From Sulfurisphaera javensis (GTDB taxonomy: Archaea > Thermoproteota > Thermoprotei_A > Sulfolobales > Sulfolobaceae), in assembly GCF_041154675.1 (NCBI RefSeq), contig NZ_AP031322.1:1426001-1490000 (forward strand): DNA of 64,000 nucleotides, in the 5' to 3' direction. A program made the translations under genes and the position numbers. The notes below the pieces were generated by a model. The model was not told where the DNA came from, made no database searches, and saw nothing but the letters and a program-made list of their open reading frames with translations. Below, piece by piece: positions 1-64,000 of this stretch (position 1 is its first letter; every line of letters starts with the position of its first letter).

Positions 1-1612
1 CAACAGTAGCCCCAGCTTTAATTGCATTTAGTATGTATGGGAATAAGTTTTCATTTTCTTTTTCGGCAGCTTTTCTTAATGCATTTAGGGAGTCTCTCCA
101 CTTTATCTCATCTCTTTCACTCCTATACTTCTTTAAACGTTCTATCACCCTATTTCTAACTTCTGGGTTTACTCTGAATACTTCTGTTGTTCCAATCCAA
201 TCTGGTTCATAGAACATATTTACCCCAACTTTAACCATGTCTCCGCTTTCAATCTTCTTTTGAAGTCTGTAAGCACTTTCAGCAATTTCAGCCTGCGGAT
301 AGCCTTTTTCTATTGCTTTCATCATTCCTCCCATATTTTCAATTTTTTCAATTATCTTCCATGCTTTATCTTCAATTTCATCTGTTAATGCTTCAATGAA
401 ATATGAGCCAGCCAAGGGGTCAATAGTGTCTGCTGCACCACTTTCATAAGCTATTATTTGTTGAACCCTTATTGCAATCTTTGCAGCTTTCTCACTTGGT
501 AAAGCTAAAGCTTCATCATAAGAATTTACGTGCAAGCTCTGAGTTCCTCCTAAGACTGCAGCTAAAGCTTGTAATGTAGTTCTTATTATGTTTATTTCTG
601 GTTGTTGAGCTGTTAACTCTGCCCCACCAGTTTGTGTATGAAATCTAAGCATCATAGACTCTTGCTTCTTTGCTCCAAACCACTCTTTCATAATCTTTGC
701 CCACATTCTTCTTGCTGCTCTAAACTTTGCTACTTCTTCAAATATGTTAGTATAACCAGCAAAGAAGAAAGAGAGTTTTGGAGCAAAATCGTCAACTGGA
801 ATTCCCCTTTCCATTGTCTTCCTAACGTATTCTATTCCGTCTGCTAATGTAAATGCTACTTCTAATACTGCATCAGCACCGGCTTCTCTTATGTGGTAAC
901 CGCTAATACTAATTGGGTACCATTTAGGAATATTCTTTGCAGAATACTCAATTAAGTCAATAGCATATCTCATTGATGGTTCTGGTGGATAAATAAAGTT
1001 CTTTCTTGCAATATATTCTTTAAGAATATCGTTTTGTACTGTACCATCTAGGACTTTTCTATCTATTCCTCTAGATTCTGCTGTGGCCACATACATTGAG
1101 AGTAATTCAATTGCTGTTGCATTTATTGTCATTGAAGTTGTTACTTTGTCTAATGGAATTCCGTTCATTACAATGTCCATCTCTTTCCAATGAAACATCG
1201 AAACTCCAACAACACCTACTTCTGTAAATGCTAATATGTGATCTGGATCTAGTCCTAATTGTGTAGGTAGGTCAAAAGCCATACTTAAACCAGTCTGACC
1301 AGCTTGTAATAATTTTCTAAATCTATCATTTGTATCTTCTGCTGATCCAAAACCAGCATATTGTCTAATTGTCCATAATCTTCCCCTATACATTGTAGGG
1401 TAAATTCCTCTTGTGAATGGATACTGACCGGGGTATCCTATCTTCTCTTCATACGATCCTCTAAGGTCAAGAGGAGTATACAATCTTTTTACTTCAATAC
1501 CAGAGGGGGTGGTAAAAGTCTGTTTCCTCTCTGCTCTCTTGCTCAACCATGGTTTTAATACTTTTTCTTCCCATTGTTGATAACTGTCTTTAATTTTATC
1601 CTCTATATCCAA
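1..1612 (-). CDS. mcmA1: Methylmalonyl-CoA mutase, large (catalytic) subunit, 3' end cut by window edge
   Basis: Reading the minus strand from a TTG at 1612 gives an uninterrupted frame that runs off the left edge of the window, so the C terminus is missing. About 537 residues are present. The sequence has the hallmarks of the mutase TIM barrel, with blocks such as YPFTRGIYPTMYRGRLWT, RQYAGFGSAEDTN, AFDLPTQLGLDPDH, ISGYHIREAGA and QTGGAELTAQQPEIN. The enzyme interconverts methylmalonyl-CoA and succinyl-CoA with adenosylcobalamin. In Sulfolobales the B12-binding domain is usually a separate small protein, which is not in this window. A TTTAAAC TATA-like element about 26 bases upstream (1634-1641) suggests a leaderless transcript starting at the TTG. 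It lies divergent from the epimerase gene, and both serve the same step of carbon fixation. Confidence 0.93.
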   Translation of the reverse strand, partial: MDIEDKIKDSYQQWEEKVLKPWLSKRAERKQTFTTPSGIEVKRLYTPLDLRGSYEEKIGYPGQYPFTRGIYPTMYRGRLWTIRQYAGFGSAEDTNDRFRKLLQAGQTGLSMAFDLPTQLGLDPDHILAFTEVGVVGVSMFHWKEMDIVMNGIPLDKVTTSMTINATAIELLSMYVATAESRGIDRKVLDGTVQNDILKEYIARKNFIYPPEPSMRYAIDLIEYSAKNIPKWYPISISGYHIREAGADAVLEVAFTLADGIEYVRKTMERGIPVDDFAPKLSFFFAGYTNIFEEVAKFRAARRMWAKIMKEWFGAKKQESMMLRFHTQTGGAELTAQQPEINIIRTTLQALAAVLGGTQSLHVNSYDEALALPSEKAAKIAIRVQQIIAYESGAADTIDPLAGSYFIEALTDEIEDKAWKIIEKIENMGGMMKAIEKGYPQAEIAESAYRLQKKIESGDMVKVGVNMFYEPDWIGTTEVFRVNPEVRNRVIERLKKYRSERDEIKWRDSLNALRKAAEKENENLFPYILNAIKAGATV

Positions 1613-1701
1613 GCTAAGCCCCGTATTTATATAGGTTTAAACACTTAAAACTTTTGCTTTTTTAAACAAACTTTTAAGTCAAAAATGTAAAAATATAATT
1701 G

Positions 1702-2124
1702 ATGGAGACACAAAATATTGATCATATAGGTATAGCTGTTGAAAACATAGAAGAAGCAATAAAGTTTTATACAGAGAAATTAGGCATGAAGCTTGTACAT
1801 AGAGAAACGTTGGAAGACAGAGGATTAAAGGTAGCATTTTTAACTGGAAAAGATGGTGAGACAGCAATTGAACTACTTGAGCCAATAAATCATGAAGATA
1901 TGAATAACACTGTGGCGAAGTTTATAAAAAATAGGGGGCAAGGATTACATCATTTGGCTGTAAGAGTAGAAAATATCGAAGCTTCACTTAAAGAATTAGA
2001 ATCGCAAGGTATTCAATTAGTTGATAAAAAGCCTAGACCCGGAGCGAGAGGTCATTTAGTTGCTTTTGTCCATCCAAAAAGCGTGATGGGAGTTTTATTA
2101 GAGTTGGTCCAACCAAGAGAATAA
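1702..2124 (+). CDS. mce: Methylmalonyl-CoA epimerase (glyoxalase/VOC fold)
   Basis: The protein has 140 residues, the usual size for the family. It begins METQNIDHIGIAVENIEEA, the typical first beta-alpha-beta unit of the vicinal oxygen chelate fold, and repeats it near residue 84 (GLHHLAVRVENIEASL). His8, His87 and Glu near the C terminus (LLELV) fit the expected metal ligands. It converts the S and R forms of methylmalonyl-CoA and so feeds the mutase encoded just across the divergent promoter region. The ATG at 1702 is preferred to the TTG at 1699: it is preceded by a TATA-like element (about 1670-1678) at a spacing that fits a nearly leaderless mRNA. Confidence 0.93.
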   Translation: METQNIDHIGIAVENIEEAIKFYTEKLGMKLVHRETLEDRGLKVAFLTGKDGETAIELLEPINHEDMNNTVAKFIKNRGQGLHHLAVRVENIEASLKELESQGIQLVDKKPRPGARGHLVAFVHPKSVMGVLLELVQPRE

Positions 2125-2156
2125 TTGATTTTTTAACCACTAATTCATAATTATTT

Positions 2157-2681
2157 ATGGGATCTACAATGTCCAAGAAGTATAGAGATCCATTTGATTT
2201 ATTTGATGAGTTATTTAGAGAGATAGAAGAAGAATTTGAAAGGTTTGAAAAAGAATTTATGAGGCTCGGGAAAGAAGAAGGAGCAAAAGTTTATGGACCT
2301 TATGTTTATGGCTTTAGAATTACTGTAGGTCCAGATGGTAAACCTAAGATTGAGGAATTTGGCAATGTTAAGAATTTTAAAGGACAACCGATAATAAGTG
2401 AAGAAAGAGAACCATTAGTAGATGTTATAGAGAAGAACGATGAAGTAAGAGTAATTGCTGAAGTGCCTGGTGTAAATAAAGATCAAATTAAAGTAAGAGT
2501 GTCTGGAAATAAGTTAATAATTCAAGCACAAGGTGAAGATAGAAAGTATTATAAAGAAGTTGAGCTTCCGACTGACGTTGATGAAAAGAGTGCTAAAGCA
2601 ACTTATAATAACGGAGTACTTCAAGTAGTTATGAAAAAGAAGCCACAACAAGAGACAGGTACTGAAGTTAAGATTGAATAG
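2157..2681 (+). CDS. hsp20: Small heat shock protein, Hsp20/alpha-crystallin family
   Basis: A 174-residue protein (170 if the second ATG at 2169 is used). An acidic, helical N-terminal part (DPFDLFDELFREIEEEFERF) precedes an alpha-crystallin domain from about residue 80 to 160, with VRVIAEVPGVNKDQIKVRVSGN and the closing YNNGVLQVVMKKK strand. The short tail ends in TGTEVKIE, which carries a V-x-I type motif used for oligomer assembly. It is an ATP-independent holdase chaperone. Sulfurisphaera tokodaii is known to carry a 19.7 kDa Hsp20 besides a 14.0 kDa one; size and sequence suit the former. The last 14 bases overlap the convergent ZPR1 gene. Confidence 0.93.
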   Translation: MGSTMSKKYRDPFDLFDELFREIEEEFERFEKEFMRLGKEEGAKVYGPYVYGFRITVGPDGKPKIEEFGNVKNFKGQPIISEEREPLVDVIEKNDEVRVIAEVPGVNKDQIKVRVSGNKLIIQAQGEDRKYYKEVELPTDVDEKSAKATYNNGVLQVVMKKKPQQETGTEVKIE

Positions 2682-3180
2682 ATTCCTCAAGTTTTTTTAT
2701 TATTACTTTGTCACTTTGTATAAAGCTTAATCCACTTGGATCTTCTATTATTAAAGTGAATTTTCTTTTTCCTTCCTTGGCTTCAAATAATTCTTTGCAA
2801 GTTTCTTCATTACATTCTTCTATTTGATCTATTATGATTTCAAGGATTCCTTCTATGGTAGATAATACACCCTGATATGCTGTGCTAGCTGTTATTTCAA
2901 CTCCTAATTCTGGAATAAACACATTAGCAAAAGCAGATCTATAAATAATAGTATTTAAGTCCTCTTCTTTTTCCACTTTGTACTCTAGTCTAATTGGGGA
3001 AAGAAATTCTATGGGTTTTACATCTCTAACTCTAAAGCCACAATTTTCGCATTCCCAAACAGAAAGTTCTAATTTTCCTACTTTAGGGGCATCATATGCA
3101 TATTCTCTGATTATTAAGGTTTCTTTATGACACATTGGGCAAACATGTTTTCCTTCATAAAGTAATTTAGGTTCACTCAT
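2668..3180 (-). CDS. ZPR1 zinc-finger domain protein
   Basis: A 170-residue protein with a four-cysteine zinc ribbon near the N terminus (CPMC at about 14-17 and CENC at about 44-47), followed by the ZPR1-type beta domain (RVRDVKPIEFLSPIRLEYKV, then the VEITASTAYQGVLSTIEGIL block). Eukaryotic ZPR1 has two such modules and binds eEF1A; archaeal members have one. A link to elongation-factor folding or handling is inference from the eukaryotic family. Its divergent neighbour is a translational-type GTPase, which is compatible with that role. Confidence 0.88.
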   Translation of the reverse strand: MSEPKLLYEGKHVCPMCHKETLIIREYAYDAPKVGKLELSVWECENCGFRVRDVKPIEFLSPIRLEYKVEKEEDLNTIIYRSAFANVFIPELGVEITASTAYQGVLSTIEGILEIIIDQIEECNEETCKELFEAKEGKRKFTLIIEDPSGLSFIQSDKVIIKKLEESIQS

Positions 3181-3240
3181 TTATCCTCAATTATAAAATT
3201 TAAACCCAAGTACAAATTATTAATTGATAAAAGTGGTGAG

Positions 3241-4818
3241 ATGAACTATCCTAAAGAAAGTGAAGATGGAAAGATAGAGTATAAGCTTATCCTCAGTAGT
3301 AAAGATGAAAATAGGTTACAAGAATTAGCTTCTCAAATGAAATATAGACTTGAAGAAGGTGGTGGTGAAGCCTTTTACATTATTGGAGTAAGTGATAATG
3401 GAGAGGTTTTAGGCTTAACAGAAAATGAACTTGATAAAAGCTTACAGATATTGTCTAAAATAGCTTCAATTATAAATGCTAAAATAGTTCATGTTAGAAA
3501 AGTTGAAGCTAAGAAAGGAAAGTTCATTGCTGAAGTCTTAATAAGAATTCATAGGGATAAAATTCCAGTTCAGGTAAACATAGCTGTTATGGGTCATGTG
3601 AATGCTGGTAAAAGTACGTTAACTGGTGCTCTTATCTTTGGAAAATTAGATGATGGAAATGGAACCTTAAGAGCCTTAGTTGCTAAGCATGTACATGAAG
3701 TTATAACTGGAAGAACATCTTCTATTACATTAAGAGTTTTAGGCTTAAAAGATAATGGTGAGGTAGTAAATTGGAATTTAAGAGATCCTTTAGATGAAGC
3801 AGATGTTACAATAAATAGTTCTAAGATAATTCGTCTAGTTGATTTGGGAGGTCACGAAAGATATTTGAGGACTACATTAAAGGGATTATTAGGTTATGAA
3901 ATAAATTACGTTATGTTAGTTGTTGGTGCAGATGATGGCTTATCAGCTATGGGAAAAGAACATTTAGCAGTAGCTTCTATTTTACGTTTTCCTATATTTA
4001 TTGTGATAACTAAAGTTGATAAATATGGTAAAGAGAGAATTAATGAAATAGTTAACGATATTAAAAATGTTCTTAGAATCCCTGGTATAAATAGATTAGT
4101 TATGGAAGTGGAAGGAGAAGAAGACATTCTAAACGCAATTTTAGCTATGAGGACGGGAAGAGTTGTACCAATATTTAAAGTTTCTAATGTAACTGGTGAA
4201 GGATTAGGTTTACTCGTTAAATTCCTTAACATGTTACCACCAAAGAATAAAATTGAAAAAATGAATAATTCTCAACCTCCTTTAGTTTATATTGATGAGA
4301 TATACAATGTTAGTGGTGTTGGTACAGTGGTCTTAGGTTCTGTTATAAGGGGAAGTATATCAGCAAATGAAACCTATTACGTAGGTCCTACAAAGTTTGG
4401 TGAATTTAAACCTGTAAAAGTTAAGTCTATTCAGCTTAATAGAATATTCGTTGATAGTGTAAATCCTGGAAGCATAGCAACTTTTGCTATTCAAGGTGTT
4501 GAGAAAGATGTATTAAGAAAAGGAATGGTTTTAGTTAAAGGAGAGACAAAGGCTTATAGGAAATTTAAAGCAAAGGTCATTGTATTGCATCATCCTACAA
4601 CGATTAGGGAGGGATATGTTGCAACGTTACATTTATATACTATAAGGCAGGCTGTAAAGTTTGAAAAGATTTCTAAGAAGTATTTAAGAACAGGAGATTC
4701 CTCAGAAGTAATCCTTTCCTTCTTATACAGGCCAGAATATATTGAAAAAGATCAGATATTCGTATTTAGAGAAGGAAGAACAAGAGGACTTGGTATAATA
4801 ACTGAGTTAATTGATTAA
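3241..4818 (+). CDS. EF-Tu-superfamily GTPase related to GTPBP1/GTPBP2
   Basis: A 525-residue GTPase. About 110 N-terminal residues precede the G domain: P-loop GHVNAGKST near residue 119, G3 DLGGHERY near 201, G4 TKVD near 258. Two beta-barrel domains follow, as in elongation factors. The family is the archaeal counterpart of eukaryotic GTPBP1/2, proposed to act with ribosomes or in mRNA decay; its exact role here is not known. A strong purine-rich Shine-Dalgarno-like sequence (GTGGTGAG) abuts the ATG. The 3' end overlaps the convergent CoxG-like gene by 4 bases. Confidence 0.88.
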   Translation: MNYPKESEDGKIEYKLILSSKDENRLQELASQMKYRLEEGGGEAFYIIGVSDNGEVLGLTENELDKSLQILSKIASIINAKIVHVRKVEAKKGKFIAEVLIRIHRDKIPVQVNIAVMGHVNAGKSTLTGALIFGKLDDGNGTLRALVAKHVHEVITGRTSSITLRVLGLKDNGEVVNWNLRDPLDEADVTINSSKIIRLVDLGGHERYLRTTLKGLLGYEINYVMLVVGADDGLSAMGKEHLAVASILRFPIFIVITKVDKYGKERINEIVNDIKNVLRIPGINRLVMEVEGEEDILNAILAMRTGRVVPIFKVSNVTGEGLGLLVKFLNMLPPKNKIEKMNNSQPPLVYIDEIYNVSGVGTVVLGSVIRGSISANETYYVGPTKFGEFKPVKVKSIQLNRIFVDSVNPGSIATFAIQGVEKDVLRKGMVLVKGETKAYRKFKAKVIVLHHPTTIREGYVATLHLYTIRQAVKFEKISKKYLRTGDSSEVILSFLYRPEYIEKDQIFVFREGRTRGLGIITELID

Positions 4819-5213
4819 GATACTGCTTGAGCTGTGCATTCTAAAATTTGTTTTGTTAATTGGGAGACTTGCTTTTCTACGAAATTTTTTAAAGCTGGAA
4901 TTTGAACGTCAACATCATAGTCAACGTCATAGACTAATTCATGGTCTTGAATTTTAACTAAACTTCTAACTATAGCTTTAACACCAGCACCAATAATTTC
5001 TATTACAGTTTCTGACCAATTATCCCCTTTGTTAAAGGCCTTTACTTCGCCATCAGTTTCAATAGTCAAAAAACCTATTTTACTTTTTGCAGTAAACCTA
5101 TTTCCATCAATTTCTTTTACTCCAGGTACACAACGTAACAAGTTATGATAACTCGAAATAAAATCTTCAGCCTTACTTATGTCATTTATTTTTATTTTTC
5201 CTTGTAATTTCAT
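4815..5213 (-). CDS. CoxG-like SRPBCC-fold protein, second copy
   Basis: A 132-residue protein of the START/Bet v 1-like (SRPBCC) type, with the pattern of a CO dehydrogenase subunit G homologue: FISSYHNLLRCVPGVKEIDGN, then KSKIGFLTIETDGEVK and a C-terminal helix. It follows another CoxG-type gene with a 4-base ATGA overlap, so the two are translationally coupled. In CO-dehydrogenase gene sets CoxG is thought to help attach or mature the molybdenum hydroxylase. The two copies are quite divergent, so they may form a heterodimer; that is inference. Confidence 0.78.
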   Translation of the reverse strand: MKLQGKIKINDISKAEDFISSYHNLLRCVPGVKEIDGNRFTAKSKIGFLTIETDGEVKAFNKGDNWSETVIEIIGAGVKAIVRSLVKIQDHELVYDVDYDVDVQIPALKNFVEKQVSQLTKQILECTAQAVS

Positions 5214-5644
5214 TCACTACTCGCCTTTGTTTTAATACATTCAAATAGATCATTTAAAATTTTGTTAACAGCAGAATCCATTAATCTAGCTCCTACAGAA
5301 GCTAGTATACCGCTAATCTTCACATCTGCAGTATATTTAAGTCTTGTTGGATTATCTAAAACGTTAATTGTAGCATTAATATCAACATTACTATTTAATC
5401 CGTTTCCCTTTGCAATTAAACCTACAGTTCTTGTCTTATCGTCTATTTGAGAGAATTTTACAGAAGCTTTATAGTCCCCCTTTATAAATCCTATACCAGT
5501 TGTACCTACAACTTTATATTCATCTCCCTCTTTTGAAAAATTCTTTAAACCAGGAAAGCAAGAAGCTATTTTTTCCGGCTGTGTAATATATTCCCATAAT
5601 TTATCAGAAGTAATAGGGACTTGTACTTCTCCTTCAAACTTCAT
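5210..5644 (-). CDS. CoxG-like SRPBCC-fold protein (CO dehydrogenase subunit G family)
   Basis: A 144-residue protein with the family start MKFEGEVQVPITSDKLWEYI and the following PEKIASCFPGLKNFS segment, typical of CoxG. The middle repeats beta strands (TTGIGFIKGDYKASVKF) and the end is an amphipathic helix. It is the first gene of a two-gene unit with the CoxG-like protein downstream. It is divergent from a MocA-like nucleotidyltransferase and close to CoxS/CoxM subunits, which supports a role in assembly of a molybdenum hydroxylase. Confidence 0.86.
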   Translation of the reverse strand: MKFEGEVQVPITSDKLWEYITQPEKIASCFPGLKNFSKEGDEYKVVGTTGIGFIKGDYKASVKFSQIDDKTRTVGLIAKGNGLNSNVDINATINVLDNPTRLKYTADVKISGILASVGARLMDSAVNKILNDLFECIKTKASSE

Positions 5645-5670
5645 AAGGTTATATTAGAGTACAAATATTT

Positions 5671-6228
5671 ATGAGAATTGGTGCTGTTATACTTGCTGCT
5701 GGAGAAGCTAAAAGATTTGGAAAAAATAAGTTGATTCAGCAATTCTTAGGAAAACCAATACTAATTAGGGTTATAGAAGCGGTTAATTTCTTAGATAGGG
5801 TCGTAATAGTAGGAAAGTATGCTAATGAACTATTACCATTATTAGAAAATGAAATAGTGATTTATAATCCTAAATGGATGCTGGGTATAAGCGAATCAAT
5901 AAAATTGGGAGTAAGATTTTTTCAAGATTATGATGGTATTCTTATTTTGCTAGGAGATATGCCATTGTTAACAAAAGAAACCATACAAAAAATAATATCA
6001 AGTTTTAAAGAATCTTGTTCAGCGGTTATTCCTGTTTATCAAAACGCTAGAGGTAATCCCGTACTTATTTCTAAAAAACTTTATGGAGATTTAATGTCAT
6101 TAAGTGGTGATATTGGAGCAAGAGAAATACTGAAAAAACGAAATGACGTGTGCTTGATCGAATGTGGAAAAGAAGTCATTATTGATGTGGATACGGAGTC
6201 TGACTTAATTTCTCTGCAGCAGCCTTAA
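5671..6228 (+). CDS. MocA/MobA-like molybdenum cofactor nucleotidyltransferase
   Basis: A 185-residue NTP-transferase. The signature [14 protein letters not shown] (residues 8-21) is the nucleotide-binding loop of MobA/MocA enzymes, and LLGDMPLL (about 91-98) holds the metal-binding Asp. Such enzymes attach CMP (MocA) or GMP (MobA) to molybdopterin. Because the adjacent enzyme is of the xanthine oxidase/CO dehydrogenase class, which uses the cytosine dinucleotide form, MocA activity is the better guess. The gene starts right after a short divergent promoter region (5645-5670), so the message is probably nearly leaderless. Its last 50 bases overlap the convergent coxS gene. Confidence 0.87.
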
Positions 6229-6685
6229 TTGCTTTCACAATATTTTGATAACCAGTACATCTACAAAGATTCCCAGATATTCCTTCTCTTATTTCTTCCT
6301 CCGTAGGGTTAGGCTTTTCTTTTAACAACCAGTAAGCCTCCATTATCATCCCTGGCGTACAGTAACCGCATTGTAATGCGTGGTTTTCCCAGAAAGCTTC
6401 TTGAATGGGGTGAAGTTTTCCATCTTTTGCTAATCCTTCAACTGTTAATATCTCAGCTCCATCGGCTTCAACGGCTAATACTGTACAAGATTTTACAGAT
6501 TTTCCATTCATTATAATTGTGCATGCTCCACAGTTCGAAGTATCACACCCTATATGTACTCCAGTGAATCCTAATTCTCTGAGAACATGAACTAATAACC
6601 TTCTAGGTTCTACCTCAGTCTCATATTTTTCTCCGTTAATTTTCAAAGTAATTTTAACTTTTTCATCAGAATTTATCACTTTCAT
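6179..6685 (-). CDS. Molybdenum hydroxylase small subunit (two 2Fe-2S clusters; CoxS/CutC type)
   Basis: A 168-residue iron-sulfur subunit. The plant-type ferredoxin cluster is in the first half ([12 protein letters not shown] followed by KSCTVL), and the second cluster in the all-helical domain (CGYCTPGM and GNLCRCTGY). It passes electrons from the molybdopterin site to FAD. The ATG at 6685 is chosen over the GTG at 6694 because a good GAGGTGA ribosome site lies 5 bases before it. It follows the FAD subunit directly, so the two are co-expressed. The substrate is not shown by this subunit: CO dehydrogenase and glyceraldehyde oxidoreductase of Sulfolobales look alike here. Confidence 0.93.
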
Positions 6686-6690
6686 TTCTT

Positions 6691-7527
6691 TCACCTCTTT
6701 AATGCGTTAAGAATAGCTCTCTTAGTTAAAACTTTTACCATTTTCTTTTTGTATTCAGCAGAACCTCTTAAATCTGAAGCTGGATTTGCACTTTCCATGG
6801 CTCTGGTAGATGCTTTTTCTATTACTTCGTCAGTTAATCTTTTTCCCAAAAGTTCTTCTTCTGCGCCTTTAGCCCTAACAGCAACGTTATTAACAGCGGT
6901 TAAGCCAATTCTAACATCATCAACCACATCGCCAGAAAGTTTAAGGAGCAAAGCCACTCCTACTATTGCAAAATCTCCGGCTCTTCTTTCTAATTTTTGA
7001 TAAGAGAATTTGTATCCTTCAAATAAGGGTACTTGAATTTCAGTAACTAATTCTCCCGGATTAATGTCTGGAGAAAACATATCTTTTGCAAAGGATTTAA
7101 AATCAACTACTCTTTCTCCTTTTCTTCCAGTAATTTTGACTTTTGCATCCATAGCAATTAAAGCTGCAGGATAATCAGCAGAAGGATCAAGATGAGATAT
7201 ACTTCCACCAATTGTTCCCATGTTTCTAACTTGTGGATCTCCAATTTTACTTGCTGTTTCACTTAATAATGGAATTGAAGAATTCATGATCTGATAGTGG
7301 GTAGTTAAAGCTCCGATCTTGTAAACGTTTCCCTCTTTTGTAATATAACTAAGATTCTGAAGCCTTCGTATTTCTACTAAATATGATGGTCTAATTAATC
7401 TTAGTTTTAGCATTGGTATTAAACTATGACCACCAGCTAAAGGCCTAGCATCTTGATGCTCTTCTAAGAACTCTAACGCTTCATTTAAACTATCTGGAAT
7501 TACATATCCAAACTTTGGCGGGTACAC
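6691..7527 (-). CDS. Molybdenum hydroxylase medium subunit (FAD-binding; CoxM/CutB type)
   Basis: A 278-residue flavoprotein from a GTG start. FAD-binding motifs are plain: [14 protein letters not shown] near residue 31 and [17 protein letters not shown] near 107, followed by the C-terminal CO-dehydrogenase flavoprotein domain. It is the medium subunit of a three-subunit molybdenum hydroxylase; the small subunit follows directly. The large molybdopterin-binding subunit is not in the window. In Sulfolobales the aldehyde (glyceraldehyde) oxidoreductase is built in this way, so that is the leading assignment. Confidence 0.92.
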
Positions 7528-7545
7528 AGAAATTAGGTAACAAAC

Positions 7546-7689
7546 TCATTTAATATATTTTTCTGGTCTTTTTTTGAACTCAGCCATACACATAGGGCTA
7601 CAGAAATAGTACGTTTTCCCCTTATATGAAAACTTATAAGGAGTCGTGTCATCAACATCCATTCCACAAACAGGATCTTTAACCTTCAT
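7546..7689 (-). CDS. YHS-domain small metal-binding protein
   Basis: A 47-residue protein that is almost only a YHS domain: DPVCGMDV at residues 5-12, then [15 protein letters not shown] and a final FKKRPEKYI helix. Cys8, Cys30 and Cys34 are the likely metal ligands. Such domains accompany copper or other metal handling proteins. The ATG at 7689 is preferred because the family begins just before DPVCGM and the longer frame would overlap the gene upstream. It lies between the SUMT gene and the CoxM gene on the same strand. Confidence 0.85.
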
Positions 7690-7715
7690 AAGTAGACTTC
7701 CGTTAAACAAAGATT

Positions 7716-8435
7716 TTAAGTTAACTTCCATAATCTGTCTCTAAGTTTAACAACATCACCAACAACAATTATAGCCGGGGATTTAACATTGTTTTCTTCT
7801 ACTAATTTTGATAACTGGTCTAAAGTTCCAATGAAAACCCTTTGATTTTCTGTTGTTCCATTTTCAATAATAGCTATCTTCTCTTTAGGATCTCTTATCG
7901 AAAGTAGGACTTTTTCGAGCTCTTTAATTACGTGTATTCCCATAAGAATAACTAATGTTCCTTTTTTAGGAATGTAATCTTTATCAATTATTTTATTATA
8001 GGCTCTAGTAGCGGTGATTACAGTAAAACTGGAAGCCGAAACTAATCTACTAGTTACTGGAATTCCAGCATAAGCAGGGACAGCAATAGCACTAGTGATC
8101 CCAGGTACAACTTCGCATTCTATTCCATTACTCATTACATAAATGCATTCTTCTTCCCCTCTACCAAAAATGTAAGGATCTCCACCTTTTAAACGAACAA
8201 CAATATCTTTTACTTTAGCTTTTTCTACTAGAAGGTTATTTATATAGTCTTGTAGTTCTGAATCTCCTATTTCCTTTCCTACATAAATTAATTCAGCATT
8301 TGTATTCTGCAATAATTTTTTAGAAATAAGCCTATCATAAATAATGACATCAGCCTTTTTAATTAAATTATAAGCTTTTAATGTAATTAAATCTGGATCT
8401 CCGGGTCCAGCACCTATAATATAAACTTTTCCCAT
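7716..8435 (-). CDS. cobA: Uroporphyrinogen-III C-methyltransferase (SUMT)
   Basis: A 239-residue methyltransferase with the family motifs in order: [14 protein letters not shown] (8-21), the [16 protein letters not shown] loop near 82, and [16 protein letters not shown] near 110. It methylates uroporphyrinogen III at C2 and C7 to give precorrin-2, the branch point to sirohaem, haem (archaeal route) and cobalamin. Cobalamin is needed by the methylmalonyl-CoA mutase in this window. The ATG overlaps the stop of the upstream membrane-protein gene (TGATG). The family gives the activity with high certainty; the final product of the pathway cannot be told from this gene. Confidence 0.93.
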
Positions 8436-9022
8436 CAAATTGCCTTTACTTTTTTTACTATATAAAGGCCAAACAATATACCTTCTGGGAATTTCAATCC
8501 AAATACCAGAAGAAGAATGTAGTTAACAATTATAGTTTCTGGTATACCGAATAGGTTAGCAGCATCATAAACTATAAAGAAATATAAAATATCCGCTACA
8601 AAACCCAAGCTATATATCAAAACTTTCTCTATAAATTTAAATGATGAGATAAAGTAACCCATGATAAATCCAGCAATCGCCATTGATATAAATGAACCAG
8701 CAAATAAGATCTGATTCTCCTCTTCAATTTTAAACATAAGTGGAGTTAGCCAAGGTATAACAAGAGCTAAACTTAAGACAAATGATAAGATAGCATATTT
8801 CCTTATTGCAATAGATACAACTGGAACTCTTTCGCCTTGCTCATCTTCAACATATTTATCCTTACTTGCTGAATTAAGTGTATACCATCCTAAAACTCCA
8901 CCTCCTAATACTGGTCCTTGGTAAGAAAGTAACTTAGTTATTGGATCCCCGAAGACATAAACTATTACTGATACTAGAAGAATAACTATACTTGTGTACT
9001 TTGCTAATACTAAATAATTCAT
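8435..9022 (-). CDS. Multi-pass membrane protein of unknown function
   Basis: A 195-residue hydrophobic protein with about five predicted membrane segments (around residues 8-25, 72-92, 103-125, 133-152, 160-185). A charged loop, [15 protein letters not shown], sits between the first two. I do not recognise a family. Its stop overlaps the start of the SUMT gene, so it is probably in that operon, but this says little about function. Confidence 0.7.
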
Positions 9023-9142
9023 AATTATTAATTAGCTTATAGATCCAATTATATTTTACGTTTATTTTTGGTCTTTAATTTCTAATGACAACAATTCTAT
9101 TTGTTTAATTTATTTTTTAAAAATAAATAAAAGAAACTATAG

Positions 9143-9382
9143 TTATGGAAGATATACTTTATATACTATCTTGTCTCCTTCATCTGACTTTGACAATATC
9201 TTAACTCCTTTTTCTTTCATGGCTTCGGCCCACATTTCAACTTGATCAGCTTGTAATCCCTTTAATGCTATAATTTCTATTTCCTGACCTCCTCCTTCAC
9301 TAAGCCAGAATCTCATAATACTTAATGCTGGTGAGTTACTTCCGCATTTAGTATCACTTTGCCTTAAATCTAATACTTTCAT
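9143..9382 (-). CDS. TusA/SirA-like small protein
   Basis: A 79-residue protein. The start MKVLDLRQSDTKCGSN and the later pattern of a strand, a helix (QADQVEMWAEAMKEKG) and two strands match the TusA fold. The usual CPxP is replaced by CGSNSP, but a cysteine stays at the active position. TusA proteins carry sulfur as a persulfide between enzymes. Assignment to the fold is reasonable; sulfur transfer activity is inference. The ATG overlaps the stop codon of the SIS gene upstream (TGATG), so the two are coupled. A second TusA-like gene is present at 53123. Confidence 0.65.
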   Translation of the reverse strand: MKVLDLRQSDTKCGSNSPALSIMRFWLSEGGGQEIEIIALKGLQADQVEMWAEAMKEKGVKILSKSDEGDKIVYKVYLP

Positions 9383-10209
9383 CAATATATCATCTCAGAA
9401 CTAATATTTAGGATCTTTTTATCTTCGAGGAAATATATTCTATTCCATCTCTCTCTTTTCATTTTTTCGATTAAGGAAAGAAGAATCACTTTAGTATTAC
9501 AGAAAGCTCCTCTACACGAAGTTTTCTCTATCTCAGTATAATCAATTTTCTCTTTTAGTTTGTTTTCTCTTTCATCGCCAGAAGATAAAATTATTATTTG
9601 TCTATTTCTAGTGGAAAATATCGGAGAATGAACAAATAATTCTAACTTTTCATAACTAGAAGGGCTTCCAAAAATTTCGGCCATCTTTAATGTACTAAAA
9701 TAAGCTACACCGTAATTTTCTCCTTTCCCTAAGAAGAAAGGATTATCTTTAATGTTTAAAATTTCTTTAGGATTTTCCTTATCTTCTTCTAGTCTAAAAA
9801 TAGAATATAAAGCTGATAAAGACATAAGAAAAGACAAGAAGCCTGGTAATTGTGCTTTTGGTTTATATGGTAATATAACTAAATCATTAACTTCTTTTGC
9901 TAGTGGCGAGTCTTGATTAGCTGTAACTACTATCACTTTAACTCCTTTATTTTTCAGTCTTTTTGCTAATATTACATTATACTTAGTTTTTCCAGATACT
10001 GATAAAATAACTGTGGGCTTGTCTATATTAAAATCAAGAGCCTCATAAGGATCTAGAACAATAATTTTCTTGTAGCTTTTCTCTTGTACTATTAAACCAG
10101 CAGCGTATGAATCACCTGCACCTATAACATAGGCTTGATCAAGCTGAATTGGAGAATCGACTTTATAGTTAGTGTTTAATTCCTCTTCAAGTAAAGTGAT
10201 ATAGTCCAT
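9382..10209 (-). CDS. SIS-domain (sugar isomerase-like) protein
   Basis: A 275-residue protein with one clear SIS domain: YVIGAGDSYAAGLI (about 24-37), then VILSVSGKTKYNVILAKRLKNKGVKVIVVT, the typical phosphosugar-binding strand-loop-helix. A second, weaker half follows. SIS proteins bind or isomerise phosphosugars. The start at 10209 (MDYITLLEEELN) is chosen because a start further upstream would run into the divergent amidohydrolase-like gene, and the N terminus matches a natural helix. The real substrate is unknown. Confidence 0.78.
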   Translation of the reverse strand: MDYITLLEEELNTNYKVDSPIQLDQAYVIGAGDSYAAGLIVQEKSYKKIIVLDPYEALDFNIDKPTVILSVSGKTKYNVILAKRLKNKGVKVIVVTANQDSPLAKEVNDLVILPYKPKAQLPGFLSFLMSLSALYSIFRLEEDKENPKEILNIKDNPFFLGKGENYGVAYFSTLKMAEIFGSPSSYEKLELFVHSPIFSTRNRQIIILSSGDERENKLKEKIDYTEIEKTSCRGAFCNTKVILLSLIEKMKRERWNRIYFLEDKKILNISSEMIY

Positions 10210-10231
10210 AATATTATAAGGTGTTGTTTGG

Positions 10232-11398
10232 ATGAAAAGTATTATTAGAGCTGGGATAGCATTAGGTGCTGATAATCCATTAAAGAAAGTATATGTAGGA
10301 ATAAATGAAGGTAAAATAGAAGTAATTAGCAATGAAGAGCCAGCTGGATATGAAGATGCTGAGTTAGATATTGGAGGATGGGACAGGTTACTTTCACCTG
10401 GTTTTATTTCAATTCATACGTTCATTACACTTTATCCATTTAGATATAGAATATTTTATGGGAAAACTAACGCAAATGACCTTCTTTCAGTTATCAGCAA
10501 TAATGATGTCTATCATTTGGCTACCTTAGGAGCTTATCATTTATTAAGATTTGGTGTTACTACAACTGTTTTTAGTGATAAGTATTCAGATATCGTAGCA
10601 AGAGCTATAGCCAATGTAGGGTTAAAACCAATAATAGCTATTCCAGTTGGTTGTAACAATTCCCCAGATGATTGGGAAAAGGAGTTTAAGGCCATGTACA
10701 ATAGATGGTCTTATTCAGGTGGAAACAACGTAATACTAAAGGTTTGTGAACACGATTTAGCTAGGGAAGTCTTTGACCTAGCTAAGGAATATAATGTTGC
10801 TGTTCTGGTTGAAAGGACAGTAAACTTTTCTCAGTTTAGAAAAGAAGATTTGCCTAAAACTGTAATTGGATTAGGAGGAGGATCAAGGTTAGATTTGAAT
10901 TATATAAAGAAATATGGACTATATCTTGCTTTCACTCCTTCCTTTGAGGTATCTAGATTTCCACTCAGTGAATATAAGCCTTCATTAGCTTTAGATTTAG
11001 TTCCTTCATTTGACATTAGACAAGAAATGGCTTTTGCAAGTACAAGATTAATGCTATCTCCAGAAGAAGCTTTTAGATCAGTGACATTATGGGGTCATCA
11101 ACAATTAGGATTAAATTCTGGTTATTTAGGAGTTGAAGGTATTGCTGATTTAGTGCTATATGAATATCGTGAACCACCAGCCTTTCCTTTGGATGCTTTC
11201 TCTCCTTATGAAAGTCTGATTTACTCTGGTTATTCTGTTGAAACAGTTTTTGTAAATGGAGAAAGCGTATTAGATGGAGGAGTCCCATTAAATGTAGGAT
11301 TAAAAGATGTCGAGGAAGGGTTAAAAAGGGTGGAGGAAATTGATAAAAGAGCTAGCGAAAGAATTAGGACTATGGAAAAGAGTAGAAATAGTGGGTGA
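10232..11398 (+). CDS. Amidohydrolase-superfamily protein with degenerate metal site
   Basis: A 388-residue protein with the domain plan of metal-dependent hydrolases such as chlorohydrolase or imidazolonepropionase. The N-terminal beta sandwich leads to [18 protein letters not shown], where the usual H-x-H is H62-T-F64. The C-terminal [11 protein letters not shown] and [11 protein letters not shown] are typical for the superfamily. Since the first metal-binding His pair is broken and later His ligands are not obvious, the hydrolase may be inactive or use another site. The 3' end overlaps the tRNA methyltransferase gene by 59 bases. Confidence 0.75.
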
Positions 11399-12107
11399 TA
11401 TTGCAGTAGTAGGAATACCATTTGAAAAAGATATTGAAGAAGTAAGAAAATTCGCGTATGAGATACTTCAAAAGATTCCTTATATAAAAGCAGTATGGGG
11501 AAGATATAGAGATACAAAAGGAGATTACAGATTATCAACTTTTGTTCACCTAGCAGGTGAAAAAAGAAGTGAAACAATATATAAAGAGCATGGATGCAAA
11601 TATTTTCTTGATATAACAAAAGTGTTTTTCTCTTCAAAACTATCTTATGAACATTTAAGAGTCGCTAAACAAGTTAGACAAGGAGAAATAATAATTAATA
11701 TGTTTGCCGGATTTGGTCCTTTTTCAGTTCTTTCCTATGTTTTAGGAAAACCGAAAGTAGTTTATTCAATTGACATAAACCCTTATGCATACTATTATAT
11801 GATGGCTAATGTGGATCTAAACAAGGCGTATGGGGTTATTCCTATATATGGGGACGCTTTTGAAAAAATAAAGTATTTACCCTTAGCTGATAGGATCATT
11901 TCTCCTTTACCAGAAAAGGCTAATGAAGCGTTTAATGTTGCTTGGGACCACGTAAAAGAAGGCGGAATAATCCATTTATTTACTGAAATTGAAGGAGAAG
12001 ATCCTATTAACATTTCAAAAAATAAATATCCAAATGTTATTTTTGCCAGAATAGTTAGAAGTGTAAAACCAAAAGTTTATCATGTTGTTGTAGATATAAA
12101 GAAATAA
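11340..12107 (+). CDS. Trm5/Taw-like tRNA methyltransferase (class I SAM)
   Basis: A 255-residue protein from a TTG start, preceded by a GGTGGAGG ribosome site and lying inside the end of the upstream gene. An N-terminal part ([44 protein letters not shown]) and the Rossmann domain with [10 protein letters not shown] at about 120 are diagnostic of the Trm5 family, which makes m1G37 in tRNA or, as Taw22/Tyw2 homologues, wyosine derivatives. The residue set SPLPE at about 183 is the motif IV variant. It is shorter than full Trm5 and probably lacks the D1 domain. The precise reaction cannot be decided from sequence reading. Confidence 0.82.
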
Positions 12108-12328
12108 TGGATATTTACACAATTATGATTTTAGGCTATGAAGTTTCACAGAAGAAAGTAATAAACGCTGGAATTTACACAATTAAATTTCACAGAAGAA
12201 AGAGAAAAAATGAATATATTTATATTGTTGAGCTTCAATCAGGCGGAAAAGTAATCGAAAGAGGAATCTTTAGTGAATATTCGAATGCCGTATTATATGC
12301 TGGACAAATATTTAGTCGTTTTCGCTAA
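12107..12328 (+). CDS. Small hypothetical protein with an internal duplication
   Basis: A 73-residue basic protein that I do not recognise. Its ATG overlaps the stop of the methyltransferase gene by one base (TAATG), which supports translation by coupling. The DNA holds two short direct repeats: a 13-mer at 12113-12125 and 12173-12185 (60 bases apart, in frame) and a 15-mer at 12144-12158 and 12188-12202 (44 bases apart, out of frame). They look like one duplication of about 60 bp followed by a 16-bp deletion. Nucleic-acid binding is possible given the RRKRK stretch but is only a guess. Confidence 0.6.
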   Translation: MDIYTIMILGYEVSQKKVINAGIYTIKFHRRKRKNEYIYIVELQSGGKVIERGIFSEYSNAVLYAGQIFSRFR

Positions 12329-12354
12329 TGCTTATAAATTGAGTGGTTTAATTA

Positions 12355-13647
12355 GTGGTGAGAAAATTGCTTAGAGACGAAGTGCTTGAAATTCTTAAAA
12401 GTGGAAGAGTAGACTACGTAAGAGTAGTTTTCACGGATATCCTAGGGAACTCAAGAGGCAGATCACTGAGAAGAATAGAATTTGAAAAAGCATTAGACAA
12501 AGGTGTAGAATACTCTGAATCGCTTCTTTATTTAGATTATAAGGATATACCAATAAAACCGAGGTATGGAGATGTATTTGCTGTTCCAGATATTAGCACC
12601 TTCGTTATAATACCCTATTTAGAGAGAACAGCTAGAGTGCTATCTTACGTTACTACCCAAGATAATTCTCCTCATCCATTGTGTACTAGATCTTTATTAG
12701 CTAGAGCTATAGATAAATTAAGCGAATTAGGTTACAATTTGAAAGTTGCTTTCGAGCCTACTTTCTATTTGATTAACTTTAAAGACGGAAAGCCTGTACC
12801 AGCTGACGAAGCTAGAGCTTTTTCATCTGAAGGCTTAATGGAACAACAGAATTTTCTTAGAGATTTGATAAAGTACTTAGAAAGCGTTAATATACAAGTT
12901 CAATATATAAATAAGCATTATGGTCCTGGTCAATATGAAATTACATTTAGTATGGGAGATGCAATAGAGGGTGCTGATTCGTTAATAACATCAAGAGAAA
13001 TTATTAGAGATACGGCAAGAATATATCGCATGTATTCTACTTTTATGCCGAAGCCTTTTAAAGAATATCCAAGCAGTAGTATGGATATTTACATTAAGCT
13101 TGTAGACCTTTCAAATAAATCTGTTGGTGTTGATACATCAGATCCAAAAGGCTTAGGTTTAAGTAAAGTTTTGTATTCCTTTTTAGCTGGAATATTAGAA
13201 CATATTTCATCAATTTTAGCTATTGCTTCTCCCACAATAAACTCTTACAAAAGATATACTGAGATTGTGACACCTAATATTGCTGGAATAGGGAATGAAA
13301 GACACTATGTAATTAGAATACCATCGACTTACAGAGATGTTGGTGTATTTGAGTTCAGATTAGCTGACCCATTAGCTAATCCTTACTTATTATTATCTTC
13401 AATGATATTTGCTGGTATTGATGGTATTGAAAGAGGACTTGACGTTGATGTTAACTATGAGGTAACTATTTTACCTAAAAACCTTAAAGATGCAATACAC
13501 AAACTTGACAATGATACTAAACTTAAGTATTATATGGGGAAAGAGCTAATTGATACATTCATTGACTTGAAGAAAAAAGAAATAGATGAATATGAAAAAG
13601 AGATTACTGAGTGGGAAATAAACTCTTATTTAAAATCCGGCTGGTAA
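12355..13647 (+). CDS. glnA: Glutamine synthetase family protein
   Basis: A 430-residue enzyme from a GTG start (12355, or the next GTG at 12358). A TATA-like TTATAAAT about 20-25 bases before it indicates a leaderless mRNA. N-terminal beta-grasp part with [17 protein letters not shown], then the catalytic [12 protein letters not shown] and [10 protein letters not shown] segments. These proteins join ammonia or amines to glutamate with ATP. Sulfolobales have several paralogues; this one may be the general glutamine synthetase or a gamma-glutamyl-amine ligase. The zinc-dependent dehydrogenase gene follows after 2 bases, so they may be cotranscribed. Confidence 0.86.
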
Positions 13648-13649
13648 TA

Positions 13650-14651
13650 ATGAAAGCAGCCGTATTTAAGGAGATTGGCAAACCGCTTAGCATAGAAGAT
13701 GTTCCGATACCTAAATTAGAAAATGAAAAAGAAGTTTTACTAAAAGTTAAAGCTACTGGAGTATGCCATGGCGACTTACACGTTATCATGGGCGATTGGA
13801 AGTATGAAGTACCAGTAACTACTCCAATTATCTTAGGGCATGAGATAGTTGGAGAGGTAGTAGAAGGTGGTACTAGATTTAAGAAGGGAGATTTAGTAAT
13901 GGTTTACAATGCTTTTGGATGCAAAGAATGCAAACATTGCAAAGCTGGTTACTATCAATTCTGTGAAAGGGTTAAAGTATTAGGAGTTCATTTAAATGGT
14001 GGTTATGCTGAGTACGTTAAAGTTCCAGATGAGGATTTTCTGATAAAGGTTGATGGTAATCCTATCCAGTTAGCTCCTTTGGCTGATGCTGGAGTAACAG
14101 CTTATAGTGCAACTAAGGGTATTCAGGCTGGTGATAAGGTTTTAGTTGTAGGCACAGGGTCTGTAGCTTTGCTTGCTATACAAATACTTAAGAGTTTAGG
14201 GGCTGAAGTGAGTGTAGTTAGTAGAAGTCCAGCAAGATTATCAAAAGCTGAGGAATTAGGGGCCGATCACGTTTATTATAGAAAGAAAACTTATCCATCA
14301 CTTTATACTTCAATTGTAGGAAAGAAGTTTGATTATATTTTGGATTTTGTTGGATCAGATGAAACTTTAGATGATGTTACTTGGCTTTTAGATAGAAGAG
14401 GAGAATTGAGAATTATTGGTGAATTTGGTGGTCAACTTAATGTGCCAGAACAATTACTTGTACTTAGAGGGCTTAGGATTAAAGGAATTTTGTATGGAAC
14501 TATGGAAGATATGATAAACGTTATTAAGCTCTTTAAAGATGGAAAGCTTAAAACCTTACCAGTTCCTTATTACTTAGACGAAATAAATGATGCATTAAAC
14601 GATTTAATGCAAGAGAGAATTCTTGGTAGGGCTGTCATAATTCCTTCCTAG
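13650..14651 (+). CDS. adh: Zinc-dependent alcohol dehydrogenase (MDR family)
   Basis: A 333-residue medium-chain dehydrogenase. Catalytic zinc ligands are seen in GVCHGDLH and GHEIVGEV, the structural zinc site in [15 protein letters not shown], and the Rossmann motif in [14 protein letters not shown]. The ATG at 13650 gives the normal family start ([13 protein letters not shown]); the longer frame starts inside the upstream gene. It is probably NAD(P)-dependent and oxidises primary or secondary alcohols or reduces aldehydes. The last 17 bases overlap the convergent rtcA gene. Substrate not predictable. Confidence 0.92.
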
Positions 14652-15654
14652 CCTTAAAGAAGAAGGGTTTCTCACCTTTTATTTCAATTTCAACGTTTAA
14701 GAACTTTTTAATAATCTCAGCATTAGTCTTTGCATGCATTGTTAAGATAGAACCTATGTATTCGCCAGAAAATAATGAAGCATACAACATTAACATATCT
14801 CCCATGTGCTTATCAACAGTTGCATTACTTTTTATTTCTTCAAAAAGTAGCTTTGCTGCTTCTTCGCCTACAGTTTCAGCTCTTTTCCCTTTTTCACCTA
14901 AAGAATCCGATCCTAAATAAGTATTTTCATATATTGCAGTTAATGTAATACCAGATCCTTTACTTATTTCTTTTTCTCTTATATCAAGATCGATATCTAT
15001 TGGTACATTTAATTTTGATTGAAGGTATTCTTTAGCTGATTTGGCTTGTCTTTCAGCAATATGAGATGGTAATGATGAAACGTGAGATATTCCTTTTATT
15101 TTAATTAGTTTGCCAGTTTGTAGTAAAGAAAACCGAGAAGGATTTCCGACAACTTGTGAAACTCTTATTTCACCTCCTCCTTCTGGGTAATGTCCCCTTT
15201 TAATCAGATCTAAAGAAACTTTAATACCTATTTTCTCTAGCAAGGGGAGAAAAGTTAATCTAATATAATCTATAGACGGGGATTTCGGTACATCTGTACC
15301 TCCCCTAATAGTCACTTTTACCTTTCTATTTAATAAAAGAGGTAAAATTGTTTGTAAAATTAATGTAACACTTCCAGCTGTTCCTACATCGAACATAAAT
15401 TCTCCTTCTTCAATTATATTTTGAGGTTCAAAAATAACTTCTGTAGAACCTAATTTATCCCCCTTAACTTTTGCATTAGTAAGAATTTTAACAGCCTCGA
15501 GTGCAGTTAGATGTTGTCTCTGTAACCCTGGATTAGGTCTATTTGCTCTAATTTTATAAATTTTGAAAGGTTTTTTTGTTAATGCTGAAAGTGTTAATGA
15601 GGTTCTTAAGATCTGTCCTCCTCCTTCTCCAAAAGAACCATCTATTTCAATCAT
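14635..15654 (-). CDS. rtcA: RNA 3'-terminal phosphate cyclase
   Basis: A 339-residue protein starting [20 protein letters not shown], the RtcA signature. Further motifs include [45 protein letters not shown] and the [10 protein letters not shown] block. The enzyme converts an RNA 3' phosphate to a 2',3'-cyclic phosphate with ATP through an enzyme-AMP intermediate on a His ([13 protein letters not shown] region). Length equals that of the family. It is divergent from a small hypothetical gene with only 16 bases between the starts. Confidence 0.96.
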
Positions 15655-15670
15655 TTCTGGTGATTATAAA

Positions 15671-16102
15671 ATGCGTGTAAAAATAAATCCTCTTATTAAT
15701 ATAATAGGAACAGAAGAACTTATTATTTTACCTATAACAAGAAAAGAAGATTTTTTATTAGCTTTAAACTTCTATGAAGATACTTTAGGTGGAAGATTAG
15801 CGAGATTTATCTTAGTTTTAGACAAGTATAGAGAAATTAACTATGAAGAGACGATAATTAAAGGCGATAAGGGAGTGGTTGAGGCTGAAGGTGTAGAAGA
15901 GGATTTCAAAAAACTTAGTAACTTAATAAAAATTGAGAAATATTTGAGAAGCAATAGATTACCACTCTTTATAAACATAGAAATTTTGAAGGACGCAGAT
16001 GTAAATGAAAGAGGTGTGAGAGGATTTATTAATTATATTTCAAAATACGGTAAAATAGACATAGAGAGAATTAAGGACAAAATAGAACTTATTATTGAAT
16101 AA
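15671..16102 (+). CDS. Conserved hypothetical protein
   Basis: A 143-residue protein starting [13 protein letters not shown]. Strands and helices alternate, with a run of charged residues ([24 protein letters not shown]) and a C terminus rich in Ile/Lys. I do not recognise a domain. The frame could be extended upstream to 15563, but that would lie antisense to rtcA; the ATG at 15671 sits right after a TATA-like TTATAAA and is preferred. It ends over the convergent polymerase gene by 11 bases. Confidence 0.6.
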
Positions 16103-17144
16103 AATCCTCGAGACCCTTAGATTTAAAGATATTATCAAACTTTACTCCTACTCTCCTAACTAGTCTTTTGTCTTTTTCTAATATAGCCTTAAGTAATTCT
16201 AAAGATTCTTTATATGCTTTGTCTTTACTTATTCCCCCTTTAAAAGTTTTACTCTTACTTATAATATCTAAATCTTGCATAATTGTAACAACAGTTATTC
16301 TTCTGGGTATTCCATCAATTTTTTTGTAAGCTTCGTCTATAGCCTTGATCAAATAAGGTTCAATAATTTTTAGATCTCTAGTATTTTTAGGCAGTGTTAA
16401 ATATCTTCCGTGAGGTACTCTTTCTTTATTAACAACAGGTTCAAAGTAAGTGTTTGTCGCTAATTTATAAAGATAATGAGCTTTTGCTTCACCAATTTCT
16501 TTCTTCAGAGTATCAAAAGGTACATGTAGTATGTCAATTAATTTGTTTATTCCTATCTTATGAAGTTTTTCAGATATCACTTTTCCTACGCCGGGTATTT
16601 CATCAATATCCAAGTTTCTTATGAAATCTGATACTTCCTCTGGTTTTAAAATACCTAAACCGTTTGGTTTAACTTTGTCGGCAATAATCTTAGCAAATAC
16701 CTTGTTAGGTGCTATTCCAATACTTACAGTTATCTTTTCTTTCTGATAAATTTCTTCCTTTAATCTTTTTCCTAACTTCAAAGCCTCGTCAAAATCTTTA
16801 ACTTTATCTGTTATGTCAATGTAAGCTTCATCAATGCTAGCTATCTCCATTTTATCTGAGTATTTTCTTATTATTTCCATAATCCTCTTAGAAACTTTAC
16901 TATAAACTTCTTTTCTCATTGGCAAAAATATAGCGTTAGGTGCCAATTCCATCGCCTTAGAAATAGGGATTCCTGCCTTTACTCCTAACTTTCTTGCCTC
17001 ATAATTTGCTGTAGCTACTGCACCACTTCTTTCACTTCTTCCAGAGTAAACACATACAACTAAAGGTTTTCCCTTATATTGAGGATTAAGAACCTCTTCT
17101 ACTTGAGCAAAGAAATAATCAAAATCTATGAAAAGTACTATCAT
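16092..17144 (-). CDS. dbh: DNA polymerase IV, Y-family (Dpo4/Dbh)
   Basis: A 350-residue translesion polymerase. Motif I is [14 protein letters not shown] (6-19) with the two metal Asp residues and the Tyr steric gate region; [10 protein letters not shown] near 103 supplies the other catalytic acids. The thumb carries helix-hairpin-helix sequence ([17 protein letters not shown]), and the little finger follows. The C-terminal tail resembles a PIP box (KSKGLEDFI). It copies over damaged bases at the replication fork with PCNA. Start overlaps the stop of the PfkB gene by 4 bases. Confidence 0.96.
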
Positions 17145-17998
17145 TTACATTCTACTTTTGGTGTGTAAGTTTTTAACGCTTCTTTTATTTCGTTTAATGT
17201 AGGGGAATTAATACCTCCTAATCTTTGTACTTTTAACGCTGAGGATGTAACAGCCAATTTTAAGCTTTCTTCTATACTTAAACCTTCTGCTATAGAATAA
17301 TTGAAAGTAGCATCAAATACGTCTCCAGCTCCAGTGGTATCCAGTACGTTGTTAATTTTATAAGCCTCAGCATAACATTCTTGGCTTTCAGTAATAACTT
17401 TAGCCCCCTTTTCTCCCATTTTTATAACTATAATCTTAGCCCTTACTTTGCTTAGGTCTATTAGATTACTTTCCTTCTCATTTAAGTAAAGAACATCCAC
17501 ATCGACCTCATTTACATCTTTACTAAAAGGACCAGGATCATAGGAAATTAACCTAGCCATAGGATCTCTGATGACTACATTTGAGGGAATTGAAGCAAAG
17601 TGAATTACATCAAATAGACCAAAATATTTCTTTACATCTTCAGCAGTTATTAAGGTTGAAGCCCCTAACTTTCTTACCATCGAAATTTTACCATTCTTTC
17701 TTAAAAATATTAAGGCCATACTCTGTGGTCCATTAACTTCTTCAACATAATCAAGTCCAACACCAATTTCTGCTATGCTTTCCATTAAGCTTTGAGTTAA
17801 GGGGCTTTTACCAACTTTTGCTAAAAGCTTACTACTATGGCCAAGTTTAACAATAGTCACAGCGTAATTTACTGCAGCTCCTCCTGGTAAAATTTCAAGT
17901 AAATCAGTAGTCATAAATTCATCAACATCTGGCAATCTTTCTATATTAGCTATTATATCTATGTTGAATCTACCTACTGAAAGGTGAATAGGTTTCAT
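17141..17998 (-). CDS. PfkB-family carbohydrate kinase
   Basis: A 285-residue kinase of the ribokinase/PfkB fold. The N-terminal substrate loop [15 protein letters not shown] and the C-terminal [13 protein letters not shown] (anion hole plus catalytic Asp) are clear. The phosphate acceptor sugar is not known; the family includes 2-keto-3-deoxygluconate, ribose and nucleoside kinases. The ATG at 17998 (MKPIHLS) fits the family. A start at 18031 would read through a C/D box RNA sequence (18009-18057) and is unlikely. Confidence 0.88.
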
Positions 17999-18008
17999 AC
18001 TTAAAACC

Positions 18009-18057
18009 TCAGACAGCCGCCACTTCAGCACTACTCAGTTCCAAAGGTCTTCATCAC
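18009..18057 (-). ncRNA. C/D box guide RNA (2'-O-methylation guide), candidate 1
   Basis: On the minus strand the element order is box C GTGATGA (18057-18051), a 12-nt guide (18050-18039), box D' CTGA (18038-18035), a 4-nt linker, box C' TGCTGA (18030-18025), a second 12-nt guide (18024-18013) and box D CTGA (18012-18009). Equal 12-nt guides are the archaeal standard. The segment is clearly richer in G+C than its surroundings. A TATA-like CTTTTAAA on the same strand lies about 26 bases upstream of box C. It sits between the divergent Rvb and PfkB starts, in the leader of the PfkB gene. Target not determined. Confidence 0.8.
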
Positions 18058-18080
18058 TATTAAATATTCTTTGATAGTCA

Positions 18081-18089
18081 TTTAAAAGG
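18081..18089 (-). promoter_or_regulatory. TATA-like element for the C/D RNA and PfkB kinase
   Basis: Minus-strand CCTTTTAAA centred near 18085, preceded by purines. Transcription would begin near 18059-18061, two to four bases before box C. This gives the guide RNA its own promoter and may also serve the kinase gene downstream. Confidence 0.5.
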
Positions 18090-18122
18090 ATAATCTCAAA
18101 AATTCACTTATATATATTATTA

Positions 18123-19487
18123 ATGACTATGGCAGAGATCAGAGAGATAAGAAAAATAGAGAGAGAAAAGGCGAGCATTCACAGTCATATAACTGGATTA
18201 GGATTAGATGAGAAAGGAAAAGCCAAGTTTAAGGCTGATGGGCTTGTGGGCCAAGTCGAAGCGAGAGAAGCTGCTGGAATCGTAGTTCAGTTAATTAAAC
18301 AAGGTAAAATGGCAGGTAAAGGAGTGCTCTTTGTTGGTCCTCCTGGTACTGGTAAAACAGCATTAGCTGTTGCAATAGCCAAAGAACTTGGAGAAGATAC
18401 ACCATTTACTACAATGAACGCATCAGAAATATATTCAACAGAGCTTAAGAAAACTGAAATATTAACTCAAGCTATAAGAAAATCAATAGGCGTTAGAATT
18501 AAGCAAAGAAGGACAGTTTATGAAGGAGTTGTTAAAGACATTAAATTAAAAGTGGCAAGGAGTAGATTAAATCCTTATTCTGTTATGCCTAGAGAAGCAC
18601 AAATAGTTTTAGCTACTAAAGATGAGGAAAAAACTTTTACTGTTGGAGATAGCATTGCAGAGCAACTTGTTCAATTAAACGTAAGAAAAGGAGATGTAAT
18701 TTGGATTGATGCACAAACTGGTGAAGTAAGTAAAATTGGCAAAGCGAAAAGCTTTGAGGGAGCAAAAAGCTATGACATTGAAACGGTTAGACAAGTAGAA
18801 ATACCATCAGGACCAATAAAGAAAGATAAGGAAACAACAATAACAGTCACTTTACATGATTTAGATTTAAATGTAGCCGCTAGGAATATTTCAATAACTG
18901 CATTATTTAGCTTCTTTAGTGAGAGAGAAATAAATAGTGAAATAAGGGAAAGCGTAGATAAATGGGTTAAAGATATTATAAGCAAAGGTGAAGGAGAGTT
19001 AGTACCTGGCGTTTTATTTATAGACGATGCTCATATGTTAGATATTGAAGCTTTTTCCTTCTTAACTAAAGCTTTAGAAGCTGATTTAGCCCCTATATTA
19101 ATTTTAGCTACTAATAGAGGGATAACTAAAATTAGAGGAACGGACGTAGAATCTCCTCACGGAATGCCATTAGATTTGTTAGACAGATTATTAATAATCC
19201 CAACAAGGCCTTATAATGCTGACGAGATAAGAGAAATTCTAAAAATTAGAGCTGATGAAATAGATGTCCATTTAGAGGATAAGGCGTTAGAAACGCTTAC
19301 AAAATTAGGTGTTGAGTTTAGTTTAAGATATGCAGTACAATTGCTTGAGCCATCATTCATCATAGCACAAAGGAACGGAAGAAATATAATTAAGGAAGAA
19401 GATGTAATAGAGGCATCAAAATTATTCACAGATTTCAGAAGAAGTGTAGAATATGTAAAGGAATATGAGAAACTATTGTTAAAGTGA
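18123..19487 (+). CDS. Rvb/TIP49 (RuvB-like) AAA+ ATPase
   Basis: A 454-residue AAA+ protein. Walker [12 protein letters not shown] begins near residue 72; the long insert (domain II, about 125-235) typical of TIP49/RuvBL proteins is present; Walker B is [10 protein letters not shown] near 300 and the sensor 2 region is near 400 ([10 protein letters not shown]). Eukaryotic homologues (RuvBL1/2) form hexamers that remodel chromatin, build snoRNP (C/D box) particles and PIKK complexes. It is flanked on both sides by C/D RNA candidates, which is curious given the snoRNP role of its eukaryotic relatives. The stop codon forms part of box C of the downstream RNA. Confidence 0.93.
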
Positions 19488-19532
19488 TGAAAGGCAACGG
19501 CACTGAGCTATGATGTATTGTTGCCTGACTGA
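19484..19532 (+). ncRNA. C/D box guide RNA, candidate 2, fused to the 3' end of the Rvb gene
   Basis: Box C GTGATGA at 19484-19490 contains the TGA stop (19485-19487) of the Rvb gene. Then a 12-nt guide (19491-19502), box D' CTGA (19503-19506), a 3-nt linker, box C' ATGATGT (19510-19516), a 12-nt guide (19517-19528) and box D CTGA (19529-19532); a second CTGA directly precedes box D. A T-rich stretch follows. The spacing is symmetric and canonical. No own promoter is visible, so the RNA may be cut from the 3' end of the mRNA. It also overlaps the 3' end of the convergent NUDIX gene. Confidence 0.82.
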
Positions 19533-19981
19533 ACACATTTTTCATACAGTTTTTTATCAATTATATCTCTAATAATTCTATATGTCATACCCCATATCCT
19601 ATAACCATCATAGTAAAAAGCCTCATCGTTACCTTTTTGAAGTTTACTAATTTCAGCCCAGAAAGCCTTCTCAACTTCTTCCTTTTGTATTTTTGGAGTT
19701 ATTTCACTCTCAATACAACTTAAAAATGCTTTCACTGTCATTGATGGCATGTTATGAGGGGAATAAATACCTATTTCTATTAGATTGCAAGGCTTTATTC
19801 CAACCTCTTCTAAACATTCTCTTATTGCTGTATAACTACATTCTTCATCTCCTTCTCTTCTTCCACCGGGTAGTGCAATATGACCACTCCAAGGATCATT
19901 CTTATTTTCCTTTCTCTTTATTAGAAGAATTTTCCCAGATTTCGAAATCAAAGCAACAACTGCAGCCTTGCACTCAATCAT
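19508..19981 (-). CDS. NUDIX hydrolase (CoA pyrophosphatase-like)
   Basis: A 157-residue protein with a full NUDIX box from the GG of [13 protein letters not shown] through [11 protein letters not shown] (about residues 40-62). Its length and the early [10 protein letters not shown] motif resemble the NudL/CoA pyrophosphatase branch. Such enzymes cleave nucleoside diphosphates linked to another moiety. The 3' end overlaps the C/D RNA at 19484-19532 on the other strand. Substrate not determinable. Confidence 0.88.
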
Positions 19982-20031
19982 AATAATGTAATCTACTCAA
20001 AGCTTTTATTTTTAAAAGCATAAAACTTTAT

Positions 20032-20598
20032 GTGAAAATTGCCGTAATTTACTTTGGAGGTCAATATAATCATTTGATAGTAAAAGACTTAAAATATCTA
20101 GGAATAAACGCTATTCCTATTACTCCAGATAAACCAGTAGAGATTTTAAAAGACTTTGACTGTATTATTTATGGTGGAGGTCCATATTCTGTAGTTACTG
20201 AGTTAGATAAAATGGGAAATGCTGTTGATTATGTATTAAAAACGACACAACCAAAATTAGGTATATGTCTTGGTCATCAACTAATAGCTAAAGTCCTCGG
20301 CGGAGAAGTTACTAAGGCCTCTTCTCCAGAATATGGACTTGTAAAAGTCAATATACATGATGAGGACACAATATTAAGGGGTTTATCTCCAACTATTAAT
20401 GCATGGGAAAGTCATTCTGATGAGGTTGTAAATCCTCCAGCTGGATTTAGGGTATTAGCAGAGAGTGAAAACGCTAAAGTTCAAGCTATGGTAAATAAAG
20501 ATAATACAATATTTGGAGTTCAATTTCACCCAGAAGTAAAACACACTGAAAAAGGAATTGAAGTATTTAAGAACTTTATAGAAGCTTGTAAAAAATAG
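20032..20598 (+). CDS. guaAA: GMP synthase, glutamine amidotransferase subunit
   Basis: A 188-residue class I glutaminase from a GTG start, preceded by an AT-rich TATA-type region that suggests a leaderless mRNA. The nucleophile elbow is GICLGHQL (Cys near 79) and the His-Glu pair is in QFHPEV near 166. In most archaea the amidotransferase and the ATP-pyrophosphatase of GMP synthase are separate proteins, and the length suits the former. It provides ammonia for XMP to GMP conversion. Confidence 0.93.
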   Translation: MKIAVIYFGGQYNHLIVKDLKYLGINAIPITPDKPVEILKDFDCIIYGGGPYSVVTELDKMGNAVDYVLKTTQPKLGICLGHQLIAKVLGGEVTKASSPEYGLVKVNIHDEDTILRGLSPTINAWESHSDEVVNPPAGFRVLAESENAKVQAMVNKDNTIFGVQFHPEVKHTEKGIEVFKNFIEACKK

Positions 20599-20600
20599 AC

Positions 20601-21380
<780 letters not shown>

Positions 21381-21448
21381 AATTTTAAAATTTGAGTATA
21401 ACCTAATAAAATATGATGAAGAACAGCGGATCTGCTGAGTGATGAATG

Positions 21449-21919
21449 ATGTACTGGGTAAGAAGAGGAATTATAGGCGGATCACCTATTCCATACACTG
21501 AAGATGAAATAGATGAATGGAAAAAGAATGGGGTAAAACGTGTATTAGTTTTACCAGAAGAATGGGAAATAGAAGAGGCTTGGGGCTCATCTGTGTATTA
21601 CTTCACTTTATTAAAAGAAAAAGGATTTGAATTTCTTCATATACCTATACCCGATGGTTACCCACCAACATTTGATCAGATGCTAGAGATTTTCAAATGG
21701 TTAAAGAAAGATAATGGAAATTTGGTTCATTGTGTAGGTGGAATAGGTAGAACTGGCACTGTAATTGCTGCCTATTTAATACTTGAGGAAGATTTAGATA
21801 GTGGTGAAGCCATTGAAGAGGTTAGAAATCATAGGCCTGGAGCTGTTCAGACGTATGAGCAACAGTTGTTTTTATTACAGTTAGAGAAGATGAAAGAAAA
21901 ATGGAGAAATATATTTTAG
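21449..21919 (+). CDS. Protein tyrosine phosphatase (SsoPTP-like)
   Basis: A 156-residue phosphatase starting [16 protein letters not shown]. The phosphate loop [10 protein letters not shown] near 98 has the catalytic Cys and Arg (CX5R), the general acid Asp lies in the IPIPDGYPP loop, and [10 protein letters not shown] is the Q-loop. It closely follows the small archaeal PTP of Sulfolobus solfataricus, which removes phosphate from Tyr and Ser. The second ATG is chosen because the family starts MYWVRR; a purine-rich GAGTGATGA lies just upstream. It overlaps endonuclease V by 19 bases. Confidence 0.94.
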
Positions 21920-22491
21920 ATTTTTTAATTAAATTTCAGCAATTAATAGCAAAAAATGTTAAAATTGAGCATTTTGGCTTAGAAAAAGCAAAAAGTATTT
22001 GTGGCGTAGATATTGCATATAAAGGAAATATAGGATACGCAGTTGCAGTAAAGGAAGAAAACGGAAATTATGAATATAATTTAGTTAAAGGTGACGTATT
22101 TTTCCCTTATATACCTACTTTTCTCTTTATGAGGGAAGCTCCGTTAATGATAAAAGCAGTAGAAAAATATGAGTGTGACTTAATCTTAGTTGATGGTCAT
22201 GGTTTAACTCACCCTAGGAAGAGCGGGATAGCAACTGTTATAGGCGTACTTCTTGATAAACCAACTATAGGAGTAGCGAAATCAAGGTTAACTGGGGAAT
22301 ATCTAATGGAAAATGGAATAACGTACGTCATCGTTAACGGGGAAAAGTTAGGGGTGAAAGTAGGAAAATATTTCTATAGTATAGGTAATAAAACTGACTT
22401 GGATGACATTATCTCACTATCAAGACTAGGTTATCCTACAGTTCTAAAGATGGCAGATAAACTCTCAAAAGAGTTGAAGAAAAAAGAATAA
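21901..22491 (+). CDS. nfi: Endonuclease V
   Basis: A 196-residue nuclease. The metal-binding Asp is in [12 protein letters not shown] (near 40), the second Asp/His set is in [18 protein letters not shown] (near 98-115), followed by the Y/FIP wedge ([14 protein letters not shown]) and GVAKSRL. The enzyme cuts DNA, or RNA, one nucleotide 3' of deoxyinosine. This suits a hot acid habitat, where adenine deaminates. It is cotranscribed with the PTP gene (19-base overlap). Confidence 0.95.
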
Positions 22492-22516
22492 TAAACTTGT
22501 GTTCGTATTATAAATT

Positions 22517-23119
22517 ATGAAGGTTGAAGTTCCACAAATTCCAGAAGAGAAAGAAGTTTTGCTCTCTCCATCAGACACAGCTTTACTTATTGTAGACATG
22601 CAAAATGATTTTGTTAGAAAAGAAGGAAAGTTATATGTTCCAACTGCTGAAGCAACAATACCTTCAATTAAAAAATTGATTGATAAAGCTAGGAGTGCTA
22701 ATGCTTTAATAATTTACACACAAGACTGGCATATGAAAGATGATCCAGAGTTTAAAATATGGGGGGAACATGCATTAGCTGGAACTTGGGGAGCCGAAAT
22801 AGTAGACGAATTAAAACCAGAAAAAGATGATTTTATAGTCAAAAAATACCGTTATGATGCATTTTTTGAAACCCCCCTAGATTACATTTTAAGGGTTAAA
22901 GGAATAAAGAATGTCGTAGTTACTGGAACAGTAGCTAACATTTGTGTTTTGCATACAGCAGGAAGTGCTGCATTAAGGTGGTATAACGTAATAATGATAA
23001 AAGATGGAATATCAGCGGTTACAGATTTTGACTATTACGCTACATTAAGACAAGTGGACTTTCTATATAAAGGCAAAATTACAGATTCCTCTGGAGTAAA
23101 ATTTATTACTAGAATATAA
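22517..23119 (+). CDS. pncA: Nicotinamidase / isochorismatase-family hydrolase
   Basis: A 200-residue protein with the triad of the family: Asp in LLIVDMQNDFV (near 27), Lys in the FIVKKYRYDAFFETPL stretch, and Cys in VVTGTVANICVLHTA (near 144). The metal-binding DWH sequence (TQDWHMKDDPEF) is present as in pyrazinamidases/nicotinamidases. It turns nicotinamide into nicotinate for NAD salvage. Family membership is certain; substrate rests on the DWH site. Confidence 0.9.
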   Translation: MKVEVPQIPEEKEVLLSPSDTALLIVDMQNDFVRKEGKLYVPTAEATIPSIKKLIDKARSANALIIYTQDWHMKDDPEFKIWGEHALAGTWGAEIVDELKPEKDDFIVKKYRYDAFFETPLDYILRVKGIKNVVVTGTVANICVLHTAGSAALRWYNVIMIKDGISAVTDFDYYATLRQVDFLYKGKITDSSGVKFITRI

Positions 23120-23131
23120 GGTTTTTATCCT

Positions 23132-24106
23132 ATGGATTATTACGCCATAGTACACAATGATTTTGACGGCACAGCCTCAGCAGCAGTTTATGCTAGAGCA
23201 GTAAACAGTTTACCTAAGAAAACCTTCTTTACTGAACCTACAAAGATTCATGACCTATTAGGAAAACTTGAGTTAAGAGGAGTAAATAACATAATGATAG
23301 CTGATATAGGGATTAATGCATCGACTCTTGAGACGACCCTTAAGAATCTAAAAAGATTAATTTCTGAGGGAGCAAAAGTCCAATGGTTTGATCATCATGT
23401 ATGGAAAGAAGATTGGAAAAAGAAACTAAATGAAATTGGAGTTGAAGTCTATCATGATACATCAACTTGTGGAGCTGGTGTAATTGTAAAATATCTAATC
23501 CCTAATGACGAGTTTTCGAAAAAGCTAGCTAGTGCTGATTGTTCAGTTGATATATGGCTTCATGATGATCCGATGGGTGAAAAACTTAGAAGAGTAGTTG
23601 AATCTAATAGAGATTATAGTTGGAAAGAATATCTAATAAAAAAATTCTATCAAGGCATATTATGGGATGAGGAATTCGAGAAGATACTTATAGATCAAGT
23701 AGACAAGGAGTTAAAGGGTTATGAAAAACTTCAGAAATACGTTAGATTATTAGAAATAGATGGAAAAAAAGTAGTAGTTGCTGTAAGATGGAAAGGTCCC
23801 CCAGATATAAGCTATGCTTCACAGTTTTTAATGAATAGATATAATGCAATTGTTTTTGCATCGGTTAATGGTAAAGCAATTTCGTTTAGAAGCAATATTA
23901 TAGAAGTTAGAAAATATGCTGAAAAATTAGGAGGAGGTGGGCATCCATTAGCGGCAGGTGCAGGTTTAAAAGCACCATTTTGGAGATTTTTCCTTCATAG
24001 ATTAGGTTATAGAAAACCGATGCTTGATTGGGTAAGTAATATAGTTAAGAATGTAATAAATGATATAGGTTTTGTCCCCTACCAGAAAAAAGATGTACCA
24101 ATGTAA
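23132..24106 (+). CDS. DHH-family phosphoesterase
   Basis: A 324-residue protein with an N-terminal DHH domain: HNDFDGTASAAVY (metal motif I), MIADIGI, and QWFDHHVW (the DHH motif near 91). The C-terminal DHHA1 domain ends with the GGGGHPLAAGAGL loop. It is related to oligoribonuclease NrnA, RecJ-type and cyclic dinucleotide phosphodiesterases. In archaea such proteins act as exonucleases or c-di-AMP/pAp phosphatases; which one is not decidable. Confidence 0.88.
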   Translation: MDYYAIVHNDFDGTASAAVYARAVNSLPKKTFFTEPTKIHDLLGKLELRGVNNIMIADIGINASTLETTLKNLKRLISEGAKVQWFDHHVWKEDWKKKLNEIGVEVYHDTSTCGAGVIVKYLIPNDEFSKKLASADCSVDIWLHDDPMGEKLRRVVESNRDYSWKEYLIKKFYQGILWDEEFEKILIDQVDKELKGYEKLQKYVRLLEIDGKKVVVAVRWKGPPDISYASQFLMNRYNAIVFASVNGKAISFRSNIIEVRKYAEKLGGGGHPLAAGAGLKAPFWRFFLHRLGYRKPMLDWVSNIVKNVINDIGFVPYQKKDVPM

Positions 24107-24205
24107 AAATACTATCTTGAAAGAATGATTTATAAGCTCATCTATTAACTTTCATTTAAAAATAATTTAAAAACTTGAAAAGATACTAACTTATAGTGAT
24201 TCTAA

Positions 24206-24853
24206 ATGGTAAAGCTATACTCCAAGTTTCCAGATACTCAAGTATTAACAACTAAAGGTCCAATAGACTTTTACAAAGATATATTCGGAAAAGGGAAGTG
24301 GCTATTCCTATTTGCTCATCCAGCAGACTTTACTCCAGTATGCACTACGGAATTTGTTGCCTTTTCTCAAAAATATGAAGAGTTCAAAAAACTCGGTGTT
24401 GAATTAGTGGGAATGAGTGTTGATAGTGTTTATTCTCATATTCAATGGTTAATGGATATAGAGCAAAGGTATGGTATTAAGGTACCATTCCCAGTAATTG
24501 CAGACCCAGACAAGAAGTTGGCTAGAATGCTAGATGCCTTAGATGAAGCATCAGGGCAAACAATTAGAATTGTTGTGTTAGCCTCACCTGATGGAATAAT
24601 CAGATTTGTTGCTCAATATCCATTAGAATTTGGTAGAAACATTGATGAACTACTCAGAATAACCAAGGCAGCAATAGTTAATTATAAAGCAAAAGTAGTA
24701 TTACCGGCAAACTGGCAACCTGGACAAGATGTTATAGTTCCGCCACCAGCAATATTTGATGAGGCAGAAATGAGGATAAAATTACCAAATGCAAAAGCTT
24801 GGTACTTACTATTTAAGAAATACGAAGAATTACCACAAGATCAAAGAGTCTGA
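24206..24853 (+). CDS. Peroxiredoxin, Prx6-type, single cysteine
   Basis: A 215-residue peroxiredoxin with AHPADFTPVCTTEF (peroxidatic Cys near 46) and the R of the active site near 128. Archaeal relatives such as the Aeropyrum thioredoxin peroxidase have two further C-terminal cysteines. None is present here: the matching region reads AWYLLFKKYEELPQ. It is therefore a 1-Cys enzyme that must use an external reductant for the sulfenic acid. It reduces hydrogen peroxide and organic peroxides. Confidence 0.93.
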   Translation: MVKLYSKFPDTQVLTTKGPIDFYKDIFGKGKWLFLFAHPADFTPVCTTEFVAFSQKYEEFKKLGVELVGMSVDSVYSHIQWLMDIEQRYGIKVPFPVIADPDKKLARMLDALDEASGQTIRIVVLASPDGIIRFVAQYPLEFGRNIDELLRITKAAIVNYKAKVVLPANWQPGQDVIVPPPAIFDEAEMRIKLPNAKAWYLLFKKYEELPQDQRV

Positions 24854-25503
24854 ATCAATACTATTTTTTTATTTGCTGGTAAAGCTACATTATACACTCT
24901 TACATTTCTTACTATACTGAAAGTTATTTTTGCATAATGAGCATGACCATGAATTGCAATATGTGGTAAGCATTCGGCTTCTTCAATTATTCTATCTCCT
25001 AGTTGAGGATAAGCTGACTTTCTTTCTCCAACAACTGTGGCAAAGCTTGAAGCATAATGTGTTAGTAAGATCTTTATATCCCCATCTTCACATAACATTT
25101 TCATTATTTTTTCTTTTCTCTCTCTATAGAAAGTTTCATCCATACCATTAAGTCTTTGCCATTTTGTAGGTTCTTCTAATACTCCTTCACTTCCTATTAT
25201 AGTTACTGTTTTATTATCTATATTTAACTTTATTGAATTATCTTCTACCCAAATTATCTTATCAAAGTACTTTTTGTAATATTCTCTCTTTTCATAAAAG
25301 TCTTCATTTCCAAAGACAGCAACAGTAGTATACTTTTTTAATACTTCATATATGGGATAGAAGTGGTTATATTCTCCTTCATTTACTAGATCACCAGCTA
25401 AAAGAAATAGATCTATTTTTACGTTTCTAATACTATTAAATGCCATAAAGAACTGTGTGAGGTACTTAGGTGAGTGGATATCAGAGGTAGCAGCTATTAG
25501 CAT
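24841..25503 (-). CDS. Calcineurin-like metallophosphoesterase
   Basis: A 220-residue phosphoesterase with the metal motifs in order: ATSDIHSPKYL near 5, LLAGDLVNEGE near 34, FGNEDFYEK near 60 (the GNHD variant), LLTHYAS near 145 and IHGHAHYA near 187. It is a cytoplasmic hydrolase of unknown substrate. It ends over the last 13 bases of the convergent peroxiredoxin gene. Confidence 0.9.
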   Translation of the reverse strand: MLIAATSDIHSPKYLTQFFMAFNSIRNVKIDLFLLAGDLVNEGEYNHFYPIYEVLKKYTTVAVFGNEDFYEKREYYKKYFDKIIWVEDNSIKLNIDNKTVTIIGSEGVLEEPTKWQRLNGMDETFYRERKEKIMKMLCEDGDIKILLTHYASSFATVVGERKSAYPQLGDRIIEEAECLPHIAIHGHAHYAKITFSIVRNVRVYNVALPANKKIVLIQTL

Positions 25504-25539
25504 AATTTAAATTCTTCTTTGTGTATAAGAAATTTAATT

Positions 25540-26691
25540 GTGAAGTTAGAAGGAATTGCTGATTTACCTTTACATACGGGTCATGTTCCTCCATGGCTAG
25601 CTCAGATTATGAAAAGACTTAGCAAAGCAATTATAGATATTATGGTAATTGAATGGGGTCCAGAAAAAGTAGTTGAAAGATTATCAAACCCCCTTTGGTT
25701 TCAAGGGTTTAACAATATAATTGGCATGGATTGGGATTCCTCTGGTTCAACAACTGTAACATTAGGAATACTTAAAGAAGTGATAAGACCAGAAGAAGAG
25801 GGATTAGCTATATTAGGTGGTAAAGGAAAGAATGCCATTAAGGTCCCAGAAGAATTATACTCTTTCTCTCAAAAGTACGATTTAGATTATCAAAGGTTAA
25901 TTAAAGCAAGTAAACTAGTGGCAAAAGTAGATAGTGTCCTTATTCAAGATTCTCACACATTATATCATCATTCTTTCTTGGTAACTACTTCAGGAAAATG
26001 GGGGATAATACAGCAAGGTATGAATGTAGAAACAAGGTTCGCAAGGCGATATCATTGGAAAGAAACTGATAACTTTATCATTGAACCTCATGATGGAATT
26101 GCTGGTATAAAACAAAATATTGCAGTGAATGTGATAGAAAAAGATAAGGATAAAACTAGAAAATTAATCGTTGACCTAGTAAAAGAAAGGCCAACAAATG
26201 TTATTGGGCAAATAAAGAAAGCATTAGCCGTTTTAAAAGGTCAATCTACTTTAGATTCTTTTGGGAAGGCATTTAATGTTGTTATTTCTCCAGAGGCTAA
26301 AATAGTTTATATGAAGCCAATTGATGTTAATAAAATACAAACTGTTTTACAGCAACTATATGAATATAATCCTTCTAATTTAGAAGAAGTTCTTCTTAAC
26401 GGCCTTGGACCCTCTACAGCAAGAGCCTTATATTTAGTTGCTGATTTAATATATAATGAGCCACCTTCATATAATGATCCAGTAAATTATCCATACGATC
26501 CATTTAAATATGCGTTTGCCAGTGGTGGAAAAGATGGAGTTCCTTATCCAGTAAATAGAAAAGTTGCGTGGGAAGTGATATATACTTTGGAAGATATTAT
26601 AGAAAAAGCAAAGTTAGAAAGGAAGGATAAAGATTTTGCTTTAAACAAATTAAAAGAGTTGGTAAAGAATGGAAATAAAGAAGGGCCTTGA
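25540..26691 (+). CDS. DUF763 family protein
   Basis: A 383-residue protein of the archaeal and thermophilic-bacterial DUF763 family, which typically begins MKxxGxADLPLHxGxVPPWL. The GTG at 25540 gives MKLEGIADLPLHTGHVPPW and is preferred to the TTG at 25519. The middle has a WDSSGSTT block and an ARRYHWKETDNFIIEPHDGI stretch. The family has an unknown function; a link to nucleic acids has been guessed elsewhere but nothing in this sequence proves it. Its end overlaps the citrate synthase start by 23 bases. Confidence 0.88.
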   Translation: MKLEGIADLPLHTGHVPPWLAQIMKRLSKAIIDIMVIEWGPEKVVERLSNPLWFQGFNNIIGMDWDSSGSTTVTLGILKEVIRPEEEGLAILGGKGKNAIKVPEELYSFSQKYDLDYQRLIKASKLVAKVDSVLIQDSHTLYHHSFLVTTSGKWGIIQQGMNVETRFARRYHWKETDNFIIEPHDGIAGIKQNIAVNVIEKDKDKTRKLIVDLVKERPTNVIGQIKKALAVLKGQSTLDSFGKAFNVVISPEAKIVYMKPIDVNKIQTVLQQLYEYNPSNLEEVLLNGLGPSTARALYLVADLIYNEPPSYNDPVNYPYDPFKYAFASGGKDGVPYPVNRKVAWEVIYTLEDIIEKAKLERKDKDFALNKLKELVKNGNKEGP

Positions 26692-27790
26692 GGATGTTTA
26701 TGTTAAAGAGACAGAGATAACATATATTGATGGAGAATTAGGTAGATTGTATTATAGAGGTTATTCCATTTATGATTTAGCAGAATTTTCCAATTTTGAA
26801 GAGGTAAGTTATCTTATTCTTTATGGAAAATTACCAAACAAGGAAGAGCTAAGCTGGTTTCAAGAGAAACTAAGGGAAGAAAGATATCTACCAGATTTTA
26901 TAGTTAAATTTCTTAAGGAAGTTAGAAAAGATGCTCAACCTATGGATGTTTTAAGAACAGCTGTAAGTCTTTTAGGAATAGAAGATAGTAAAAATGATGA
27001 ACCATTAGATGTAAAGGGAATAAAATTAATCTCAAAGTTTCCAACTATTGTAGCAAATTACGCTAGATTAAGAAAAGGGTTAGAGGTAATTGATCCCGAT
27101 CCAAAATTATCTCATGCTGAGAATTTCTTATACATGCTTTACGGAAATAAACCAAATGAAATAAAAGCTAAAACCATGGATGTAGCACTTATTTTGCATA
27201 TAGATCATGAAATGAATGCATCAACTTTTGCTTCATTAGTAGTCGCATCAACTCTTTCAGATATATACTCATCAATTATTGCTGGAATTTCAGCATTAAA
27301 GGGTCCATTACATGGAGGAGCTAATTATGAAGCCTTAAAAATGTTCAAAGAAATAGGTTCTCCAGAAAATGTAAACGATTACATACTTAATAAATTATCT
27401 AACAAGCAAAGGATAATGGGATTTGGACATAGAGTGTATAAGACTTATGATCCAAGAGCTAGAATATTAAAACAATATGCAAAATTATTGGCTGAAAAAG
27501 AAGGAGGAGAGATAAACACATTGTATTCAATTGCTGAAAAAGTAGAGGAAATAGGAATAAAATATTTAGGCTCAAGAGGAATATATCCAAATGTTGACTT
27601 CTTCTCTAGTATAGTATTCTATGCTTTAGGATTCGAACCTGATTTATTTCCAGCTGTTTTTGCTTCAGCAAGAGTAGTAGGATGGGTTGCTCACATTATA
27701 GAGTATATAAAAGATAATAAGATAATTAGACCTAAAGCATACTATAAAGGGGAAATAGGAAAGAAATATATTCCAATCGACAGTAGGTAA
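26669..27790 (+). CDS. gltA: Citrate synthase
   Basis: A 373-residue enzyme of the short, thermophilic-archaeal type. The catalytic His residues and Asp are in LHIDHEMNASTFAS, GPLHGGANYEALKM, and GFGHRVYKTYDPRA, and ARVVGWVAHIIEY closes the active site. It condenses oxaloacetate and acetyl-CoA. S. tokodaii is known to have two citrate synthases; this length fits. The start lies within the end of the DUF763 gene, with GGTAAAG as a weak ribosome site. Confidence 0.96.
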   Translation: MEIKKGLEDVYVKETEITYIDGELGRLYYRGYSIYDLAEFSNFEEVSYLILYGKLPNKEELSWFQEKLREERYLPDFIVKFLKEVRKDAQPMDVLRTAVSLLGIEDSKNDEPLDVKGIKLISKFPTIVANYARLRKGLEVIDPDPKLSHAENFLYMLYGNKPNEIKAKTMDVALILHIDHEMNASTFASLVVASTLSDIYSSIIAGISALKGPLHGGANYEALKMFKEIGSPENVNDYILNKLSNKQRIMGFGHRVYKTYDPRARILKQYAKLLAEKEGGEINTLYSIAEKVEEIGIKYLGSRGIYPNVDFFSSIVFYALGFEPDLFPAVFASARVVGWVAHIIEYIKDNKIIRPKAYYKGEIGKKYIPIDSR

Positions 27791-27796
27791 TCTAAA

Positions 27797-28456
27797 TTGA
27801 TTAAAATTAGAATAAATAAAGAAGAGGAACTGTTTGGGAAGTTAGTAAAGATGGGAGAAGATATAAAAGTAGCTTGCGATACGTTAAAACAGTTAGTTCA
27901 AGGTGTAATTTATAATAATGATGATGCCATAAATAGTAATTTAGTTAAAATAAAGACAATAACGGAAAAAATCGCTATGAATAGGGAAGAAGTTCTTGAA
28001 TTACTTTATAGTGGTGCATTTTTACCAGACTTTAAAGAAGCAATGGTTATGTTAACTCAAGCCCTATATCATACTGGAACTTCAATAAAAGATTCTGCAA
28101 GATCCTTAGCATCTAGAAAACCATCAGAGAAATGTGTAATTAGTGTAAAGGAGAGCATATTATCTTATTTATCCATCATACAAGAAGCATCAGAGAAAAT
28201 GATTACAATGTTATCTACGTTATCTAGAGATATGCAAGAGGCATTAAAGATAGGAAGAGAAATACAGATGTTAGAGAGAGCTGGAGATGATATGAAAGAT
28301 ACATTAATTACCAAGCTATATGAGTTAGAGAAAGAAATAGACTTAATAACAATATTACAAATGAGAGATGTAATATTCTTTTTAGATGACATATTGGACT
28401 CAATGGAAGAAGCAACTTTGAGCGTTGAGATTCTTTATGCAACCTTAAAGGCCTAA
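27797..28456 (+). CDS. DUF47/PhoU-like protein
   Basis: A 219-residue all-helical protein from a TTG start 6 bases after citrate synthase. It has two PhoU-like helical halves, with the pattern EEELFGKLVKMGEDIK and a late ...ILQMRDVIFFLDDILDSMEEA motif typical of DUF47 proteins. DUF47 proteins sit with PiT phosphate transporters and are thought to regulate them. Here the transporter is the convergent next gene, with an overlap of 12 bases, rather than in the same operon. Confidence 0.82.
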   Translation: MIKIRINKEEELFGKLVKMGEDIKVACDTLKQLVQGVIYNNDDAINSNLVKIKTITEKIAMNREEVLELLYSGAFLPDFKEAMVMLTQALYHTGTSIKDSARSLASRKPSEKCVISVKESILSYLSIIQEASEKMITMLSTLSRDMQEALKIGREIQMLERAGDDMKDTLITKLYELEKEIDLITILQMRDVIFFLDDILDSMEEATLSVEILYATLKA

Positions 28457-29413
28457 AATACTTTTTAAAACCCCATATGTTGCTAAAGTAACGATTATTG
28501 CTAAAACAGGAGAAATTGTCCAACCTCTTGCAATTTGAAGTAATTGCCTTTTTATATCAAAACCAAAACTTCTAAAGCTTAAACCAATTATTCCTCCCAT
28601 AATTGTTTGTGTTATAGATATTGGTACACCTAGAACTGTAAAAATTTCAGAAATTATATCACTTCCAATGAGTGCTGATGATGCAGCAATATATCCTAGT
28701 CGTGTTATTCTAAACCCTACAGTTATTGCTGCTCTTTGAGAACCTAGATAAAGGCCTAAAACAGCAGCTATTGCATAAATTAGAGAAGTTATATAATAAG
28801 GTTCTGCTAGTATGCCAGCAGAAATTATAATTCCTATAGCATTTGCTCCAGTTACATAAGAAGTAAAAATTGAGGCTATAATTAAAGAATATTTATAATA
28901 TTTAATTTGTTTTATAAAGTTTATGTTTCTATTTCTGAAAGCACTTACTAAACCAAAGTACATAGAGAGAGAAGTAATTATTGCTATTAATGGGGATATA
29001 CCCCAGGAGGCTACGGTAAACCAAAATTTTTCCCAATCAAAGCTAATAAATCCTCTTGATATTAAAACCAAAACAGCTATAGAAGGGTATATCATTTGAC
29101 TCAATGAAGCAGGAATGCCTCTTTGATTCAAATAATAAAAAGTAGTAGTTGAAGATAAAAGAATAGAAGATAAAAGAATTTCCAATAAAATTTCTTCCTC
29201 AGATTTTAAGATACCATAAATACTGTTAATCATAGTATAACTTCCTAAAAACGCGCCAATAAACAAAGAAATGGCATTTATTGCGTATGACTGTTTTCTT
29301 TTAAGTACATTGGTTGAAAGAAGGATACCTAAAGCTACAGCAGAATTATTTCCACCTACACTAAAAGATGCTAATAATCCTACTATGAAAATGAGTAATA
29401 ATAAAAGATTCAT
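28445..29413 (-). CDS. pit: PiT-family inorganic phosphate permease
   Basis: A 322-residue membrane protein with about nine membrane segments. Two inverted PiT repeats can be seen: ASFSVGGNNSAVALG near the N terminus, where the usual GANDVANA is altered, and SYVTGANAIGIIISAG in the second half, nearer to consensus. PiT proteins import phosphate with H+ or Na+. It follows the RHH regulator gene with a 4-base overlap (ATGA) and faces the DUF47 gene. Confidence 0.85.
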   Translation of the reverse strand: MNLLLLLIFIVGLLASFSVGGNNSAVALGILLSTNVLKRKQSYAINAISLFIGAFLGSYTMINSIYGILKSEEEILLEILLSSILLSSTTTFYYLNQRGIPASLSQMIYPSIAVLVLISRGFISFDWEKFWFTVASWGISPLIAIITSLSMYFGLVSAFRNRNINFIKQIKYYKYSLIIASIFTSYVTGANAIGIIISAGILAEPYYITSLIYAIAAVLGLYLGSQRAAITVGFRITRLGYIAASSALIGSDIISEIFTVLGVPISITQTIMGGIIGLSFRSFGFDIKRQLLQIARGWTISPVLAIIVTLATYGVLKSILGL

Positions 29414-29628
29414 ACTTTCTTCTTTTCCTCTTTTTCTATGCTCTTTAAGTAATTAATATATTCTATTATTGCATCTCTAATTAAATCGCTCCTATTAGTA
29501 TAACCTAGCATTTTTGCTTTTTCATCAATTTCTCTCAAAAAATCTTCTTCTAGTTTAAATGAAATTGTCTTTACTTCACCTAAATCTATTTCAAACATAG
29601 TTTCATCCACTTTTCGTATAGTTGCCAT
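29410..29628 (-). CDS. Ribbon-helix-helix transcriptional regulator
   Basis: A 72-residue protein. KTISFKLEEDFLREIDEKAKMLGYTNRSDLIRDAIIEYINYL is a classic RHH domain: beta strand, helix, turn with NRSDLIRD, helix. A lysine-rich tail follows. The ATG at 29628 (MATIRKVDE) is the natural start. It is the first gene of a two-gene operon with the phosphate permease, and inverted repeats flank its promoter, so it probably represses itself and the permease. What it senses is unknown; no metal site of the NikR kind is present. Confidence 0.86.
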   Translation of the reverse strand: MATIRKVDETMFEIDLGEVKTISFKLEEDFLREIDEKAKMLGYTNRSDLIRDAIIEYINYLKSIEKEEKKKV

Positions 29629-29631
29629 AAG

Positions 29632-29691
29632 TATCAAAAAGAAATTGTAAGGACCTATAAAAAATCTTTTCTGAGAAATCTCTTTTTGATA
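29632..29691. promoter_or_regulatory. 14-bp inverted repeat bracketing the RHH-PiT promoter
   Basis: Left arm TATCAAAAAGAAAT at 29632-29645 and right arm ATCTCTTTTTGATA at 29678-29691 are inverted copies with 13 of 14 positions matching. Between them lies a minus-strand TATA-like TTTTTATAGG (about 29657-29665), so the left arm would overlap the transcription start and the right arm lies upstream. RHH dimers bind short inverted repeats, so this looks like an operator for the adjacent regulator. Confidence 0.6.
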
Positions 29692-29802
29692 AGGTTTATA
29701 TAAGGCTATATTATATGCTGAAGCATACTACATATTTAAAGGCAGATGGATAATAAGGGAAAATACTTTTAAGGCTAAATATAATAAGGAAATAGTTTTA
29801 AA

Positions 29803-31917
29803 ATGGAGACAATAACTGTTGACAAGTTACCGTTAGATGAAAAAATTATCCTAATTTTAAAGAAAAGGGGAATTAGAACTTTAAATCCTCCACAAGCCGA
29901 AGCAATTAAGAAAGGACTTTTAGAAGGTAAAAGATTATTGGTTACTTCGCCTACGGCCTCTGGTAAAACACTAATAGCTGAATTAGGAATGGTTAATTAT
30001 CTTTTATCGAAAGGTGGAAAAGCAATTTATATAACCCCTTTGAGGGCTCTAACAAACGAAAAATATAATACATTTAAGGATTGGGAAAGTTTAGGCTTAA
30101 AAATAGGAATGTCAAGTGGAGATTATGATACAGACGACTCTTGGTTAGAAAACTATGATATAATAGTTACGACTTATGAAAAGTTAGACTCGCTATGGAG
30201 ACATAAAGCAAAATGGTTGAATGATGTGTCTTATTTTGTTCTAGATGAATTTCATTATTTAAATGACCCTGAAAGAGGACCAACAGTGGAATCTGTAGCC
30301 ATAAGAGCAAAAAGGAAAGGGGTTGTGTTGGGATTAAGTGCTACAATTAGTAATGGAAATGAAATAGCAAAATGGCTTAATGCTGAATTAGTTGCTACTA
30401 ATTGGAGGCCCGTTCCCTTAAAGGAAGGAATAATATACCCAGAAAAAAAAGATTTCATAATAGTTTATAAAGACAATTCAACTAGAAAAGTCTATGGAGA
30501 CGACCCTATAATAGCCTACACTATAGATATAGTATCAAAAGGAGGACAAGTACTAGTTTTTAGATCTTCTAGGAAATTAGCCGAATCCACGGCAAGAAAA
30601 ATAGCCCAATATATGAATTTTATAAAGTTAGAAGATAAAAAACTACTTGACATAGGGAGAGAAATAAAAGAAGTTGATGATGCTGGAACAAATGAGAAAG
30701 AAGATCTATATAATTTAATAATAAAAGGAGTATCTTATCATCATGCAGGTTTATCTAAAAAGTTGAGGGATATAATTGAGTCTTCATTTAGAGAAAGAAT
30801 ATTGAAAGTTATTGTTGCGACTCCAACGCTAGCCGCAGGAGTAAACTTACCAGCAAGGGCAGTAATAATTGGAGATATTTACAGATATAATAGGAAAGTC
30901 GTTGGTTATATGGATCTTATTCCAGTCATGGATTATAAGCAAATGAGTGGAAGAGCTGGTAGACCAGGATTTGATGAAAATGGAGAAGCTGTAATTGTGG
31001 TTCGATCAAAAAGAGAAGCACAAAAAGTCTTTGAAAGATATTTGATGTCTGATGTAGAGCCAATTGAATCTAAGTTAGGATCTGAAAGTGCATTTTATTC
31101 ATTTCTTATAAGTATAATTGCCTCAGAAGGAGAAAAAACAGAGAGAGAATTATTAGAATATGTAAAAGAGACACTATTGCCCAAGGAGTTAGCAAAGAAA
31201 TATTTTAAGTCTGGGTTAAACTGGTTATTAGATCATGATATTTTCATCAAAATAGAGGATAAAATTAAGCTTTCTCGTTTTGGAAGCAGAATTTCAGATC
31301 TTTATATTAATCCATTTACTGCAGTGACTATAAGAGAAGCATTAGAAAAAAGTGAAAAAAGCTGTGAAATTGCGTATCTTCATTTACTTGCATATACACC
31401 AGATGGTCCAACAATAAGTGTAAGCAAATCTGAGGAAGAAGCGCTAATAGATGAACTTAACTGCGAGTTATTAGTAGATGAGCCGGAGGATGAATATGAA
31501 TTTTCTAATTATATCTCTGCATTAAAAGTTGCTTTCATAGTTTATGATTGGATAAATGAGATTGATGAAGATACAATTTTGGGAAAATATGGTATAGGTT
31601 CAGGTGATTTAAGGGCTATAATTGATACTATGGATTGGTTAACTTATTCTGGTTTTCATGTAGCATCAGTATTAGAACTGAAAGATCACAAAGAAGTATT
31701 AGAAGAACTTCATATGAGAGTTAAAGATGGAATTAAGCCAGAACTAATAGAATTAGTTAAAGTTCCTGGAATAGGAAGAGCCAGAGCTCGATTACTGTAT
31801 CAACACGATATTAAAAGACCAGAAGATATAGTAATGAACCCAGAAAAAGTAAAACGATTATTAGGTCCAAATCTTGGGGAGAAAATTGTCAGAGAAGCTG
31901 CAAGAATTATTGCTTAA
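29803..31917 (+). CDS. hel308: Hel308/Hjm superfamily 2 DNA helicase
   Basis: A 704-residue helicase of standard length. Motifs in order: Q-motif FNPPQAEAI-like LNPPQAEAI, Walker [10 protein letters not shown] near 49, motif Ia [16 protein letters not shown] (DExH, near 147), [24 protein letters not shown] (motif V) and [10 protein letters not shown] (motif VI). The tail has the ratchet domain and a helix-loop-helix ([14 protein letters not shown]). It unwinds forked DNA in the 3' to 5' direction and acts in fork restart and recombination. A TATA-like CTTTTAAGG lies around 29768-29776. Confidence 0.96.
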
Positions 31918-32071
31918 ATATATACTAGAAGAGAAAAATGAGTTTGTAATTCAATGTAAAGAGTTAGAAAGAGTAAAAAAACTGTTTTTAGCCTTAGGTC
32001 GAAACATAATAGTGAAGGAAAAGAAAAATGAAGAAGAATGTGTTATAATGGTATATTCCCATGCTTTTTAG
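31874..32071 (+). CDS. Small ORF overlapping the end of hel308
   Basis: A frame of 65 codons starting TTG at 31874 (another TTG at 31886) inside the end of hel308 and ending within the convergent pccB. The part after residue 14 reads [29 protein letters not shown], which looks like a real helical/beta protein rather than noise. A GGGGAGAA purine run lies nearby. I do not recognise a family. It could be a genuine small coupled gene; confidence is moderate since both ends overlap other genes. Confidence 0.45.
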
Positions 32072-33614
32072 GATATCTATATTCTCTCTTAGTCTTTAAC
32101 ATTTCTAATCCAGCAGCTATCACTCTTCTTGTGTCTTTTGGTTCAATTACATCATCTACTAATCCTTTTTCAGCAGCCCAGTATGGATTTGCAAATAGTT
32201 TCCTATATTCAGCTATTCTTTGTTTTAGCACATCGTCTGGATTAGTTGCTTGTTGTATTTCTTTTCTATATAAAATTCTTACAGCACCTTCTGGCCCAGT
32301 TACAGCAATTTCAGCTGTTGGCCATGCGTAAACTAAATCTGCACCTAAGCTCTTAATACTCATTGCTATATGAGCTCCCCCATAAGATTTCCTTATAATT
32401 ACCGTAATCTTTGGAACTGTAGCTTCAGCGAATGCATATAGCATCTTTGCTCCATGCCTAATTATTCCCTTATATTCTTGTTCTGTTCCGGGTACATAAC
32501 CTGGGGTATCTACTAAGCTAATTAAAGGAATATTAAATGCGTCACAGAACCTTATAAATCTGGCAGCTTTATCTGCTGCATCTATATCAATTGAACCACC
32601 AAACTCTTCTGGGTTATTTGCAACAATGCCTACAACATTACCAGCGATTCTAGCAAATCCAACGATTATATTTTGTGCCCAATGTCTGTGTACTTCAAGG
32701 AACTCTCCGTTATCTACAATCTTATATATTATTTCCCTCATGTTATATGGTTTTGCTGCATCATTAGGAACTATTTGTTCAACCCCAGCTGCATCTCTAT
32801 CTGCTGGGTCACCAGTATCAATATAAGGTGGTTCTTCCATGTTATTTGAAGGCAAATATGATAGCAACCTCTTAGTTAAGTTAATTGCTTCTTGCTCGTT
32901 ATCAACCATAAAGTGTACTACACCAGATTTCGTTGCGTGTACAACTGCTCCGCCCAAGTCTTGGAATGATACTTCTTCTCCAAGTACTACTTTAGTAATC
33001 TCTGGACCAGTTACAAACATGTAATATGCATCTCCTTTGATCATTATTATGAAGTCCGTTAATGCTGGTGAATATACTGCTCCTCCAGCTGCAGGACCTG
33101 CCATAATTGTTATTTGTGGAATAACTCCAGATGCCATAACGTTCATTTTAAATACAGCACCATATCCTTCTAATGACATTGCACCTTCTTGTATTCTAGC
33201 TCCGCCAGAGTCATTAATACCAACTACTGGTGCACCTACTTTTAATGCTAATTCATATACTCTTACAATTTTATTTGCATGCGTCTCTCCTAAGCTTCCT
33301 CCTAAAACAGTGAAATCTTGTGCGTAAGCAAATACAGTTCTTCCATCAACTTTTCCCCATCCAGTTACTACACCATCTCCATAGAATCTTTGCTTATCTA
33401 AACCAAATTCAGTAGCCCTAGTAGTTGCGAATGTCATTATCTCATTATATTTTCCATCATCGAATAGTAATGCTAATCTTTCTCTTGCAGTTAACTTACC
33501 TTTACTGTGCTGGAATTGTATTCTTTCGTCTCCTCCACCCTTATATGCTTTTTCTTTTAATTGTCTTAATTCTTCAATTAATTTTTCAACTGGGGGTTTT
33601 TCGTATATGGACAT
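32043..33614 (-). CDS. pccB: Acetyl/propionyl-CoA carboxylase, carboxyltransferase subunit
   Basis: A 523-residue protein of the decarboxylase/carboxyltransferase family, with the oxyanion-hole motifs GGSLGETHANKI, GINDSGGARIQEGA and the second-half GYVPGTEQEYKGIIRHGAK and SYGGAHIAMSIK. The ATG at 33614 has a GGTGG ribosome site 5 bases upstream. With the biotin carboxylase and carrier genes upstream in the operon it forms the bifunctional carboxylase that makes malonyl-CoA and methylmalonyl-CoA in the 3-hydroxypropionate/4-hydroxybutyrate cycle. Confidence 0.96.
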   Translation of the reverse strand: MSIYEKPPVEKLIEELRQLKEKAYKGGGDERIQFQHSKGKLTARERLALLFDDGKYNEIMTFATTRATEFGLDKQRFYGDGVVTGWGKVDGRTVFAYAQDFTVLGGSLGETHANKIVRVYELALKVGAPVVGINDSGGARIQEGAMSLEGYGAVFKMNVMASGVIPQITIMAGPAAGGAVYSPALTDFIIMIKGDAYYMFVTGPEITKVVLGEEVSFQDLGGAVVHATKSGVVHFMVDNEQEAINLTKRLLSYLPSNNMEEPPYIDTGDPADRDAAGVEQIVPNDAAKPYNMREIIYKIVDNGEFLEVHRHWAQNIIVGFARIAGNVVGIVANNPEEFGGSIDIDAADKAARFIRFCDAFNIPLISLVDTPGYVPGTEQEYKGIIRHGAKMLYAFAEATVPKITVIIRKSYGGAHIAMSIKSLGADLVYAWPTAEIAVTGPEGAVRILYRKEIQQATNPDDVLKQRIAEYRKLFANPYWAAEKGLVDDVIEPKDTRRVIAAGLEMLKTKREYRYPKKHGNIPL

Positions 33615-33663
33615 TTTTACCACCTAATTACATGGGAACTATAATGCTTTACAAGAAGAAAAA

Positions 33664-34167
33664 TCATTTAATTATAAGAAGCAAATCACCTTTCTTTACA
33701 CCTTGTCCAGGCTTTACTAATATCTTTTGTACAACTCCGGCTACTGGTGCTGAAATAATAGTTTCGCTCTTCATTGCTTCGATAGACAATAATGGTTGGC
33801 CTTTGTTTACAGCATCTCCTTCTTTCACCCTTATTTGCACTATTCTTCCCTGCATTGGAGATAATATCTCTCCTTCTTTTCCTTTTATTAATTCCTCAAT
33901 CGACTTTCCTTGTTCTATCGGAGTTTCTGTTATTCTATCTACCTTAAAGATTGTTTCATCGTCAATAATTATATATCCTTGATCGACGTAGACCCTGTGA
34001 ACTTCTCCATTTATTTTAAATAGTAATTCTCCTTCTCTCCAGCCTGGTCCAATATATTCTATTTTAAATTCATTATCCTCAAACTTTATTATATCCTCAT
34101 TTCCTTTCTGATCATAAGTCATTACATAATTATCTCCTAAATCTGATGAAATCCTTAGTAACTTCAT
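33664..34167 (-). CDS. accB: Biotin carboxyl carrier protein of acetyl/propionyl-CoA carboxylase
   Basis: A 167-residue protein. The C-terminal biotinyl domain (from about 95) has LSIEAMKSETII, where the Lys of AMKSE receives biotin, and ends with KILVKPGQGVKKGDLLLII. The N-terminal part is a beta-rich linker unlike that of bacterial AccB. The ATG at 34167 overlaps the accC stop by one base (TAATG) and follows a GGTGAT ribosome site. It shuttles the carboxyl group between AccC and PccB. Confidence 0.95.
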   Translation of the reverse strand: MKLLRISSDLGDNYVMTYDQKGNEDIIKFEDNEFKIEYIGPGWREGELLFKINGEVHRVYVDQGYIIIDDETIFKVDRITETPIEQGKSIEELIKGKEGEILSPMQGRIVQIRVKEGDAVNKGQPLLSIEAMKSETIISAPVAGVVQKILVKPGQGVKKGDLLLIIK

Positions 34168-35705
34168 TACCACATCACCCTATATGAAGATTGTTGTAAT
34201 AATCCATAAGTCTTCCAGTTTGACTTTCTTTGTGTATTTTGTGAAGTCTGTTGTGTAATTGCTGTTGCTTTCTTATAGTATCCTCTCTGATAGAGTGTTG
34301 CAGCTAAAGCAGCTTTCATTTGCTCCTTAGCTTTTAAGTACTTTACAAATTGCTCCCTTTTTTCACTAATGTAAGCTGTTGAGAACTTTCCTTTCTGGAA
34401 ATCTTCTTCTTGTGAAATCCATTTATATAATTCAATAGTTGTTCTTACTCCACCAATCTTATAATCGTTTAATGCTCTAATACCAGCTTGAATTGCTGTT
34501 GGCCTATCTGGCCCATAAACAATAAGTTTTGAAACTAAAGAATCATAGAATGGAGGAACATAACTACCTAAAGTAACACCACTATCAACTCTTACTCCAG
34601 GACCAGTAGGTTCTTTATAATAAGTTATAAATCCAGAGCTGCCAGTGAAGTCATTTAATGGGTCTTCTGCATTGATTCTATATTCTATTGCATGTCCTCT
34701 TACTCTTTTATTTAATTCTTCTTGCGTGAATGGTAGTGGTTGATCTGCTACTATGTTTATTTGCAGTTTTACTAGATCTAGTCTGAATATCAGTTCTGTT
34801 ATTGGGTGTTCTACTTGTAGTCTTTTGTTTAATTCAAGGAAGTAGAAATCTCTTGTTGTGTCTGAAAATACTGTTTCGAATGTTCCTAAAGTATAATAGT
34901 GTATTAGTTGACCAAATTTAATTATTGGCTCAAACATTGACTCTCTTTCTTCCATTTTTAATGCGGGAGAGGGTGCTTCTTCAATTAATTTTTGATTTCT
35001 TCTTTGTATAGTACATTCTCTTTCCCATGCTACCACATAATTACCATATTTGTCACCAATCAATTGGAACTCTATATGTCTTGGATTTACTGCAGCTTTT
35101 TCTATATATAAATCTGCTTTTCCAAATGCTTGATAAGCTAATCTTTTGTTTCTCTCCCATACTTCCACTAATTGATCTGGATTATCAACTCTTGTTATTC
35201 CAGTACCTCCTCCACCGAATGCCGCCTTTACCATTATCGGGTAACCAATTTTTTCGGCTAATTTTAATGCCTCATCTAGGGACTCAATTGGTCCATCTGA
35301 GCCAGGGGAAATTGGGACACCAGCCTGTTTTGCTATTCTTTTACCATCTAATTTGCTTTTTATTGCTCTCATAGCATCTACTGGCGGGCCGATCCAAGTT
35401 ATTCCAGCTTTAACTACTGCTTCAGCGAAGTCTGCATTTTCAGACAAAAACCCGTAACCGGGATGTATTGCATCTGCATGTGCTTTTTCTGCTGCATCAA
35501 TTATTGCCTGAATATTTAGGTAGCTTTGTAATGCTGGTGCTGGACCAATATAGTAGGCTTCATCAGCATACTTTACGTGCAAAGCATATTTATCTGCTTC
35601 AGAATATACTGCAACAGCTTTCATTCCCATTTCTTTAACAGCTTTCATTACTCTTACAGCAATTTCTCCTCTGTTAGCAACGAGTACTTTTCCAAAAGGT
35701 GGCAT
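34167..35705 (-). CDS. accC: Biotin carboxylase subunit
   Basis: A 512-residue ATP-grasp enzyme. Start MPPFGKVLVANRGEIAVRVM, then IHPGYGFLSENADFA, the glycine-rich KAAFGGGGTGI and the FLELNKRLQVEHPITE block hold the ATP and biotin sites. The last 60 residues are more polar and vary from bacterial forms. First gene of the accC-accB-pccB operon; it makes carboxybiotin from bicarbonate. A TATA-like CTTTTTAAAC lies at 35736-35745, giving a leader of about 9 bases. Confidence 0.96.
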   Translation of the reverse strand: MPPFGKVLVANRGEIAVRVMKAVKEMGMKAVAVYSEADKYALHVKYADEAYYIGPAPALQSYLNIQAIIDAAEKAHADAIHPGYGFLSENADFAEAVVKAGITWIGPPVDAMRAIKSKLDGKRIAKQAGVPISPGSDGPIESLDEALKLAEKIGYPIMVKAAFGGGGTGITRVDNPDQLVEVWERNKRLAYQAFGKADLYIEKAAVNPRHIEFQLIGDKYGNYVVAWERECTIQRRNQKLIEEAPSPALKMEERESMFEPIIKFGQLIHYYTLGTFETVFSDTTRDFYFLELNKRLQVEHPITELIFRLDLVKLQINIVADQPLPFTQEELNKRVRGHAIEYRINAEDPLNDFTGSSGFITYYKEPTGPGVRVDSGVTLGSYVPPFYDSLVSKLIVYGPDRPTAIQAGIRALNDYKIGGVRTTIELYKWISQEEDFQKGKFSTAYISEKREQFVKYLKAKEQMKAALAATLYQRGYYKKATAITQQTSQNTQRKSNWKTYGLLQQSSYRVMW

Positions 35706-35745
35706 TTTTGTTCTACTTATAATAGAGTATTTATGGTTTAAAAAG

Positions 35746-35773
35746 TTTTAATCTTACAGTTTTAATCATACAG
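35746..35773 (-). repeat. Two tandem 14-bp repeats abutting the accC promoter
   Basis: Plus-strand units TTTTAATCTTACAG (35746-35759) and TTTTAATCATACAG (35760-35773) differ at one base and follow each other without gap. They end exactly where the TATA-like element for accC begins, at the place where archaeal activators bind. The spacing of 14 bp is not a full turn. No similar pair was seen at other genes of this window. Confidence 0.6.
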
Positions 35774-35910
35774 ATTAAAAAAAGAATATAATTATAATCT
35801 CAAATTATTCATTTAATAAAATTTATTAAGAAAATAAGGAATGAACATAGTGACTAAAGATATTAAATTTAGTTTTATCCTCATAGGAAGAACGAGTCTT
35901 AACAAGAATC

Positions 35911-35925
35911 TAAAAAAATAAAAGA
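35911..35925 (-). terminator. T-rich stretch after the ABC transporter operon and its C/D RNA
   Basis: Minus strand TCTTTTATTTTTTTA directly follows box D of the C/D RNA at 35926-35973. Archaeal transcription usually ends at such T-rich tracts without a hairpin, so this is a likely 3' end for the ABC operon and the RNA. Confidence 0.45.
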
Positions 35926-35973
35926 TCAGTGCTCGCGCATGTCATCACAGTCAGTTCCCGGATTCCACATCAT
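35926..35973 (-). ncRNA. C/D box guide RNA, candidate 3, fused to the 3' end of the ABC permease gene
   Basis: Minus strand: box C ATGATGT (35973-35967) whose TGA is the stop codon of the permease (35972-35970), 12-nt guide (35966-35955), D' CTGA (35954-35951), 2-nt linker, C' GTGATGA (35948-35942), 12-nt guide (35941-35930) and D CTGA (35929-35926), then a T-rich tract. The segment is strikingly G+C-rich (guide CATGCGCGAGCA) within an AT-rich area. Box and guide spacing is canonical. Targets not determined. Confidence 0.85.
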
Positions 35974-37595
35974 GCAAGATAAATTCCTTCCTCTGCAATA
36001 TATTTCTTTCTTGCCAAATCCATTAATTTTCTCGTAAATAAGATTGAGTATATTATTACTATTATCCCGAAGAGTAATGAGACCCATGAAGCTAATACTA
36101 TATTACCATTAGCCGTAGCTACATCTATTAACTTCATCATTCCAGTACGTACTTCTAAGTTATAGTTTTGTATAATATCTGGCCAATATTCTCCAATAGC
36201 TAAACCTCCCCATGCGCTGTTTATAGTACTAGATAAACCTGCAATAATATAAGGAAAAGTTCCAGGTAAAATTACATATCTCATTTTTTGCCAGAATGTA
36301 AATCCATAGTTTTTCATGATTTCCCAATACTGTTCTGGCAAATTTTTAACTCCCATCCAGAAGCTATAAAAGACGTAATAGAACGTTGATATAAAACCTA
36401 GAAGTAAAACGTAAAACTCATTAGTAAATGGTCCAAAGATATTATGTGTAAATGAGAGAGTAACTAAAAAGAGCAAAGGAAAGTAAGCTGGAGCCGGCAA
36501 AGATGCGTAAGCTTGGATTAATGGTGTAATTATTTTGTCTGCATTTTCATGAGTAGCTACGTAATACCCTAAAAATATAGCAAAAAGTAAAGAGATAGTA
36601 GCAATTATTGTGACTCTCAAATAGTCTACTCCTATTGCTACAAGATCTGAAGGTAAAGTTGAAATTAGATAATTCCATGTAGAAGGAGAAACTGATAGGA
36701 TAGTAGTTATTGCACCATAAAGTATTAGAGCTAGCAGAAATACACCAACAACTATACCACTAATTTTCCATAGGTATTTATGTTCTTTCTCTTCCTCTTC
36801 CGTTTCCTCAGGCTTTCTAAGTTTGGCTGGTGTGGGAAAAACTTTAGACAATTTAGCTGGAACTGAAAGAGTACTTGAAAGTCTTGTAGTATAACCGAAA
36901 TGAATTCTTCCTCTCTTCTTAACTGATATCTCAGTATCAAGTCCATATCTTTCAACGCTATATCTCGCAAACTCTCTCAGAAGTAAAGTTATAGCAGTAG
37001 AGAAAATTCCTATAACAGCAACACCGATCAAAGCGTCACCATAATCATTTTCGCTCACCAAATTAGCAATAACAGTTCCTATTCCAAAAACTTGATAGGT
37101 ATGTAGACCCACTGAAAATACCTCACTAACTGTTATGTAAAAAAGACCATCAGCAAAACTAGGAATTAAATTTGCAGCTATTCTAGGAATTGAGAATGGT
37201 ATGTAAACTCTAGTCATAGTTCCCCAGAATCTAAATCTATAATTTTCAGCTACTTCAAGTAAATCTTGGGGAACTGTTTTAAAAGCTTGATATTCGCCCA
37301 TCCAGATATTCCATACTGTAGCTGTGAAAACTAAGAAGAGAACTGCAAATTCGACCCCTAAACTTCCTCCAATATCATAGATGAAGAAGATTAAAACTAT
37401 AGGGAAAAAGCTGAATACTGGAACTGATTCGAAAACCTCGATTAAACTTACGTAAATATTTTCAAATACTCTATTTTTTACACTAGCATAAGCTAAGAAC
37501 CAACCTGTTACAATAGCAAATAATATAGTAATCCAAACTCTTCCTATACTAGCCAGAGAGGCTAAAATCATAGTGATTAATAGAGATAAATTCAT
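35970..37595 (-). CDS. ABC importer permease with duplicated domains (anion-type)
   Basis: A 541-residue membrane protein made of two homologous BPD-type permease domains joined by a charged linker (around 255-275). Each half has the EAA loop: AENYRFRFWGTMTRVYIPFSIPRIAANLIPSF and MKNYGFTFWQKMRYVILPGTFPYIIAGL. This is the plan of the duplicated permease of anion (nitrate/sulfonate/taurine-like) importers. No substrate-binding protein gene lies beside it. Its start overlaps the ATPase gene by 4 bases. Substrate unknown. Confidence 0.87.
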   Translation of the reverse strand: MNLSLLITMILASLASIGRVWITILFAIVTGWFLAYASVKNRVFENIYVSLIEVFESVPVFSFFPIVLIFFIYDIGGSLGVEFAVLFLVFTATVWNIWMGEYQAFKTVPQDLLEVAENYRFRFWGTMTRVYIPFSIPRIAANLIPSFADGLFYITVSEVFSVGLHTYQVFGIGTVIANLVSENDYGDALIGVAVIGIFSTAITLLLREFARYSVERYGLDTEISVKKRGRIHFGYTTRLSSTLSVPAKLSKVFPTPAKLRKPEETEEEEKEHKYLWKISGIVVGVFLLALILYGAITTILSVSPSTWNYLISTLPSDLVAIGVDYLRVTIIATISLLFAIFLGYYVATHENADKIITPLIQAYASLPAPAYFPLLFLVTLSFTHNIFGPFTNEFYVLLLGFISTFYYVFYSFWMGVKNLPEQYWEIMKNYGFTFWQKMRYVILPGTFPYIIAGLSSTINSAWGGLAIGEYWPDIIQNYNLEVRTGMMKLIDVATANGNIVLASWVSLLFGIIVIIYSILFTRKLMDLARKKYIAEEGIYLA

Positions 37596-38320
37596 TTTTT
37601 ATCATCTTCATTTACTTTTACTTTTTTACTCACTGGTGTTAATAATTTATATAAGGTATCTAGGTATTCTGCAAATTTAGGATCTCTCGGATCTCTAGGC
37701 CTTTCTAGTTCTACTTTTATTTCCCCCACAACTCTAGCTGGGCTTTCATTTAAAACGTAAATCCTATCAGATAATTCAACAACTTCATTTAAATTATGAG
37801 AGACTAGAACAGCTGCTCTAAGGTTTGTCTCTGGCGAGAATATCATTTGATATATTTCTTGTCTCAGACCTTCAGCAGTTAACTCATCTAAATGAGAAAA
37901 GGGTTCATCCATTAGAAGTACAATTGGTTCAGCTGCTAATGCTCTAGCAATAGCAATTCTTTGTCTCATACCCCCACTAAGTTGTTTAGGATATAAGTTT
38001 TCAAAACCAGATAGTCCTACAATTTCTAACATTTTTCTAGCTATTTTATCCTCTTCTTCTTTTGATAATTTTCTGTATTTTAAACCAAGTTTCACATTTT
38101 CCAGGGCTGTCATCCAGGGAAATGTTGCAATTGATTGATGAACTAAAGCAATTTTTGGAGTTGGTTTAGTTATTTTCTTTCCAAGTAGTCTAACTTCTCC
38201 TTCTTTAGGTTGAATAAATCCTCCTAATATTCTTAATAAAGTTGACTTTCCTATGCCAGAAGGACCTACAATAGTTATTAATTCTTTATCAAATGCTGTT
38301 ATGTTAACTCCTTTGAACAC
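37592..38320 (-). CDS. ABC importer ATPase (NrtD/TauB/SsuB type)
   Basis: A 242-residue ATPase if started at the GTG at 38320. Walker A GPSGIGKST, LSGGMRQRIAIARAL signature, VLLMDEPFSHLD Walker B and SHNLNEV switch His are all present. The start is uncertain: the same frame continues upstream for about 20 codons with protein-like sequence (GRILEGINLAYAYIDDNFVF) that matches the first strands of ABC ATPases, but no ATG, GTG or TTG is found before a stop. A strong GGTGG ribosome site with an ATG at 38376-38374 lies in another frame. The ATPase powers the duplicated permease downstream. Confidence 0.9.
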   Translation of the reverse strand: MFKGVNITAFDKELITIVGPSGIGKSTLLRILGGFIQPKEGEVRLLGKKITKPTPKIALVHQSIATFPWMTALENVKLGLKYRKLSKEEEDKIARKMLEIVGLSGFENLYPKQLSGGMRQRIAIARALAAEPIVLLMDEPFSHLDELTAEGLRQEIYQMIFSPETNLRAAVLVSHNLNEVVELSDRIYVLNESPARVVGEIKVELERPRDPRDPKFAEYLDTLYKLLTPVSKKVKVNEDDKK

Positions 38321-38589
38321 AAAGTTATCATCTATATAAGCGTAGGCTAAATTTATTCCTTCTAAGATTCTTCCATCTGACCACCGGGATTAAGTTTTTC
38401 AAAATACTTATAAGCTTTTCTATTTTCTTAATCATAAGGCTATACTATTTAATATCATGAGTGTAAGTAATTAAATTTAAATTTCGTTAAACTCCGTTCA
38501 AAATGCAAAATCTAAAGAATATATGTATAAATATATCAATTTCAAAAGATCGAAAGCAAAGTTTATTAGAAAGTAATGTGTAATTTTAA

Positions 38590-38877
38590 ATGATAAAAAT
38601 GGCTTTCACAGTAACGGATACGGCGTTATTAATAGTCGTTGCAATAATATTGATATTTGGAGCCTCTAAGCTGCCAGATATTTTTAGAAACTTAGGAAGA
38701 GCTACTGGAGAATTTAAGAAGGGGCAGTTAGAGGCTCAAATGGAATTAGCACAGCTACAACAAATGCAACAACCACAGCAACAACAAGCTAGAGAGAAAG
38801 AATTACAGAGTAAAATTGATGAATTACAAAAACAATTAGAAGAATTAAAGAAACAACAACAATCACAAAATAAGTGA
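38590..38877 (+). CDS. tatA: Twin-arginine translocase TatA
   Basis: A 95-residue protein: one membrane helix (TALLIVVAIILIFG), the hinge FGASKLPDIFRNLGRATGEFKKG, and a long amphipathic, Gln-rich tail. This is a full TatA pattern with the FG-x-x-KLP motif. It may start at the second ATG (38599). First gene of a tatA-tatA-like-tatC operon; TatA forms the pore for folded proteins. The Gln-rich tail (QQMQQPQQQQ) is unusual. Confidence 0.93.
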   Translation: MIKMAFTVTDTALLIVVAIILIFGASKLPDIFRNLGRATGEFKKGQLEAQMELAQLQQMQQPQQQQAREKELQSKIDELQKQLEELKKQQQSQNK

Positions 38878-38903
38878 TTTTCTTTTTTCTTAAGGTGATT
38901 TAA

Positions 38904-39269
38904 ATGATTGGAAGTTTAGATGATTTTTTAATTGTTGTTCTTGTAGGAATATTATTATTTGCAGGAGATAAAAATTCTGTTAATTCTATTAAGAGTGTCC
39001 TAAAAGGATATAATGAATTTAAGAAGAGAAGGGATGAATTAGTAGCTGAACTAAGAAGAGAGATTAATGATATAGCAGAAGAATCTTCTACTCCCATTAG
39101 AGATGTTTCTCAACATTTTAAGCAAGGAGTAGAGAGCTTAAATAATAGTTATTTACAAGCTAGAAATAATTTCCAAGATATGAAAGTTAAACTTCTTGAA
39201 GAGAGAATAAAGGAACTTGAGGAAGAAATAGAGAAACTTAAAAAACAGACAAAAAGTGATACTAAATGA
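38904..39269 (+). CDS. Divergent TatA/TatB-like protein
   Basis: A 121-residue protein with a membrane helix (FLIVVLVGILLFAGD) and a long charged amphipathic/coiled-coil tail. The helix is followed by FAGDKNSVNSIKSVLKGYNEF, so the FG-x-x-KLP hinge of TatA is replaced. It lies between tatA and tatC and overlaps tatC by 4 bases. It could act as a TatB-like partner; that is inference from gene order and topology. Confidence 0.8.
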   Translation: MIGSLDDFLIVVLVGILLFAGDKNSVNSIKSVLKGYNEFKKRRDELVAELRREINDIAEESSTPIRDVSQHFKQGVESLNNSYLQARNNFQDMKVKLLEERIKELEEEIEKLKKQTKSDTK

Positions 39270-40102
39270 GTTTTCAAAAACCTACTACTGATAAAGAGGC
39301 TCCACTAATAGAACATTTAAAGGAGTTAGGTATTAGAATTAGAAATGCTATTATTTATATTTCAATATTTTTCGTAATTTATTTCGCATTTGGAATTTCT
39401 ACGACAAAAATTGGTTCTTATACAGTTCCTATTATATATCCTACGATTTATCATAGTATTGCAATACAATTCACTGATACTTTTTTAGAAAGAGAAAAAC
39501 CAGTTGGTTTACATCTAATTACTCTTAATCCTTTTGATCCTCTATATGCTTCAATGTACGTTTCATTTCTTTTAGCGCTAATTACTACTTTTCCCCTAGT
39601 TTTTAGAGAATTTTGGGCTTTTGTAGCCCCAGGATTATATGAGCATGAAAAAAGAACCATAAGGAGAGTATTATTACCAGCTACTGTTCTTTTTTTGGCT
39701 GGAGCTTCCTTTGCTTATTTTATAATAATACCTTTTATGATGCTATTCGTATATAGGCTAGATTTAATGTTAGGAGTTGAGCCTACATTAAGTTTAAGGT
39801 CTTATGTAAGCACAATAGTTAACTTAATGATAGCTGTAGGTGGTTCATTCGAGTTTCCTCTGGTTATGACATCTTTAACTCAGTTAGGTTTAGTAAAAGC
39901 AAAAACGTGGAGAGATAACTGGAGGTGGGGCGTTTTAGTCTCTTTTATAATAGCGTGGATCGTTTCTCCTGGAACTACAGGAGGTCTAATAGAAACAACA
40001 ATTGCAGTAACTCTGTCAACTTTATATTTTGTAGGAGTTCTAGTTTCGTCAATTATCGAAAAAAGAAGGTCGAATAAAGAAAAAGAGTTACTAGTGAAAT
40101 AA
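39266..40102 (+). CDS. tatC: Twin-arginine translocase TatC
   Basis: A 278-residue membrane protein with six helices. The cytoplasmic N terminus (APLIEHLKELGIRIRN) has the hL-x-EL-x-x-R motif for signal-peptide binding, FREFWAFVAPGLYEHEKR is the conserved loop with its essential Glu-Lys/Arg pair, and the C terminus is lysine/arginine-rich. TatC recognises twin-arginine signal peptides. Sulfolobales export cofactor-loaded proteins such as Rieske and molybdenum enzymes by this route. Confidence 0.95.
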   Translation: MSFQKPTTDKEAPLIEHLKELGIRIRNAIIYISIFFVIYFAFGISTTKIGSYTVPIIYPTIYHSIAIQFTDTFLEREKPVGLHLITLNPFDPLYASMYVSFLLALITTFPLVFREFWAFVAPGLYEHEKRTIRRVLLPATVLFLAGASFAYFIIIPFMMLFVYRLDLMLGVEPTLSLRSYVSTIVNLMIAVGGSFEFPLVMTSLTQLGLVKAKTWRDNWRWGVLVSFIIAWIVSPGTTGGLIETTIAVTLSTLYFVGVLVSSIIEKRRSNKEKELLVK

Positions 40103-40160
40103 CAAAAATCGAACATATTTTAAAATAATATTTATTTTCTTCTTTTCCTTCTTATAATTC

Positions 40161-41404
40161 GTGCCTCAAACATTAACTGAAAAAATTTTAAGCAGAGCTG
40201 CTGGGAAATCAGTCAGTCCGGGTGATGTAGTAGAAATAAATGTAGATATAGCCGCATTCCATGACTTGACTGGTTATCATGTTATAGAAGTAATGGAAAA
40301 AGCTGGAATGCTAAAAGTTTTTGATAAGCAAAAAATAGTTATTGCTTTTGATCATTTAGCACCACCACCTGATGTTAGAAGTGCAGAAATACAAACCCAA
40401 ATAAGAAAGTTTGTTAAACAATTAAGTATACCTAATTTTCATGATATAAACGTAGGAATTCTACATCAAATATTATTAGAAAAATATGCAAACCCTGGAT
40501 ATGTTATAGTTGCAGCTGATAGCCATACAACTACTTCTGGAGCTGTTGGTGCATTTGCGCAAGGATTAGGTGCAAGCGATGTTGCAGCTGCTGTGATAAC
40601 TGGCAAAACATGGATAATGGTTCCTCAACCTTTCAAGATAACATTAGAGGGTAAACCCGGTAAATGGATAAATGGTAAAGATGTTTCCTTAAAAATTCTT
40701 GGAGACTTTAAGGCTGATTACTTTAATGGAATGAGCATTGAAGTTTTTGTTAAAGAACCTTCAGCATTTCCAATGGACTTTAGGGCTACTGTCTCTAATA
40801 TGGGAATTGAAATGAATGCTGATGCGTTAATGTTTGTACCAGATGAAGAAACTATAAACTATATAAAAACTAACAGAGGTTACGAACCACCAACAATTAG
40901 ACCGGATGAAGAGGCTAAATATGTTGATGAATACACAATTGAGCTTAATAAATTAGAGCCTTTAGTTGCTGCCCCTCATAGTGTCGATAATGTTAAAACT
41001 GTAAATGAAGTTGAAGGATTAGATGTGGATCAAGTTTACATTGGTTCTTGCACAAATGGTAGGTTAAGTGATTTTGAAATGGCAGCCAAAATATTGAAAG
41101 GTAAAAGAGTTAAAACTAGATGCATAGCGATTCCAGCCTCATATGATTTATTTAAGAAAGCGATGGATTTAGGCTATATCGAGATTTTAGTAAATGCTGG
41201 ATGTGTAGTAACTTATGGTACATGTGGTCCTTGTTTAGGTGGGCACTTTGGTGTTGCTGGTCCTGGTGAAACTATTGTTTCGACAAGCTCAAGAAACTTT
41301 AAAGGAAGAATGGGAAGTAATGATTCAAAAGTATATTTATCTGGTCCAGCCGTTGCTGCGGCAACAGCTTTAGAGGGTAAAATAACTGATCCGAGGAGAT
41401 TCTC

Positions 41405-41408
<4 letters not shown>
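40161..41408 (+). CDS. leuC: 3-isopropylmalate/homoaconitate dehydratase large subunit
   Basis: A 415-residue aconitase-family large subunit from a GTG start. Fe-S ligands: Cys in YIGSCTNGR near 298 and the two Cys of [10 protein letters not shown] near 358-361. The [25 protein letters not shown] block is the family signature. It isomerises 2-isopropylmalate to 3-isopropylmalate in leucine synthesis, or homocitrate in the lysine route; archaeal enzymes of this branch can do either. Coupled to the small subunit (ATGA overlap). Confidence 0.92.
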
Positions 41409-41899
<491 letters not shown>

Positions 41900-41914
41900 A
41901 GAGTTCTCCGAAAT

Positions 41915-41928
41915 AAAAAAGCTTTTTT
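41915..41928 (+). terminator. Palindromic A/T tract after leuD
   Basis: AAAAAAGCTTTTTT is a perfect 14-bp palindrome 16 bases after the leuD stop, on the plus strand ending in six T. It is a possible terminator; the T run alone would be enough in archaea. Confidence 0.4.
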
Positions 41929-41950
41929 ATGATCTTATCTATTTTAATAT

Positions 41951-42187
41951 ATGAAAATTACTTTCGTTATACTCTCTCTCATTTTTATGTTAATTGATGA
42001 ACCAATTGCTCTCTTAACTTTAGAAAGAATTTACGGTTATAAAGTGTATTCCCTTGCATTATCTTTATGGTTCTTAATTCCATATTCTTTACTCATATTC
42101 TTTATAGAGTATATGATAGTTAGTAGCTTATCTTTAATATTAGCTAAATTTTTGCATTTCTTAAAACATTTAAGAGCCTTTCATTAG
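41951..42187 (+). CDS. Small membrane protein, unknown
   Basis: A 78-residue frame with two or three membrane segments (residues 3-15, 31-51, 55-70) and a basic C terminus ([13 protein letters not shown]). The last 44 bases overlap the convergent nitroreductase gene. It may be real given its coherent hydrophobicity and an AT-rich promoter-like region upstream, but AT-rich DNA easily yields such frames. No family recognised. Confidence 0.45.
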
Positions 42188-42809
42188 GTTTATTATTCCA
42201 CTGATTTTCAAAAACTAGTTCCTCGAGCGGCAATCTCTTATTCCATCCTTTTTCTTCTAGTTCTGGAACTTCTGGAAATTTTGTAACATAACAAAGTGTC
42301 AGATATGCAATTAATTCTACGTTATCTGGAATTCCAAGAATTTTCTTCACATCCTCTTTTTTGAAGAAGCTAACCCACCCAACTCCTATTCCTTCTGCTG
42401 TTGCAGCTAACCATAAATTTTCTATTGCTAAAACTGTAGAATAATTACATGTTTCTGGAATAGTACGTCTTCCTAAAACATGAGGTCCAAATCTGTTGAA
42501 ATCGCAAGTAACAGCCAAATTTATTGGCGATTCCATTATTGCATCAATTTTTATATTATCAAAAATTTTCTTTCTACTTTCATCTAAAAGATTCTTAAAT
42601 TCTTCTCTTTCTTTATCAACTAGTTCCTTTATTCTTCTCTTTATTTTCTCATCTTTAATTATAATGAAATTCCATGGCTGAGAGTAACCTACAGAAGGAC
42701 CTAAATGGGCTGAAAGCAAAAGCTTTGCCAAAACTTCATCTGGTATGGGATCGCCTTTACAGTAACTTCTTACATCTCTTCTCTTTTTTATTGCTTCATA
42801 TAAATCCAT
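42144..42809 (-). CDS. Nitroreductase-family flavoprotein (BluB-like)
   Basis: A 221-residue FMN protein. [11 protein letters not shown] near the start, [12 protein letters not shown] and the [23 protein letters not shown] block are family motifs. The Pfam family covers nitro/flavin reductases and BluB, which makes dimethylbenzimidazole; the [13 protein letters not shown] and GVGWVSFF motifs resemble BluB more than NfsB, but the call is not certain. The ATG at 42809 is the natural start; a GTG at 42824 is possible. Confidence 0.85.
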
Positions 42810-42839
42810 GGATAAGTTATCCACATATTAGAATAAAAA

Positions 42840-44018
42840 TTATTTAGCTAAATAAAGTTGTGTAGCTTTTACTCCTTCTCCTAGCTTTATATCTTCTCCT
42901 AACCTTTTTAGTGCCCTTTCAATCGATGCTATTGTAGAAATTGCATCATTTTCTGTTACCCATCCCATATGACCTATTCTAAAGTACTTGCCTTGTAATG
43001 CTGGATGTACGCCCGGAGCAAGTTCAATTCCTTCAGAAATTACTTCTGAAAGTACATTTCCTGCATTTACTTTCTTAACCAAAACACCAGTAACAGTATT
43101 ACTATATGCCTCTGGTTTTCTAGCTACAATATCTAAACCCATTCCTTCAACTCCAGCCCTTATTGCCCCTGCGATTTTTTCATGCCTTTTTATTCTATTA
43201 TCTAATCCTTCTTCGTCTATGATTATCTTTAAGGCCTCAGCTAACATTAAAATTGTGTGAACTGGAGGAGTTGAGAAGTAAGATGCTTTTCCATCTTCCA
43301 TGTTAGTCATTACTGGCAACCAGTTTCTTAGATCTAAATAATAGCCAGCAACGCTTTTCTCCTCTTTTAATTTTTCTATTGCATTGCTCGAAAGAACTAA
43401 CAATCCCATCCCTGGTGGGACTCCTATAGCTTTTTGGCTAGCAGTTAAATAGACGTCAACATTCCAATCTTTTGCTTTAACCTCTTCTGCTCCAACACTA
43501 GAAACTCCATCCACGACTACTAAATCCACATAGTCCCTTACAGCTTTTACGCTTTCCCTTATAGGTTGTCTAACTCCAGTGCTTGTCTCTACATGTGTGA
43601 ATGTTACTAATTTATACTTTTCCCTCTTTACCTCTTTTTCTACTGTTTCTGGTTCTACATAATATCCAGGTTCAGCTTTTAATACATTTACCTGGACTGG
43701 ATATTTTTTAAATATGTTTATCCATCTATCACCGAATACACCATTAGTAACTACTAATACTTTTTCTCCTTCCTTTAGAAGGGAAGTAACGCTTTCCATT
43801 GCTGATGTTCCGCCACCAGGTATAATGAATGGTTGATACGTTTTATCTACTTGAAATAATTCTCTAATTTTCTTTAGAGAAAACTGAAATGCTTGGACAA
43901 ATTCTGGTGATGTAAAGCCCACGTTATTTTTTAACCCTGCGTAAAGGATTCTATCCAGAATGTTTACTGGACCCACATGCATCAAAATTCGTTTTTCTTT
44001 TTGTATCATGAGATACAT
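42840..44018 (-). CDS. Alanine-glyoxylate / serine-pyruvate aminotransferase family
   Basis: A 392-residue class V, PLP-dependent aminotransferase. [12 protein letters not shown] lies near the start; the PLP Lys is in [17 protein letters not shown] near 198, and [13 protein letters not shown] gives the Asp that binds the pyridine nitrogen. The start may be at 44018 or at the fourth codon (44009). The family moves amino groups between alanine or serine and glyoxylate or pyruvate. A divergent small gene begins 9 bases or more upstream. Confidence 0.92.
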
Positions 44019-44140
44019 GACGTGAATTGGTATTTATTCTTTTTATTCTCTCGGAAAGGAAACTTTTTGCTAAAAATCTATTTTTAATTCAAGTATTATC
44101 TTGGTGTCTTTATTTGATAATACTGACTAATATATTAAAC

Positions 44141-44452
44141 ATGATTGACTTAGCTAATTATACTGTTCTAAGAAGGACTTATGAGAATTTTAGGTCAGAA
44201 CTCTCTAGCTGTATAAACATTAAAGAACTAAAATTAAAAGTTCAGAAGTTCTTGTCTTTTATATCTTCTATTGAAGCAGAAGAAAACTTAATAGAGTTTA
44301 TTACAAAACAAAAGGAGATTGCTAAAAGATTACTTCTAGTAATAAATATTCGTTATGTTATATTCTTCTTATATAGGTATTTGGTACATAAACTTCTATC
44401 AGAGCTCCTATCTTTAATCAATAGGGCCTTATCTATTTTAAACTATAGATGA
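44141..44452 (+). CDS. Hypothetical helical protein
   Basis: A 103-residue frame from the ATG at 44141 (MIDLANYTVLRRTYENFR). The open frame extends upstream to 44027, but that part reads like a chance hydrophobic stretch. The body has alternating helices with charged and hydrophobic faces, and a long hydrophobic C terminus. No recognisable domain; the 3' end overlaps the convergent EVE gene by 15 bases. Confidence 0.5.
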   Translation: MIDLANYTVLRRTYENFRSELSSCINIKELKLKVQKFLSFISSIEAEENLIEFITKQKEIAKRLLLVINIRYVIFFLYRYLVHKLLSELLSLINRALSILNYR

Positions 44453-44884
44453 TCTAATACATTCTTCAATTTTTTTCACATCTTCTTCTGGTATTGGTCT
44501 TTTTAAATTTGCTGGGACATTTCTCAAATACTTAGAGAATTGAAATTTGTCCTCTATGAAGGATAGAGATCTTATTAAGTCTTTCGAATCGCATTCACCA
44601 ACTAAGATAGGTTCGAGTTTAATTCTATAAACTTCAACTGCTTTCCCTACTAGTTTTTCATTAGGAAATAAGACTGTTTCGTCGTAATACCAATCCGATA
44701 TTACTTTAAATATTCCTACAAATTTTCCTCCATACTTTTTAGCATAATATTTTCCTACGTAGAAAATGATGTAATCTCCAGGCTTGATATACTTTTGTGG
44801 TGATTCTCTTCTAAATCCAAACACGTGAGTTTTGAGAATAGTCTCCCACATGTCTTCTTGTACTGGTATAATCCAGTAAGCCAT
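44438..44884 (-). CDS. EVE-domain protein
   Basis: A 148-residue protein that is one EVE domain: MAYWIIPVQEDMWETIL at the start, VFGFRRESPQKYIKPGDYIIFYVG in the middle, then the KFVGIFKVISDWYYDE block. EVE domains belong to the PUA-like superfamily and bind modified bases in DNA or RNA, like YTH. The ATG at 44884 is preferred to a TTG one codon earlier. What base it reads is unknown. Confidence 0.88.
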   Translation of the reverse strand: MAYWIIPVQEDMWETILKTHVFGFRRESPQKYIKPGDYIIFYVGKYYAKKYGGKFVGIFKVISDWYYDETVLFPNEKLVGKAVEVYRIKLEPILVGECDSKDLIRSLSFIEDKFQFSKYLRNVPANLKRPIPEEDVKKIEECIRSSIV

Positions 44885-45007
44885 CAATATTAAAACTTCG
44901 TTAATAGAATATTTAAAGGTATTGTAATGGTACCGCTTGAAAACTAGAGGTTAAATAAGGGGTATGAATAAGGGTAAATTTATTAGTTCTAAGATTAGAG
45001 TAATCAT

Positions 45008-45271
45008 GTGAAAAAGCTATTTCTGTTTGTTACTCCTAAAAGACATTCTTCTATTGAGGATTACGAGCTTGATATGCTATACAAGATTTCCGATAAGTTT
45101 GATTTAGGCGACTTAACAGAATATAGTAGATGGAGTGAAGGAAACGTAAATTTTATTTATGCTAGATTTAAAGGTGGATCAGTTAAAATTAGATATATCG
45201 AAGGAAAAGAAGGAATAGCACTCATTAGAATAAAAAAACATTACTTAAATAAGAACAAGGATTTCAGCTAA
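45008..45271 (+). CDS. Conserved hypothetical small protein
   Basis: An 87-residue protein from a GTG start. It has a beta-rich middle (NVNFIYARFKGGSVKIRYIEGKEGIALIRIKKHYL) and an acidic N-terminal part. No known domain seen. Its coding look (even amino-acid mix, no low-complexity) supports a real gene. It overlaps the convergent DUF1614 gene by 27 bases. Confidence 0.55.
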   Translation: MKKLFLFVTPKRHSSIEDYELDMLYKISDKFDLGDLTEYSRWSEGNVNFIYARFKGGSVKIRYIEGKEGIALIRIKKHYLNKNKDFS

Positions 45272-45979
45272 CATAATTGCAAATAAACCAGACATAAATA
45301 TTCCATCAAACGTTCCCATGCCTCCTATACTTACTAACTGAGGACTTGAGTCAATAATCTTTTTAAGATTAAGTAAGTCTGCTCCAATCAAAGATCCTAA
45401 CACACTACTTATATATGCAGAGATGGGAACTAAATAACTTACCTTGAAAAAGAGAACGTAACTGAAAAGTGCTGAAAATAATGGAGCTATTAAGGGGTTC
45501 ATAACAACTCCAACACCGTTTACAACCCTAGAAAATATATTACATATTACAATTAAAATTACTAAATCTAATAATAGGAAAATAATGTAAAATCCGTGAA
45601 AGGCTAATGCGATTAAAGTTAATGAAAGTAAAGTAGGAATTACTGCTCCTCCTATATTTATAGCTACTAAGGTTTTTCTTATTTGGTATGAAAGTCTAGG
45701 GACATAAAAAGGGATACCGAAAACATATACTACGTCAACTTCTGGAGCTAATGCTGGTTTGTTAATTTCTTTGATTACCACGTTTACTGGGCTTAGAATT
45801 AGGCTAAAAAGAGCTAATTCAAATGCTAAAAAGTAACTTAACATTGTATTTATTCCAACTATTTTAAGCAAAGTCGAAAAATAACCTATTGAAACAACGA
45901 AAATTATTAACCCTAAAAAACCATAGCCTATTGCATATATTCCTCTAAAGGGAGTAAATATTAGTATTCTTTTAGCCAC
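45245..45979 (-). CDS. DUF1614 integral membrane protein
   Basis: A 244-residue protein with seven or eight membrane segments. The typical DUF1614 ending is seen in LVSIGGMGTFDGIFMSGLFAIMLA, and VNVVIKEINKPALAPEVDVVYVFGIPFYVPR in the middle. The function of DUF1614 is not known. It overlaps the nucleotidyltransferase by 19 bases, and with the AIR-synthase-like gene they form one operon. Confidence 0.85.
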   Translation of the reverse strand: MAKRILIFTPFRGIYAIGYGFLGLIIFVVSIGYFSTLLKIVGINTMLSYFLAFELALFSLILSPVNVVIKEINKPALAPEVDVVYVFGIPFYVPRLSYQIRKTLVAINIGGAVIPTLLSLTLIALAFHGFYIIFLLLDLVILIVICNIFSRVVNGVGVVMNPLIAPLFSALFSYVLFFKVSYLVPISAYISSVLGSLIGADLLNLKKIIDSSPQLVSIGGMGTFDGIFMSGLFAIMLAEILVLI

Positions 45980-46467
45980 TTGTTATATTCCATGCTCTTA
46001 CATAAATTTTTAACATTCAAATAATCTGATAAGGTATTCACATTAATGATCTCTTTCTCGAAATATACGTTTTCGTACTCATTAAACTTAAATTCTTTCC
46101 ATAAGCTAATTCCTACATAACCAGATTTAGTTAGAAGACTACATATAGGTTTTTCGCAATTAAAGAGCTTATACATAGCTTCTTCTGGAATAAATGGGGT
46201 ATCAGAAGGTACAATTATTACTGGAAAACCAACTTTTTTTATAGCTTCAATGACGTCATATTCATACCCTTTTCCTTCTGTTATGACTTTTCGAAACTCT
46301 GAAAATATTAAAGGGCTATAAGGTGTTATTGCAAGATAGATTTCATTTGTAAAGTTTAATAAATTTCTATAAACCCAATAATACATAGGATAACCGCATA
46401 AGTCTAAAAGAGGTTTAAAAGGAGATAACCTAGTGCCCTTACCCCCAGCCATAATAATTGCTTTCAA
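45961..46467 (-). CDS. MobA/CobY-like nucleotidyltransferase
   Basis: About 168 residues starting LKAIIMAGGKGTRLSPFKPLLDLCGYPM, the nucleotide-binding signature of NTP-transferases. The TTG at 46467 gives the usual family start; an ATG at 46485 is an alternative. It resembles archaeal CobY (GTP:adenosylcobinamide-phosphate guanylyltransferase), which is of similar size; a MobA-like role is possible too. It overlaps the upstream AIR-synthase-like gene and the downstream DUF1614 gene. Confidence 0.75.
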   Translation of the reverse strand: MKAIIMAGGKGTRLSPFKPLLDLCGYPMYYWVYRNLLNFTNEIYLAITPYSPLIFSEFRKVITEGKGYEYDVIEAIKKVGFPVIIVPSDTPFIPEEAMYKLFNCEKPICSLLTKSGYVGISLWKEFKFNEYENVYFEKEIINVNTLSDYLNVKNLCKSMEYNKWLKEY

Positions 46468-47380
46468 ACCTGACAAGCTCTTCATAGAAATCCTCCTTGA
46501 AGACTCCTTCTCCCTCAACTTCTAATACGTCTTCTCCCTCAACTATTTTTCCTATTATCTCTCCTCCAAGCTCCTCAATCTTCTTAGGTTTATCTGTTAT
46601 TACAATAAAAGCACCAGAGGAAATTAACGTATAAGGATTTATTCTCAAAGCTTTTGTTATTTCCAAGGTTTCTTCTAACATTCTAGGCTTTTTGTTTATT
46701 ACTACTTTATTTTTACTAGCCTTCGCCACTTCTAATAACGCTTGATAAACTCCTCCCTCTGTTGCATCATGCATTGCAATTACATAGTCTTTTACTCTTA
46801 ACGCTTTATCTTGAACTGAAATAAAATTTCTGAGTTGTTTAGCTTTCTCTATAGTTTCTTTTTTAATTCCTCTTTTTAGAAGCTCATCCTCAAATTCATT
46901 TGCTAAAATCCATGTTCCTTCTAAACCAGTATATCCAAAAAACCCTATGTAATGCCCTGCTTTTGCATCTGATAATTTCATAATTTTGTTACTAAAAGAT
47001 AATGCAGTAGTAGTTACTATGTCTTGATTTAATCCCCTTGTTACTTCAGTGTGTCCTCCAATTACTGAACAACCTATTATTCTACAAGCTTCATTTATTC
47101 CTTCAATTACTTTATCAAGGTTTTCCTTTTTGGATAGAAGTATAGTAGTCAATACCCACTTACAAGGTACTCCTTTCATATTTACATCATTACAAGCCAC
47201 AGTAACTGATAAGAAACCAGCATCTTTTCCAGCTTCAGTTATTGGATCAGAATGAATAACTAGATATTCCCCTTCAGTCTTAATCATTGCATCATCTTCA
47301 CCTATTGAGGGACAAACATCACAATTTCCGGTCTGAATTTTACTTAGGAAGTCTTTAACTGGAATTTTTCCAAAAAGCAT
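46439..47380 (-). CDS. AIR synthase-related protein (PurM/HypE/ThiL fold)
   Basis: A 313-residue protein of the PurM superfamily: CPSIGEDDAMIKTEGEYLVIHSDPI near the start (ATP/Mg motif with acidic residues), FLSVTVACNDVNMKGVPCKW, SVIGGHTEVTRGLNQDIV and MHDATEGGVYQALLEVAKAS. It belongs to the archaeal HypE-like/AIR-synthase-related group whose substrate is unknown. The start is ATG 47380. First gene of the operon with a nucleotidyltransferase and DUF1614; it is divergent from an ABC exporter with only 27 bases between starts. Confidence 0.82.
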   Translation of the reverse strand: MLFGKIPVKDFLSKIQTGNCDVCPSIGEDDAMIKTEGEYLVIHSDPITEAGKDAGFLSVTVACNDVNMKGVPCKWVLTTILLSKKENLDKVIEGINEACRIIGCSVIGGHTEVTRGLNQDIVTTTALSFSNKIMKLSDAKAGHYIGFFGYTGLEGTWILANEFEDELLKRGIKKETIEKAKQLRNFISVQDKALRVKDYVIAMHDATEGGVYQALLEVAKASKNKVVINKKPRMLEETLEITKALRINPYTLISSGAFIVITDKPKKIEELGGEIIGKIVEGEDVLEVEGEGVFKEDFYEELVRFESNYYGWG

Positions 47381-47407
47381 AAATTTTATACGTACGAGAG
47401 GGTAAAT

Positions 47408-48136
47408 ATGCATTTAATTGAGGTTGAAGATCTTTGGAAAATTTATAAGAATGGCGTTGAAGCACTAAAGGGAATTTCCTTCACAGTTGATGAAGGAGAA
47501 GTATTTACATTTCTTGGTCCAAATGGTGCTGGTAAAACTACTACAATTAAAATTCTTTCTTGTGTTTTAAAACCAACGAAAGGTAAAGTAGTTATTTCTG
47601 GCTATTCTTCCCCTAAAGAGTGTGACAAAATCAGAAGAGTAGTCACTACTGTACCCCAGGAATTTCAAGGGTTTTCAGATTTAACAGTGAGGGAAAACAT
47701 AGAGTATTTTGCAAAGCTTTACGATACAGTAGATAAAGTTGATGAAATAATAGAGAAATTGGATTTAAAAGAGCATGAAAGGAAAAGATTCAAAGAATTA
47801 TCGGGCGGTTTGAAAAGAAGAGTTGCAATTGCTTGCGGATTAGTTGGAGATCCTAGAGTAATTTTTCTTGATGAGCCTACAATAGGTCTTGATCCAAAAG
47901 CTAGAAGAAATCTCTGGAAATTAATAGAGACTTTAAAACATATGAAAATTACAGTTTTTCTAGCAACTCATTATTTGGATGAGGCTGAAAAATTAGCAGA
48001 TAAAGTAGGAGTAATATATAAGGGTAAGATAATCAAAATTTCTTCACCTTCAGAACTTATGGAAGAATTTAAAAAAGAAAATTTAGAAGATGCTTATCTT
48101 TCGTTAATGGAACAGTTAAAAAGTGAGGAAGAATGA
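47408..48136 (+). CDS. ABC-2 type exporter ATPase
   Basis: A 242-residue ATPase. Walker A GPNGAGKTT near 38, signature LSGGLKRRVAIACGL near 133 and Walker B VIFLDEPTIGLDP near 155, with THYLDEAEKLAD after. The LDEPT-x-GLDP version is typical of DrrA/CcmA-like exporters. It is coupled to the permease gene (ATGA overlap). Substrate unknown. Confidence 0.93.
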   Translation: MHLIEVEDLWKIYKNGVEALKGISFTVDEGEVFTFLGPNGAGKTTTIKILSCVLKPTKGKVVISGYSSPKECDKIRRVVTTVPQEFQGFSDLTVRENIEYFAKLYDTVDKVDEIIEKLDLKEHERKRFKELSGGLKRRVAIACGLVGDPRVIFLDEPTIGLDPKARRNLWKLIETLKHMKITVFLATHYLDEAEKLADKVGVIYKGKIIKISSPSELMEEFKKENLEDAYLSLMEQLKSEEE

Positions 48137-49116
48137 AAAATATAATTCCAACAACAATTGCAATAATAAAAGATAACTTAAGAAGTCCAATTACAGTATT
48201 CTTTATCCTATTTTTCCCTTTAGTTTTAGCAATAATATTCTCTCTTATAACAATAGCACCACAACCTCACATAATGGTTTATGTCAGTGGTGAGAATGCT
48301 ACTAAAATTGCCAGTTATTTGAATGAAAGCAAACTGTTTATAGGAGTAGTAGGAGGAAACCCAACTGTTGTAAAGCTTAATCAAAATGTTATGTTTTATA
48401 ATTCAACAAGTAAAGAAGTTTATTACAATCAATTGGAAGCTAATTACGTAACAGTGTTTGAATCTTACTTAATGGCAATGAACAAAAAAGATTTTTTCAT
48501 TTCACAAGAACTAATAACTAGAAATACTCCATTGGCCTATGAAATTTCTGGTGTAATTGGTGTAATTTCTCTTTCAAATGGAATTTTAGGAATTACTGGA
48601 GTTGGAAGTGGATATTATAGGGATAAACTTATTGAGAGATTAGCTTCTTCTCCAATCAAGGACTATGAGTGGGTTGTCTCTTTAATGATTTACGAAGTAC
48701 TAATTACCGTAATGTCAACTATTGTAGTCTTGATCTTTGGTATAATTTTTGGGTTTCTGCCTATAATCAGTCTTTCCTTCATTGGAATATTAGCATTAGC
48801 AACATTAATGTTTTCTGGTTTAGGGGCAATAATTTTTGGTTTATCCCCTAAAGATAAAATTGCTATATCAAACACTGTTGCTACAGTCATAGTTTTTCCC
48901 TTAATGTTCATAAGCAACGCCTTCTTTTACGTTAATGAATTTCCATGGTTTATAAGAGCTTTCGTTAACTATCAACCAGTTTCTATTGTAAATGATATGG
49001 TAAGAGACGTATTAATTTATAACAGCTTACCAACTCCTATTTACTTTCTCATTATTCTCTTTTTAACAATAATATTCATTGCCATAGGAAGTAGGTTATT
49101 AAGGCTCAGAGAATAG
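48133..49116 (+). CDS. ABC-2 type permease
   Basis: A 327-residue protein with an N-terminal membrane helix (ITVFFILFFPLVLAIIFSLI), a large external domain and five C-terminal helices, the plan of ABC-2 permeases such as DrrB/YhgE. The central domain has several Asn, likely glycosylated outside. It partners the ATPase upstream. The end overlaps the convergent enoyl-CoA hydratase by 11 bases. Confidence 0.88.
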   Translation: MKNIIPTTIAIIKDNLRSPITVFFILFFPLVLAIIFSLITIAPQPHIMVYVSGENATKIASYLNESKLFIGVVGGNPTVVKLNQNVMFYNSTSKEVYYNQLEANYVTVFESYLMAMNKKDFFISQELITRNTPLAYEISGVIGVISLSNGILGITGVGSGYYRDKLIERLASSPIKDYEWVVSLMIYEVLITVMSTIVVLIFGIIFGFLPIISLSFIGILALATLMFSGLGAIIFGLSPKDKIAISNTVATVIVFPLMFISNAFFYVNEFPWFIRAFVNYQPVSIVNDMVRDVLIYNSLPTPIYFLIILFLTIIFIAIGSRLLRLRE

Positions 49117-49864
49117 ACCATTTCGGCTTTGATTTTGTCAAGAACGCTGAAATCCCTTGCCTTCCATCTTCAGTTAGAACTTGATCAATTAAATCTGAAA
49201 ATGCATCTTCAACTTCTTTTTCGTATTTTTTATATAAGTGTTGCCTCATCACCGTAATTGATGAAGGAGCCATCTGCTTAAGTTCTTTTATTAAATTAAG
49301 GTTCGCTTCATCGAAATTGTCATTTATTTCATAAACTAGTCCAGCTTCCTTTGCCTCATTAGCGTTTAATTCTCTGCCTAGGAATGCCATTTTGAAAACC
49401 GTATTCCAGCCTAACTTGTATTTACCTAAAGTTATAAGAACTGGAGGATAAACGCCAATTTTTCCACCGGGGGCAGCAAATTTAGCATTATTAGAAGCAA
49501 TAACGAAATCGGTAGCTAGAAGAATTTCCATTGAAGCACCATAAGCTATTCCTTCAACGTTAGATATTAATACTTTTGAAAAATTTAGTAAAGTTCTAAA
49601 CATCTCGAACATTGTGGAAAAGAAGCTTGTTGCATATTCTCTATTTTCCGACGCTTTCCTAAGTTCTCCTATATCTGCTCCAGCACCAAAATTTTTTATT
49701 CCTCTTATTATTACAAATCTTATTTCTTTATCTTTATCTAGTAATCTTAAGGAATCTATAAGTGAATGCATAAAATTTATGTTCACTAGATTGTATTTTC
49801 CTTCTTCATTACTTATTAGCATTTTAGCTGTATAACCCTCCTTTTGAACTAATATTTTAGTCAT
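49106..49864 (-). CDS. Enoyl-CoA hydratase/isomerase family protein
   Basis: A 252-residue crotonase-fold enzyme. VIIRGIKNFGAGADIGELRKA is the oxyanion-hole region and EGIAYGASMEILLATDFVIAS the second part, which carries the crotonase signature. The usual Glu of hydratases in the second helix is in VEGIAYGASMEILLATD; the later Glu is replaced by FAAPGGKIGVYPP, where hydratases often have PEx. So it may be an isomerase or a thioesterase-like relative. Possible use in fatty acid-type oxidation. Confidence 0.83.
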   Translation of the reverse strand: MTKILVQKEGYTAKMLISNEEGKYNLVNINFMHSLIDSLRLLDKDKEIRFVIIRGIKNFGAGADIGELRKASENREYATSFFSTMFEMFRTLLNFSKVLISNVEGIAYGASMEILLATDFVIASNNAKFAAPGGKIGVYPPVLITLGKYKLGWNTVFKMAFLGRELNANEAKEAGLVYEINDNFDEANLNLIKELKQMAPSSITVMRQHLYKKYEKEVEDAFSDLIDQVLTEDGRQGISAFLTKSKPKWSIL

Positions 49865-50045
49865 TGATTAGTCAGTGTAAATGGACTTTATAACCTTTTC
49901 TTAATTTTAATGGGTTATTTAGGAACAAAATAATAAACAAAATTAAAGATTTCTTTTAAATTGTTTTATACTTGTTTATTAGGTTTATGAAAATACATTT
50001 AAGTCAGAAAAAATAAAAAATAGTTAATCTGATTGGGTGAAACCC

Positions 50046-51743
50046 ATGAGCGCCTCTGATTTTATACGAGGATTGGGCAAAGCTATAGTTTTAGGATTAT
50101 ATTTTGGTGTCAACTTCACTTTGGCTAAAGTATCTGATTTTGTTAATGCTATATTTCAGTTAGATAAGGACTGGATAACAAGAGCTACGATGGGAATGAT
50201 AGTTCTTAGCCTAATTTGGGGTATATTAGGTATAATTGATGCTTTAATGGTAAGAATCCAGGAAGCTGCGTGGGGAATAGCACAAGCACTGCCATTAACT
50301 GCCCAAGAGTATGAAGCATCAATTACATTACATGGAATGAGAGACTTATTTGGTTTTGCTCAGCAATTAATTCTTGCTGTCTTTATATACTTTACATTTA
50401 AGATGTTAAATATTCAGCCAAGATTAAAGTGGATGTTTAACTTAGGTTTCGTATTATTTAACATTTCTTTTATGTTATTTGAAGGGCCAATTATAATAAC
50501 TACTCAATCTGGTTTTGATAATTACTTTTCCGCTACTGGTTGGTACTATTTAGCACCAATAGGTGTAAATGGCTATTCATTATACGTAGTGAGCCCATTA
50601 TGGTACATAGGATGGATCTTACTTGAAATTGGTATTTATCTAATGACTGGCTGGTATGTCTATCACTTCTATTTAGCATCCAAGAACTTAAAGGAAAAAT
50701 TACCAATTTTCTTAGTATTCGGATTAGTCGTAGGTATCTTAATACTTGAAAGCTATTCCGGTTCATTCATCACTGCAGCTTGGGACTTATTGGCCTATTA
50801 CCATGTGGTGGGATATAATATCATAGCAGATCAAATCTCATTTGTAACCTTATGGCATGGTATAGTTTATATAGCGTGGTTCCCTGCTGTTGGAGCCATG
50901 TATTTGTTAATACCTATGTTAGCCAATAAACCACTTTATAGCGATAGAATGGGAAGAATTTCAGCTTTATTATATTTAGTCTTTGCTACTGGTCCATTAG
51001 GAATTCATCACCTTTACATGGTTGACTTACCAGTTGCTGTAAAAATAGTAACCGAAGTTCTAACTGACGGTATTATAGTACCTTCAATGATGACGTTCTT
51101 TAACCTATGGGCTACAGCTAAGGGGGCTAACATTCAATGGAACATATTAGCTGGATTAACTGCAATGTCTTTTGCTGGTTCAGTTTACGCTGGAGTCATG
51201 GGAATATCTAACTCTGTAATTACTTACGATGCTATAGTTCATGAAGGATATTACGTGGTAGCTCACTTTCATGCATTTATATTATTCTCTATAGTTCCAG
51301 CCGGATTTGCTGCTTTATATTTAATGGTACCAATGATGACAAAAAGAATGTGGTATTCCGCAAAAATGTCATGGATACACTTCTGGGGATATATGATAGG
51401 CGTAATAATGGTAGTGATGGGATTCTCGTATTTAGGTGTAACTGGACTAATAAGGAAGGAAATGATATATCCAATATCATCTACTTTTGTTACTGGCCAG
51501 TTAATTGCTACTGCTGGTGCTATTATTGCTGATTTAGCTACTGTAGTCTGGTTAATTAATGTTGTTCTAACATTAGTTAAAGGAAAAGTTATGGAAACAG
51601 AAGGATTAAGCTTAGGGGAATTAACTACTACAATTGCTATGGCTTTAAATGGAAACTCCGATATAGTATCTAATAGTTTCATAAAAGGAATAAACTTTGT
51701 AAAGGCAGAGATTCAAGATTTGATAAAAGTTAAGAAGTTATAA
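50046..51743 (+). CDS. doxB: Terminal quinol oxidase subunit I, DoxB type
   Basis: A 565-residue haem-copper oxidase subunit with about 14 membrane segments. The haem ligand His is in ITLHGMRDLFGF near 91; the copper ligand region reads FVTLWHGIVYIAW instead of HPEVY; GIHHLYMVDLP holds the next two copper His; VVAHFHAFIL carries the high-spin haem and the last low-spin ligand. These variants are typical of the Acidianus/Sulfolobus DoxB branch. A GGGTGA ribosome site precedes the ATG at 50046; an earlier GTG at 50037 is less likely. No doxC or doxE lies next to it in this window. Confidence 0.9.
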   Translation: MSASDFIRGLGKAIVLGLYFGVNFTLAKVSDFVNAIFQLDKDWITRATMGMIVLSLIWGILGIIDALMVRIQEAAWGIAQALPLTAQEYEASITLHGMRDLFGFAQQLILAVFIYFTFKMLNIQPRLKWMFNLGFVLFNISFMLFEGPIIITTQSGFDNYFSATGWYYLAPIGVNGYSLYVVSPLWYIGWILLEIGIYLMTGWYVYHFYLASKNLKEKLPIFLVFGLVVGILILESYSGSFITAAWDLLAYYHVVGYNIIADQISFVTLWHGIVYIAWFPAVGAMYLLIPMLANKPLYSDRMGRISALLYLVFATGPLGIHHLYMVDLPVAVKIVTEVLTDGIIVPSMMTFFNLWATAKGANIQWNILAGLTAMSFAGSVYAGVMGISNSVITYDAIVHEGYYVVAHFHAFILFSIVPAGFAALYLMVPMMTKRMWYSAKMSWIHFWGYMIGVIMVVMGFSYLGVTGLIRKEMIYPISSTFVTGQLIATAGAIIADLATVVWLINVVLTLVKGKVMETEGLSLGELTTTIAMALNGNSDIVSNSFIKGINFVKAEIQDLIKVKKL

Positions 51744-51969
51744 CTTTTTTACTTATTTCTTTTAAAATTTCTTCATGTTCTGGGAATCTTTTCTGTTCGT
51801 ATCTAGAGAATATTAAATTTCCATCCAGGTAGATATCAAATATTCCATTCTTACCTTGTTCTAGAGTTACTTCAACATTATCAAAATAAGTAAGAATATC
51901 TTTTGCTAAGTTTAGTGCTCTATCTAAATACCCACAAGGTCTACAATAAACAATTTTAACGGAGTGCAT
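51730..51969 (-). CDS. SelW/Rdx-family thioredoxin-like protein
   Basis: A 79-residue protein with the family core VKIVYCRPCGYLDRALNLAKDIL: the CxxC motif (Cys-Arg-Pro-Cys) is where SelW, SelH or SelT have their redox pair, with Cys in place of selenocysteine. The tail is ILDGNLIFSRYEQKRFPEHEEILKEI-like. It probably works in redox or selenium/sulfur handling. A longer GTG start (51990) is possible. The 3' end overlaps the convergent oxidase gene by 14 bases. Confidence 0.86.
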   Translation of the reverse strand: MHSVKIVYCRPCGYLDRALNLAKDILTYFDNVEVTLEQGKNGIFDIYLDGNLIFSRYEQKRFPEHEEILKEISKKVITS

Positions 51970-52112
51970 ATGAATCGTTATTTTTATCACTTAATATATT
52001 TTTCTTTATAATATTTTGTTGGTTATGTAATAATGACTTTATAAAATTGTTTTCCTAAACTTTTTATAAACTTATAATTTAAGTTACAAGTTCGTTTACT
52101 AACTGAACTAAA

Positions 52113-52475
52113 ATGAGAATAGTTGTAACATATGATAAAGAATTTAATTTAAAACCATTAGATGAAGCAGAAATAATTGGTTTAATAGATGAGGAAAAGA
52201 AAGAAGTTGAACAATATGAGAATCCGGGAATTGGCAGCAAAGAGATGACTATGGATGCTATCCTAAGTTTAAGTCCAGATGCTATCGTAGTTAGTAAGGG
52301 TTTCTTATGTCCAGGATCATATATGATGTCTTATGGAAGAATAAAGTACATACCAACAGAATATAAAAACTTAAATGAAGTATTAAATCATTTAGATGAG
52401 TTAAAAAAGAACATTAGGGATGAATTAGAAGAAGATATGTACGCTGAGGAGCATATGCACCATTATCGTTTCTAA
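52113..52475 (+). CDS. NifX/NifB-like (dinitrogenase Fe-Mo cofactor type) small protein
   Basis: A 120-residue protein beginning MRIVVTYDKEFNLKPLDEAEIIGLID, which reads like the NifX/NafY fold used to carry Fe-S or Fe-Mo precursors. It has one Cys in a FLCPGSYMM loop and a His-rich end (EEHMHHYRF). It could bind a metal or metal cluster. The fold call is by pattern, so modest. It overlaps the convergent rhodanese gene by 4 bases. Confidence 0.55.
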   Translation: MRIVVTYDKEFNLKPLDEAEIIGLIDEEKKEVEQYENPGIGSKEMTMDAILSLSPDAIVVSKGFLCPGSYMMSYGRIKYIPTEYKNLNEVLNHLDELKKNIRDELEEDMYAEEHMHHYRF

Positions 52476-52876
52476 CTCTGAAGTTCTTCAATCCATTTTT
52501 CCCAAAGTTTTCCGTTTTCGTCAATTCCTGTAGTTACTTCATAACCCATGCTCATCCATCCCGCCATTCCTCCTATCATGTAATATACTTTTTTACCTTT
52601 CCACAAATCTGGCATGCCATAAGTTGCATATCTAGCCCTATTTCCATGTTCGCAAATTACTGCTATTTCTTTGTGTGGTATTTTTTGTATTAATACATCT
52701 AAATAATCAAGAGGCACTAAGATAGCTCCGGGAATATGATGATCTTCGTATTCCATTGGTGTTCTAATATCGAGTAACAAGACTTGGTTCTTTTTCCATA
52801 GTTTCCTTACTACTGAGGGAAATACATCAATAATATGTGGATAAAATGGTGAGGTGTATTGTTCAATTACTTCCAT
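52472..52876 (-). CDS. Rhodanese-domain sulfurtransferase
   Basis: A 134-residue protein with a single rhodanese domain: VLLDIRTPMEYEDHHIPGAILVPLDYL near 40 and the active loop AVICEHGNRARYA near 83, with Cys as the likely persulfide carrier. It probably passes sulfane sulfur to acceptors such as TusA or DsrE. Its neighbours on both sides are relay-type proteins. Confidence 0.88.
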   Translation of the reverse strand: MEVIEQYTSPFYPHIIDVFPSVVRKLWKKNQVLLLDIRTPMEYEDHHIPGAILVPLDYLDVLIQKIPHKEIAVICEHGNRARYATYGMPDLWKGKKVYYMIGGMAGWMSMGYEVTTGIDENGKLWEKWIEELQS

Positions 52877-52944
52877 TTCTAATCTATCTTTAACACTGTT
52901 AAAGTAGCTTAAATTTTTTTCTTTTAAAAGAATTTAACTCAATT

Positions 52945-52972
52945 AGTTTGTTTTCAATAAAAGAAACAAACT
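52945..52972. repeat. Perfect 9-bp inverted repeat upstream of the TusA-like operon
   Basis: AGTTTGTTT (52945-52953) and AAACAAACT (52964-52972) are exact inverse copies with a 10-base gap. It lies between the divergent rhodanese start and the promoter of the TusA-like gene, closer to the rhodanese. It may be an operator for either gene; a stem-loop is the other option. Confidence 0.45.
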
Positions 52973-53093
52973 ATAACTTGTATTGATTATTCTAAATTAT
53001 TATTAAATTACATAATTACTATATTTAGTAATATTTGTACATATAAAATAAAGTTTTAAGAAATTGCATTTAGCGTAATATTTAAATATTGTA

Positions 53094-53100
53094 TTATATA
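53094..53100 (+). promoter_or_regulatory. TATA-like element of the TusA-SQR-DsrE-DUF1641 operon
   Basis: TTATATA about 26 bases before the ATG at 53123, preceded by further A/T tracts (TTTAAATA at 53080-53087). This predicts a leaderless message for the first gene, the usual case in Sulfolobus. Confidence 0.5.
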
Positions 53101-53122
53101 TGAATATATTAAGGGTTGTTAT

Positions 53123-53359
53123 ATGAGTCAACTCAAGATATATAAAGAACTAGATCTAACAAGTTCCTCATGTGCCGGGCCAATCGGAGAACTCTCTGGA
53201 GTATTAGAAGAGATTAGAGAGGGAGAAGCTGTAAAGGTAATTTTAGGAGATGAAGCTACAAAAAAAGATGTTGAAGCTTTCGTGAAAAAGAAAGGATACA
53301 AAATAGCTCAATCCACTCAAGAGGGAAAGAATTTCGTATTATTAATAACAAAAGGGTGA
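53123..53359 (+). CDS. TusA/SirA-like sulfur carrier protein
   Basis: A 78-residue protein. [23 protein letters not shown] matches the TusA first strand-helix, with Cys near 17 in the position of the CPxP cysteine but read as CAGP. The [26 protein letters not shown] block is the TusA second part. TusA passes persulfide sulfur. It starts an operon with an SQR-like flavoprotein and a DsrE protein, a combination fitting sulfur transfer. Confidence 0.82.
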
Positions 53360-53363
53360 AAGA

Positions 53364-54518
53364 ATGAAAAGGATTATAATTGCAGGAGGAAACATTGCGG
53401 GAACTATAGTTGCAAATAGGTTAGCTAAAAAGTTAGATGAAGAACTTGATAAAGGCGAAGTGGAAATAGTAGTATTAAACCCAACCGATGAGCATACTTA
53501 CTTACCTGGGCAATTGTTAGTAGCTTACGGCCTCGAAAACCCTGTAGAGCTGAAAAGAAAAGAGAGTGAATTACTTGATCCAAGAATAAAATTCTTACAT
53601 GGTCAAAAAGGAACTATTACGAAAATTGATGTAGCAAATCATTCAGTAATTACTGCTGATGGCCTATCTCATTCATATGACTATTTAGTCATAACAACTG
53701 GAGTAGATTACACATGGGATGAAGTACCAGGTTATAGAGCCGCTGCATTATCGCCTTATGAATATGATGGAGCACTAAAGATGAGAGAAGCTTTAGAGAA
53801 ATTCCAAGGAGGGACTATTGTAGTTAATGTTGCAAAGTTGCCTCACAGATGTCCAGTAGCACCTTTGGAAATGACATTAATACTTGATGACTACTTGAGA
53901 AAAAGAGGAATTAGGGATAAGACAAAGATAATTTACACTTATCCAACGCAAGGGGTATTTGGTAGACCAATTACAAATAAGTTTATGTTAAAGTTATTCG
54001 AAGAAAGAGGAATTGAAGTTCATTCGCCATTTAATGTTACTAAAGTTGATCCTAATGAGAAAGTAATTGAGTCCCAGGAAGGAGGAAAGTTAAAGTTTGA
54101 CTTACTATTAGGAGTCCCACCAAATATGGGTGCTAAGGTAATTGAAGATTCTGGAATTGGTGACAGAAGAAGATGGGTCCCAACTGATAAATTTACGTTA
54201 AGGATGAAGGATCAGTCAAATGTTTATGTTATGGGTGACGCAACTGACTTACCAGTGTCTAAAGCAGGTTCTACAGCAGATTTTGAGTCATATATTGTAG
54301 CTCATAATATAGCTAACGACATTAAAGGAAATATGGGAGTAAAGCACTATGGTGGGGATGTCTTATGTTATATTGCAACTGGTACTGACACTGCAACTTA
54401 TATTAGGTTTAGTTATACAATGAATGAGAATCCACCACCACCATCATACGTACACTGGTGGGGTAAGATAGGGTATAACAAACTATACTGGACTGTAACT
54501 GCTAAAGCTGTGGTGTAA
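53364..54518 (+). CDS. Sulfide:quinone oxidoreductase-like FAD protein
   Basis: A 384-residue flavoprotein. N-terminal FAD loop [27 protein letters not shown] near 107, [19 protein letters not shown] with Cys163, and [20 protein letters not shown] near 290. A second Cys lies at 335 (DVLCYIATG). Canonical SQRs have three essential Cys; only two are evident, so it may be a distant SQR or use a persulfide in another way. It lies 4 bases after the TusA-like gene and is followed by DsrE. Confidence 0.87.
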
Positions 54519-54519
54519 A

Positions 54520-54903
54520 ATGGCAAAAGTAGGAATAGTGCTTGGTACTAATGAGCTTTCAAAAGTCCTCTATACAGGAATGTGGGCTGTAATATCGACG
54601 TCAATGGGAGATGAAGTAATAATTTTTGCAACAATGGATGGTGTAAAGGTATTTTTAAAGGAAAATCCAGATTTAAAGGTAACTGATGAAGCATCAAAGA
54701 AAGTATTAGAAGCAAAAGAAGATATTTTATCTTACTATAGAAAAGCCAAGAAAACTGGAAAATTAAAAATTTATGCGTGCTCTTATGCAACAAAATTATT
54801 TGGGTTAGAAAAAGGAAATTATGATGATTTAATTGACGATATAGTTGGTATAACAACCTTTCAAATGGAATTAGAGGGAGCTCAAATTCTATCAATTTGG
54901 TGA
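54520..54903 (+). CDS. DsrE-family sulfur relay protein
   Basis: A 127-residue protein of the DsrE/F/H type, with the typical strand-helix alternation and a Cys near 88 in KIYACSYATKLFGL, the site where DsrE2/DsrE3 proteins carry a persulfide. It is one of the relay parts of archaeal and bacterial sulfur oxidation. It follows the SQR-like gene by one base. Confidence 0.88.
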   Translation: MAKVGIVLGTNELSKVLYTGMWAVISTSMGDEVIIFATMDGVKVFLKENPDLKVTDEASKKVLEAKEDILSYYRKAKKTGKLKIYACSYATKLFGLEKGNYDDLIDDIVGITTFQMELEGAQILSIW

Positions 54904-54907
54904 TTAA

Positions 54908-56029
54908 ATGCAAGAGCTTAACTTGGAGAAATTAATGGAAAAACTTGATAATAAAAAGATTGAAGAACTTTCAGAGATACTTGATCAACTTCCTACTTTA
55001 AATGAAACTTTAAAGACTGTTTCACAACTTAAAGAGACTGGAGCACTTGATGCATTAGTAAATTTATCATATTCAGCTAAAGTATTAAGAGATATGTTGA
55101 CAGATGACGCTATTGAAAACACGGTTGAAATGCTTGGTGGACTGATGGAACTATCAGAAATAATTTCGGAAAATGGAAATAAATTCGCAGAGTTTGTAAA
55201 GCATTTAGATTTAATGGATGATTTACTTCATACTATTCATCAATTAAAAGAATCCGGTGCATTAGATGCTGTTGTTGATGCTACATATTTCTTAAAGACT
55301 ATGAAAGATATGTTAAACGATGAAGCTATAAGTAACTTAGCTTCTTCCATATCTGGTATCCTAGAATTTTCCACTGTATTCTTAGATAACTATGATAAAA
55401 TAAATGAAACTATAAGGCACATAGGAGTAGTCAACGATTTATTAGTAAAAATGAAAGAGTTAAACGAGTCTGGTGCATTAAATGCATTAATGGATTCTGC
55501 ATATATGCTTAAGACATTACGCGATATGTTAAACGACGAAGCTATAAGTAATATTGCTAGTTCTATTTCTGGTTTATTAGAGCTCTCTTCTACATTTTAT
55601 GATAATTATGATCATGTAATGAAAGTAATAAAGAACATTGATATAGTAGGAGAGCTTTTAGATAAAATGAAAGAACTAAAATCTAGTGGAGCTTTAGATG
55701 CTGTTGTTGATGCTACATATTTCTTAAAGACCATGAAAGATATGTTAAACGATGAAGCTATAGCTAATATAACTACTACGCTTTCCTTAACTTTAGATTT
55801 TCTACCTAGGGGTATTGAATTTCTTAATCATGCAATGCATCCAGTGTTTTATAATATGGTAACTACTTTAACCTCTCCGGAAGCTCAGAAACTCCTTTCA
55901 AATCCACCTAAGGTAACTTTAGGTGGATTAGTTGCAGCATTTAGAGATGAAGACATACAACGTGGAGTTGGTGTTTTACTAACTATTTTGAAAATTTTGG
56001 GTAAAAACTACAAAATCAATTTATCGTAG
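54908..56029 (+). CDS. DUF1641-type repeat protein
   Basis: A 373-residue all-helical protein built of four units of 72 residues (about residues 46 to 300), each with the pattern SGALDAxVDxxYxLKxMxDMLNDEAIxN. A GGTGAT ribosome site precedes the ATG. The DUF1641 family often sits with SQR, DsrE or formate dehydrogenase genes and is thought to be a partner or scaffold; its function is unknown. A 69-bp stretch is nearly identical in units 2 and 4 (55262-55330 and 55694-55762). Confidence 0.84.
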   Translation: MQELNLEKLMEKLDNKKIEELSEILDQLPTLNETLKTVSQLKETGALDALVNLSYSAKVLRDMLTDDAIENTVEMLGGLMELSEIISENGNKFAEFVKHLDLMDDLLHTIHQLKESGALDAVVDATYFLKTMKDMLNDEAISNLASSISGILEFSTVFLDNYDKINETIRHIGVVNDLLVKMKELNESGALNALMDSAYMLKTLRDMLNDEAISNIASSISGLLELSSTFYDNYDHVMKVIKNIDIVGELLDKMKELKSSGALDAVVDATYFLKTMKDMLNDEAIANITTTLSLTLDFLPRGIEFLNHAMHPVFYNMVTTLTSPEAQKLLSNPPKVTLGGLVAAFRDEDIQRGVGVLLTILKILGKNYKINLS

Positions 56030-56078
56030 AAAAGTTTTAAAGTGATCTTTTTTATATCTTTTTTTGGTGTATTCAAAT

Positions 56079-57467
56079 ATGGACATATTTACGAAATTTA
56101 GGGAGAATTTGGAAGTTTATAAGAGTATGGGATTAAATCCTTTGTCTCTTGCGACTGGTTGTGCAGTAAAAGTTGATTTGATAGATACAGTATATCCAGC
56201 ACTTGAAAAAATAAGAAAGATCCTTGAAGAAAGAAACATTACTATACTTCCAAGAGAAGATGCTGATATTTTTATAACAAAAGAAAAAATGGAAATGAAA
56301 AGGATTATAAATGGAGGAGAATTTGATGCCGATAGGGCAATAAGTTTAATTCAAGTTAATCAAGAAACAGCTGGAAATCCTGAGGCTTTTTCAAATTTTC
56401 TTATAAGAGTGTATACTTCAGTGAAAACTAAGCGGAAATTAACTATAGGTAAAGGACATTCTATTGTTACTACTAAAAAAGATGGTGAGGTAGCGGTATT
56501 AGACCTCTTTAGATTAGATGGTAAAGAGGAGAAATCATATACAGTTGCAAATAATGATACAATACAGATAGTTGACCCTCTTGATAACCCTGGTTCTCAA
56601 ACGCAAGTCGACGTTGCTATATCAAATTCGTTAAATGATTTATTTACTAAAGGTGCTTATCAAGACTTAATTATAGTTCCAGTAGTTGATGCACCGAATG
56701 AAAAACTAAAAGAGATTTTGTTGTCAAATTATGAAAACTTTACGAAAAAGTATAATATGAGCTTAAAACATGATATTCAGCCTTCTGTGGGTACTTTAAT
56801 GATGGGAGCTACGGTAATTGGAAAGAGTGATCATGAATTACCAACCTTTTACGATAAAGTAGACGAGGATATGGTAATTATAGCTAATAGATTCTTTGGT
56901 GAGTTAACACCAATTAACGTTCATCTTTGGGCATTAGCTGTTCCGGAATTAATTGAAATAATGGAAAGTAAAGGAATTCGGTTCTCTAGAGTAGAGGAAG
57001 TTAAAGCAAAGGCTTTAGAAATTATGAGAAGACCGAATATTCACGTAGCTAAAGTTATTTATTCTTATTTGCCAGAGTTTGGAAAACCTTTTGATAAAAA
57101 CTCTCATATTGCTATGACTACTGACGTTACTGGTCCTGGAATATTTGTAATTAAAGAGTTTGCTGAGAAAGCTGGTGTAGACGTTGAATTAACAAATATT
57201 CCGGTAATAGATAGAGATATATGCGAATTTGCTACTGAGAACTTCATAATTCCTAATTCAACTATTGGAACTAATGGTGCAATAGTCATTTTTGCTAGCA
57301 AAAAGATAGCTGATGATATAATGGAGGACTTAACTAAAGTTGGTGAAAAACCAGAAATTGTTGGTTATGTTAAAGGTAAAGGAAATGGTACAGTATATGC
57401 TCCAAAAGATGTTATTAAGCTAATAAGAAGGGATAATGTATTAAAACAGTTTAAAATAAAAGAATGA
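56079..57467 (+). CDS. SelD-like protein (selenophosphate synthetase relative, PurM fold)
   Basis: A 462-residue protein from the ATG at 56079; a GTG at 56064 (five codons upstream) is less likely, since a GGTG ribosome site precedes the [12 protein letters not shown] near the start has Cys28 and Lys31 spaced as the catalytic Cys17/Lys20 of E. coli Sel[26 protein letters not shown] is like the DPYxxG-x-IAATNALSD motif, and [27 protein letters not shown] matches the C-terminal PurM part. It probably phosphorylates selenide, sulfide or another small acceptor. Sulfolobales have no clear selenocysteine use, so it is an orphan. Confidence 0.78.
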
Positions 57468-57520
57468 GTTTTTAATAATTAGATAACAAACTTTATTTCT
57501 TACCTTTTTAATTACGTCTT

Positions 57521-58390
57521 ATGCGTATTGGTTTAGCTGGACTTGGTGTAATGGGTTATAGAATTGCTGGGAATTTAGCTAAAGCTGGTAAATTAGATAT
57601 AGTGTATAATAGAACATTAAGTAAGGCTGAGCAGTTTAGTAAGGAATACGGTGTAAAACATGTTACTGATCCTAAGGAGCTTATTAAGTCAGTTGACTTA
57701 TTAATTACAATGCTTGCTGATGATAATTCTGTTTCCTCATTTTTAATGCCATTAGCTCCTTATGCTAAGGATAAGATTATTGTTGATATGTCAACTATTT
57801 CACCTTCAGTCTCTATTAGCATAGCTAATGAGGTTATGAAAAATGGGGGGATCATGTATGATGCTCCAGTAATTGGGACGTCGATATTTGCGGAACAAAA
57901 GAAGTTGACAGTGCTTTTAGGTGGACCAGAGTCTCATGTAAGCACTGTTACTGAAGTGTTAAAAGAGACAGCTTCAACTATTCTTTACATGGGTAAAAAT
58001 GGTATGGGATTGTATGCTAAATTAGTAAATAACTTAATGGTTGGTGTTTATGTTGCTGCTTTAGCTGAAGCTTATAACTTTGGTATTTCTGCTGGGTTAA
58101 AACCAGAAGATGTTCATAAGGTTCTAGCATTATATGGAAGTGCAAAATCACCTACATCTGAACTAAAAGTTCCAAAGATGATGACTTCTGATTACTCAAC
58201 ACAATTTGCAACTAAGCATATGAGAAAAGATTTAGAGATTATAACTAAAGAAGCCCAAAATCTTCACGTAATAAATCCATTATCCTCATTAGCCTTACAA
58301 TTTTATAAGTTTGCTGAAGCCTTAGGTTATTCAGAGTCTGACTATGTTTCAGTATTAGAAGTTTATAAGAAAGCCAACTTAAGCAAATGA
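57521..58390 (+). CDS. 3-hydroxyisobutyrate dehydrogenase-like NAD(P)-dependent enzyme
   Basis: A 289-residue beta-hydroxyacid dehydrogenase. N-terminal Rossmann motif GLAGLGVMGYRIAGNLAKAG, then ...VYNRT, DAPVIGTSIFAEQKKLTVLLGG and the catalytic Lys in GLYAKLVNNLMVG near 171. The family reduces or oxidises small beta-hydroxyacids such as 3-hydroxyisobutyrate, tartronate semialdehyde or glyoxylate. Its end overlaps the convergent DUF2203 gene by 12 bases. Confidence 0.9.
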   Translation: MRIGLAGLGVMGYRIAGNLAKAGKLDIVYNRTLSKAEQFSKEYGVKHVTDPKELIKSVDLLITMLADDNSVSSFLMPLAPYAKDKIIVDMSTISPSVSISIANEVMKNGGIMYDAPVIGTSIFAEQKKLTVLLGGPESHVSTVTEVLKETASTILYMGKNGMGLYAKLVNNLMVGVYVAALAEAYNFGISAGLKPEDVHKVLALYGSAKSPTSELKVPKMMTSDYSTQFATKHMRKDLEIITKEAQNLHVINPLSSLALQFYKFAEALGYSESDYVSVLEVYKKANLSK

Positions 58391-58744
58391 TAAAATATCT
58401 TCTTTTCCACTAATCTTTTTTCTACCTCTAAAACCTTCTTCTGCGTAATGCCAGAACTCTATGTCTTTTTCATCTATTTTCCAACAAAAGTAAGCTGGCC
58501 TATCATTTATTACTGCTGGAAAATCTACCAGACCTATGTCTGGATCTCTAATAATTACACCTTTCTGAGTTATCTCTTTAACTATTCTGTCTATTTGTAT
58601 AGTATATTGAAGTAAGGCTTGTTTATCTCCTTTCATTAATGCCTCTTCAGTAAGATACTTTATTCTCTTCATTTCTATAAGCTTCGTTCTAAGCCATGGC
58701 AAAAGCTGTCTAGCTGTATTTAGATCAAAATATGGATATTCCAC
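58379..58744 (-). CDS. DUF2203 family protein
   Basis: A 121-residue protein starting MEYPYFDLNTARQLLPWLR, the helical part, followed by the DPDIGLVDFPAVINDRPAYFCWKIDEKDIEFWHYAEEGFRGRKKI block that defines DUF2203. Function unknown; the family occurs widely in bacteria and archaea. A single gene divergent from the small PaREP1-like locus. Confidence 0.9.
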   Translation of the reverse strand: MEYPYFDLNTARQLLPWLRTKLIEMKRIKYLTEEALMKGDKQALLQYTIQIDRIVKEITQKGVIIRDPDIGLVDFPAVINDRPAYFCWKIDEKDIEFWHYAEEGFRGRKKISGKEDILSFA

Positions 58745-58851
58745 ACTATATATTTGTTTTTTATGAATAAAAACTTTGAATAGTCAACTGTCTATTACTC
58801 CCTCTGGCTAAGGTTAAAAAGTTACCGAGTGAATCATTTACTTGATCAAAA

Positions 58852-58914
58852 ATGATATACAGAGAAATAGATTTAGATGAATATTTAACTTTAGTAGCAC
58901 TAGGATTTTATTAA
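58852..58914 (+). CDS. 20-codon leader frame fused to the next gene by a stop-start overlap
   Basis: The frame reads MIYREIDLDEYLTLVALGFY and stops with TAA that overlaps the ATG of the next gene (TAATG). The text resembles the N terminus of PaREP1-family proteins, which begin with such a short segment before their helical body. So it may be a translated leader peptide, or the true N terminus cut off by a one-base change. Its status as a separate protein is uncertain. Confidence 0.4.
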   Translation: MIYREIDLDEYLTLVALGFY

Positions 58915-59234
58915 TGAGATTAGCAGAACAGTACATAAAGTCAGCACTTTCTCTCTGTTATGAAATGTTATTACAAAGTGATGCAAGTAAAGCTGGAAAA
59001 GTATGGGAAAACGTTATAAAAGCTATTGTAGCTTTTGCTCAAGAGAAAAGTGGAAAGGACGTTTTAGCTTATGCTTTAGCTTTTTCCTCTTTTCAAGGTG
59101 AATTTAAAACGGGTGATTATATTCCAATAGTTAAAGAAACATTAAAAGTTGCAGAAAAAATTGGAATTCAAGATAAGGAAACTTTAGAAATCTACGAAAA
59201 AGTAAAGGATCAGTTAAGTCGGAGGTCTTCATAG
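58914..59234 (+). CDS. PaREP1/HEPN-like helical protein
   Basis: A 106-residue all-helical protein (MRLAEQYIKSALSLCYEMLLQSDASKAGKVWENVIKAIVAF then two more helices). The pattern of a helical hairpin with a central D-A-S-K-A-x-K-V-W fits the PaREP1 family, abundant in Crenarchaeota and with a fold like HEPN. PaREP1 genes are suspected to be toxin-antitoxin parts or mobile. The catalytic HEPN R-x4-6-H motif is not present. It likely continues the short frame upstream. It overlaps the minus-strand C/D RNA candidate at 59210-59258. Confidence 0.6.
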   Translation: MRLAEQYIKSALSLCYEMLLQSDASKAGKVWENVIKAIVAFAQEKSGKDVLAYALAFSSFQGEFKTGDYIPIVKETLKVAEKIGIQDKETLEIYEKVKDQLSRRSS

Positions 59235-59258
59235 TTCCGTGGGTTCTGAGTTCATCAC
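59210..59258 (-). ncRNA. C/D box guide RNA, candidate 4, fused to the 3' end of the ATPase-like gene
   Basis: Minus strand: box C GTGATGA (59258-59252) contains the TGA stop (59257-59255) of the ATPase-like gene; 12-nt guide (59251-59240), D' CGGA (59239-59236, one base off CTGA), 3-nt linker, C' ATGAAGA (59232-59226, one base off), 12-nt guide (59225-59214), D CTGA (59213-59210), then T-rich sequence. The geometry is the same as in the other candidates; the inner boxes are weaker. The region is relatively G+C-rich. Targets not determined. Confidence 0.62.
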
Positions 59259-60100
59259 CAGTCACTTTCATTAGTTGCAATAACTATTCTGCTTTTTGAA
59301 TCATTTAACCATTTTTTTACTAAATTCCTTTCTTCCTCATCTAAGTGGGCTTCCGGATCTTCTATTATGATTAACTCTTTTTCACTTCCTCTAGTTAAAT
59401 ATATTTTTAATGCAAGTAGGCTTAATAGGTCAGATGTAGCATTATATAATATACTATCATCTACATAAACGTAATTGTCTTCCGTGTTTACCCATATCTT
59501 ATGTCCGTTGATTGTATCATTAAACCCTTGTGGCAATAGCATTGAATTAATGAATTCAGCAGCAATTCCAAAAGCTTTTGGTATTCCTGGAGCTCCTTCA
59601 TATTGATAAACTAAGAATTTTGAGAATGCATATAAAAGACCAGCCCTAGAAGAAGGAATAATGTATGGTTTTATCTTTTCTAATTTAGAAAAGTAAAATG
59701 AATCGACTTGAAAGTTTCCTTGTATACCTTGAGATATATTTTCTGGTTTTTCTTTTATATTTAATTTAACAGAAATATTTAGGTTATCAATCTTTCCAGA
59801 TAACGAAACACTTTCTTGTTCTATTTCAAAACTTGCCTTAAAGTAAGTAGAAGATATTTCTAAGTCTGATTTAAGGAGTTGAATGAAGTATTTTTCATAA
59901 TTTTCCTTCCAACTCTCAATCGGTTCTCCCTTAAGGTAACCGTAAAGTCTAGGTATATTATATTGACTTTTAAGTAAATAATAAAGGAGCCTTACAGTAT
60001 AATATTTTTCTTCTCCTTTCTCGTTCAATATAATTTTCTTATTGTTGTTTAAATCAAACGTTTTTTCGTATCCTTTAGTACTTATTTTTACTAACATCAC
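59255..60100 (-). CDS. ATPase-like protein with degenerate P-loop (AAA_21/OLD-like)
   Basis: A 281-residue protein. The second half has the ABC/SMC-like ELIIIEDPEAHLDEEERNL Walker B region (near 245-262) and IVIATNESDW at the end, where such ATPases have the switch His/Asn. PSSRAGLLYAF (near 150) also fits the AAA_21/OLD family. The N-terminal Walker A is lost: the site reads LNEKGEEKYYT (25-35). So it may bind nucleotide poorly or act with a partner. The start is ATG 60100 or the next codon. Confidence 0.72.
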   Translation of the reverse strand: MMLVKISTKGYEKTFDLNNNKKIILNEKGEEKYYTVRLLYYLLKSQYNIPRLYGYLKGEPIESWKENYEKYFIQLLKSDLEISSTYFKASFEIEQESVSLSGKIDNLNISVKLNIKEKPENISQGIQGNFQVDSFYFSKLEKIKPYIIPSSRAGLLYAFSKFLVYQYEGAPGIPKAFGIAAEFINSMLLPQGFNDTINGHKIWVNTEDNYVYVDDSILYNATSDLLSLLALKIYLTRGSEKELIIIEDPEAHLDEEERNLVKKWLNDSKSRIVIATNESDW

Positions 60101-60140
60101 TAAAGGGTAGATTTATAGGTATATATTTTTCATATTCAAT

Positions 60141-62471
<2,331 letters not shown>

Positions 62472-62489
<18 letters not shown>

Positions 62490-63164
62490 CTTTTTGAATA
62501 TTTCTTGTATTTTTTCTTCATTGAGTTCATCAAAAAATGTAATTTCTTGTATATTTTCTTTATTACATAATCTTAAGGGAGTAATAATTCCTTTTCCATC
62601 AACAATGATAACTGTAAAACCTACTTTCTTATTAACTTTTACAGTAAGATTCTTTTGGATTTCCTGTCTAATGTTATCTATTTCGGTTTGTCTTTGATCT
62701 ATCATAGTCTTAAGAACGCCTAATTGATTATCAAAACTTTTTATTTTTTTACTTAAAAGATAAATAGTGAGTCCAGAAATTATTATCCCAGGTAAAATTG
62801 GTAACCATATCAATTTAAATGAGAAAAAAATAAATCCAATTATTAAAGTTACACCTATGAAAAGTATTGGAAGTATAATTTCTAATAACTTATATGATTG
62901 TGCTTTCTCTGTATTTTCTTTAAGTTCTTTTACATAATTTTGAATTTCCTCCATACCATAAGAGTTCTTTTTACTTTCTAACCAGTCAGCCCAATTTGTA
63001 TCCTTTGTAATGACATTTACTTTAATTCCTTTTGATGCTTTCATTAATAATATTTCAGCAATTTCGTCACTTAACTCTTTAGTAATCACAGTTACAACTC
63101 TTTCAGCAGATGTTAGCATATCTTTGATCTTAGTATATAAATCTAGAGATTCTATTAACTGCAT
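62472..63164 (-). CDS. Membrane protein with PLD-like N-terminal part
   Basis: A 230-residue protein. N-terminal about 60 residues (TSAERVVTVITKELSDEIAEILLMKASKGIKVNVIT) resemble the first half of a PLD-like domain; a pair of membrane helices (about 95-115 and 118-138) follow, then a coiled coil and a second alpha/beta segment (KVGFTVIIVDGKGIITPLRLCN) that looks like the rest of a PLD-like nuclease fold, without an H-K-D motif. So a split, inactive PLD-like membrane protein is the best description. Role unknown. Confidence 0.6.
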
Positions 63165-63172
63165 AGTATCAC

Positions 63173-64000
63173 TTATAGTATTGCAATCCCAGGTTTATAT
63201 GGTAATGCTAACTCTTTCTTTCCCATGATATTAGGTACTTTCTCATCAGTAGAAGTATATACTACAATCTCACTTACATCTAACTTACTCAATAGGAATT
63301 GAATATTTTGTACTATTACTTCTTCTTCATCTATATCATTTTGTACTATTAAATCCTTCATTAGAGGTGGCAAGATATTTGCAAGTTCATAAACTTTCTT
63401 TGCAATCTTTTCATCTACGTTATTTTCAAGTATAAAGTCTCTTAATGACTTTCTACCTTTTATTGCTATTATTGCTTTTTTAAGTAAATCTTTTAATTTT
63501 TCATCATCATTAACATATATGATTACCTTTTCTGCTTCTTTTCCTAATTCATTTGACAATGTTCTAACATCATCTATTATGTTTCTTAAATATTCAACTT
63601 TTAACAAAGATTTCTCATCACATTCAATTTCGTCCGGGGACGGGAATTTTTCAGTCACAATAAAAGAGTTATTAAATTTATGCCATAACTCTTCAGCTAA
63701 ATGTGGAGTTATTGGTGCCATTAATTTTAACCATAATGAAACAGTTTTTCTTATTGTGTCTTTATTTACTTTACCGTTAGTTAATTCTATGTAGTCTCTC
63801 ATTGTTTCGTATAGTGTGTAATATACTGTTATATAAACTGAACGTAAATCTAAATTCTCGTATGCCTTATCTACTTCCTCCACGTACTTTTTAAATATTG
63901 AAAGTAACCATAAATCTGCATCTCTTTTTTCATTTACACCATCGACTTCTAAAATCCTTGATATAAAGTCATGAATCCTTTTTAATTGTTCGATTATACT
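63173..64000 (-). CDS. leuS: Leucyl-tRNA synthetase, C-terminal part (5' end beyond window)
   Basis: The frame is open to the right edge and ends at 63173. It covers the anticodon-binding helical bundle, with LWLKLMAPITPHLAEELWHKF (near the middle), the typical motif of class Ia Leu/Ile/Val enzymes, and the archaeal/eukaryotic LeuRS C-terminal extension. Sulfolobales often carry two LeuRS-like genes, one of which may be degenerate; the missing N terminus would show which. The membrane PLD-like gene follows after 8 bases. Confidence 0.88.
   Translation of the reverse strand, partial: SIIEQLKRIHDFISRILEVDGVNEKRDADLWLLSIFKKYVEEVDKAYENLDLRSVYITVYYTLYETMRDYIELTNGKVNKDTIRKTVSLWLKLMAPITPHLAEELWHKFNNSFIVTEKFPSPDEIECDEKSLLKVEYLRNIIDDVRTLSNELGKEAEKVIIYVNDDEKLKDLLKKAIIAIKGRKSLRDFILENNVDEKIAKKVYELANILPPLMKDLIVQNDIDEEEVIVQNIQFLLSKLDVSEIVVYTSTDEKVPNIMGKKELALPYKPGIAIL

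Follow-up and report, generated by a model that had tools for sequence, protein, structure and literature searches.

A SelD-like gene in the genome of the archaeon Sulfurisphaera javensis raises the question of which element its product activates, selenium or sulfur. We analyzed the stretch of 64,000 nucleotides around the gene (NZ_AP031322.1, positions 1,426,001 to 1,490,000), referred to as the window, which belongs to a genome assembled as a single contig of 2.57 Mb. The gene occupies positions 56079–57467 of the window on the forward strand and encodes a protein of 462 residues, with TTG 56064 and GTG 56067 as possible earlier starts. Near the N-terminus, the protein carries the motif LATGCAVKV, in which Cys28 (codon TGT, 56160–56162) and Lys31 (codon AAA, 56169–56171) form a SelD-type Cys-x-x-Lys, encoded by 56160–56171 on the forward strand. 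The reading frame, the length, the motif and both residue numbers had been given in an earlier note on this DNA, and re-reading the sequence returned all of them. The spacing of the two residues is that of SelD, as had been claimed: E. coli MG1655 SelD reads C17-G-C-K20. The note also described the protein as longer and divergent, and it indeed has about 115 residues more than SelD and scores 39.6 bits with the SelD model PRK14105, under the cut-off of 291, so that the SelD equivalog threshold is not reached. Below, we examine the family, the predicted fold and the neighborhood of this protein. We give an even chance to the reading that it performs ATP-dependent synthesis of thiophosphate from TusA-bound sulfur.

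Family membership and predicted fold

The window protein belongs to an already published family of crenarchaeal SelD-like proteins, NF038049 (SelD_rel_HyperS, 'SelD-related putative sulfur metabolism protein'). It scores 707.2 bits against a cut-off of 250, and the match extends over residues 6–460 of 462. Its score and length, its N-terminal Cys-x-x-Lys and its sulfur-metabolism neighborhood are all those of the family. In 28 of 31 Sulfolobaceae genomes, the SelD-like protein is present as one gene. In an alignment of 15 sequences, reaching down to approximately 38% identity, residues G27, C28, V30, K31, V32, D33 and L34 do not vary among canonical members, and chance occurrence of the Cys-x-x-Lys is thus ruled out.

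The family is not new. It was reported in 2014 from thermophilic sulfur archaea of the Sulfolobales and Thermoproteales (Li et al., 2014; PMC4210487). The same study pointed out the Cys-x-x-Lys as well as Asp residues for metal binding, listed SirA (TusA), peroxiredoxin-like and rhodanese genes as neighbors, noticed that in Thermoproteales the protein is fused to an acylphosphatase, and proposed that it makes thiophosphate. We searched the literature for an experimental test of the family after 2014, or an assigned biochemical function, and found neither. Since reviews of 2022 and 2026 still repeat the thiophosphate idea as speculation, it seems that such a test has never been done.

Searching solved structures with the window protein as a single sequence gave nothing useful, and with the family profile, the search went no further than HypE (E 0.076) and a SelD (E 0.99). 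Because these searches gave too little, a comparison of folds was needed. The AlphaFold2 model of the window protein, built with 41 family sequences, has a pLDDT of 92.9 and a pTM of 0.92. Its best matches in the PDB are selenophosphate synthetases, namely human SEPHS1 (E 6.3e-18), the Leishmania enzyme (1.4e-16) and E. coli SelD (3U0O, 1.4e-16), and HypE, ThiL and PurM rank behind them. Meanwhile, comparing the family profile with a profile of SelDs, consisting of E. coli SelD and sequences from plasmid records, gave a probability of 98.7% and an E-value of 1.6e-16 over residues 167–442. The structure prediction that the note had proposed as a check, and the profile match, both point to SelDs and agree with its description of a SelD-like enzyme with Cys-x-x-Lys. 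The profile match, together with the predicted fold, identifies the window protein as a true member of the SelD superfamily. The model scores rule out an ordinary SelD, HypE, ThiL or PurM.

The search for the Asp residues that bind Mg-ATP, also proposed in the note, succeeded in part. In the profile alignment, D187 and D349, together with N183, align with D91, D227 and N87 of E. coli SelD. The counterparts of D51 and D68 are not reliably placeable, because the family carries extra sequence before residue 167. Residues 25–29, which form the Cys loop, are the only segment of the model with a pLDDT below 50, so the model does not fix the exact position of this loop over the active site. Aligned with E. 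coli SelD alone by hhalign, the family profile had its N-terminus misplaced; aligned with the SelD profile, its core matched well, and the Cys loop still did not. The putative equivalence of Cys28 and Lys31 to Cys17 and Lys20 therefore rests on the motif, the spacing and the place ahead of the first long helix.

The other AIRS_C genes of the genome include PurL, PurM and HypE-like genes, and none of them match SelD. In the window, we notice a further gene of the AIRS_C superfamily at 46439–47413 on the reverse strand, approximately 9 kb upstream of the SelD-like gene, with a weak HypE match of 35.5 bits.

The fold is common to HypE, ThiL and PurM, which leads to an alternative without free thiophosphate. 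Like HypE or ThiL, the enzyme would phosphorylate or dehydrate some other substrate, and Cys28 would serve as a sulfur relay or a redox switch. The extra sequence ahead of residue 167 and the acylphosphatase fusion suggest a different substrate as well. However, the SelD-type Cys is missing from HypE, ThiL and PurM (Li et al., 2014; PMC4210487) and invariant here, and the closest structures are SelDs. We regard this alternative as unlikely.

Sulfur genes around the SelD-like gene

The SelD-like gene closes a tightly packed run of genes on the forward strand. The run opens with a TusA-like sulfur carrier of 78 residues (53123–53359; PF01206, E 3.8e-14, G000:C1:1479144-1479353; NF001423, 26.5 bits, below the cut-off of 78). 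A type III sulfide:quinone oxidoreductase (SQR)-like flavoprotein of 384 residues comes second (53364–54518; NF049943, 342 bits, below the cut-off of 525; PF21706, FCSD_central), followed by a DsrE-like sulfurtransferase of 127 residues (54520–54903; PF02635, 32 bits, cut-off 22.7) and a DUF1641 protein of 373 residues (54908–56029; PF07849, 53 bits), the end of which lies 49 bases ahead of the ATG of the SelD-like gene. Upstream of the run and divergent from it, a rhodanese-like sulfurtransferase of 134 residues locates at 52472–52876 on the reverse strand (PF00581, 60.5 bits). We also notice an open reading frame of 120 residues at 52113–52475 on the forward strand, which has no Pfam or NCBIfam match; loci L047, L048 and L058 retain it close to their SelD-like genes.

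The same order of TusA, SQR, DsrE, DUF1641 and SelD-like genes is kept in the S. tokodaii-like locus L047, as well as in L051 and L060, and extra genes separate the run from the SelD-like gene in L048 and L058. A rhodanese gene is close to the SelD-like gene in 8 related Sulfolobaceae loci, and a DsrE gene is near it in 10 related loci. Of 34 crenarchaeal loci, 27 have TusA within approximately 10 kb, in most cases as the adjacent gene on the same strand; with 1 to 11 copies of TusA per genome, our own arithmetic gives about 2 of 34 loci by chance. Loci of the S. acidocaldarius, Metallosphaera and some other Sulfolobaceae types have no TusA near the SelD-like gene. A YeeE/YedE (YedE/TsuA-like) transporter accompanies the SelD-like gene and TusA in nine loci (L064, L066–L069, L075–L078), and also in L131 and L135. 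The translated SelD-like proteins of Thermoproteales bear an acylphosphatase-like tail, as described in 2014. These neighbors suggest the activation of sulfur, not selenium. TusA alone does not imply sulfur, because it also adjoins SelD in the genuine selenium systems of haloarchaea, on Haloarcula and Natrinema plasmids.

Alternatively, the protein might be a divergent selenophosphate synthetase that acts on selenide for some selenium use of these archaea, with TusA in the role of selenium carrier and the YedE-like protein in that of importer. Genuine selenium clusters do contain TusA/YedF and YedE along with SelD (PMC2276186, PMC9312934), and the one YeeE neighbor that was scored, in L076, is best on the selenium YedE/FdhT model, with 155 bits, below the cut-off of 350. 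Nevertheless, the SQR, DsrE and rhodanese neighbors are sulfur genes, and the score with the SelD model is far from its cut-off. No selenium trait is reported for Crenarchaeota (Li et al., 2014; PMC4210487). Neither YqeB (TIGR03309) nor SelU exceeds its cut-off in any of 98 genomes of the window's order (0/98 each), and YqeB has no such match in the window genome. Taken together, we consider a selenide-using enzyme improbable.

Molybdenum hydroxylases and a selenium cofactor

The note had tentatively connected the gene with orphan SelD proteins that serve a labile selenium cofactor of molybdenum (Mo) hydroxylases. True orphan SelDs are accompanied by YqeB and YqeC (Haft and Self, 2008; PMC2276186). 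The absence of YqeB and SelU from the 98 genomes speaks against the connection, and so does the co-occurrence analysis with Mo-hydroxylase large subunits that the note had recommended. Outside Sulfolobaceae, Mo hydroxylases occur in 3 of 12 genomes with the SelD-like gene (the other 9 have none at all) versus 28 of 55 without it. Within Sulfolobaceae, all three genomes of one genus (g3; G005, G014, G021) lack the SelD-like gene and possess 4 to 6 Mo hydroxylases, together with 9 copies of TusA. This genus departs from the earlier statement that all Sulfolobales have the gene (Li et al., 2014; PMC4210487). The presence of the SelD-like gene neither requires nor follows from that of Mo hydroxylases. 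The co-occurrence counts and the absence of YqeB led us to reject the selenium cofactor as the main reading.

In a few relatives, the two kinds of genes do stand together. In L048 (5357–8942) and L049 (11399–14981), the SelD-like gene is immediately followed, in the same orientation, by a complete operon of the cutB-cutC-cutA type. Its large subunit matches glyceraldehyde dehydrogenase alpha (NF041018, 1315 bits) and has the same position in L058. These are Saccharolobus/Sulfolobus-type loci, and the operon after the SelD-like gene is found in two related genera. In the Metallosphaera-type loci L052 and L056, the large subunit is adjacent in the opposite orientation. The enzyme might thus serve Mo hydroxylases through selenium, or through activated sulfur for the sulfido ligand of the Mo cofactor, which we take to be very improbable in view of the counts, the g3 genomes, the missing YqeB and the lack of a Mo-hydroxylase gene near the SelD-like gene in the window. 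Because cut operons follow the gene in L048 and L049, and the large subunit in L058, a role in sulfurating Mo cofactors keeps a low probability.

Wider distribution, a degenerate branch and the proposed function

Among 229 genomes of the class, 55 contain NF038049 members above the cut-off. Within the GTDB order of the window, these members extend to seven further families (f3, f4, f5, f6, f8, f10, f11), which are probably the former Desulfurococcales, an order without the gene according to Li et al. (2014; PMC4210487). Five families of Nitrososphaeria (f72, f73, f81, f88, f89) also carry members, with 408–573 bits. Judging from their distance to ammonia oxidizers and their small genomes, these families are presumably thermophilic. 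In eight Nitrososphaeria loci (L131–L138), outside Crenarchaeota, GCAVKVDL is found in 8/8, and so is TusA on the same strand within 1.3 kb. In L136, a stand-alone acylphosphatase gene is located between TusA and the SelD-like gene, which independently mirrors the fusion seen in Thermoproteales.

A third form of the SelD-like protein, with about 200–290 bits, belongs to the Nitrososphaeria family f54 (Nitrososphaeraceae), and named records assign it to Nitrososphaera, Nitrosocosmicus and Nitrosopolaris. It is monophyletic with a support of 100/100 in a midpoint-rooted tree, and it shares a DPLRW block with most canonical Nitrososphaeria sequences. Its predicted fold is still that of SelD (pLDDT 92.7; SEPHS1 match 2.2e-13). 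In all 34 aligned sequences, Lys31 is replaced by Glu or Gln, Asp187 is lost and Asp349 is Pro; Asp160 and Asn183 are kept in none, and Cys28 is kept in 24 and lost in 10. Among 40 Nitrososphaeraceae loci (L081–L120, including a few fetched twice), the gene stands back to back with cysH (APS/PAPS reductase) and sat (ATP sulfurylase), in divergent orientation, in 33. For the other 7, the upstream DNA is too short or the locus falls in a single clade (L102–L106); in L102, 8 kb of upstream DNA contains neither cysH nor sat. The literature search, which included SelD-like proteins named in Nitrososphaera, returned no report on this form.

The motif residues and the TusA neighbor are lost together in the Nitrososphaeraceae branch. 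In the simplest reading, this form is probably a dead enzyme, which soil ammonia oxidizers retain for sulfate assimilation as a sensor or partner protein. The joint proposal, that this form is such a dead sensor or partner while the canonical thermophile members, linked to TusA, genuinely make thiophosphate, has in our estimate slightly less than an even chance. As far as we searched, three observations are new: the degenerate branch facing cysH and sat, the canonical members in thermophilic Nitrososphaeria, and the links to YedE-like transporters and a stand-alone acylphosphatase. Our additions to the description of 2014 are the quantified TusA link, the negative Mo-hydroxylase test, the broader distribution of the family and its branch with lost residues.

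Thiophosphate synthesis is supported by the family, the fold, the invariant residues, the links to TusA, YedE and acylphosphatase, and the joint loss of motif and TusA in Nitrososphaeraceae. Judging from the fold and the conserved residues, Mg-ATP would bind in the cleft as in SelD. The operon suggests that DsrE or rhodanese may pass sulfur to TusA, which may load sulfane sulfur onto Cys28 as a persulfide. By analogy with SelD, Lys31 would aid phosphate transfer from ATP to the sulfur, yielding thiophosphate, AMP and phosphate. Thiophosphate would be the sulfur counterpart of selenophosphate, an activated sulfur donor, and the acylphosphatase that is fused or adjacent in some relatives may act on a phosphorylated product or a side product. 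We found no enzyme that uses thiophosphate. If thiophosphate synthesis is indeed the function, these archaea possess a currency of activated sulfur that parallels selenophosphate, and the chemistry of SelD may derive from that of sulfur or have spawned it. The broader range of the family, its close association with TusA and the naturally degraded branch beside sulfate-assimilation genes make the question directly testable in the genetically tractable Sulfolobus acidocaldarius and with purified proteins.

Compared with the SelDs of E. coli, Aquifex and human (SEPHS1), the window protein has the same fold, the Cys-x-x-Lys and equivalents of N87, D91 and D227. In contrast, it is about 115 residues longer, stays at 39.6 bits versus 291, lacks selenium pathway genes and has other neighbors. 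The orphan SelDs with YqeB/YqeC (PMC2276186) share with it a TusA/SirA-family neighbor and, in a few relatives, an adjacent Mo-hydroxylase operon, whereas YqeB is missing here and the gene does not co-occur with Mo hydroxylases. With the published NF038049 family, the window protein agrees in the full-length match, the motif, the SirA/TusA, rhodanese and other sulfur neighbors, and the acylphosphatase fusion of its Thermoproteales members. We see no differences from this family, the range of which is itself wider than published.
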